A stretch of DNA of 36,448 nt from contig JAIYDB010000119.1 of NCBI GenBank assembly GCA_027487695.1, forward strand, positions 1 to 36,448. Reading direction: 5' to 3'. This document shows, one piece after another, positions 1 through 36,448 of the stretch. Positions within the stretch are counted from its first letter, which is position 1, and each line of letters opens with the position of its first letter. The stretch is from Cytophagaceae bacterium (GTDB taxonomy: Bacteria > Bacteroidota > Bacteroidia > Cytophagales > Flexibacteraceae). The translations under genes and the position numbers were made by a program. Under the pieces are notes generated by a model. The model made no database searches. It saw only the letters and a program-made list of their open reading frames with translations, and was not told where the DNA came from.

Positions 1-701
1 ACTAAATTTACAGTGTAAAAAGTGTACAATGAATTGCCTAATATGGTGCAAACCGAAAAGGCAAGGCATTCATTAGCTGCGTTTTGTACTTTAAAAATGA
101 GGTATGCTTCAGGATTTTGCTGAATGGCAAAAGTAAAGGCTTCTTCCGATTGGTTTAGCGGTCGGCCTTTGGAGTGCCTATTGTGTTGTACTTGTTCGTA
201 ATACCAATTAAGGTCGGGTTGCTGGTCTATTATTACGGTATAACCTTGCTTTATCATTTGCCTTACCCTTTGGGCAGTCCTAGAGTGCAGTAACTGCGAG
301 TAGGGTAGGGAAGTGATGGGGATATGAAAGTTAGTATCGGTATAGGCAATTTGATAGCCAGCAGTAGGGTAAGCTTGTGCTAATAAACTAGGTGCTGTTA
401 GGTAGCAATCAGGACTTTGGGTGATGCTAATTGGGGAGCAATGTAATTCCCTAGCCTTTGTTTCTATTTGTTCAAATAGCGTTTGAAGGAGGGCGGGACT
501 GTTATCACCAAGCCGTTCAAAGCCACCGAAGGTGGCTTTGAACGGCGAACGAAATACGCCATTTTCAGCGGTAAATCTGATGAAGGCTTTGCCTGTTTTA
601 TCTTTTTCTATAAAATCAAAGACAGGCGGTTGGGGCGGCAAAACTTGCCTTAGGAAATGGGGGGTATTGAAATATATTTTTGGGAAAGGTTTATTGGGCA
701 T
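1..701 (-). CDS. FemAB/GNAT-like acyltransferase-type protein, partial (C-terminus beyond window)
   Basis: I read this frame directly on the minus strand: it opens at an ATG (complement of CAT at 699-701) and runs open for 233 codons to the window edge. The N-terminal half contains SPFKATFGGFE, resembling the SP..APFGG motif of FemAB/GNAT-like proteins in Bacteroidota. The later stretch GRPLNQSEEAF, followed by a predicted beta strand (AYLIFKVQ) and ECLAFSVCT, fits the acetyl-CoA-binding-type half of such folds. The start overlaps the end of the epimerase gene by 11 bases (ATGCCCAATAA), so the two are probably co-transcribed and coupled. The substrate is unknown; related proteins transfer amino acids or acyl groups to envelope precursors, but that is family-level inference. 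A long perfect palindrome lies in the coding sequence (512-546). The reading frame is clear, the family assignment is moderate. Confidence 0.7.
   Translation of the reverse strand, partial: MPNKPFPKIYFNTPHFLRQVLPPQPPVFDFIEKDKTGKAFIRFTAENGVFRSPFKATFGGFERLGDNSPALLQTLFEQIETKARELHCSPISITQSPDCYLTAPSLLAQAYPTAGYQIAYTDTNFHIPITSLPYSQLLHSRTAQRVRQMIKQGYTVIIDQQPDLNWYYEQVQHNRHSKGRPLNQSEEAFTFAIQQNPEAYLIFKVQNAANECLAFSVCTILGNSLYTFYTVNL
512..546. repeat. Perfect 16-bp inverted repeat, 3-nt loop, inside a coding sequence
   Basis: The arms at 512-527 (GCCGTTCAAAGCCACC) and 531-546 are exact reverse complements separated by GAA. The palindrome lies in the FemAB-like frame and encodes part of its conserved SPFKATFGGFERL segment without breaking it. 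There is no T-run after the stem on either strand, so it is not a standard terminator. It may be chance under coding constraint, a small palindromic repeat tolerated in frame, or an mRNA hairpin. Confidence 0.85.
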
Positions 702-1101
702 TAGGGTCGTCTTCGCAAAGTTCAACTAGAACGCCACCCGTACTTTTTGGATGCAAGAAGGCAACTCGCTTGCCATCGGCACCTGGTCGGGGAGCCTTAT
801 CAATCAGTTGGAAACCTTCTCCAGCAAGTCGGTCAAGTTCGGCTTGTACATTGCTAGTACCAAACGCAATATGATGAATACCAGGACCTTTATTATCTAA
901 ATACTTTCTGATTGGGCTTTCAGGTGAAGTGGCAATAAGTAATTCGATTTTACTTTCCCCTATTTGGTAGAAGCTGGTAAGTACCCCATCTTTTTCCACA
1001 ATTTCTTGCTTGTAAGGACTTTTGCCAAGTAAGGCAGTGAATAGCTTTTCTGCTTCTTCCACAGAATTAACGGCTATCCCAATATGTTCAATTTTTTCCA
1101 C
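691..1101 (-). CDS. mce: Methylmalonyl-CoA epimerase
   Basis: This 136-residue protein of the vicinal-oxygen-chelate (glyoxalase) fold would interconvert (S)- and (R)-methylmalonyl-CoA in the cytosol, linking propionyl-CoA and succinyl-CoA. It shows the paired beta-alpha-beta modules: IEHIGIAV with H6 at the start of the first and GIHHIAFGT (H76/H77) at the start of the second, plus E127 near the C-terminus in GGVLVELCEDD; these match the metal ligands of the family. The length is typical. The start is GTG (complement of CAC at 1099-1101); no ATG gives a better N-terminus. The downstream FemAB-like gene overlaps its end by 11 bases. No mutase genes are in the window, so the pathway partner must be elsewhere. 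Confidence 0.93.
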   Translation of the reverse strand: MEKIEHIGIAVNSVEEAEKLFTALLGKSPYKQEIVEKDGVLTSFYQIGESKIELLIATSPESPIRKYLDNKGPGIHHIAFGTSNVQAELDRLAGEGFQLIDKAPRPGADGKRVAFLHPKSTGGVLVELCEDDPNAQ

Positions 1102-1122
1102 GGTGCAGTATTCAATACAAGG

Positions 1123-1157
1123 TTTGATAGAAGGTTTTGCAAAGGTGTGTATCTTCG
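1123..1157 (+). promoter_or_regulatory. Candidate promoter of the M16 peptidase-ispF pair
   Basis: TTTG at 1123-1126 and TATCTTCG at 1150-1157 resemble the Bacteroidota -33 and -7 boxes, but the 23-base spacer is long and the -7 box carries TTCG instead of TTTG. The position, about 20 bases upstream of the ATG at 1181, is right for a short leader. Confidence 0.3.
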
Positions 1158-1170
1158 TGCTTTAGCGCAA
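1140..1170 (-). promoter_or_regulatory. Candidate promoter of the epimerase gene
   Basis: On the minus strand TTG (1168-1170) is followed after 20 bases by CACCTTTG (1140-1147), one base off the Bacteroidota -7 consensus TAnnTTTG. This would start transcription about 34 bases upstream of the GTG start. It overlaps the divergent candidate promoter of the M16 peptidase. Confidence 0.4.
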
Positions 1171-1180
1171 TACAATTCTA

Positions 1181-2425
1181 ATGATTCAATTTAAAGAATT
1201 TACGCTTAGCAATGGGCTTCGTGTAATTGTTCATACCGATAAAACTACTCCTCTGGCTGTTTTGAACGTAATTTACGACGTTGGTAGCCGTGATGAACAC
1301 CCCGATAAAACAGGATTTGCGCACTTATTTGAGCACTTAATGTTTGGTGGCAGCGAAAATATACCAGACTACGATGGTGCTTTACAGGCCGTAGGTGGCG
1401 AAAACAATGCCTTTACGTCGCCAGATGTTACCAATTATTATATAAGTCTGCCTGCTGTAAATATTGAAACTGCTTTTTGGTTAGAGAGCGACCGTATGTT
1501 GGCGTTATCGTTCGATCCTGAGGTATTGGAGGTACAGCAAAAGGTAGTGATAGAAGAGTTTAACCAACGTTATCTAAATCAGCCTTATGGCGATGCTATG
1601 CTGCATTTGCGTCCCCTTACCTATAAGCAACATAGTTACCAATGGGCAACCATAGGCAAGGAAGTAAGCCATATAGAAAACGCTACGATGGACGATGTAA
1701 AATCGTTCTTCTTTAGCCATTATGCGCCGAACAATGCAGTTTTGGTTTTGGCTGGAAATATAGAATTAGAAACAGCTAGAGAACTTTCAGAAAAGTATTT
1801 TGGTTCTATCCCGAAGCGAGATGTTCAAGTTAGAAACCTTGCTGTGGAGCCTGAAAACACCGAGGCCCGCAGGGCTGAGGTGGAAATGCCTGTTCCTTTA
1901 GATGCTATCTATCGTTCTTATTTAACGGTGGATAGGTTGCATCCTGATTTCTTTGCGGTAGAAATGTTGGCGGAAATCTTGGGTCAGGGTGAAAGCAGCA
2001 GACTATTCCAGACTTTGGTGAAGGAGAAAAAGCTATTCAATAACCTAAGTGCCTACCATATGACCAGTACCGATAAAGGCATGATTGTGGTAAATGGTAA
2101 GCTAAATGCAGGCGTTTCTTTAGAAGAGGTAGAAGCAGCCCTAGATGCTGAAATAGCAAAGTTGGCAACATCGGGTATTACCGAAGAGGAACTCCAAAAA
2201 ACAAAGAACCGACAAGAAGCGGTGGTAGAGTTTACCAATGTTGAAATTTTAAATAGGGCTATTAATCTCGCTATGTGCGCTTTATTAGGCGATGCTAACC
2301 TGGTAAATACCGATCCTCAAAAAATAGCTGCCGCCACCCAAAAGCAAATGAACGAGGTTGCAGCACGTATATTTGCACCTGAAAAAGCGAACACCTTACT
2401 CTACAAATCTATTAAAGAAGCATAA
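1181..2425 (+). CDS. M16 family zinc metallopeptidase (pitrilysin-like)
   Basis: This 414-residue protein has the inverted zinc motif of M16 peptidases, H48-L-F-E51-H52, in the typical setting TGFAHLFEHLMFGG, with a candidate third ligand about 75 residues on in VIEEFNQRY (E125/E126). The C-terminal half shows the usual second M16 domain, including a GQGESSRLFQ segment resembling the GxGxSSRL motif. Single-module enzymes of this size usually dimerise or pair with a second, inactive M16 protein; here no second M16 gene is adjacent. No signal peptide is visible, so the protein is predicted cytosolic, although related Bacteroidota proteins are sometimes exported. The substrate is unknown; the family cleaves small peptides and unfolded proteins. 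Only two bases separate it from ispF. Confidence 0.92.
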   Translation: MIQFKEFTLSNGLRVIVHTDKTTPLAVLNVIYDVGSRDEHPDKTGFAHLFEHLMFGGSENIPDYDGALQAVGGENNAFTSPDVTNYYISLPAVNIETAFWLESDRMLALSFDPEVLEVQQKVVIEEFNQRYLNQPYGDAMLHLRPLTYKQHSYQWATIGKEVSHIENATMDDVKSFFFSHYAPNNAVLVLAGNIELETARELSEKYFGSIPKRDVQVRNLAVEPENTEARRAEVEMPVPLDAIYRSYLTVDRLHPDFFAVEMLAEILGQGESSRLFQTLVKEKKLFNNLSAYHMTSTDKGMIVVNGKLNAGVSLEEVEAALDAEIAKLATSGITEEELQKTKNRQEAVVEFTNVEILNRAINLAMCALLGDANLVNTDPQKIAAATQKQMNEVAARIFAPEKANTLLYKSIKEA

Positions 2426-2427
2426 AA

Positions 2428-2913
2428 ATGGCAGCACCTTTTAAAATTGGTATTGGGTATGATGTTCACCAATTGGTGGAAGGCAGGGCTCTTTGGTTAG
2501 GTGGGATTCATATTCCCCATACCCACGGTGCTGAAGGACATTCTGATGCCGATGTGATTATCCACGCAATTTGTGATGCACTTTTGGGTGCTTTGGGTTT
2601 ACGTGATATTGGTTTCCATTTCAGCAATACCGACCCTAAGTACAAGGATATTGATAGCAAAAAACTATTGGCAGAAGTAGTGCTTATGGTTAACGAACGT
2701 GGCTATGCCATTGGCAATGTAGATTGTGCATTGGTATTGCAACGCCCAAAAATTGCTCCTCACATTACTAAAATGCAAGAGGCTTTGGCACCTATTATGG
2801 GTATCGATTTGGACTGCGTTAGCATTAAAGCAACTACTGCCGAAAAACTCGGCTTTGTAGGACGCGAAGAAGGCCTGGAAGCCCAGGCCGTCGCATTGCT
2901 TTACAAGAAATAA
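2428..2913 (+). CDS. ispF: 2-C-methyl-D-erythritol 2,4-cyclodiphosphate synthase
   Basis: IspF converts CDP-methylerythritol 2-phosphate to the cyclic diphosphate with release of CMP, in the non-mevalonate isoprenoid pathway. The 161-residue protein starts with GIGYDVHQL, giving zinc ligands D12 and H14, and the third ligand H46 lies in HSDADVIIHAICDALLGA; GLRDIGFHF and the C-terminal TTAEKLGFVGR are also family signatures. The length is standard. The ATG lies two bases after the stop of the M16 peptidase, so both are probably on one mRNA. It converges with hslU with only 11 bases between, and no obvious terminator is present there. Confidence 0.97.
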   Translation: MAAPFKIGIGYDVHQLVEGRALWLGGIHIPHTHGAEGHSDADVIIHAICDALLGALGLRDIGFHFSNTDPKYKDIDSKKLLAEVVLMVNERGYAIGNVDCALVLQRPKIAPHITKMQEALAPIMGIDLDCVSIKATTAEKLGFVGREEGLEAQAVALLYKK

Positions 2914-2924
2914 TTACTTAATTT

Positions 2925-4274
2925 TTACAGGATATACTGACTAAGGTCTCTGTTTTTAACAAGAGGCCTTAGTTTGTCTTCTACCATTTGTGCGCTGATA
3001 GCTATTTGGGCATTAGCACCAATCACATCCGGCACATCGAACAAGATATCGTTCAATAGTGTGCTCATAACGGTTTGTAACCTACGTGCACCAATATTTT
3101 CGATTTCTTGGTTAAGGGTAAAGGCAATCTCTGCTATTTTTTGAAGTGCCTCATCTTGGAACGATAGCACAATTTCTTCTGACTCTAAAAGGGCAGCATA
3201 CTGCTTAGTAAGTGCATTTTTAGGCGTTTTCAGAATTTGATAAAAGTCTGCTTCAGTAAGGTTTTCAAGTTCTACTCTAATTGGGAACCTACCTTGCAAT
3301 TCAGGGATAAGGTCGCTTGGTTTAGCCACATGGAAAGCACCAGCGGCAATGAACAAAATATGGTCCGTATTTACGATACCGTGCTTGGTATTCACAGCAC
3401 TACCTTCTACAATTGGTAGTAGGTCACGTTGTACACCTTGTCTGCTTACTTCACCAGCATTATTATTTGAACTGGCAATCTTATCAATTTCATCAATGAA
3501 AATGATACCTGTATTTTCTGCTCTTGAAATGGCTTCGTCTTTCACTTCGTCCATATCAATAAGCTTGCTGCTTTCTTCTTCTAAAATAACTTTACGAGCA
3601 TCGGCAATGGTCATCTTGCGTTTTTTGTTGCGTTTTGGCATCATTCCGCCCAGCATTTCTTGCAAGTTCATCATCGTGTTATCGTCCATACCCATTGGAC
3701 CCATCACACCAATATTAGGGCCACCGCTGCTAGTAGCAACGTCTAGGTCAATCTTCCTATCATCTAGTTCGCCACTGCGCAGTTTCTCAAGGAAAATTTT
3801 GCGGGTATTTTCGTTTTGTTCTGTTTCGCTGCTATCGCCAATCTTTACAGGCGGGATCAAAATATCTAATAGCTGCTCTTCGGTATGTTCTAGTGCCTTT
3901 TGGCGAACAGTTTCTTTCTTTTCGTTTTTAACCAGTTTCACGGCTTGTTCTACCAAGTCGCGCACCATACTTTCTACATCTCTACCTACATAACCTACCT
4001 CGGTGTATTTGCTTGCCTCTACTTTTATGAAAGGAGCATTAGAGATACTTGCTAACCGACGGGCTATTTCAGTTTTACCTACACCAGTTGCACCTATCAT
4101 TAAGATGTTATTGGGTACAATCTCTTTCCTTAGTTCAGGGGTGGCTTGCATTCTGCGCCAACGGTTACGCAAAGCAATGGCTACATTGCGTTTTGCTTCA
4201 GATTGCCCAATGATAAACTTATCAAGTTCGGCTACTATTTGGCGAGGGGTAAGAAAGGTTTCGTTTTGCTGCAT
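2925..4274 (-). CDS. hslU: HslU (ClpY), ATPase subunit of the HslUV protease
   Basis: HslU is the AAA+ unfoldase that feeds proteins into the HslV peptidase. The 449-residue sequence has the N-terminal [16 protein letters not shown], a Walker A motif GATGVGKT at 61-68, the pore loop GYVG at 94-97, a variable I-domain at about 110-240, Walker B FIDEID at about 259-264, and GARRLQTVM in the C-terminal domain. It ends in LSQYIL, matching the C-terminal tail that docks into and activates HslV, so it is built to work with HslV although no hslV gene is in the window. Its ATG overlaps the porQ stop codon (TAATG), indicating translational coupling. The I-domain holds a Gly/Met-rich stretch at about 185-215. 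Confidence 0.97.
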
Positions 4275-5356
4275 TATGAATTAATAGTCTGCTTTGGCGT
4301 AGTAACAGTTTTCTTAAAGAACCTGTTTAAAGCCATATTCACCCCAACAAAGTTGGTGCCGCCTGCTACACTATAAATTGCTCTGCTATAAGCTATTTCT
4401 AAACCTTTAATTTTAACCATAAAACCATAGCTCCAACCTGCTCTGCGAGCACGGTCCTCTAGTTTTAATTCTCTGTTAATAAGGTGATTATAGCCAACTC
4501 TTACATTAAAAGCTTTGCCTAACAAAAATTCTCCACCTATGACAAAATGACGTGCAAAATTATCGAAGAAGGTTTTTTGTTCTTTTACTTCGTTGCCAGA
4601 GGCATCTAGTTCCCCAATTTTATTAGGGTCTAGGTAGGTGATATCGAACCGCTGCCAATTGTGTGAGGTTAAAGAAAACCTTAATGGCATGTGCTCTAAC
4701 TTATAAGTCATCCCGAAACCAAGGTTAAAGGGCAAACGTAAAGTACTGTTGCTGGTATAATTAGAAAGAGCAAAGCCAGTATTGCGAGCTGTTATGCCAA
4801 TTGTAAAATCTCTTTTTGGGTGAATGAACAAGGCTCCTAAATCGAAAGCAATGGCATTGGCACTGTATTGTTCAATATTAGAACCTAAAAAATGTAGGTT
4901 AGCCCCTAATCTAAATGGACCTGTTTGATAAGCGGTTCCTGCTGTAATGGCGTAATCTGATGGGGCAAAGGTACCTGTTGGGTTTCCGCCATCGTCATAA
5001 GCATCCATAGTGCCGTAGGCTACACGTCTGACAGCAAAACCTATAGGCAATTTTTTGTAGGTAGAATTGAAAGAGGCATTCAAATAATTAACCTGCGATG
5101 GCATAGCCCCATACTGAAAGCCAAAGTAATTCTTTGAAGTATCTGAAAGCAGGGCTGGGTTACTTAAAAATAAAGAAGGGTCTTGCGCCCTAATGGTATA
5201 ATGCTGGCCACCAATACCAGCTATTCTTGCATTTGAAGGCAGTTCTAACATCGCAAATGCACTACCTCCACCTAATTGGGCATAGCCTATTGAGGAGTTT
5301 AGGACTAAGAATAGGACAATTATCCAACTGCTATTTTTTTCCTTGCGGTGCTGCAT
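4274..5356 (-). CDS. porQ: Type IX secretion system protein PorQ
   Basis: PorQ is an outer-membrane beta-barrel-type component of the T9SS, linked in Porphyromonas to the cargo-attachment (sortase) part of the machine. The protein begins with a signal peptide (hydrophobic [19 protein letters not shown]) followed by [21 protein letters not shown] and [10 protein letters not shown], which match the family's N-terminal signature; the rest is rich in alternating beta-strand patterns. I chose the ATG at 5356 (360 residues) because it gives a normal signal peptide; the frame also runs up to 5383. Either start overlaps the end of the upstream lipoprotein gene. It is fused to hslU by TAATG. The T9SS cargo protein at 30844 is a possible client of this system. 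Confidence 0.85.
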
Positions 5357-5909
5357 CTTTATTGTTGAAAAGGGCAATTTCAAGTTCTAACTGTTCATTG
5401 AAGTATTTATTGTTGTTATAGGCTGCAGTATTGCTCTGCGTGAAAGACAACGTGTACTTCTTTTTGAGGGCTATGCAAGAATCAGCCAAAAGTTTGCCCT
5501 GCATTTGCAAGGCTTCAAAGTCTGGAGTTTGATTTTTGTTAGCTGTTAAAGCTTTGTCGAACGCTAAGTCTTGTTGTTCTACCACTTGCACCATGGTTTT
5601 GATAGACTCAAACATAATGGTCTGAAGTTGTAGTTCGCTTTTTTGCTTATTGCTAACTGACTTAAAATCAGCTACTGTGGTGCTATCAAAATAGCGGTAG
5701 TAAATAGTAGCTTCTGCCATTTCTTTCACCGTTCTATCCGTAAAATTTACAGTAGAGCCTGCTAGCTTGTAAGCTGCAAATATGGAGTCTTTGGCAGGAT
5801 TCCAAGTTTGGTTTACAAAGGACTCCAATTTCTCTTGCGGACTTTTACAAGCAGTAAAAGCACCCACAAGCATTATTGAAAGTAGCCCAAGTTTCCACAA
5901 TTTTTTCAC
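5331..5909 (-). CDS. Lipoprotein of unknown function
   Basis: The 192-residue protein starts with a lipoprotein signal, MKKLWKLGLLSIMLVGAF, followed by the lipobox TAC with the lipidated cysteine at residue 21. The mature part is mostly predicted helix, rich in Gln, Lys and Glu, and resembles small helical periplasmic or outer-membrane-anchored proteins; I do not recognise the family. It sits 56 bases after topA and its end overlaps the start of porQ, so it may be co-expressed with porQ, and a role near the T9SS or envelope is possible but unproven. Confidence 0.8.
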   Translation of the reverse strand: MKKLWKLGLLSIMLVGAFTACKSPQEKLESFVNQTWNPAKDSIFAAYKLAGSTVNFTDRTVKEMAEATIYYRYFDSTTVADFKSVSNKQKSELQLQTIMFESIKTMVQVVEQQDLAFDKALTANKNQTPDFEALQMQGKLLADSCIALKKKYTLSFTQSNTAAYNNNKYFNEQLELEIALFNNKDAAPQGKK

Positions 5910-5965
5910 AATGGTATAAAGCTAAAGCGTAAAGATTATTGCTGTAAGTGAAATGTATTTCACTA

Positions 5966-8437
5966 TTATTTTGCCTTGGCAGTGGTTTTTGCGGCTGCTT
6001 TTGGCTTTGCAGTAGTGGCTTTTGCTTTAGGTGCAGCCTTGGCTGTTGCAGTTTTAGTACTTGCAGCTTTGGTTTTAGCAGCAGGCTTAGCCGCTGGTTT
6101 TGCAGCAGTTTTGCCTTTTGTTTTGCCAGGGAAATTGCGCGTTGGCTTATCGGCAGCTTCTAAAGCAAGTTCAGTACAACGTTGTAGGGTAAGGCTGGTA
6201 GGCTCGGTATCTTTAGGGATTTTTACGTTTTGCCCTTTGAATGAGATATATGGTCCCCAACGTCCATTCAAAATTTGAACTTCAGTATCTTCTTCAAAAA
6301 TCTTAATTACCTTTTCAGCCTCGGCTTTGCGCTTTGCTAGGATAACATCTATGGCTTCCTGAGGGGTAATGCTTAGCGGGTCTCCACCTTTAGGAATAGA
6401 AATGAACTTATCTGAGTGCTTGATATAAGGACCAAACCTACCCACGTTAGCTACCATTTTCTTGCCTTCAAATTCGCCTAAGTCTCTAGGGAGTTTGAAA
6501 AGCTCTAGTACATCGTCTAGAGTAATAGTTTCAAGACGTTGGTCTTTGCGTAGGTTAGCGTATTGAGGGGTTTCACCTTCTTCAATTTCACCAATTTGAG
6601 CCAATGGACCGTATTTTCCTAAACGCACATAGATAGGCGAACCCGTTTCTGGGTGATTACCAACTAATCGTTTGGTTTGAACATCTTCTCTAGCAAGTCC
6701 ATCGGTAAGCTCAACCGTTTCGTGGAACTTCTTATAGAAGGTATCTATCATTACGTTCCATTCCACTTTGCCGTCGGCAATTAAATCGAACTCCTCTTCT
6801 ACGTTTGCCGTGAAGTGGAAATCAACCACGTTAGGGAAGTGCTTAACCAAGAAATCATTCACAATTACCCCCATATCGGTAGGGAATAACTTGTTCTTTT
6901 CGCTACCCGTATTTTCTGAAAGTTGGTGGGTGGTGATGTTGCCATTAGAAAGCACCATCTCAGTATAAGGACGTGGTTTGCCCTCACGAGAGTCTTTCAT
7001 GATATACTCTCTGCTAATGATTGTTGAAATAGTCGGTGCATAAGTAGAAGGCCTACCAATGCCCATTTCTTCCAACTTCTTAACTAGCGCGGCTTCATTG
7101 TACCTTGGGGCTGCCTTGGTAAAGCGTTGAGTAGCTTTTATATTTTCGTTTTTAACGGTTTCGCCTACTGCCATTTCTGGAAGCATGCCTTCTTGTTCGG
7201 CACCTTCTTCCTCATCAGTATCGTTGTGTTCGATATATACTTTTAGGAAACCATCAAACTTAATTACCTCACCTCTGGCGTGGAAATCTTCTTTGCGAGT
7301 AGAAGGTTGAATGATAGCGTGAGTACGTTCCAGTTCCGCATCGGCCATTTGAGAGGCTATTGCACGCTTCCAGATAAGCTCATAGAGGCGTTGGTCGTTA
7401 CGTTCGGCACCAGCCTTCATTACACCAAAGTCGGTAGGACGTATGGCTTCGTGAGCCTCTTGTGCGCTTTCGTTTTTGGTTTTAAACCTGCGGGTTTTAG
7501 AATACTTAGCTCCGTAAGCAGCAGTAATCGCATTAGAGGCAGCCTCTAATGCCATTTCCGAAAGGTTTAAGGAATCGGTACGCATATAAGTAATATGCCC
7601 AGCTTCGTACAAGCGTTGGGCAACACTCATGGTTTGCGATACAGAAAATCCTAATTTATGGCTAGCCTCTTGTTGGAGGGTAGATGTTGTAAATGGGGCA
7701 GCAGGACTACGCTTAGCTGGCTTAGTTTCTAGTGAAGAAACACTGAAACTTGCACTCAAGCAATCTTGTAAGAACTGTTGGGCTTCTGGCTGCTCGTTAA
7801 ACTTGTGGTTTACTTCAGCTGTGAAGGGCTTGCCTTTTGCAGTAAAGAACTTACCAGTAACACGGAAACTTGATGTGCTATTGAAGCCATCTATTTCACG
7901 TTCACGGTCCACAATTAAACGAACTGCTACTGATTGTACCCTACCAGCACTTAAACCACGCTTAATCTTTTTCCAAAGTACTGGCGATAGTTCAAACCCT
8001 ACAAGGCGGTCTAGTACTCTACGGGCTTGTTGGGCATTTACTAAATCGTAATTGATACCTCTAGGGTTCTCAATTGCCTTTAGAATTGCAGGTTTCGTAA
8101 TCTCACGGAAAACGATACGCTTGGTTTGGATATCTGTTAGCTGTAAAGCTTCTTTCAAGTGCCAAGAAATGGCTTCTCCTTCGCGGTCATCGTCAGTTGC
8201 GAGCCATACCATATCACTTTGCTTGGCAAGCTTACGCAATTCTTTAACGAGGTCTATTTTATCGGCACTTATCTCGTAGTGAGGTTCAAAGCCGTGCAGA
8301 ATATCTATGGAATGATTATCCTTAGGTAAATCACGTACGTGCCCGTAGCTGCTTTTCACTGTAAACTCCGAACCGAGGTAGTTTTCAATGGTTTTTGCTT
8401 TTGCTGGGGACTCTACTATGACCAGATTTTTAGACAT
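5966..8437 (-). CDS. topA: DNA topoisomerase I (type IA)
   Basis: TopA relaxes negative supercoils by a transient 5'-phosphotyrosine link. The 823-residue protein opens with VIVESPAKAKTIENYLG (Toprim, E9), carries the acidic TDDDREGEAI at 81-90, and has the active-site tyrosine Y284 in GHITYMRTDS. After the core come three related C-terminal repeats (YVRLGKYGPLAQIG, GRFGPYIKHSDKFISI, GRWGPYISFKGQNVKI) of the Bacteroidota-style C-terminal domain instead of the E. coli Cys4 zinc fingers. The last ~53 residues (about 771-823) are almost only Ala, Lys, Pro and Thr, a basic disordered tail that probably binds nucleic acid. Upstream is rpoD with a terminator between, so topA likely has its own promoter in 8438-8540. 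Confidence 0.97.
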   Translation of the reverse strand: MSKNLVIVESPAKAKTIENYLGSEFTVKSSYGHVRDLPKDNHSIDILHGFEPHYEISADKIDLVKELRKLAKQSDMVWLATDDDREGEAISWHLKEALQLTDIQTKRIVFREITKPAILKAIENPRGINYDLVNAQQARRVLDRLVGFELSPVLWKKIKRGLSAGRVQSVAVRLIVDREREIDGFNSTSSFRVTGKFFTAKGKPFTAEVNHKFNEQPEAQQFLQDCLSASFSVSSLETKPAKRSPAAPFTTSTLQQEASHKLGFSVSQTMSVAQRLYEAGHITYMRTDSLNLSEMALEAASNAITAAYGAKYSKTRRFKTKNESAQEAHEAIRPTDFGVMKAGAERNDQRLYELIWKRAIASQMADAELERTHAIIQPSTRKEDFHARGEVIKFDGFLKVYIEHNDTDEEEGAEQEGMLPEMAVGETVKNENIKATQRFTKAAPRYNEAALVKKLEEMGIGRPSTYAPTISTIISREYIMKDSREGKPRPYTEMVLSNGNITTHQLSENTGSEKNKLFPTDMGVIVNDFLVKHFPNVVDFHFTANVEEEFDLIADGKVEWNVMIDTFYKKFHETVELTDGLAREDVQTKRLVGNHPETGSPIYVRLGKYGPLAQIGEIEEGETPQYANLRKDQRLETITLDDVLELFKLPRDLGEFEGKKMVANVGRFGPYIKHSDKFISIPKGGDPLSITPQEAIDVILAKRKAEAEKVIKIFEEDTEVQILNGRWGPYISFKGQNVKIPKDTEPTSLTLQRCTELALEAADKPTRNFPGKTKGKTAAKPAAKPAAKTKAASTKTATAKAAPKAKATTAKPKAAAKTTAKAK

Positions 8438-8540
8438 AAGGGCGAAGGAAATAGAAATGCAATGTTACAAAGCAACACGCTATTTTGGGTATTATTATTA
8501 GTAAACTATGCCAAAGGCGGTGGCAAATAACTAAAAAAGA

Positions 8541-8570
8541 ACAACCCTTGCTTTGTTTTGCAAGGGTTGT
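8541..8570 (-). terminator. Rho-independent terminator of rpoD
   Basis: A perfect 11-bp stem (ACAACCCTTGC at 8541-8551 with 8560-8570) and an 8-base loop lie 23 bases past the rpoD stop. On the minus strand the stem is followed by TCTTTTTTAG, the T-run expected of an intrinsic terminator. Confidence 0.88.
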
Positions 8571-8592
8571 ATGTAAAATAAATATGTAAACC

Positions 8593-9456
8593 TTATCCTA
8601 GGTAACCTTTTAAGGCTTTGCTTTTGCTTACGTGGCGCAGCCTACGAATGGCTTTTTCTTTGATTTGGCGCACTCTTTCGCGGGTAAGGTTGAACTTTTC
8701 ACCTATTTCTTCAAGGGTCATAGTATGGTGACCATTTAGTCCGAAATAAAGCTCAATTACTTTCTGTTCTTTTTCGCCAAGGGTTTGAATAGCACGTTGT
8801 ACTTCTCTTCTTAACGATTCATGCATCAGGTCTAAATCTGGTGCGCTTTCGTTATCGTTTTCAAGTACATCTAATAAGCTATTGTCTTCACCTGGAACGA
8901 AAGGCGCATCCACCGATACGTGTCTGCCGCTGATACGGATAGTATCTGAAACTTCGCTTGGACTCATTTCTAAGGCTTCAGCAAGTTCTTCTGGCGATGG
9001 TTCACGCTCTAGCTTTTGCTCTAGTTCGCTATAAGTTTTGGTAATCTTATTTAAAGAACCTACACGGTTTAATGGTAAACGTACAATACGGCTTTGTTCA
9101 GCCAATGCCTGCAAAATAGATTGGCGAATCCACCAAACGGCGTATGAGATAAACTTAAAACCACGAGTTTCATCGAAACGCTGAGCGGCTTTAATTAGAC
9201 CTAAGTTACCTTCGTTAATTAAATCGCCTAACGAAAGACCTTGGTTTTGATATTGTTTAGCTACTGATACTACGAAACGAAGGTTTGCCTTCGTTAATTT
9301 TTCAAGTGCACGCTGGTCGCCTTCTCTGATTCGTTTTGCAAGTTCTACCTCTTCTTCAGGGGTAAGCAAATCTACCTTACCAATTTCTTGTAAATATTTA
9401 TCAAGAGATTGGCTTTCACGGTTGGTGATTTGTTTGCTAATCTTGAGTTGTCTCAT
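8593..9456 (-). CDS. rpoD: Primary sigma factor RpoD/SigA, Bacteroidota type
   Basis: The 287-residue sigma-70 factor starts [19 protein letters not shown], the usual Bacteroidota N-terminus, and lacks region 1.1. Region 1.2 ([19 protein letters not shown]), region 2 with the core-binding and -10 recognition parts ([35 protein letters not shown]), region 3 (about 135-200) and region 4 with the helix-turn-helix ([20 protein letters not shown]) are all present. This is the factor that reads the TTTG / TAnnTTTG promoters noted elsewhere in this window. It stands alone: a terminator follows it and a 192-base gap precedes it, containing a promoter box and a strongly folded leader (9479-9547). Confidence 0.98.
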
Positions 9457-9478
9457 CAGAATTTTTTAAGGTTGGTAT

Positions 9479-9547
9479 AATATCTAGCGGCAAAAAGAAT
9501 TGCCGAAGACCATTATGCTATAATAACGCAGTAGCTGCCTAGATATT
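9479..9547 (-). ncRNA. Cloverleaf-like structured 5' leader of rpoD
   Basis: Read on the minus strand, four stems nest without crossing: P1, 9 bp (9539-9547 with 9479-9487, AATATCTAG/CTAGATATT); P2, 4 bp with a 3-base loop (GCAG-CTA-CTGC, 9528-9538); P3, 5 bp with a 3-base loop (ATTAT-AGC-ATAAT, 9512-9524); P4, 6 bp with a 6-base loop (CGGCAA/TTGCCG, 9488-9505). The whole is 69 bases, and P1 begins where transcription is expected to start from the -7 box at 9554-9561. It leaves about 22 bases before the ATG. It could control rpoD mRNA stability or translation. It does not match tRNA sequence landmarks. The pairing is seen, the function is inferred. Confidence 0.5.
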
Positions 9548-9553
9548 GGAGCG

Positions 9554-9561
9554 CAAAGGTA
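9554..9561 (-). promoter_or_regulatory. -7 box of the rpoD promoter
   Basis: TACCTTTG on the minus strand is an exact match to the Bacteroidota -7 consensus TAnnTTTG, followed by GC-rich GCGCTCC at the expected start. A clear TTTG -33 box at the usual distance was not found. The predicted mRNA would have a leader of about 90 bases that contains the folded element at 9479-9547. Confidence 0.5.
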
Positions 9562-9648
9562 CAAACTCTATTGATAAAATAGACAGTAAATTTAGTAAGG
9601 AAGTCTGTAACCTCAAAAAAAAGTTATTCAGTAGATATTGATTTAGAT

Positions 9649-10296
9649 TTATTGGGCGTTTACAAATGGATTGTTCAGCTTTTCATATCCTATACTGGTT
9701 TTAGGACCGTGACCAGGGTACACGATTACTGCTGCTGGCAAGGTGTATAACTTGGTTCTGATGGTAGTTTCTAAGGTTTTGAAATTGCCACCTGGCAAAT
9801 CGGTTCTGCCTATAGACTCAAAAAATAAGGTATCGCCTACAATGATTAGACCTTCTTTTTCTTCATAAAAAGCAACGTGACCCGGGGCGTGCCCAGGAGT
9901 AAAGATAACCTTAAGGGTTGCATTGCCAATGGTAATGGTTTGCCCTTCTACTAAAAATTGGTCTGGTGTAGCACCTTGGTAGTTGTTAATACCAAAGGTT
10001 GGTGCATAGTTAGTAACAGAATCTAAAATCGAAATTTCGTTCTGATGGATATAAAGTTGTACTTGATAGGTGTTCTTACAAAAGGTATTGCCTAGTACGT
10101 GGTCAATATGGCAATGGGTATTGAGCAGGTAACGTACTTTCAGGTTTCTGCGTGAAATAAATTCAGCCAAGGCATTTTCTTCTGATGAATTAGAACAGCC
10201 CGGATCAATGATGGCAGCATCTAAAGTTTCATCGTCAAAAACGATATAGGTATTTTCCTGAAACGGATTAAATGTAAATGATTTAACGCTGAGCAT
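9649..10296 (-). CDS. Metallo-beta-lactamase fold hydrolase (glyoxalase II-like)
   Basis: The 215-residue protein has the MBL zinc motif H61-C-H63-I-D65-H66 (THCHIDH), then TPGHAPGHVAFY, VGDTLFFESIGRTDLPGG and the C-terminal YPGHG, the arrangement of small glyoxalase II/YcbL-type thiolester hydrolases. It is shorter than true glyoxalase II (no separate C-terminal substrate domain), so the substrate is uncertain; hydroxyacylglutathione hydrolase would be an over-call. Predicted cytosolic. It follows recG by 46 bases and has a candidate promoter of its own (10316-10323). Confidence 0.9.
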   Translation of the reverse strand: MLSVKSFTFNPFQENTYIVFDDETLDAAIIDPGCSNSSEENALAEFISRRNLKVRYLLNTHCHIDHVLGNTFCKNTYQVQLYIHQNEISILDSVTNYAPTFGINNYQGATPDQFLVEGQTITIGNATLKVIFTPGHAPGHVAFYEEKEGLIIVGDTLFFESIGRTDLPGGNFKTLETTIRTKLYTLPAAVIVYPGHGPKTSIGYEKLNNPFVNAQ

Positions 10297-10315
10297 AGCT
10301 TTTTAAGAACGCAGG

Positions 10316-10323
10316 CGAAGGTA
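10316..10323 (-). promoter_or_regulatory. Candidate -7 box upstream of the MBL hydrolase
   Basis: TACCTTCG on the minus strand, 20 bases before the ATG, resembles TAnnTTTG with one change. No convincing -33 box is visible, so the gene may also be read from recG. Confidence 0.28.
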
Positions 10324-10342
10324 TGAAAACTTGGTCAGAAAG

Positions 10343-12445
10343 TTAGCTAATCTTTCTCCATTCACTTTGTTTACGCATTTTTTGGGTATGCATCCAATGT
10401 TGCATAGGTAAGTGTTCTGGTAGTTCTAGTTTAGGGTCGGCCGCAATGAGTTCTTTGGCGGCTTGCCTGCTTAGTTCTACTATTTTGGCATCGGCACTTA
10501 AATCGGTCAGGTGTAAATCAACCACGCCGCTTTGTTGGGTTCCTGCTAAATCGCCAGGACCGCGGAGGCGTAAATCTACATCTGCTATTTCAAAGCCATC
10601 TGTGGTGCGTTCCATTGTTTCCAGACGTACGAAGGATTCTTTGCTCAATTTAACACCTGTTACAAGCAAGCAATAGCTTTGGTCAGCCCCTCTACCTACT
10701 CTACCTCTGAGCTGGTGCAATTGCGAAAGACCAAAACGTTCGGCACTTTCAATCACCATAACGGAAGCATTGGGTACGTTAACTCCCACCTCAATTACAG
10801 TAGTGGCTACCATAATTTGGGCTTTCCCTTCAATGAAAAGTTGCATTTGGGCATCGCGTTCTTCTTTTGGCATTTTGCCGTGTACCATTACAGTGAGGTA
10901 CTTTTCAGCTGGAAATGCTTCAGAAATGCGTTGGAAACCTTCTTGCAAGTTCTCAAAGTCTATTTTCTCTGATTCTTCAATCAAGGGAAAAACTACATAT
11001 ACCTGCCTTCCAAGTGCAATTTCCTTCTTCATAAAATCGAAGATGCGCTCTCTGGAGGTGTCGTATATGTGGCGGGTAGTGATTGGCTTACGTCCAGGAG
11101 GAAGTTCATCAATAATACTCACATCCAAATCGCCATAGAGGGTCATTGCCAAGGTTCTTGGAATTGGCGTGGCGGTCATTACCAAAACGTGGGGTGGACA
11201 TTGGCGTCCCTTTGCCCAAAGTTTTGCCCGTTGGGCAACGCCAAAGCGGTGTTGCTCGTCAATAATGCAAAGCGCTAGGTTATTGAAGATAACGGTATCG
11301 GTAAGTAAGGCGTGGGTACCAATAATCAATTTTAGTTCTCCGCTTTTAAGTGAAGCTAAAATTTGGTCACGTTCTTTTTTCTTGGTGTTGCCTGTGAGTT
11401 TAGCACAAGGGATGCCACATAGTGCTGCTAGTTCACCCAAACCTACAGCGTGCTGTTCGGTAAGGATTTCTGTGGGAGCCATTAATGCAGCTTGGTAGCC
11501 ATTAGAAATAGCCATAAGTGCGGCTACAAAAGCCACTATGGTTTTGCCTGAACCTACATCGCCTTGGAGCAAGCGGTTCATTTGCTGACCCGTATTTAAA
11601 TCGTGGTGGATTTCCTTGAGTACCCGTTTTTGCGCACCAGTCAATTGAAACTTCAAGTGGTTCAAATAAAACTCGTGTACTAAATCGGTCTTTGGGCAAA
11701 GCAAACCAGGGTTGGCTTCCTTTTGGTGGTAGTTGGTTTGCAGTAAACCTATTTGCAGAAAGAAAAGCTCTTCAAATTTGATGCGGAACTTTGCTTTTTC
11801 TAGCAGTTCCTGGCTTTTAGGGAAGTGCACATTGAGCAATGCTACTTTCCTTGAAACCATACGGTAGTTATCAATAATGCTTTCAGGCAGGTTTTCTTCT
11901 AAGTAGGGATATACTTGTTTGAAAAGCAGCTGCATAACCGATTCAATGGCTTTGCGATCTAGCTTCTTTTTACGCAAGCCTTCAGTTAAGCTGTAAACAG
12001 GATTTAGAAACTTAGGTGGCGCATAAGTTTGGGTAAAGACATCCAATTCAGGATGGGCTATGGAATACTTGCCTCCATATCGGGCTACCTTACCATAAGC
12101 CACGTATTCTAAGCCAACGATTAGCTTTTTTTCTAGCCAAGGTTGCGGTTTAAACCATACCAATTCAATCGTAGCAGTGCTATCTTGAATAATGGCGACT
12201 AGACGCCTATTGAAGCCTGTGCCTACCAATTCAGGCTTTTGAATTAGAGTGCCCTTTACTTGTAAGGTATCTCCTTCGGAGGCTTTGGCAATAGGTTCAA
12301 AATGCTGTCTGTTTTCGTACCTATAAGGAAAGAAGTATAGTAAATCGGCCCAAGTATTTAATGCTAATTCACCTGCCAATGCCTGTGCCTTTTGCGGGGT
12401 AAGTCCCGGTAATTGGCTTAAAGGATTGAGCAGGTATTGATGCAT
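10343..12445 (-). CDS. recG: ATP-dependent DNA helicase RecG
   Basis: RecG remodels stalled forks and branched DNA, including Holliday junctions. The 700-residue protein has the N-terminal wedge/OB domain (about 60-160, with VKGTLIQKPELVG), Walker A GDVGSGKT, the DEQH box in IIDEQHRFGV, TATPIPRTLAMTLYGD (motif III), and the C-terminal RecG signature GLSQLHQLRGRVGRG with GFEIADVDLRLRGPGDLAGTQQSG. The length is normal. It may be transcribed from a box at 12551-12558 with a leader of about 100 bases. It is divergent from the small lipoprotein gene at 12600. Confidence 0.97.
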   Translation of the reverse strand: MHQYLLNPLSQLPGLTPQKAQALAGELALNTWADLLYFFPYRYENRQHFEPIAKASEGDTLQVKGTLIQKPELVGTGFNRRLVAIIQDSTATIELVWFKPQPWLEKKLIVGLEYVAYGKVARYGGKYSIAHPELDVFTQTYAPPKFLNPVYSLTEGLRKKKLDRKAIESVMQLLFKQVYPYLEENLPESIIDNYRMVSRKVALLNVHFPKSQELLEKAKFRIKFEELFFLQIGLLQTNYHQKEANPGLLCPKTDLVHEFYLNHLKFQLTGAQKRVLKEIHHDLNTGQQMNRLLQGDVGSGKTIVAFVAALMAISNGYQAALMAPTEILTEQHAVGLGELAALCGIPCAKLTGNTKKKERDQILASLKSGELKLIIGTHALLTDTVIFNNLALCIIDEQHRFGVAQRAKLWAKGRQCPPHVLVMTATPIPRTLAMTLYGDLDVSIIDELPPGRKPITTRHIYDTSRERIFDFMKKEIALGRQVYVVFPLIEESEKIDFENLQEGFQRISEAFPAEKYLTVMVHGKMPKEERDAQMQLFIEGKAQIMVATTVIEVGVNVPNASVMVIESAERFGLSQLHQLRGRVGRGADQSYCLLVTGVKLSKESFVRLETMERTTDGFEIADVDLRLRGPGDLAGTQQSGVVDLHLTDLSADAKIVELSRQAAKELIAADPKLELPEHLPMQHWMHTQKMRKQSEWRKIS

Positions 12446-12550
12446 TTTCTATGGGAATTTTGGCTTTTTTCTAGCAATTGTTTTCCTGCTTTTGCCTGTT
12501 GCAGAAGGTAAACCCAGGTGCTTATTTCTTGTAATTCTACAGAAGAAAAC

Positions 12551-12584
12551 CAAAAATAGGGGCATTGTATTTAATTTGCAGCAA
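12551..12584 (-). promoter_or_regulatory. Candidate recG promoter
   Basis: TATTTTTG (minus strand, 12551-12558) matches TAnnTTTG exactly; an upstream TTG (12582-12584) is 23 bases away, longer than usual. The 154-base gap 12446-12599 otherwise shows no feature I can name. Confidence 0.3.
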
Positions 12585-12599
12585 CTTATTAAGAATTAG

Positions 12600-13079
12600 A
12601 TGCTGGAAGGTGCCTATAAGGCTGTGTTGAAGAATGGTGTTTTGGGTGTATTTACCCTGGCAATGTTGCTTGTTTTTACTACTGGTTGTAGTAGAAAGGT
12701 GTATAATGCTAATCCTTCTTTAATAGGTGAAAGTCAGATAGATGACTTGCAAATCGACGAAACTCCTACAAGACATATTGATGCCTACGGCTATTTGAAT
12801 TTGCCACCAGATTCGCCTTTGCCTATCGTGATTTTTACTTACAAGCCTAACGATTATTTAGTGGGTAGCCCTTGTGCGAGGGAGTATATGTTAGAACGTG
12901 GCTACCTGTATATTAGCAAAGACGACCATCCTAACCGCGATATTGACGAGGTAAAGATGTGGTTCATCATTAAACGTGCTGAGTGGAAAGTGTTTTGGCG
13001 CAATGGCCCAGGATGGAAAAAACGCCTGAGAAAACACTTGAAACAATGCAAGGCTTCATCAGGCGATTTTGTAGGCTAA
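12600..13079 (+). CDS. Small lipoprotein, unknown function
   Basis: The 159-residue protein begins with a basic and hydrophobic lead ending in LVFTTGC, a lipobox with the predicted lipidated cysteine at residue 30. The mature part has a Tyr/Pro-rich centre (FTYKPNDYLVGSPCAREYML) and a very basic C-terminal third (WKVFWRNGPGWKKRLRKHLKQC). I do not recognise the family. The gene stands alone between recG, divergent, and purB, which converges on it with an 11-base gap. Confidence 0.75.
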   Translation: MLEGAYKAVLKNGVLGVFTLAMLLVFTTGCSRKVYNANPSLIGESQIDDLQIDETPTRHIDAYGYLNLPPDSPLPIVIFTYKPNDYLVGSPCAREYMLERGYLYISKDDHPNRDIDEVKMWFIIKRAEWKVFWRNGPGWKKRLRKHLKQCKASSGDFVG

Positions 13080-13090
13080 GTAATTATTTT

Positions 13091-14425
13091 TTACTCAGGT
13101 AACTGACCTAAGTAGTTATCAGGCTTAATGTTATGCAATACTGCCTTGGTAGTTTCATTGATGTTTAGGCTTTCAATGAAGGCAGTAATATCGTCCATTG
13201 TAATTTCAGACTTACCTCTAGTAAGTGCCTTTAAAGCCTCATATGGTTGTGGGTAGCCTATTGCACGCAATACCGTTTGGATGCCTTCTGCAACTACGGC
13301 AGCATTGGTTTCTAAATCTTTATGTAGTTGGGCATTATTTAATTCTAACTTACCTAATCCCTTTAAAACTGACTGTAACGCAATTATAGTATGCGACATT
13401 GGAACACCTAAGTTGCGTAAAACGGTACTATCGGTAAGGTCACGTTGTAGGCGACTGATAGGAAGTTTCTCTGCAAAGTGTTGGAACAAAGCATTAGCTA
13501 CACCAAGGTTACCTTCAGCATTTTCAAAGTCGATTGGGTTAACTTTGTGTGGCATTGCGCTGCTGCCTACTTCGCCTTCTTTGGTTTTTTGCTTGAAGTA
13601 ATTGATAGAGATATAGGTCCATATATCCCTGCACATATCAATTAAGATGGTATTGATACGACTCAAATTATGGGCCCAAGCCGCTAAATTATCGTAATGC
13701 TCAATTTGAGTAGTGTACTTACTTCTACTCAAATGCAATACGTTTTCAACAAATTGGTTGCCGAAATCGTGCCATTGGTGGTCTGGAAAAGCGACGTTAT
13801 GCGCATTGAAATTACCCGTTGCTCCACCAAACTTTGCCGAATAAGGAACTTGTTCTAGGTGAGCAATTTGGTTTTCTAAACGCTCAATAAAAACAAATAT
13901 CTCCTTACCTAAACGAGTTGGCGATGCTGGCTGTCCGTGAGTGCGTGCAAGCATAGGTACTTCTAACCATTGCTCCGCTAAAATTTCAAGCTGGTCTAGC
14001 ACCTGCTGAAGCATTGGCAAAAGCACTTCTTCAGTAGCCTCTTTCATAGAAAGAGGAATGGCAGTATTATTAATATCTTGAGAAGTAAGCCCAAAGTGTA
14101 CCCACTCGGTATTTAACTTCATAGGCAGGCTTTGGATACGTTCTTTCAAGAAGTATTCTAGAGCCTTAATATCGTGGTTGGTGGTAGCTTCTAATTCTTT
14201 AACACGGAAACAATCGTCTAAAGAAAAGCCACGGTGAATTTCTCTTAGCAATTCAGGATCAGAAACTGGCGTGCCAATAGCTTCTGAAAACGCAATGAGG
14301 TATTCGATTTCAACAAATAGGCGGTATTTGAAAAGCGCATACTCTGAGAAATAATCAGACAAAGCAGCGGTAGTTTTATGGTAACGCCCATCAACAGGGC
14401 TAACGGCCAAAAGCGGATGCAACAT
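13091..14425 (-). CDS. purB: Adenylosuccinate lyase
   Basis: PurB cleaves SAICAR to AICAR and adenylosuccinate to AMP in purine synthesis. The 444-residue protein starts LLAVSPVDGRYHKTTAALSD, as in E. coli-type PurB; conserved pieces are EWVHFGLTSQDINNTA (109-122), the catalytic histidine H163 in ARTHGQPASPT, and the signature loop GSSAMPHKVNPIDFE from 287 with the catalytic serine. The length is close to the 456-residue E. coli enzyme. It is monocistronic by position. Its promoter (14446-14476) has a short palindrome over the -7 box. Confidence 0.97.
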   Translation of the reverse strand: MLHPLLAVSPVDGRYHKTTAALSDYFSEYALFKYRLFVEIEYLIAFSEAIGTPVSDPELLREIHRGFSLDDCFRVKELEATTNHDIKALEYFLKERIQSLPMKLNTEWVHFGLTSQDINNTAIPLSMKEATEEVLLPMLQQVLDQLEILAEQWLEVPMLARTHGQPASPTRLGKEIFVFIERLENQIAHLEQVPYSAKFGGATGNFNAHNVAFPDHQWHDFGNQFVENVLHLSRSKYTTQIEHYDNLAAWAHNLSRINTILIDMCRDIWTYISINYFKQKTKEGEVGSSAMPHKVNPIDFENAEGNLGVANALFQHFAEKLPISRLQRDLTDSTVLRNLGVPMSHTIIALQSVLKGLGKLELNNAQLHKDLETNAAVVAEGIQTVLRAIGYPQPYEALKALTRGKSEITMDDITAFIESLNINETTKAVLHNIKPDNYLGQLPE

Positions 14426-14439
14426 ACAAGGTGGTAGCT

Positions 14440-14476
14440 AAGGTGCAAAGGTGGCACCTTATGGCTAAACTGCAAA
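14440..14476 (-). promoter_or_regulatory. purB promoter with palindrome across the -7 box
   Basis: On the minus strand TTTG (14473-14476), 19 bases, then CACCTTTG (14446-14453) fits the Bacteroidota promoter with one change in the -7 box. A 7-bp inverted repeat, AAGGTGC (14440-14446) and GCACCTT (14454-14460), brackets the box and could be an operator, but it may be chance. Confidence 0.45.
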
Positions 14477-14519
14477 ATTAAGGAATTGCTATCTGGTAAA
14501 AATTTGGTAAATAATTGGT

Positions 14520-15242
14520 TTACAAATGTAGGTAGTATGGCTGCAAAAGAGCGGTAAACTCAGGGGTATATTCGTTTTGGGAATTACGAATGGAAAGGGT
14601 TGTAGAACTAGGTTGTGTAAAACTATTGCCTCTTATAAACTGGCTTACCACTCTAAAAACAGGTTTTTCTAGGGAATTATGTATAAAAAATTGTTGTAAA
14701 GGAAACCAGCCAAATGCAGCTAACTCTTCTGAAAGCTGTGTCATTTGGTAAGAAGGGAGCAGACACCAAAAGCTGGCATTTTCTAAAGATAATCTGTTTA
14801 CAGAAAAGGCTAATTCTTTAAATGAAAGTGAAGTAGTATGTAAGGCAGCATTCTTCTTAGGGTCGGGTCCTAATAGGTGGTCGGGAAAAAATGGAGGATT
14901 GCAAATGATTACATCAAATAAATTGACGGGCTGGTAATCTATTACGTTACCTTCAATTGCTGACAGACGATTACCCCAAGGCGAATTTTCAAAATTAAAA
15001 TTTGCTTCTTCAGTAGCAGCAGGGTCTATTTCTAAAGCTGTAAAATGGGCATCAGGAAATTTTTGAGCCAACATTAAAGGCAACAAGCCAGTACCTGTGC
15101 CAATATCTAAAACCGTTTTTGCCTTAACTAAGTCAATCAATGCGCCAAACAAGCAGCTTTCGGTACAGACCTTTAAGGTGGTTTGTTCCTGTTTTACAGC
15201 AAATTGTTTGAAGGTAAAGTACCCTTTCTGGATAGGTAGCAA
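14520..15242 (-). CDS. trmN6: tRNA1(Val) (adenine37-N6)-methyltransferase-like (TrmN6/YfiC)
   Basis: A class I SAM methyltransferase expected to make m6A37 in tRNA(Val). The core starts YFTFKQFAVKQ, then TLKVCTESCLFGA (the family reads MKVGTDGxLLGAW), SAM motif DIGTGTGLLPLMLAQ and the catalytic NPPFF, the usual N-P-P-[FYW] of N6-adenine methyltransferases. No ATG precedes the core: the candidate starts are TTG codons at 15332, 15281 and 15242. I chose 15242 (240 residues) because it gives the family's usual 8-12 residues before FTFKQF and avoids overlap with the divergent exonuclease gene. The 58 bases between the two starts must hold both promoters. Confidence 0.82.
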   Translation of the reverse strand: MLPIQKGYFTFKQFAVKQEQTTLKVCTESCLFGALIDLVKAKTVLDIGTGTGLLPLMLAQKFPDAHFTALEIDPAATEEANFNFENSPWGNRLSAIEGNVIDYQPVNLFDVIICNPPFFPDHLLGPDPKKNAALHTTSLSFKELAFSVNRLSLENASFWCLLPSYQMTQLSEELAAFGWFPLQQFFIHNSLEKPVFRVVSQFIRGNSFTQPSSTTLSIRNSQNEYTPEFTALLQPYYLHL

Positions 15243-15300
15243 GATTAAATTCCCTTTGATTAGTGAAACAAAATAAGCCAAATTATATTTAGCCTTTGGT

Positions 15301-16353
15301 ATGGCTAGGCATTTGCTCGAATTTACAGACAAAGGAATTTACTGCGAAGCAGGCGATTTTTACATTGACCCTTGGAAAAAGGTGAGCAAGGCGGTAATCA
15401 CGCACGCCCACGCCGACCACTCTCGTTGGGGAATGGAGCAGTATATCGCCCATAACCATTCTGTGCCAATTATGCGCTTGCGACTAGGTGCAAAAATTGC
15501 TGTAACAGGTTATGATTATAACGAAACCTTTATGGTGAATGGGGTGAAACTAAGCTTTCATCCAGCAGGTCATATCATAGGTTCGTCGCAAGTGAGGGTT
15601 GAATATAAAGGTGAAATTTGGGTTGCCAGTGGCGATTACAAACTAGCCGACGATAATTTCAGTGCGCCTTTTGAACCCGTGCAATGCCATACATTTATTA
15701 CAGAATCAACTTTTGGGTTGCCAGTATACAGGTGGAAACCAAGTAAAGTAATTTACAATGAAATGAATGCATGGTGGCAACAAAACCAAGCGGAAGGTAA
15801 AGTCTCGGTTTTGGCTGGATATTCTCTAGGAAAAGCCCAGAGAATGCTTCAAAATATAGATGCCAGTATTGGTCCTATTTATACCCACGGTGCAGTAGAA
15901 AATGTAAATTCGGTACTAAGGCATTATCAGGATTTACCAGAAACCACGCCAGTAAGTGCCGCAAAGAACAAAACAGAACTAGCAGGAAGCTTGGTTATAT
16001 GTCCACCATCTGCTCTCAATACCCCTTGGGAAAAGAAATTAGGCGATACTGATACCGCTATGGCTAGCGGTTGGATGGGTTTACGAGGAGCAAGAAGAAG
16101 GCAATCGGTTGATAGAGGATTTGTATTAAGCGACCACGCCGATTGGGACGATTTGATTAATTCCATAAAGGCCACTGGTTGCGAGCAAGTATTCGTTACC
16201 CACGGTTATACCCATCTGTTTGCCAAGTGGTTACGAGAGCAAGGCTACGATGCCCACGAAGCTGTAACCGATTATATAGGCGAAGCAGCAGATAATGATA
16301 TAGCAGAAGAAACTACCACAGTAGTTGCAGCAGAAGAGGAGGGAAAGCAATGA
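15301..16353 (+). CDS. Ligase-associated DNA exonuclease (MBL/beta-CASP fold)
   Basis: The first gene of a known four-gene repair cluster. The 350-residue protein shows the metallo-beta-lactamase motif HAHADH at 35-40 (VITHAHADHSRWG), later HPAGHIIGSSQVRVE and SGDYKL, then a beta-CASP-like region with LAGYSLGKAQRM and the C-terminal SDHADWDDL and VFVTHG. Family members are metal-dependent nucleases that trim DNA ends. The N-terminus (LLEFTDKGIYCEAGDFYIDPW) matches the usual family start. The last ~20 residues are acidic and low in complexity. Its TGA overlaps the ligase ATG (ATGA), so the two are coupled. Confidence 0.94.
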   Translation: MARHLLEFTDKGIYCEAGDFYIDPWKKVSKAVITHAHADHSRWGMEQYIAHNHSVPIMRLRLGAKIAVTGYDYNETFMVNGVKLSFHPAGHIIGSSQVRVEYKGEIWVASGDYKLADDNFSAPFEPVQCHTFITESTFGLPVYRWKPSKVIYNEMNAWWQQNQAEGKVSVLAGYSLGKAQRMLQNIDASIGPIYTHGAVENVNSVLRHYQDLPETTPVSAAKNKTELAGSLVICPPSALNTPWEKKLGDTDTAMASGWMGLRGARRRQSVDRGFVLSDHADWDDLINSIKATGCEQVFVTHGYTHLFAKWLREQGYDAHEAVTDYIGEAADNDIAEETTTVVAAEEEGKQ

Positions 16354-17969
16354 GAGCCTTTGCCCAACTGATTAACGAACTAGACCAAACCACCAAAACC
16401 AATGCTAAGGTGGCTGCGCTGGAAAGTTATTTCCGCACCGCAACAGATGCAGATAAAATTTGGGCTTTGGCTTTGTTTACTGGACGCCGACCTAAGCGTC
16501 CTATCAATTCAACCTTATTCAGAACTATAGCCCAAGAACTATCAGGCATACCCCCTTGGTTATTTGAGGAAAGCTACCACGTGGTGGGCGATTTAGCAGA
16601 AACCATTGCCACTTTAGTGCCTCCAGCTACTGAAGTGAGCAATACAATGACTTTAGCGGAAGCCATTGCCTTTTTGCAAGGTTTAAAGAAATTAGAACCT
16701 GATGAAATAGCCCATCTTTTGCAAGATAAGTGGCTATCAATGGATATTGGCGAACGCTTTGTATTCAATAAGTTAGTTACAGGAGGTTGGCGAATAGGCG
16801 TTTCTGATAAATTGGTAGTAAAGGCGCTTTCAAATGTTTTAGAGAAAGAACCGAACTGGTTAACCCATAAATTAATGGGCAATTGGGACCCTGCTAAAAT
16901 TAGTTTTGAAGCCTTATTAGCAGCAGAAACCGATGAAAACCAAGATTTTAGTAAGCCTTATCCGTTCTATTTAGCCTATCCTTTAGAAAAGGAATTAGCC
17001 GATTTAGGCAATCCATCAGATTGGTTTGCAGAATGGAAATGGGATGGCATCCGTGGGCAAATCATAAAGCGAGGCAATGAACATTATGTATGGAGTAGGG
17101 GAGAAGAACTATTGACCGATAAGTTCCCTGAATACAATACCCTTGCTAAAGCACTGCCTAATGGTACTGTATTAGATGGTGAAATTCTGGCTTTTGAAAA
17201 TAATTTACCCTTACCGTTTCATCAGCTACAAACCAGAATTAGTCGGAAAAATATCACCGCTAAAGCATTAAAGGAAAGTCCTGTCGTGTTTATGGCTTAT
17301 GACTTGCTTGAATGGGAGGGAAAGGACATTCGAGAAACGCCACTTTCAGAAAGAAAGGAATTGTTGCAGGAATTAGTAAAGCGGGTAAATATGCCTGAAC
17401 TATTCATTGCTTCAGATCCAGTAGAATTTAGCACTTGGGAGGAACTTACGGAAATTCGTACCCAATCCCGAACCGTAAATGCCGAAGGCTTTATGCTGAA
17501 AAGCAAAGCCAGTACCTACCAAACTGGTCGTAAAAAAGGCGGTTGGTGGAAATGGAAAATTGACCCACTCACAGTAGATGCTGTGCTTATTTATGCTCAA
17601 GCAGGACACGGGCGAAGGGCTAATTTATATACTGATTTTACCTTTGCCGTGTGGGACGATAGCGGTAGTTTAGTTCCATTTGCCAAGGCATATAGCGGTC
17701 TTACCGATAAGGAATTGGTAGAGGTAGATGCCTTTGTAAAAAAGAATACCAAGGAACGCTTTGGACCTGTGCGAAGCGTAACGCCGCAATTGGTAATGGA
17801 GATTGCCTTTGAGGGAATCAATCCATCGCCAAGGCATAAAAGCGGAATTGCCTTGCGCTTCCCTCGGATAGCACGTTGGCGTACCGATAAACCTATTGAA
17901 GAGGCTGATACCCTTCAGCATTTAAAAGACTTATTACAACTCTATGGAAATAAGTCAGACTCAGAATAA
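16350..17969 (+). CDS. ATP-dependent DNA ligase of the ligase-associated repair cluster
   Basis: The 539-residue ligase seals DNA nicks using ATP. It has an N-terminal helical DNA-binding domain (about 1-200, with FTGRRPKRPI), the nucleotidyltransferase motif I with the adenylated lysine K230 in EWKWDGIRGQ, motif III-like LDGEILAFEN, motif IV-like GFMLKSK, and motif V in WWKWKIDPLTVDAVLIYAQ, followed by an OB domain with AYSGLTDKE. It is not the essential NAD-dependent LigA; it belongs to the accessory ligase type found with Lhr-core helicases. It overlaps the exonuclease by 4 bases and the helicase by 26 bases. Confidence 0.95.
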   Translation: MRAFAQLINELDQTTKTNAKVAALESYFRTATDADKIWALALFTGRRPKRPINSTLFRTIAQELSGIPPWLFEESYHVVGDLAETIATLVPPATEVSNTMTLAEAIAFLQGLKKLEPDEIAHLLQDKWLSMDIGERFVFNKLVTGGWRIGVSDKLVVKALSNVLEKEPNWLTHKLMGNWDPAKISFEALLAAETDENQDFSKPYPFYLAYPLEKELADLGNPSDWFAEWKWDGIRGQIIKRGNEHYVWSRGEELLTDKFPEYNTLAKALPNGTVLDGEILAFENNLPLPFHQLQTRISRKNITAKALKESPVVFMAYDLLEWEGKDIRETPLSERKELLQELVKRVNMPELFIASDPVEFSTWEELTEIRTQSRTVNAEGFMLKSKASTYQTGRKKGGWWKWKIDPLTVDAVLIYAQAGHGRRANLYTDFTFAVWDDSGSLVPFAKAYSGLTDKELVEVDAFVKKNTKERFGPVRSVTPQLVMEIAFEGINPSPRHKSGIALRFPRIARWRTDKPIEEADTLQHLKDLLQLYGNKSDSE

Positions 17970-20412
17970 GGCACTAGCCTTACACAAAGCTTGGTTTAAA
18001 CAACGAGGTTGGCAAGCTTTCCCTTACCAAGAAGAGGCCTTATTGGCTTATCAATCAGGTAAGGATGGGTTAATTAATGCACCAACAGGTAGTGGCAAAA
18101 CCTTTTCGTTATGGCTACCTATCCTTATAGATTGGATAGTTAAAAATGGATCTGTTCGCCCTAAACCAAGGCGTTTGAAAGTATTGTGGATTACCCCAGT
18201 GCGTGCCTTAGCAAACGACTTACAGTTGGCAATGCAAAAGGCAGCACAAGAAATAGGGTTAGATTGGGAAGTAGGCATAAGAACAGGCGATACCGATTTA
18301 AAAACGAGGACCAAACAGAAAACAGTTCCCCCAGAGTGTCTGATTACTACGCCTGAATCGCTTCATTTGATGCTGAGCAATAAGGGCTATAAAGACCTTT
18401 TCGGTAGTTTGGAAGCCATTGTAATAGACGAATGGCACGAATTACTTGGCACAAAACGGGGAGTTCAGGTAGAATTGGCTTTGGCGGTAATGCGCACACT
18501 AAGTCCTACCCTCAGAATATGGGGGATATCAGCCACCATCGGCAATATGGCGGAGGCTGTAGAAGTGCTGATGGGCAGTAATTACAATCCTGAAAATACC
18601 TGCATCGTTCGCTCTGAAATAGAAAAGCGGATAGTCATTAAATCGGTTCTTCCTGATGAGGTAGAAGACTTCCCTTGGGGTGGACACTTGGGTATCAAGC
18701 TATTGCCTAAAATAATACCTATTCTGCAAGAAGGGAAAACCACTTTGGTGTTTACCAATACCCGTAGCCAGTGCGAAATTTGGTATTCCTATATTCTGGA
18801 GGCTATGCCAGAATTAGCTGGCGAAATGGCACTACACCACGGTAGTTTAAGTGGCGAAGTGCGTACTTGGGTAGAAGATAACTTGCGTTCAGGTGGGTTG
18901 AAAGTAGTGGTATGTACCTCAAGTTTAGATTTGGGGGTCGATTTTCGTCCCGTAGAACGTATTATCCAAATAGGAGGACCGAAGGGCGTAGCTCGTTTCT
19001 TGCAGCGAGCAGGTCGAAGCGGTCACCGACCAGATGCTGAGAGTGTGATTTACTTTGTCCCCACTCATTCCCTAGAATTAATTGAGGCAGCTGCTCTGCG
19101 AGAGGCCATTAAGCAAAACGCTATTGAACCACGCCGACCAGTAATTCGGGCATTTGATGTGCTCATTCAGTTTTTGGTTACTATGGCCATTTCAGAAGGC
19201 TTTAAAGCTGATGAAATGCTAGCTTTAATAAGTAATACTTTCGCCTACAATAACCTAAATCAAACTGAATGGGAGAATGTGTTGGGCTTTATTACCACAG
19301 GTGGAAGTTCCTTAAAGGAGTATAAAGAACACTACCGAGTAACCCGAGAAGAAGACTTTTACTTTGTAAAATCTAAGCGCATTGCTATGCGTCACCGTGT
19401 GAATATAGGAACCATTACCAGCGATGTTTCCATAGCGGTAAAGTTTCTTTCAGGAGGTTATATAGGCAACATAGAAGAGTACTTTGTGAGCAAGCTAAAG
19501 CCTGGAACGGTATTTAGCTTCGGAGGGAAAAACCTCATTTTCGTACAACTGAAGGATATGACCTGCTTTGTGCGCAAAGGCGATAAGCGCAACGTGAATA
19601 TCCCAAGTTGGCAAGGGGGGCGAATGCCACTGAGTTCAATGCTATCTAGTATGATACGGGAAAAGCTAAATCAATACTTAGATGGCACTGCCACCGATAT
19701 AGAATTGGAAGCCATAAAACCAATGCTTGATCGTCAACAACGGATGAGTTTATTGCCTCATAAAAACGAATTACTTATAGAGCAAATTAAAACCAAAGAA
19801 GGCTATCATTTATTCTTTTACCCCTTTGAAGGCAGGTATGTAAACGAAGGCATTGCCAGTTTAATAGCCTTACGTTTATCTCAGCAAGAAAGCAATACCT
19901 TTAGTATAGGCTTAAGCGATTACGGCTTTGAATTATTGAGCGATGACCCTGTAAACATTGCCGAATTTCTGGAAGAGGATATTTTTCATACCAATAACCT
20001 GCTTCAAGAAATTCAGGAAGCAATGAATGCGGTGCAATTAGCCTCCAGAAAGTTTAGGGATATAGCCCAAATATCGGGACTTACCTTTCCTGGTATACCA
20101 GGCAAAGAATTAAAGGCAAGGCACTTGCAGGCAAGTTCAACCTTGTTTTTTAATATGTTTTCACAGTACGAGCCTAATCATTTACTTTTGCGTCAGGCTT
20201 ACGAAGAGGTGCTGTACGACCAAATGGATGAACCCCGTTTGCGAGCAGCACTGCACAATATAGCCCAGCAGAAAATAGTAGTTACCTATCCAGATAGGCC
20301 CACGCCATTTAGTTTTCCTATTATGGTTGAACGTATCCGTTCGAAATATAGCAATGAAACTTTGGAGGAACGTGTGCAAAAAATGATTACCCAAATAGAA
20401 GGAAAAAAGTAA
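17944..20412 (+). CDS. Ligase-associated DEXH-box helicase (Lhr-core type)
   Basis: The 822-residue superfamily 2 helicase has Walker A APTGSGKT (46-53), a DEWH box at 162-165 (VIDEWHELLG), motif III SATIG, VFTNTRSQCEIWY, SSLDLGVDF (motif V) and QRAGRSGHRP (motif VI), then the winged-helix and Lhr-specific C-terminal domains. Lhr-core enzymes are 3'-5' translocases that unwind RNA:DNA and DNA duplexes; full-length Lhr has a further large C-terminal extension, absent here. The ATG at 17944 lies inside the ligase gene; the N-terminus (LHKAWFKQRGWQAFPYQEEAL) matches the family, so this start is sound. The PdeM-like gene follows after one base. Confidence 0.96.
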   Translation: MEISQTQNKALALHKAWFKQRGWQAFPYQEEALLAYQSGKDGLINAPTGSGKTFSLWLPILIDWIVKNGSVRPKPRRLKVLWITPVRALANDLQLAMQKAAQEIGLDWEVGIRTGDTDLKTRTKQKTVPPECLITTPESLHLMLSNKGYKDLFGSLEAIVIDEWHELLGTKRGVQVELALAVMRTLSPTLRIWGISATIGNMAEAVEVLMGSNYNPENTCIVRSEIEKRIVIKSVLPDEVEDFPWGGHLGIKLLPKIIPILQEGKTTLVFTNTRSQCEIWYSYILEAMPELAGEMALHHGSLSGEVRTWVEDNLRSGGLKVVVCTSSLDLGVDFRPVERIIQIGGPKGVARFLQRAGRSGHRPDAESVIYFVPTHSLELIEAAALREAIKQNAIEPRRPVIRAFDVLIQFLVTMAISEGFKADEMLALISNTFAYNNLNQTEWENVLGFITTGGSSLKEYKEHYRVTREEDFYFVKSKRIAMRHRVNIGTITSDVSIAVKFLSGGYIGNIEEYFVSKLKPGTVFSFGGKNLIFVQLKDMTCFVRKGDKRNVNIPSWQGGRMPLSSMLSSMIREKLNQYLDGTATDIELEAIKPMLDRQQRMSLLPHKNELLIEQIKTKEGYHLFFYPFEGRYVNEGIASLIALRLSQQESNTFSIGLSDYGFELLSDDPVNIAEFLEEDIFHTNNLLQEIQEAMNAVQLASRKFRDIAQISGLTFPGIPGKELKARHLQASSTLFFNMFSQYEPNHLLLRQAYEEVLYDQMDEPRLRAALHNIAQQKIVVTYPDRPTPFSFPIMVERIRSKYSNETLEERVQKMITQIEGKK

Positions 20413-20413
20413 A

Positions 20414-21079
20414 TTGAATACCTATACTACTCATATTGTACGCGGTCAAGAATTTTGGTTATTACCTGAAAATGCACTGTATTGGCAATCAGAACAAATG
20501 CTATTTATTGCCGATTTACACTTAGGAAAAGCCACCCATTTCAGAAATAATGGGATGTATTTTCCAGAACAAATTATTGGGGCGGAACTTGAAAAACTAA
20601 CTAAAATTTTAAAAAAAATACCAGTCAAAAAAGTAATTATTGCCGGCGATTTATTCCACAGTAAAAACAATGCAGAATGGCAAGGTTTAAAGGAATGGAT
20701 TTTATTATTTCCCGATACTAAATTTATTCTTGTGAAAGGCAATCACGACATTTTGCCAATTGAAATTTACCAGCAAACTGCCTTAGAAGTAGTGCCTAAC
20801 CACTTAATAATAGGCGATTTTATTGTAGCACATTACCCAATAGAACCAGAAGAAAATACTGAATTTGCTAACTATTACCGTATTTGTGGGCATTTACACC
20901 CTGGTTTTTTACTTGGAGCTAAAATGCAACGCAGGCTTAGTTTGGCTTGTTTTTGGTTTCAGGAACACCAGGTAGTGTTACCATCGTTCGGGGTAACCAC
21001 AGGAAAAATAAATATTAAGCCTAACCCTTCAGATAAAGTATTTGTGGTGGCTGGGGAAAAGGTGATATTGGGGTTTTAA
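20414..21079 (+). CDS. pdeM: Ligase-associated phosphoesterase/endonuclease (PdeM-like), TTG start
   Basis: The 221-residue calcineurin-type metallophosphoesterase completes the cluster. Metal-binding motifs are DLH (34-36, ADLHLGKATHFR), GDLFHS (D79), GNHD (109-112), H140 in VAHYP and GHLHPG with H160 and H162. Family members are Mn-dependent phosphodiesterases acting on DNA ends. The start is a TTG one base after the helicase stop; the only nearby ATG would cut into the strand before DLHLGK. AGAAGGAA, 10-17 bases upstream, resembles a Shine-Dalgarno site, unusual in this phylum and plausible as help for a weak start. Confidence 0.93.
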   Translation: MNTYTTHIVRGQEFWLLPENALYWQSEQMLFIADLHLGKATHFRNNGMYFPEQIIGAELEKLTKILKKIPVKKVIIAGDLFHSKNNAEWQGLKEWILLFPDTKFILVKGNHDILPIEIYQQTALEVVPNHLIIGDFIVAHYPIEPEENTEFANYYRICGHLHPGFLLGAKMQRRLSLACFWFQEHQVVLPSFGVTTGKINIKPNPSDKVFVVAGEKVILGF

Positions 21080-21087
21080 TCATTTAG

Positions 21088-21142
21088 AACTCTATTCACT
21101 TGTCTGCCAAATAGTAAATTTTCTGGACAAGTGAATAGAGTT
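21088..21142. repeat. 17-bp perfect inverted repeat between convergent genes
   Basis: Arms AACTCTATTCACTTGTC (21088-21104) and its exact reverse complement (21126-21142) are separated by 21 bases and lie between the stops of the PdeM-like gene and the ATPase. Neither side has a strong T-run. It may act as a weak bidirectional terminator or 3' end stabiliser, or mark the edge of an inserted ATPase gene. A short second hairpin (CTTAAAC/GTTTAAG, 21152-21167) overlaps the ATPase stop. Confidence 0.6.
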
Positions 21143-21152
21143 ATCATATACC

Positions 21153-22346
21153 TTAAACTTGTTTAAGATTATTTTTCTTATGTTCTCTTACCAATTCCAT
21201 AAGCGCAGCCAAACCAATTACCTGGCTTTGTTCATCTAGTGGGAAGGCATCGTTAGTAGCGGTAACTACAAATGCTTTATTGGGCTTAATATCTTTTAAG
21301 GCCTCATAGTATCCTTTAGAAAGCTTAGGTTTTAGGCTGCGCTTAATTTCAACAGTCCATATTTCCTGATTGGGAAAGGTAATTACCAAGTCAATTTCTG
21401 CTCCTCCACCTGTTCGGTAATAACAAAGTGTTGTATGCCATTGTACAACCGCAGCAATGTTTTCAATTACAAAGCCTTCCCAGCTATTGCCAAGTATATG
21501 GTGTGATAGTAGTTGGTCTAAACTCTCTAATTGAAGTAAGGCGTGCACAATACCACTATCTCTGATATACACCTTTGGCGATTTTACCAATCGTTTGTTG
21601 ATGTTAGCTTCATAAGGCAGCAGTTTCCTTACCAAAAGTAAATCGGCTAAGATATCAATGTAGCGATTAGCAGTTTGGGTGCTTAACTCTAAGTTTCTGC
21701 CAAGGTCTGAACTATTTAAAATACTCCCCTGTTGGTAAGCAAGCATAGTCCACAACTTTTGGAGTTTTTGGGCAGGTAGTTTAAAGCCAAAAGCAGCTAC
21801 ATCTCTTTCAAGGTAGGTTCTGATAAAGTCCTGCCTTATTTTAAGGCTAAGTTTTGGCGTACGTGCCAAGTAACTTTGTGGAAACCCACCTCTTAACCAA
21901 AGTAGTTGCAGGCTTTGGTCATTGTTTGGTATTTCAGTTGCCAGTAATGGCGACATTTCAATGTATGCAATTCTACCAGCAAGGCTTTCGCCTGACTGGT
22001 TAATAAGATCTAGCGATGCAGAACCTAAAAGCAAAAACCTGCCTATACCCTTGCCTTTCCTTCTGCCTCGGTCAATTACACCCCTCAATTCTGGGAATAA
22101 GCTTGGCATACGGTGCACTTCATCAATTATTACAAGCCTATCTTCTACCGATTCAAAATAAAGACTTGGGTTGGTTAGCTTTAAGCGGTCGGCTTCGCTT
22201 TCCATATCTAAGTATATAGCACCTACCTCATCGCCAATATCTTGGGCAATGGTAGTTTTTCCTACTTGGCGTGGACCTATAATGCATACCGCAGCTTGAT
22301 AGGTGAGCGCTTCTTGAAGGTCGGCTATTACTTTTCTACTAATCAT
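21153..22346 (-). CDS. AAA-type ATPase with C-terminal DUF4143-like nuclease-fold domain
   Basis: The 397-residue protein has Walker A GPRQVGKT (24-31), Walker B LVIIDEVHRMP (D75, E76) and LLLGSASLDLI, the pattern of the ATPase family carrying DUF4143. After a winged-helix-like middle (about 200-260, with LSTQTANRYIDILADLLLV) comes a PD-(D/E)xK-like segment: GNSWEGFVIENI, YYRTGGGAEIDLV and WTVEIKRSLK, with candidate catalytic E, D and ExK residues. The role of the family is unknown; these genes are frequent in accessory DNA and often vary between strains. Two related palindromes are found upstream, one over its start codon. It is probably transferred or dispensable, but I see no transposase beside it. 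Confidence 0.88.
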   Translation of the reverse strand: MISRKVIADLQEALTYQAAVCIIGPRQVGKTTIAQDIGDEVGAIYLDMESEADRLKLTNPSLYFESVEDRLVIIDEVHRMPSLFPELRGVIDRGRRKGKGIGRFLLLGSASLDLINQSGESLAGRIAYIEMSPLLATEIPNNDQSLQLLWLRGGFPQSYLARTPKLSLKIRQDFIRTYLERDVAAFGFKLPAQKLQKLWTMLAYQQGSILNSSDLGRNLELSTQTANRYIDILADLLLVRKLLPYEANINKRLVKSPKVYIRDSGIVHALLQLESLDQLLSHHILGNSWEGFVIENIAAVVQWHTTLCYYRTGGGAEIDLVITFPNQEIWTVEIKRSLKPKLSKGYYEALKDIKPNKAFVVTATNDAFPLDEQSQVIGLAALMELVREHKKNNLKQV

Positions 22347-22391
22347 CCATGCAATTTAGCCATAGCTTGGATAATTTGCAACGATACTTTT
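22341..22391. repeat. Palindromic element copy A, over the ATPase start codon
   Basis: This 51-base block aligns with copy B exactly 200 bases away (22541-22591) with about 9 mismatches; its right part, 22366-22391, differs from copy B at only two of 26 bases. It is itself a degenerate palindrome with a 7-base loop (ATAGCTT). The ATPase ATG (22344-22346) lies in its left end, so a protein bound here would cover the translation or transcription start. Confidence 0.7.
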
Positions 22392-22639
22392 ATTTATAAA
22401 TATAATTAAACCATTGATATACTGCTGTATAGGTATTTTTAAGCTTATTTGTATTTTTTTATGGCTATGAATAAAGTGATCGTTATCAAATCTTGATTTT
22501 AGACATGAAATTTTACATTGTTAATCAGTTTATAAATACAAACTATCCTTGCAAATTATCCATGACTTGGATAATTTGCAAGGATAGTTTTTGGATTATA
22601 ATTATATAAATACCTTATTTATAGGTATTTAATTTAAAA
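22347..22639. other. AT-rich intergenic region with two palindromic elements
   Basis: This is the longest non-coding stretch (293 bases). It holds most of copy A, copy B (22540-22590), an AT-rich middle with no clear promoter match, and near the end of the next gene a 9-bp inverted repeat, TAAATACCT (22607-22615) with AGGTATTTA (22623-22631). A plus-strand mini-frame of 11 codons at about 22461 is not considered a gene. Confidence 0.6.
22540..22590. repeat. Palindromic element copy B, perfect 22-bp inverted repeat
   Basis: Left arm 22540-22561 and right arm 22569-22590 are exact reverse complements around the 7-base loop ATGACTT; the arm contains GGATAATTTGCAAGGATAG. It lies downstream of the small gene at 22640 and about 195 bases upstream of the ATPase. 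It could be a regulator site, an mRNA hairpin or a repeat-type element; without a T-run it is not a classic terminator. Confidence 0.85.
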
Positions 22640-23002
22640 TTACTTTTTTAGTAATGATACAAACCCATTTTGGTTTTCAACTATGTATTTTTCACCTTTT
22701 AATTCTTTAAAAAGTGCTATTGATGTTTTTTGATCTCCTGATTGTGGATAGCAAGTAAAAGTTCCTTTCAAGTGTTTAATGCCTTTTGCTAAACCTGGAG
22801 CGTTTTTAATTTCTACACCTACAAAACTTGCCCCTAAAAATTGTGGTTTAAACAAAAATGTATCGCCAGTGGGTTCTAGACCAGCAGCTATAGCTTTGGT
22901 CTTTACTGTTTCAGGCTTAGCGCCAAAAGCAATACCAAAGAAATACCAAACGGTAGCCGTATAAAAACGAGCATCAATAACTTGTTCTACTGAGTTTCTC
23001 AT
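22640..23002 (-). CDS. Hypothetical protein, 120 residues
   Basis: I place the start at the ATG at 23000-23002; the same frame is open further up to 23134, but that part runs over the 67-residue gene and looks like its shadow. The protein has a hydrophobic early segment (FYTATVWYFFGIAFGA), then basic and glycine-containing stretches (LKGTFTCYPQSGDQKT) and ends in SLLKK. I do not recognise a family. It starts 22 bases after the previous gene and is probably the third gene of a unit with the nitronate monooxygenase-like gene. Confidence 0.6.
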   Translation of the reverse strand: MRNSVEQVIDARFYTATVWYFFGIAFGAKPETVKTKAIAAGLEPTGDTFLFKPQFLGASFVGVEIKNAPGLAKGIKHLKGTFTCYPQSGDQKTSIALFKELKGEKYIVENQNGFVSLLKK

Positions 23003-23024
23003 AGCTTTTTCTGAATTGCTAACG

Positions 23025-23228
23025 TTAGGTATTTGATACTTCTTGCTGCTTTTGCCAAGCTTGTAAGGCTCTGCGGGTATTGTTGAGTACAAACTTAAAT
23101 TGCATGGTAAAGCTATCTGGATGGTACTGGGCAAATGCTTGTTCCCATTCTTGGTACTGGCTTAAGTTCCAAGTTTTAAATGACTCAGGATCTATTTTTT
23201 TGCTTGTTAAGTACTCATTAAAAGTCAT
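23025..23228 (-). CDS. Small hypothetical protein, 67 residues
   Basis: MTFNEYLTSKKIDPESFK is followed by a Trp- and Gln-rich, mainly helical remainder (WNLSQYQEWEQAFAQYHPDSF). Its ATG overlaps the stop of the monooxygenase gene by 11 bases (ATGACTTTTAA), a sign of coupled translation, and the helical pattern looks like a real small protein. No signal peptide, membrane segment or known domain is seen. Confidence 0.68.
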   Translation of the reverse strand: MTFNEYLTSKKIDPESFKTWNLSQYQEWEQAFAQYHPDSFTMQFKFVLNNTRRALQAWQKQQEVSNT

Positions 23229-24168
23229 ACTGGGCAGTGCTTAAATGTGCTTTAGCAGTTTTGTATTCTTCCAAAAGTTCTGCAACAACTTGAGCAGCTG
23301 GTTTAATGGTTGAAATAAGAGCAGCAATTTGCCCTATTTCTAGTTCACCTTCTACTAAGTCGCCTTCAAACATACCCTTCTTCGCTCTACCTCTACCCAA
23401 TAGTGCTGTTAATTCTTCTTTGGTGGCGCAATTGGCTTCTGCGGTTTTTACTGCTTTATAAAAATCGTTTTTGAGTAAGCGCACTGGGGTTAATTGCTTT
23501 AAACTTAGTTCAGTATCGCCATCAGATGCTTTTAAAATTTCGTTTTTAAAATTGATGTGTGCACTACTTTCTTCCGTAGCTGCAAATAAGGAACCTACTT
23601 GCACCGCTTCAGCACCTAATGCCATAGCCGCCAACATTGCTGCACCTGAACCTATGCCGCCAGCTGCTATTAAAGGTAAGTGGGTAACTTTTCTAATCAT
23701 AGGGATAAGGCATAGGGTAGTCGTTTCTTCTTTCCCGTTGTGGCCGCCTGCTTCAAAGCCTTCTGCAACAATGGCATCTACACCTGCTTCTTCACATTTA
23801 ATGGCGAATTTGGTATTGGCTATTACGTGTACTACTGTGATACCTGCCGCTTTCAGGTGGCTGGTCCACGCTTTTGGGTTGCCCGCACTGGTAAAAACAA
23901 TAGGTACTTTTTCTTCTATAATGGTTTGAACATGCTCTTCAATATTAGGGTAGAGCAGTGGCAAGTTTACACCATAAGGCTTATCAGTTGCCTTTTTGAT
24001 GGATTGTATATGATGCTTTAAAACATCTGGATACATACTGCCTGCACCTATAAGTCCTAGGCCGCCAGCGTTACTTACTGCTGCAGCTAGTTTCCAACCG
24101 CTGCACCAGATCATGCCAGCTTGAATAATAGGGTATTGAATTTGAAAGAGGGAATTAATCCGATTCAT
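23218..24168 (-). CDS. Nitronate monooxygenase / FabK-like FMN enzyme
   Basis: The 316-residue TIM-barrel flavoprotein has PIIQAGMIWCSGWKLAAAVS and NAGGLGLIGAG at the start, VDAIVAEGFEAGGHNG with H143 in the middle, and AAGGIGSGAAMLAAMALGAEAVQVGS, the FMN phosphate-binding part, further on. It falls in the 2-nitropropane dioxygenase family, which includes nitronate monooxygenases and the enoyl-ACP reductase FabK; the sequence alone does not separate them for me. It leads a tight minus-strand unit with two small unknown genes. Confidence 0.88.
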   Translation of the reverse strand: MNRINSLFQIQYPIIQAGMIWCSGWKLAAAVSNAGGLGLIGAGSMYPDVLKHHIQSIKKATDKPYGVNLPLLYPNIEEHVQTIIEEKVPIVFTSAGNPKAWTSHLKAAGITVVHVIANTKFAIKCEEAGVDAIVAEGFEAGGHNGKEETTTLCLIPMIRKVTHLPLIAAGGIGSGAAMLAAMALGAEAVQVGSLFAATEESSAHINFKNEILKASDGDTELSLKQLTPVRLLKNDFYKAVKTAEANCATKEELTALLGRGRAKKGMFEGDLVEGELEIGQIAALISTIKPAAQVVAELLEEYKTAKAHLSTAQYDF

Positions 24169-24223
24169 AGGGCTTGTACAATGCAGTAGTTATTACTTCA
24201 AATTAAATAAATAAATCTGATGT

Positions 24224-24255
24224 TTTGGGGTTAAGCCTAATAAACTGCATTTTTG
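24224..24255 (+). promoter_or_regulatory. Candidate promoter of the glycosyltransferase gene
   Basis: TTTG (24224-24227), a 20-base spacer and CATTTTTG (24248-24255) fit the Bacteroidota promoter with one change in the -7 box. It lies so close to the ATG at 24261 that the mRNA would be almost leaderless. Confidence 0.35.
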
Positions 24256-24260
24256 GAACA

Positions 24261-25346
24261 ATGGAATACCTCTTTTATGGCTTCTTGATACTATTGTGTT
24301 GGCAATTAGGGGGTATGCTTATGCTTGCTTTACGGGTTTGGTATCCTGAATACAAGTCTAGCAAGTTGCCCATAACCTTGGTAATTTGCAGCAACGGAAA
24401 AAGGGAATCGTTATTCAAATTATTAGTAGCCATTAACCAACAATACTATACCAATTTCCGTGTCCTTGTGGTTGCTGATAGGTGGGGAGAGAACGAAATA
24501 GCGCAGCTAGAAGCCATTCTATTACCTACCTACCAAATTGAAGTGCTTTTCATTGATGAAATTCCAGAGGGTTGGGATGCCAAAAAGTATTTGATTGATA
24601 GGGCTATTAGTTTTTCGGAAACGGAATACTTGCTGTTTACCGACGATGATTGCATGCCTTCATCGCCTTACTGGATCAATTATATGGCTACCGAGTGGGA
24701 AAAAGGGGCTGATATTGTAGTCGGGTATAGTCCCTATTTCAAACTAGCGGGCCTGCTAAATTTACTTTACCGATTTGAGACCTATACCCTTGGATTACAA
24801 TTCTTAACGGCAGGAATTCAGAAGCTGCCTTATATGGCATTGGGCAGAAATATGGGTTATACTAAAACCTTTTACTATGCGGTAAATGGGATGGAAAGTA
24901 TTAACGGTTATAAGGGTGGCGACGATGACCTCCTCACAAATAAAGGTGCTAAAGATGCCAAATGGGGATACGCTTTAAGTCCTGATGCCCTAGTTTTTAG
25001 TGAGCCTGTACATAGTTTTAAGGATTGGCAAAATCAAAAATTACGACACTTTAAAGCAGGTACCAGATATAGCCAAAGGCAATGGTATGTAGGCCTGCTT
25101 GCCTTCATCGAAATTATAAAATTACCGATTATTGTTGCTCTTTGTATTTGGGATTTACAGTTAGGGGTATGGGCATTATTGGCTAGGGTTGTTTTGTACA
25201 ATTCGGCTCAATGGTGGCTAGCTAAGTATTGGAAACTAGGATTTAATTGGCTTCAAATTGTGCTAGCAGATTTGGTGTACCCCATTTTGTATTTGTATTT
25301 TGGCGTATTGGCTTATTTCAACAAAACCGAAAAACAACCTTGGTAA
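24261..25346 (+). CDS. Family 2 glycosyltransferase, membrane-anchored
   Basis: The ATG at 24261 (361 residues) is preferred over a TTG 36 bases upstream. An N-terminal membrane segment (YLFYGFLILLCWQLGGMLML) precedes a GT-A domain with LPITLVICSNGKRE, the metal-binding TDDDC at 127-131, and GGDDDLL before a C-terminal part with KLRHFKAGTRYSQRQW and two or three hydrophobic helices. This fits a processive or lipid-linked sugar transferase with the active site facing the cytosol. The acceptor is unknown. It overlaps the next gene by 7 bases, so together they may build and extend a polyprenyl-linked glycan. Confidence 0.88.
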   Translation: MEYLFYGFLILLCWQLGGMLMLALRVWYPEYKSSKLPITLVICSNGKRESLFKLLVAINQQYYTNFRVLVVADRWGENEIAQLEAILLPTYQIEVLFIDEIPEGWDAKKYLIDRAISFSETEYLLFTDDDCMPSSPYWINYMATEWEKGADIVVGYSPYFKLAGLLNLLYRFETYTLGLQFLTAGIQKLPYMALGRNMGYTKTFYYAVNGMESINGYKGGDDDLLTNKGAKDAKWGYALSPDALVFSEPVHSFKDWQNQKLRHFKAGTRYSQRQWYVGLLAFIEIIKLPIIVALCIWDLQLGVWALLARVVLYNSAQWWLAKYWKLGFNWLQIVLADLVYPILYLYFGVLAYFNKTEKQPW

Positions 25347-25918
25347 ATACTACCTACCGCACTTTATGGAAGCCCTTGGCAGATAAACTATTAGCATTAT
25401 TGCTTTTGGTGATAACTGCTCCTTTGGCTTTGGTGTCAGCGGTAGGTTTATTGGTTTTTTCTGGAGAAAGCAAGTTACTTTTTATTCAACCCAGACCAGG
25501 ATATAGGGGAAAGGTTTTTAGCCTTATCAAATTCAGAACTTTGGATACTGCGGGCAAACCTACCAGTTTTTGGTCAGTACTTTTGCGTAAAACAGGGATA
25601 GATGAATGGCCGCAACTTATCCATATTCTGAAAGGTGAGATGAGCTTTGTAGGTCCACGTCCGCTATTAGTAAGTTACTTGCCGCTATATAATACCACCC
25701 AACAAAAGCGACACCAAGTAAAACCTGGCATTACAGGTTGGGCGCAAGTAAACGGTCGCAATACCCAAACTTGGGACCAACGCTTTTTGCTAGATTTGGA
25801 ATATGTAGAAAAGCAATCATTTACCCTCGATTGCCGTATATTAGGGCTAACTATTAGGCAGCTAATCCAAAAGGGTAATGCTACCGAAATGCCTGTTTGG
25901 CAAGGCAATAAAAACTAA
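25340..25918 (+). CDS. Polyprenyl-phosphate sugar-1-phosphate transferase (PglC/WcaJ core type)
   Basis: The monotopic phosphoglycosyl transferase moves a sugar-1-phosphate from a nucleotide sugar to undecaprenyl phosphate. An N-terminal re-entrant hydrophobic segment (KLLALLLLVITAPLALVSA) is followed by KFRT at 64-67, the catalytic pair D88-E89 (TGIDEWPQL), SFVGPRPLLVSYLPLY and PGITGWAQVNGRN, all family hallmarks. At 192 residues it is the minimal catalytic type. No ATG precedes the membrane segment; I take the TTG at 25340, which overlaps the end of the glycosyltransferase. The frame also extends up to 25247. No other polysaccharide genes are near. Confidence 0.9.
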   Translation: MVNTTYRTLWKPLADKLLALLLLVITAPLALVSAVGLLVFSGESKLLFIQPRPGYRGKVFSLIKFRTLDTAGKPTSFWSVLLRKTGIDEWPQLIHILKGEMSFVGPRPLLVSYLPLYNTTQQKRHQVKPGITGWAQVNGRNTQTWDQRFLLDLEYVEKQSFTLDCRILGLTIRQLIQKGNATEMPVWQGNKN

Positions 25919-25941
25919 ATTATTACTGATTTATTTATACT

Positions 25942-26466
25942 ATGAAACCTGCAAAGCCATTTAACCTATTGCAATGGATAGATGATAATAGACACTTGCT
26001 GAAACCACCAGTAGGTAACCAAACTATCTACCATCATAATAAAGATTTTATAGTGATGGTTGTCGGCGGACCAAACTCAAGGAACGATTATCACGTAAAC
26101 CAAGGCGAAGAAATTTTCTATCAGTTAGAAGGAGAAATTACGGTTGTTATCATCAACGAAGAAGGAAAGCCAGAACCATTGACCTTAAAAGCAGGCGATA
26201 TGATGCTGATGCCCGCAGGTACCCCCCATTCACCAAGACGTACCGCTGGCAGTATTGGTCTGGTAATAGAACGCTACCGAGAAACGGGCGAACAAGATGG
26301 CTTTGTGTGGTACTGCGATAATTGCGGAAACAAACTACACGAACACTTTGAAGTGATTACCGATATCGTTACGCAACTACCCCCTATTATGAATGCCTTT
26401 CAAGGCAATTTAGACCTCAGGACTTGCAAAGTTTGTGGTACGGTGGCTAAAAAACCAGGGGAGTAG
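25942..26466 (+). CDS. 3-hydroxyanthranilate 3,4-dioxygenase
   Basis: This cupin enzyme opens 3-hydroxyanthranilate to the precursor of quinolinate in the kynurenine route from tryptophan to NAD. The 174-residue protein has the iron ligands H51 and E57 (NDYHVNQGEEIFYQLEGE) and H96 (PAGTPHSPRR), and the bacterial-type C-terminal rubredoxin-like metal site with C125, C128, C162 and C165 (WYCDNCGN, RTCKVCG). The length matches the bacterial family. The start is the only ATG near. The other kynurenine genes are not in the window, and the gene simply follows the sugar-phosphate transferase after 23 bases. Confidence 0.95.
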   Translation: MKPAKPFNLLQWIDDNRHLLKPPVGNQTIYHHNKDFIVMVVGGPNSRNDYHVNQGEEIFYQLEGEITVVIINEEGKPEPLTLKAGDMMLMPAGTPHSPRRTAGSIGLVIERYRETGEQDGFVWYCDNCGNKLHEHFEVITDIVTQLPPIMNAFQGNLDLRTCKVCGTVAKKPGE

Positions 26467-26599
26467 CAATGGGGTTGTTATAGGGATATTAACTTTTAAA
26501 CGAGACGAAAAGCCTATAATTAATAGAAGATTTAATTTCGTTTATTTTTGAGGGTAGATTACCTATCTTCACCCAACAAAAATTACCCAATTTTGCGCT

Positions 26600-27421
26600 A
26601 TGAAAACTGTATTGATAGTGCTTTGCACGCTGTTTCTGTTTATTAGTTCTAGCTTTCAACCTAAGCCGGTGGGGCCTAGGTATAGAGTTTTTACCTATAA
26701 TATTCGTTATGCCAATAAGGCCGATGGAGTTAACAGTTGGGAGAACCGCAGGGCTTTAGTAACTGCTCAAATCCTGCTGTACTACCCGCAAATTGTTGGT
26801 TTGCAAGAGGTACTAAGCTCTCAGCTTGCCGATTTAAAGAAAGCAATGCCCGATTATACTTTTCTTGGGGTGGGACGTGACGATGGCAAAGAAGCAGGCG
26901 AGTTCTCTCCTATTGCATTAGATAAAGTACAGTCTCGAAATCTGATAGACTGGAAAACGATTTGGCTTTCTCCAACACCTAATAAGCCTTCTAAAGGGTG
27001 GGATGCTGCCTTGCCTCGCATTGCTACTTTGGCAAGATTGAAAATGGTAAATGGCGATACCCTTACTGTAATCAATACCCATTTTGATCATCAAGGCGAG
27101 CAAGCCAGATTAGAAAGTGCTAAACTTATTCTTTCATTGCTTCCTTCTAAGAATTATATCTTGATGGGCGACCTAAACGCTACTTCTTCCGAGGCTCCTG
27201 TATTAGAATTAGTAAACTCTGGTAAGTTTACCGAACCTAAGCCATTACCTTATGCCACTTGCTGCGGCTTTAAAAAGCGTCCTGATACAGAAGGTAAAAC
27301 CATAGACTATATTCTCTATCCGCCAACGGCAACCTTGTTTAAGCAATATGCCGACTCTACTACCCGAAATGGTAATTACGGCTCCGACCATTTGCCTTTA
27401 TATGGTGTAATTGGGTTTTAA
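26600..27421 (+). CDS. Exported endonuclease/exonuclease/phosphatase (EEP) family protein
   Basis: The 273-residue protein starts with a signal peptide (TVLIVLCTLFLFISSSFQ) and shows the EEP motifs YNIRYAN, LQEV (metal-binding E), VINTHFDHQG, LMGDLNATSSEAP, DYILYP and GSDHLPLYG. It may hydrolyse phosphodiesters or phosphate esters of nucleic acids, sugars or lipids in the periplasm or outside the cell; the substrate cannot be told. The length suits the small secreted class. A strong bidirectional hairpin terminator follows. Confidence 0.9.
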   Translation: MKTVLIVLCTLFLFISSSFQPKPVGPRYRVFTYNIRYANKADGVNSWENRRALVTAQILLYYPQIVGLQEVLSSQLADLKKAMPDYTFLGVGRDDGKEAGEFSPIALDKVQSRNLIDWKTIWLSPTPNKPSKGWDAALPRIATLARLKMVNGDTLTVINTHFDHQGEQARLESAKLILSLLPSKNYILMGDLNATSSEAPVLELVNSGKFTEPKPLPYATCCGFKKRPDTEGKTIDYILYPPTATLFKQYADSTTRNGNYGSDHLPLYGVIGF

Positions 27422-27440
27422 ATAAACTCCTTTGAAATGT

Positions 27441-27473
27441 AAAAGAGGATAGCCTGACAGACTATCCTCTTTT
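27441..27473. terminator. Bidirectional terminator between the EEP and rhodanese-like genes
   Basis: Arms AAAAGAGGATAG (27441-27452) and CTATCCTCTTTT (27462-27473) form a 12-bp stem with a 9-base loop, flanked by A-rich and T-rich ends on either strand. It serves both convergent genes. Confidence 0.92.
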
Positions 27474-27493
27474 TTATGTTGTTTTCTGTAGAA

Positions 27494-27964
27494 CTAAAAT
27501 CCACCAATATCAGTAGCTACCTGAAATACTGGTTTGTTCTTCTTTTTCCAAGCTTCAAAGCCGCCATCTAGGTAATATACATTTGGGTTATTGGTATTCA
27601 TTACCTTTTGGATGAGTGGGGTTTCTACCTTGGCGTTTTTCTTGTTAGCGCCATAGATAAACACAACTGATTTGTTGTTGATCTTCGCCACAGCTTCATT
27701 AAAGGCAAGGGTATCTGCTGGGTTTAGGTTAATGGCGCCATCTAGTCTGCCATTATCAAACTCTGTTTTAGACCTTAGATCAATGATTACACGGTTTGCA
27801 GACTTTAACATCAGTTTTTCGAAGTCTTCCACATTTAAAATGTTGCTTTCGTCCATTTTAGGCATTTTCCTAGGTGGAGCCTTCATTTGGCTTAAGCTTT
27901 GTGCCTCAACCATAGTTAAGGTGCTGAAAAATAATGCAATAGCAAGGAATAAGTACTTTTTCAT
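27494..27964 (-). CDS. Exported rhodanese-like domain protein lacking the catalytic cysteine
   Basis: A signal peptide (YLFLAIALFFSTLTMVEAQ) precedes a rhodanese-like fold: VIIDLRSKTEFDNGRLDGAINLN at about 59-81 is the CH2A-like start and YYLDGGFEAWKKKNKP the end. The active-site loop, which should read CxxGxR or a close relative, is instead YGANKKNAK (104-112), so no sulfur-transfer Cys is present. The 156-residue protein is therefore likely a non-catalytic, periplasmic binding protein. It is transcribed away from enolase; see the promoter at 27996-28026. Confidence 0.85.
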   Translation of the reverse strand: MKKYLFLAIALFFSTLTMVEAQSLSQMKAPPRKMPKMDESNILNVEDFEKLMLKSANRVIIDLRSKTEFDNGRLDGAINLNPADTLAFNEAVAKINNKSVVFIYGANKKNAKVETPLIQKVMNTNNPNVYYLDGGFEAWKKKNKPVFQVATDIGGF

Positions 27965-27995
27965 TGGGGTAGGTGAGAGGTTAGTGTTCGGGGTG

Positions 27996-28026
27996 CAAAG
28001 TTAAGTTTGTGTTTAATAACGCCAAA
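27996..28026 (-). promoter_or_regulatory. Promoter of the rhodanese-like gene
   Basis: On the minus strand TTTG (28023-28026), 19 bases, then TAACTTTG (27996-28003) match both Bacteroidota boxes exactly with the standard spacing; the ATG is 31 bases downstream. Confidence 0.6.
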
Positions 28027-28034
28027 GTTTTAAA

Positions 28035-28072
28035 TTTGTTGACCTGCAAAGGTAGAAGGTTCTCTATATTCG
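28035..28072 (+). promoter_or_regulatory. Candidate enolase promoter
   Basis: TATATTCG at 28065-28072 is one base off TAnnTTTG and lies 33 bases before the ATG; TTG/TTTG at 28035-28041 is upstream, but the spacing of 23-26 bases is long. It overlaps the divergent rhodanese-side control region only in part. Confidence 0.3.
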
Positions 28073-28078
28073 TGTTGA

Positions 28079-29374
<1,296 letters not shown>

Positions 29375-29394
29375 TTTAAAGTTAGATACTATAC

Positions 29395-29421
29395 AAAGCC
29401 ACGTGAAAATCACGTGGCTTT
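29395..29421 (+). terminator. Rho-independent terminator of eno
   Basis: A 12-bp perfect stem, AAAGCCACGTGA (29395-29406) with 29410-29421, loop AAA, followed by a T-run (TTTTTTG). It isolates eno from the downstream small membrane protein genes. Confidence 0.93.
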
Positions 29422-29466
29422 TTTGTTATTATTTTCATAAAACTGCAAACTGGTTAGTTTCTTGCT

Positions 29467-29474
29467 TATATTTG
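29467..29474 (+). promoter_or_regulatory. -7 box of the four-gene membrane protein cluster
   Basis: TATATTTG is an exact TAnnTTTG match, 27 bases before the first ATG. No good -33 TTTG at 19-21 bases upstream is seen. The enolase terminator lies just upstream, so the cluster needs its own promoter. Confidence 0.45.
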
Positions 29475-29501
29475 AAAAGGAAAATATAAAGGATTGGAGT
29501 T

Positions 29502-29786
29502 ATGAAAACTTGGTATATGAATTTACAAGCAAAGCAGTTTAGGTTAATCTATACTACTCTATTGATCTTGCCTATCTTAACAAGTTTGGCGTTTTCGGTC
29601 TTAGAGATTGGTAAATCTTTTAGGAGTATTTACCCAGCTTTTATGGTTATACCTTTAATTCTAATAATGGTTAGACGTAATACCCACCCTTCTGAATTTC
29701 CAAAGATGAAGTGGACTTCTTCAATGATTGTGGCTGCTGGAATATTGATTATATTCTATGGTGTCAAAATAATGAATAGGTACTAA
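29502..29786 (+). CDS. Small membrane protein, tandem family member 1 of 4
   Basis: The 94-residue protein has an N-terminal motif MKTWYMNLQAKQF (1-13), a hydrophobic helix (about 15-36), a second (about 42-57), a basic signature RRNTHPSEFPKMKW (58-71), and a third helix (about 72-91). By the positive-inside rule the N-terminus and the signature should face the cytosol. It is closest to member 4: about 44 of 94 positions are identical by hand alignment, and both are 94 long. I do not recognise the family and assign no function. It is the first gene after a promoter-like box; member 2 follows after 15 bases. Confidence 0.82.
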   Translation: MKTWYMNLQAKQFRLIYTTLLILPILTSLAFSVLEIGKSFRSIYPAFMVIPLILIMVRRNTHPSEFPKMKWTSSMIVAAGILIIFYGVKIMNRY

Positions 29787-29801
29787 ACCGAGCATTTCTC
29801 T

Positions 29802-30095
29802 ATGAAAACTTGGTTCATGAATTTAACAACAAAGCAGTATTGGGACTCCGTTAAATATGGAGGAGTAATATTTTTTCTTGTTGTATTAGTTCTTTTTAAA
29901 TACAACTATATCCCATCAGTCCACTATGTTTTTGGCGCATTTCTATTAGTTAGTTTTTTAAGGGTTTTAAGACTTGTTACCCATCCTAATGAGTATCCTA
30001 AAAATGCAGTTTTGTTTTTCTTGTTCAGGTTAGTGATTTGGATAAGCTTATTTTGGTTTTTTTGCTATGATTATCTATCCAATTACTTAAATTGA
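29802..30095 (+). CDS. Small membrane protein, tandem family member 2 of 4
   Basis: The 97-residue protein starts MKTWFMNLTTKQYW, then has two hydrophobic stretches (about 18-34 and 40-55), the central LVTHPNEYPKNA, and a third, very aromatic helix (FFLFRLVIWISLFWFF). The sequence between the shared motifs is closer to member 3 than to members 1 and 4 (TTKQYW, FLRVLR/FFKFLR). No known family is recognised. The next gene's ATG follows 14 bases after its stop. Confidence 0.8.
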   Translation: MKTWFMNLTTKQYWDSVKYGGVIFFLVVLVLFKYNYIPSVHYVFGAFLLVSFLRVLRLVTHPNEYPKNAVLFFLFRLVIWISLFWFFCYDYLSNYLN

Positions 30096-30109
30096 CAAAA
30101 GCTATTATT

Positions 30110-30424
30110 ATGATTAATTGGTATATGAACATAACGACAAAGCAATATTGGAGAACCTTCCAAGTTGGAAGTGTGGTACTTGCTTTGGGTAGTTTGGTGC
30201 TGGTATTTTTGAATTATATATCGTTAATAGAGTTTTTGTTAATTGCGTTCTTGCCAAGGACATTCTTTAAATTTTTAAGGTTTAAAACCCACAGACACGA
30301 ATTTCCTAAAGAAGCTTCATTTAGAACCGCATTTATATATGTAATCATTGCATTAGTACTTTGGATTGTTTTTGAAATTGTCTTCCCTAATACTATTAGT
30401 TTTAAACCCAGCTTAAATCTATGA
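30110..30424 (+). CDS. Small membrane protein, tandem family member 3 of 4
   Basis: I choose the ATG at 30110 because MINWYMNITTKQYW then aligns with the starts of the paralogs; an upstream TTG at 30092 in the same frame would add six residues without homology. The 104-residue protein has hydrophobic helices at about 18-34 and 39-54, the signature RFKTHRHEFPKEA, a third helix (FIYVIIALVLWIVFEIVF) and a slightly longer C-terminus. Its TGA overlaps the ATG of member 4 (ATGA), so translation is coupled. Function unknown. Confidence 0.8.
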   Translation: MINWYMNITTKQYWRTFQVGSVVLALGSLVLVFLNYISLIEFLLIAFLPRTFFKFLRFKTHRHEFPKEASFRTAFIYVIIALVLWIVFEIVFPNTISFKPSLNL

Positions 30425-30705
30425 AAACTTGGTACATGAATTTAACAACCAAACAGTTCAGGACCATAACTGGATTAATGTTGATATTGCCCTTTTACAC
30501 TAATTTTATGTTATCTATATTGGAGATTAAGAATCCTTACAAAGATTACATCTTAGGTATTGTATTACTGGCATTTATTTTAATTAAAATCAGACGAAGT
30601 ACTCACCCTTCTGAATTCCCAAAAGTAAAGTGGTCGGCAAGTTTGATTATAGCTGCTGTAATACTTCTATTGTACTTTGGTTCAATTTTGGTAAGTAAAT
30701 TTTAA
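30421..30705 (+). CDS. Small membrane protein, tandem family member 4 of 4
   Basis: The 94-residue protein repeats the plan of member 1: MKTWYMNLTTKQFR, two helices, RRSTHPSEFPKVKW, and a last helix (SLIIAAVILLLYFGSIL). The first 14 bases of both genes are identical. The cluster order is therefore A-B-B'-A' by similarity. After the gene there is a 138-base gap with no clear terminator before the secreted cargo gene, so read-through to that gene cannot be excluded. No known domain is recognised. Confidence 0.82.
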   Translation: MKTWYMNLTTKQFRTITGLMLILPFYTNFMLSILEIKNPYKDYILGIVLLAFILIKIRRSTHPSEFPKVKWSASLIIAAVILLLYFGSILVSKF

Positions 30706-30775
30706 AAGGTGCACCAAGGTGGTTTTTTCTGGTTTGCTATCACATTACCGAAGCTTTTTTAAGTTATTTATGTTT

Positions 30776-30807
30776 TTATTTGGCAAATTGTTTGTAATGC
30801 CAAATAA
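30776..30807. promoter_or_regulatory. Inverted repeat upstream of the T9SS cargo gene
   Basis: Arms TTATTTGGCA (30776-30785) and TGCCAAATAA (30798-30807) are perfect reverse complements with a 12-base spacer, 36 bases before the ATG. The spacing and AT content look like a dimeric regulator site (TTTGGCA-N12-TGCCAAA). No clean TAnnTTTG box was found in the region. Confidence 0.5.
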
Positions 30808-30843
30808 TTTGTATTTTTAAGCCTACTCTTTCACAACGATACT

Positions 30844-32817
30844 ATGAAAAAATACTTTACTCTGTTCAGGGTGCTGTTACTGGTGCTATTTTGTAGCATA
30901 AGCAGCAATTTAATAGCCCAAAGTTTTAGGACCGCCTGCCCATATAATGTGGCTTCTTGGCCGTACCCTAATAGTAGCGATTGGATGGGATGCCCGCCTG
31001 CAATAATTCTTGGAACAGGTAGGCCACCTTGTCCCGCAAGTTATGCACATAAGCCTTTTCAAGATTGTTGTGGGGCTATTCCTTTGTACAACAATTACAT
31101 AACTTTTGGTAGGCAGAATCCCAATCCATTATTTAACTCTAGAATCTGTGGGCAAGGTTGCAACCAAACCGAATTGCCACCTGTAGGAAATTCTTGTTTT
31201 GGAGGTCTTGAAAAACAGACAACTTGGTTTACTTTTGAAATCAAGTCATTAATAGGTGGTATTGATACAATTGGAGCCCCAGCTGGAAAGTTACGGTTTA
31301 AAATTTTTCCTTGCGATGGACGTCCAAATCCACCAGACTGTGATCAGGTAGAATTTAGTGTGCCCTGTAACTGTGACACTATTGATCCATTAAGTGCTCT
31401 AAATTGTAATGATTATGGGAATAATGATATTGGTACTGTAGATTACGATTGGATTCTCTATCGTGTAAATAATTTTAATTCTACCAGATCGGCTTGCAAT
31501 GCAATTTCAGCAGGTACTAGTACAGTAGCTTGCTGTAATTGGAGCCAATTGAGAGGTCCAACAGGTATGTTTGAACAACCAGATGGATCTGGAAATTCTT
31601 GTAATGTCGGTGCTCAAGGGCGTCGTTTTAATTCTCCAATTTCCGTAAATGTTGGAGATCGATTTATCCTTTTAGTAGATGCTTTTACTCCTCAAAATTT
31701 AAAAAGTTACAAAATTGATTTCCGAGGAGGATGTGCTAATGTAGGCAGGGATGGGCTTACTGCATTAGTTGGACCTGTAGAATACCCAAATGAAAGAATT
31801 CCTACATCACAGTTCCAACAATTATTGAGTAGAACCGATTCTTGTGTAATTGATTCTATTTCGTTTAGGTTTACCCAACCGCAGCGAAATTCAACAATGA
31901 CTGCAAGTAATTATAAGCTGTTTCGATTTAATGATAACGGTTCATCCGATAGCAATTTCGTAATACATGAAGTATTGCCTTTAAACGATGCTATTACAGC
32001 AACCGATTGGAAAGTTAATTTCGATTCTTTAGGTCTTTCTCGTGGTAATTATGCTCTTCGGTTTATGGATACCGTAACTAGCTATTTTCAAACCAAAGTA
32101 GTTTCTGATACCCTTTATTTTAAAGTCGGAGGAGGAATACCGCCAGCAATTCGGGTAGCACAACCTTTTAATTCTTGCCTCTTACATCCTACTATTTTAA
32201 CGGTTTCAGATACTGCGGGATATGTTTTCCTTTGGAGTACTGGCGATACAACAGCTCGTATAACTGTTCAAGAGCCAAATCAATATTCAGTTACTTCAAC
32301 CTTTAATGGTGCTTGTAGGCAAACAACAACTGCAAGTATATTTCTGCGTCAACCAAGCCTGCGAAACTGTCCGATTTCAATTTCCCACAATCCTAGATTT
32401 GATAGTTTAACAGCCTCATTGCCTGCACTTCGCTATCAATGGGAGTTAGATAATAATTTAATTAATCCATCTTCGAAAAGAATTCCAATTACAGCTAATG
32501 GATCTTACCGAGTACGTGCAATAAACAGTAGAGATACTGGTATTTGGAGTGCACCTTTTGTGGTAACAAGCAATAAGCTCGCAGTAAAATCTGGTGGTTT
32601 AGAAGTTTATCCGAATCCAAGTAAAGGCATTGTAAACATTCAAGTCCCTACGAGTTTTCAAACTATTGAACTTACCGATAAATTGGGAAAGGTATTGCTA
32701 ACCAAGCCAATTCAAAACACAACTACCATCAATGTGCAAGGGTATCCTAAGGGGATTTATATCATTAGAGCTAAGGGTGGGGGACAAGCCTTAAGCACTC
32801 AATTAGTGGTGGAATAA
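30844..32817 (+). CDS. Cysteine-rich T9SS-secreted protein with C-terminal sorting domain
   Basis: The 657-residue protein starts with a signal peptide (LFRVLLLVLFCSISSNLIAQ). Residues about 60-295 resemble the beta-sandwich module of large Bacteroidota surface proteins: CCGAIPL, KQTTWFTFEI, GKLRFKIFPCDG, DYDWILYRVNN and VGDRFILLVDAF, with an unusual number of cysteines, likely disulfides. A middle part (about 300-580) has Ig-like beta patterns (VSDTAGYVFLWSTGDTTARI). The last 72 residues (586-657) are a type A T9SS sorting domain with VYPNPSKG, a KLGKVLL strand and YPKGIYIIRA. It should leave the cell through the T9SS and be anchored or released at the surface; the ligand is unknown. Confidence 0.88.
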   Translation: MKKYFTLFRVLLLVLFCSISSNLIAQSFRTACPYNVASWPYPNSSDWMGCPPAIILGTGRPPCPASYAHKPFQDCCGAIPLYNNYITFGRQNPNPLFNSRICGQGCNQTELPPVGNSCFGGLEKQTTWFTFEIKSLIGGIDTIGAPAGKLRFKIFPCDGRPNPPDCDQVEFSVPCNCDTIDPLSALNCNDYGNNDIGTVDYDWILYRVNNFNSTRSACNAISAGTSTVACCNWSQLRGPTGMFEQPDGSGNSCNVGAQGRRFNSPISVNVGDRFILLVDAFTPQNLKSYKIDFRGGCANVGRDGLTALVGPVEYPNERIPTSQFQQLLSRTDSCVIDSISFRFTQPQRNSTMTASNYKLFRFNDNGSSDSNFVIHEVLPLNDAITATDWKVNFDSLGLSRGNYALRFMDTVTSYFQTKVVSDTLYFKVGGGIPPAIRVAQPFNSCLLHPTILTVSDTAGYVFLWSTGDTTARITVQEPNQYSVTSTFNGACRQTTTASIFLRQPSLRNCPISISHNPRFDSLTASLPALRYQWELDNNLINPSSKRIPITANGSYRVRAINSRDTGIWSAPFVVTSNKLAVKSGGLEVYPNPSKGIVNIQVPTSFQTIELTDKLGKVLLTKPIQNTTTINVQGYPKGIYIIRAKGGGQALSTQLVVE

Positions 32818-32826
32818 ATGATTAAC

Positions 32827-32846
32827 AGCCCAACTTCGGTTTGGCT
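32827..32846. terminator. Weak hairpin between the T9SS cargo gene and tadA
   Basis: AGCCCAAC and GTTTGGCT pair with one mismatch around a TTCG tetraloop. Only ATTT follows on the plus strand, so termination would be weak; it lies between two convergent genes. Confidence 0.4.
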
Positions 32847-32851
32847 ATTTC

Positions 32852-33301
32852 CTACCGTAACCCCTTAAAAAACGATAGCAGCATATCGGTACATTCATCT
32901 GATGCGATATCCCAAATCACTTCGGTTTTTGGGTGCAGCACTGGTTTGCCGAGGGTGGAAAAGCCTCGCTTAGGGTCGGCTGCACCAATAACAATTCTAG
33001 AAACCTGACTCCAAAATAGGGCTCCAGCGCACATAATGCAAGGTTCTAAGGTAACGTATAAAGTACAATTGGTAAGGTACTTGCCCCCTAAATGATTCGC
33101 TGCTGAGGTTATTGCCAGCATTTCTGCGTGGGCAGTAACATCGGTTAAAGTTTGGGTTTGGTTATGGGCTCTGGCAATTACCTTATTGTTAGCTACTACT
33201 ATGGCACCAACAGGAACCTCGCCAGCATCTGCTGCAATTTGCGCCTCTTGCAAAGCTTTGTGCATATACCATTCGTGGCTATAAACTGCTGGCTTGTTCA
33301 T
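32852..33301 (-). CDS. tadA: tRNA-specific adenosine deaminase
   Basis: TadA deaminates adenosine 34 to inosine in tRNA(Arg). The 149-residue protein has the deaminase zinc site H58-A-E60 (TAHAEMLAI) and PCxxC with C88 and C91 (LEPCIMCAGA), the N-terminal HKALQEAQIAADAGEVPVGA, and the TadA-like GAADPKRGFSTLG. A guanine deaminase or general nucleoside deaminase is less likely given this pattern. It follows an exported protein gene by 27 bases. Confidence 0.93.
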   Translation of the reverse strand: MNKPAVYSHEWYMHKALQEAQIAADAGEVPVGAIVVANNKVIARAHNQTQTLTDVTAHAEMLAITSAANHLGGKYLTNCTLYVTLEPCIMCAGALFWSQVSRIVIGAADPKRGFSTLGKPVLHPKTEVIWDIASDECTDMLLSFFKGLR

Positions 33302-33328
33302 TAGATTAACTTTTAAACCAGTTGCAGC

Positions 33329-33934
33329 TTACTTCCTAGGAGAATCTGTTGGAATTGCAGGTGCCTTTTTCTTTTCGGCTTCTTGCTTCTTGCTAATTTT
33401 GATATTGTCCATAATTTCTGCCACAGCCTTTTCATAAATCTTGGCTTCGTTTTTCTGGCAGTTGAATTGGAAAATATATAATCGCTTCCCAATTACGCAG
33501 TAGCGAATGTGGATATAGATCTTATAACTTGGCTTTAAACCGCCATCTATCTCACCTATAAAGATAAGACGGGCAAACTTCTTGCCGTGAACCGTTACAA
33601 TATCGGCTTTTTGAAAAGTGGTTTTTGCATAAAAAGTTTCCAAAGTAGCCTTATAAAAATCACGAACTAAGGCTATATCTTTTTCTTCCCAAACGGTTTT
33701 GCCTTTGTTTACGCCAATATCGGCCGTGCCGTTAGGGGAGGTATAAACTGCAATTTGCTTACGTGAACTAGGGTACCGTTGAGCAACTTCCGCCTGTGTT
33801 AATTGGCGGAAGTTCTTCGGTATATCTATAGTTACAATTTTGGCAACTGTTACTCTTTTGGTGCCTTCAATGCCCTGCGCTTGTAGGCTTATGCTGGTGA
33901 ATAAGGTGATGATAAACAGCAATATGTACCGCAT
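33329..33934 (-). CDS. Exported protein of unknown function
   Basis: A signal peptide (YILLFIITLFTSISLQAQ) leads a 201-residue protein with VTIDIPKNFRQLTQAEV and YTSPNGTADIGVN followed by KTTFQKADIVTVHGKKFARLIFIG, a pattern like the PsbP/DcrB fold (similarity judged only by eye). The C-terminal tail is Lys- and Ala-rich (KKQEAEKKKAPAIP). Function unknown; it sits between tadA and dnaJ on the same strand. Confidence 0.78.
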   Translation of the reverse strand: MRYILLFIITLFTSISLQAQGIEGTKRVTVAKIVTIDIPKNFRQLTQAEVAQRYPSSRKQIAVYTSPNGTADIGVNKGKTVWEEKDIALVRDFYKATLETFYAKTTFQKADIVTVHGKKFARLIFIGEIDGGLKPSYKIYIHIRYCVIGKRLYIFQFNCQKNEAKIYEKAVAEIMDNIKISKKQEAEKKKAPAIPTDSPRK

Positions 33935-33978
33935 AAGTTTGTAGTAACAGGTTAAAAGATAAGAATATTAAGTCAAGT

Positions 33979-35115
33979 TTAGTTGCCGTATTGCTCACGA
34001 ACTTTACCATATATGCCTTTATCGTTGGCAGTTGGGGTAGGTTGCATATTGGCAGAAGCTTCTAAGTCTTTCAGCAGTTTGCGTTCGTAATCGGTTAGTT
34101 TCTTAGGTGTCCAAACATTAATGAAAACGAGTTGGTCGCCTACTATTCTAGGGTTATTCACTTCTGGTAAGCCCTTGCCTTTTAAACGCAGAATTTTACC
34201 ACTTTGTGTACCAGCATCTATACTAATACGCACTTTGCCATCAATAGTTGGTACTTCTACCTTGTTACCAAACACTGCATCGGTAAAGCTGATGAATAAA
34301 TCATAGACAATATTATTACCATCGCGCTTTAAAATGGCGTGTTCTTCTTCTTCGAAAACTACCAATAAGTCGCCTGCTAAACCGCCTCTAGGTGGTACAT
34401 TACCTTTTCCTCTAATGGTGAGGTACTGATCGGTTTGCACGCCTGCTGGCACTTTTACGGTTACGTATTCTTCTGCTAAAACTCGGCCTTCACCACGACA
34501 TACATCGCAAGTTTGGGCTATGGTTTTACCTTCGCCATTACAAGTAGGACAGGTAGTTGCGCTCATCATTTGACCGAGCATGGTATTCACTACCCTGCGC
34601 ACTTGTCCGCTACCTTGGCAGGTACCGCAAGTATTCACGCTGGTTCCGTTTTTAGAACCATTGCCACCACAAGCTTGGCAACTTACGTGACGCTTTATCT
34701 TGATTTGCTTTTCAGCACCTTTGGCAATTTCTTCAAGGGTGAGGCGCATCCTAATACGCAGGTCTTGACCCTGACGTCCACGGCCGCCACCTTGGCCACC
34801 AAAGAAACTATCAAAGCCGCCACCGCCTCCGAATTGGGAGAAGATATCGTTAATATCGAAGCCTGCACCGCCGCCGCCACCGAAGCCCCCGCGAGGACCA
34901 TCGTGACCGAATTGGTCGTACTGTCTGCGTTTTTCTGCATCAGAAAGTACGCTATAGGCCTCGTTTACCTCCTTGAAAATCTCGGCTGAGGCAGGGTCGT
35001 TCCCGGTTTTATCTGGGTGATATTTAATCGCTAACTTCCGATAAGCTTTCTTTATCTCGTCGTCAGAAGCTTTCCTATCAACGCCTAATAATTCGTAATA
35101 ATCTTTTTTTGCCAT
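33979..35115 (-). CDS. dnaJ: Chaperone protein DnaJ
   Basis: DnaJ delivers unfolded proteins to DnaK and stimulates its ATPase. The 378-residue protein has the J-domain (1-70) with the HPD motif in YHPDKTGND, a Gly/Phe-rich linker (about 72-112), four CxxCxGxG zinc repeats ([32 protein letters not shown]), and the C-terminal substrate-binding domains. It lies 9 bases after grpE; dnaK is not in the window. Confidence 0.98.
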
Positions 35116-35124
35116 CGGGGTGTG

Positions 35125-35697
35125 TTATGCGCCAATTACCACCTTTGCAAAGCGGATGGGTTTATCGTTTAGGAAAAATCCTTTTTGAATTTCGTCAATT
35201 ATTTTGCCCTTCATATCGTCAGATGGGGCAGGTATGCTTGTGATAGATTCGTGCAAATCGGCATCGAAAACTTCACCTGTACAATTCATTGCTTTTAGAC
35301 CTTGAACTTCAAGCAATTTGAAGAATTTATTTTTTACAATAGTAAAGCCTTCTGTTGCAGCCTCTAAGGTTTGTGTTTTGTCTATGGCTACGGCAGCTCG
35401 TTCAAAATCATCTACCACATCTAATAGCTTCTTCATTAAATCTTCAGAAGCGTATTGCCTTAATTCAAGCTTTTCTTTATTTGTACGCCTTCTGAAATTT
35501 TCAAATTCAGCATATAAGCGTAGGTATTTATCGTTAGCCTCAGAAAGTTTGGCTTCAATTACAGCAAGCGGATTTTCAGGTTCTGCAGTTTCAGCAGGAG
35601 CTTCTGCAGTTACCTCAGGCTTTTCTGTATTTACTTCAACATTCAAATCGTCCGTAGGATTTTGGGTTTCCAAAGGTTCCTGTTCGTTACTAACCAT
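35125..35697 (-). CDS. grpE: Nucleotide exchange factor GrpE
   Basis: GrpE releases ADP from DnaK. I take the ATG at 35697 (190 residues, MVSNEQEPLETQN); the frame is open up to 35778, but that extra part looks like untranslated leader. An acidic N-terminal region rich in Glu, Pro and Ala precedes the long helix (KYLRLYAEFENFRRRTNKEK), and the C-terminal beta domain contains GFFLNDKPIRFAKVVIG, matching the family's end. No CIRCE element is visible upstream, so heat-shock control by HrcA is not supported. Confidence 0.96.
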   Translation of the reverse strand: MVSNEQEPLETQNPTDDLNVEVNTEKPEVTAEAPAETAEPENPLAVIEAKLSEANDKYLRLYAEFENFRRRTNKEKLELRQYASEDLMKKLLDVVDDFERAAVAIDKTQTLEAATEGFTIVKNKFFKLLEVQGLKAMNCTGEVFDADLHESITSIPAPSDDMKGKIIDEIQKGFFLNDKPIRFAKVVIGA

Positions 35698-35841
35698 AAG
35701 TCTAAATTTTAATCGGATACAACCCCTAGCAAGGCAATTAATTTGCCACGGGGTGCAAATATGAGGAATTGTTGCCAAACTGGCAGGAACGCTTTTGGTT
35801 ATCTTGTTAAAACCTGCAAAAAACGGTTACTAGGGGCTATC

Positions 35842-35857
35842 TATTTTTGTACCTTTG
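35842..35857 (+). promoter_or_regulatory. gltX promoter, two adjoining -7 boxes
   Basis: TATTTTTG (35842-35849) and TACCTTTG (35850-35857) are both exact TAnnTTTG matches, side by side, 29-37 bases before the ATG. TACCTTTG followed by CAC is like the rpoD box. No strong -33 TTTG is evident. Confidence 0.45.
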
Positions 35858-35885
35858 CACCCGCATTTATTAATTGTATATACCA

Positions 35886-36448
35886 ATGGAAAGAGAAGTA
35901 AGAGTACGTTTTGCACCAAGCCCAACCGGGGCACTACATATCGGAGGCTTGCGTACAGCACTCTTTAACTACTTGCTAGCCAAGCAAAAAGGCGGTAAGT
36001 TTATACTACGTATTGAAGATACTGACCAAACCCGCTTTGTAGGTTTTGCAGAAGAATATATTAAAGAATCATTAGCTTGGTTGGGTATTTCGCCTGATGA
36101 AGGTGTGTTTGAAGGAGGACCCCACGCCCCTTACAGACAAAGCGAGCGCAAGGCAATGTATATGCAATATGCTATGCAATTAGTAGAAAGCGGTCACGCC
36201 TACTATGCCTTTGATACCTCAGAAGAATTAGAAGAAATGCGTGCCCGTTTAACGGCTGCAAGGGTGGTATCGCCACAATATAATAGCATTAGCAGAATGC
36301 AAATGAAAAACAGCCTTACTTTGCCGGAAGACGAAGTAAAGGCCAAGTTAGCTGCTGGCGAACCTTATGTAATTCGTTTGAAAGTGCCTAGAAAAGAAGA
36401 AGTTAGGCTGAACGATATTATCAGAGGTTGGGTGATGGTACATACCGC
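35886..36448 (+). CDS. gltX: Glutamyl-tRNA synthetase, partial (C-terminus beyond window)
   Basis: I read this open frame from the ATG to the window edge, 187 codons. The start [17 protein letters not shown] carries the class I HIGH-type motif (H18-I-G-G21), then [24 protein letters not shown], the PYRQSER motif and [12 protein letters not shown], all GltX hallmarks. It attaches glutamate to tRNA(Glu), and in many bacteria also to tRNA(Gln). It lies divergent from grpE. Confidence 0.96.

Follow-up and report, generated by a model that had tools for sequence, protein, structure and literature searches.

Four adjacent, co-directional genes in the 36,448-nt stretch of Cytophagaceae DNA analysed here (the window) form a tandemly expanded family of predicted membrane proteins of about 100 amino acids, and a second array of distant relatives, which is new here, is present in the same genome. 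In the libraries searched the family matches no known family, and within the limits of the searches it appears lineage-restricted. The most likely single named mechanism is an immunity-like array (orphan homogeneous polyimmunity), to which we assign a probability of about one in three.

Four paralogous genes behind enolase

A sequence-only reading of the region had described four neighbouring paralogs of 94, 97, 104 and 94 residues, and this description is borne out by the open reading frames, by motifs common to all four and by shuffling of the sequences. The genes of this array (array 1) are the following:

29502..29786 (+): g1, 94 aa, small three-helix membrane protein, A type
29802..30095 (+): g2, 97 aa, B type
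30110..30424 (+): g3, 104 aa, B type
30421..30705 (+): g4, 94 aa, A type, with an ATGA overlap with g3

The spacing consists of gaps of 15 and 14 nt and then a 4-nt overlap, from which a single transcript is likely; the ATGA overlap of g3 and g4, which had been pointed out before, is indeed found at 30421-30424. The N-terminal segment W(Y/F)MN(L/I)xxKQ(F/Y) and the loop motif TH(P/R)xE(F/Y)PK are each present in 4/4 proteins. The four-way alignment has 12 invariant columns, and no invariant polar residue was seen within the helices when it was inspected by eye.

For all six pairs, none of 1000 composition shuffles matched the observed score. Pairwise identity is 47% for g1 and g4, 37% for g2 and g3, 37% for g2 and g4, and 26-32% for the remaining pairs. 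A bootstrap tree groups g2 with g3 at 84 and separates g1 and g4 by a branch at 83, and a second tree method does not resolve the four genes. The shuffles and the tree uphold the proposal of repeated duplication. The proposed A-B-B'-A' order is moderately supported, being likely but not firm: the identity of g1 and g4 and the bootstrap values speak for it, whereas the equal identity of the 2-4 and 2-3 pairs and the second tree speak against it.

The model of g4 (AlphaFold2, mean pLDDT 78.7) has three helices, and hydropathy predicts the same number in g1, g2 and g3. The earlier statement that each protein has three helices therefore stands for g4 by its model and for the others by hydropathy, with its weak point in helix 2 of g3 (0.66). 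In g1 and g4 the side with the helix 2-3 loop has a charge of +4, while the outer loop has +1; in array 2 the values are +4 to +7 against +1, and in g2 and g3 the asymmetry is less clear. From these positive charges we predict that the N-terminus and the helix 2-3 loop face the cytosol. The chain would then run from an inner N-terminus through helix 1, a short outer loop, helix 2 and a cytosolic elbow with the pattern R..(T)(H/x)P.E(F/Y) to helix 3. The location of the motifs on the cytosolic side, as first proposed, agrees with this prediction, clearly for g1 and g4 and less so for g2 and g3.

Conservation in array 1 is concentrated in these cytosolic-side segments, where 56/78 (72%) and 44/66 (67%) of the residue pairs between paralogs are identical, compared with 23/120 (19%) in helix 1, 24/139 (17%) in the outer loop with helix 2, and 24/150 (16%) in helix 3 with the C-terminus. 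The array looks like a common docking face inside combined with membrane and outer parts that have diversified. Since faster divergence by hydrophobic exchange is common in membrane helices, the contrast is not specific to immunity. Among all seven proteins of the two arrays only the R and E of the loop are invariant, besides the start M; this pattern speaks more for a motif with a structural or docking role than for an active site built on His.

Coding constraint and 5' repeats

When g1 and g4 are compared codon by codon, 35, 27 and 50 of 94 differ at positions 1, 2 and 3, respectively (chi-square p 0.026), and this third-position excess suggests coding constraint, though near saturation. The substitution rates (dN and dS) are 0.43 and 1.56 for g1/g4 by NG86, or 0.56 and 0.68 by YN00, and 0.60 and 2.78 for g2/g3 by NG86; they point to constraint rather than positive selection among the array 1 paralogs, also near saturation. 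The third-position G+C of the array (0.31-0.36) is similar to the mean of 0.364 (sd 0.043) for 30 genes of the window, so we ascribe the low G+C of array 1 to its hydrophobic composition. A foreign origin of array 1 by base composition was considered and is unsupported on the same grounds.

A direct repeat of 55 nt spans every start codon from g1 to g4, with spacings of 300, 308 and 311, and two of its copies are particularly close:

29784..29838 (+): 55-nt direct repeat, spanning the g2 start codon
30403..30457 (+): copy of the 55-nt repeat at g4, 85% identical to the g2 copy, untranslated leader included

The g2 copy is 65% and 64% identical to the copies at g1 and g3. In the leaders, g2 and g4 share 15/24 nt (reached in 4/20000 shuffles, as the best of six pairs), and the five other pairs share 7 to 9. 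The C-terminal residues of g3 are read from sequence that resembles the untranslated leader of g2, and this part is not in register with the TAA stop codon of g1, which makes the ATGA overlap of g3 and g4 look secondary.

Codons for the same amino acid are identical in 18/23 cases at the 5' end and in 32/69 over the rest (Fisher p 0.009) for the pairs among g1, g2 and g4, which are not independent of each other; the pairs with g3 were excluded since they lack the effect (5/17 at the 5' end). Recombination or gene conversion in g4, with a 5' end like g2 and the rest like g1, was rejected, as the maximum chi-square method finds no breakpoint (795/2000 permutations were as high).

Surroundings of array 1

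The array is flanked by the enolase terminator on one side and, on the other, by a gene (30844-32817) whose product has a sorting domain for type IX secretion. Two upstream features are relevant to its boundary:

29395..29421 (+): enolase intrinsic terminator, upstream boundary of the array, with a 12-pair stem, 6 G-C pairs and a T run
29467..29474 (+): possible Bacteroidota -7 box, TATATTTG, a pattern match 27 nt before the g1 start codon

It had been claimed that the cluster has its own -7 box behind the enolase terminator. The terminator is strong (-18.2 kcal/mol, z -4.9) and the box sequence is present, but TAnnTTTG, the Bacteroidota -7 box consensus, has 50 occurrences in the window where 49.3 are expected, and at this chance density the box says little. 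Downstream of g4 a strong terminator was not found, and the stretch 30690-30740 folds no better than 18/200 shuffles. The window gave no Rfam match.

The protein encoded directly after array 1, at 30844-32817 (+), has 657 aa, with a Por_Secre_tail (T9SS sorting domain) and a cysteine-containing N-terminal half; no other Pfam domain was found over cut-off in it. Elsewhere in the window, at 21153-22346 (-), an ATPase with AAA_14 and DUF4143 is encoded, apparently alone among unrelated genes.

Comparison with known families

None of the seven proteins of both arrays has a Pfam match over cut-off, and the same is true in NCBIfam for the four proteins of array 1, to which that search was confined; all hits in both libraries fall far short of the cut-offs. 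PADLOC returned nothing at E 1 for the seven, and PHROGs nothing for six of them, with P0006 reaching only E 0.029 and 0.081. The PDB sequence search with a seven-row profile also gave nothing. Comparison of folds, for g4 against PDB and viral models and for an array 2 protein against PDB, yielded no match with E < 1, and a second look with VIA-align gave Z values of at most 7.1 over 58 residues, within the range of unrelated helical models, so that the fold comparisons exclude no family.

DUF4199 (PF13858), a Pfam membrane family, has a sub-threshold likeness to a single member in either array, P0003 (E 0.22, 12.4 bits) and P0008 (E 0.039, 14.8 bits), and membership in it was rejected against the curated cut-off of 32.3 bits. 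The family had been called unrecognised, which agrees with the lack of an acceptable match in Pfam, NCBIfam, PHROGs, PADLOC and the PDB sequences. Literature searches found no description of such a family in the portions of text available.

A second array beside rpsB

The genome from which the window comes (2.89 Mb in 129 contigs, 96% complete) contains on another contig, C23, three small ORFs in tandem (105, 99 and about 101 aa), which are convergent with rpsB (named by eye). They have the layout of array 1: F(I/L)xxL(S/T) stands close to the N-terminus, and of the three helices the second and third are joined by a loop with R..(x)PEEF. This array 2 was found by two queries that reached different members, and the reverse search recovers array 1. 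The genome-wide E-values linking the arrays are 0.009 and 0.0016; single values of this kind are unconvincing alone, because background hits occur in other genomes, and the link between the arrays rests on the ranking against membrane controls, on hhalign and on the matching tandem layout.

With the array 1 profile, the array 2 proteins score 19.2, 18.2 and 9.6 bits, compared with at most 7.2 in 561 membrane controls. With the array 2 profile, g4 (21.5 bits) and g1 (17.2 bits) lie above all 562 controls (maximum 11.6; the controls consist of 69 small ORFs and of overlapping windows cut from 88 ORFs, and are not 562 independent proteins), but g2 and g3 come only in 23rd and 25th place. The motif occurs in 7/7 array proteins and 0/562 controls, having been picked after inspection of the proteins. 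With hhalign the two profiles align over 58 columns, which extend from helix 1 into the loop, at E 9.7e-6 and a probability of 83. The two predicted models, one per array, have a short N-terminal helix and three long helices in the same order; both were built from the same seven rows and are hence not independent.

Each array forms its own clade, with 98% bootstrap. This separation suggests that the family expanded locally at two places in one genome by multiplication of copies within each, or that it was homogenised at each. No homologous neighbour common to both sites was found.

Behind rpsB (L135:6466-7305 onward) comes array 2, in the opposite orientation, and not tsf; among ten genomes of the same family, L156 is the only one in which tsf was recognised (by eye) as the next gene after rpsB. 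An ORF resembling an HPt protein (named by eye) adjoins array 2. Further along contig C23, L135:11775-12131 and 12210-12572 (-) encode tandem four-helix Phage_holin_4_2 paralogs (PF04020, E 3.8e-28 and 1.2e-28), which adjoin an ORF6N-domain protein at 12593-13114.

Distribution among relatives

Among the best 80 of at least 594 enolase matches, the closest with a name belong to Pontibacter, Hymenobacter and Spirosoma and reach at most 79% identity, which places the host in the Bacteroidota and probably in the Cytophagales. Our sample of the family consisted of 11 genomes, own genome included, with none other from the same genus. In the ten others, profile searches did not recognise the array genes, and nothing similar was recognised either at the eno site (where contig L125 stops 131 nt past the gene) or at the rpsB site (L157 ends about 1.7 kb after rpsB). 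A profile search at E 1 of 3327 ORFs from 100 loci also gave nothing similar. As to conservation in relatives, on which the earlier reading depends, the findings point in both directions: the genes are unrecognised in ten genomes of the family, but this genome has the family in two places, and the excess of third-position differences between g1 and g4 suggests constraint.

For the wider searches, A1 and A2 denote the profiles of array 1 and array 2. Not counting the own genome, hits were obtained in 1/58 of the nearest genomes at E 0.01 (A1) and 3/58 at E 0.1 (A2). The order samples gave hits at 0.01 in 8/290 genomes (A3) and 6/389 (A2), the class sample in 11/394 at 0.01 (A1), and the phylum sample in 2/394 at 0.001 (A3). 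The order, class and phylum samples overlap, and scoring was limited to the best 12 to 17 candidates per genome. In the own genome the A2 search of 389 genomes failed to pick up g4 and g1, which searches of all candidates recovered; these large searches can therefore overlook relatives that are no closer than one array is to the other. Convincing relatives were found neither in the 58 nearest genomes nor in the samples of 290 to 394 genomes from the order, class and phylum. The genome contig collection scanned with A1, the viral contigs scanned with A1 and A2, and tblastn searches of plasmids (P0004, P0003) and of phages (P0004 only) revealed no relatives.

Seven places with outside hits were inspected (L007, L136, L160, L163, L165, L023 and L172), with ORFs scored around four of them, and the remaining outside hits were assessed solely from the length of the frame and its internal stops. 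By eye, the hits at L007 and L136 are long unrelated membrane proteins, that at L023 is a 196-aa multi-helix protein, and those at L163 and L172 are frames antisense to longer ORFs; these were rejected, as was L165, a single membrane ORF of 124 aa with 19.0 bits with A1, which we take to be VanZ-like. The candidate at L160/L174 belongs to the same class and another family:

L174:3173-3496 (-): isolated membrane ORF of 107 aa with KCNTHRSEY

It scores 24.0 bits with A1, above the best array 2 protein (19.2), and only 3.4 with A2, and it has neither the N-terminal motif nor a tandem copy. We regard it as an unconfirmed candidate relative of the family.

Possible functions of the arrays

A common inner face with diversified membrane and outer parts, in co-directional arrays of one lineage, resembles a parallel set of immunity or recognition proteins. 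In the immunity reading, the array members would be expressed together and work in parallel in the inner membrane, with each of them giving protection from another variant of the membrane- or periplasm-acting toxins of competitors. The conserved cytosolic face would serve as a structural clamp or common docking site, and the diverged membrane and outer face as the recognition surface. To the observed anatomy of the array this reading adds co-transcription, the predicted topology and, above all, the putative protective role. More tentatively, with the odds clearly against it, the proteins may constitute an undescribed small three-helix class that expands in place at separate loci as an integral-membrane polyimmunity or recognition array, with a fixed cytosolic clamp and freely diversifying membrane and outer parts. 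The clamp proposed as part of that whole reading, and equally doubtful, would be the N-terminal WYMNLTTKQ-like segment plus the R..THPxEFPK elbow.

Three described systems come closest to the arrays. SUKH, Imm6, Imm11, Imm28, Imm33, Imm36 and Imm41 are soluble domains. These are the types named, in the available text, for polyimmunity loci, of which the homogeneous ones are tandem paralogs of one immunity type that vary between strains (PMC3482391). Array 1 is like them in its tandem, co-directional short paralogs of one type, and the Bacteroidota are among the hosts of such loci, but its proteins are predicted to be integral membrane proteins without a match to an immunity model, no toxin was recognised, and there are two loci here, whereas most organisms with polyimmunity loci carry only one, as far as that text goes (PMC3482391). 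The rAID arrays of orphan immunity genes in Bacteroidales are likewise composed of co-oriented short genes in Bacteroidota, and are defined, in the part of the paper at hand, by a tyrosine recombinase and conserved intergenic motifs (PMC12247911); here no recombinase was recognised (by eye) and only two of the four leaders are alike. BmiA, a three-helix immunity protein, and PmiA, with four helices, belong to colicin M-like bacteriocins, and according to the sections available PmiA has very low sequence conservation, orphan copies and a periplasm-exposed motif (PMC5277000). The array proteins resemble both as small multi-helix inner-membrane proteins, and PmiA also in low conservation and orphan copies, but their motif is predicted to be cytosolic and no bacteriocin gene was recognised alongside.

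Several results weaken the immunity reading. There is no match to an immunity family, and neither a toxin nor a recombinase was recognised by eye near the arrays (among the window ORFs and in 18 kb around array 2). The two sites have no common neighbour, and a T6SS sheath gave no PF05943 match, with a model that matches 1/14 control genomes and may miss Bacteroidota-type sheaths. The paralogs of array 1 point to constraint more than to positive selection, and two loci are present instead of the usual one. For these reasons we do not file the array under polyimmunity, rAID or BmiA, and keep the immunity reading at about one in three.

About as likely is an orphan, lineage-specific membrane family with another housekeeping or envelope role, whose copies would have arisen by unequal crossing-over and been kept by dosage or drift. 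The lack of convincing relatives outside this genome and of anything recognised at either site in ten same-family genomes would fit it, as would the common 5' repeats and a low G+C explained by hydrophobic composition; two short segments, however, are sharply conserved despite about 17% identity elsewhere, which points to a retained specific function. Because it is a catch-all without a mechanism, we did not choose it as the best explanation.

Two further possibilities are less likely than either of these. The paralogs could be subunits joined through their conserved cytosolic segments into a hetero-oligomeric channel, transporter or scaffold, as the earlier reading had also considered. The close spacing, with its probable single transcript, and the coexistence of A and B types are consistent with such a complex, but array 2 consists of three members of its own clade and not of one-to-one counterparts of g1-g4, and no invariant polar residue lies inside the helices (by eye), so that we consider it unlikely; that no structural match with E < 1 was found also counts against it, though this excludes nothing. 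An array of membrane sensors or regulators, whose cytosolic face would dock one common signalling partner while the outer face meets different signals, is quite improbable: it would draw on the same contrast in conservation and on the HPt-like ORF beside array 2, but no signalling gene was recognised by eye beside array 1, and no neighbour is common to both sites.

If the immunity reading is true, the idea of polyimmunity would extend to small integral membrane proteins that were missed by the defence library searched, and such arrays in Bacteroidota could be overlooked. If it is false, the two arrays are still a clear orphan membrane family, expanded twice in one genome, which the R..THPxEFPK motif makes searchable.
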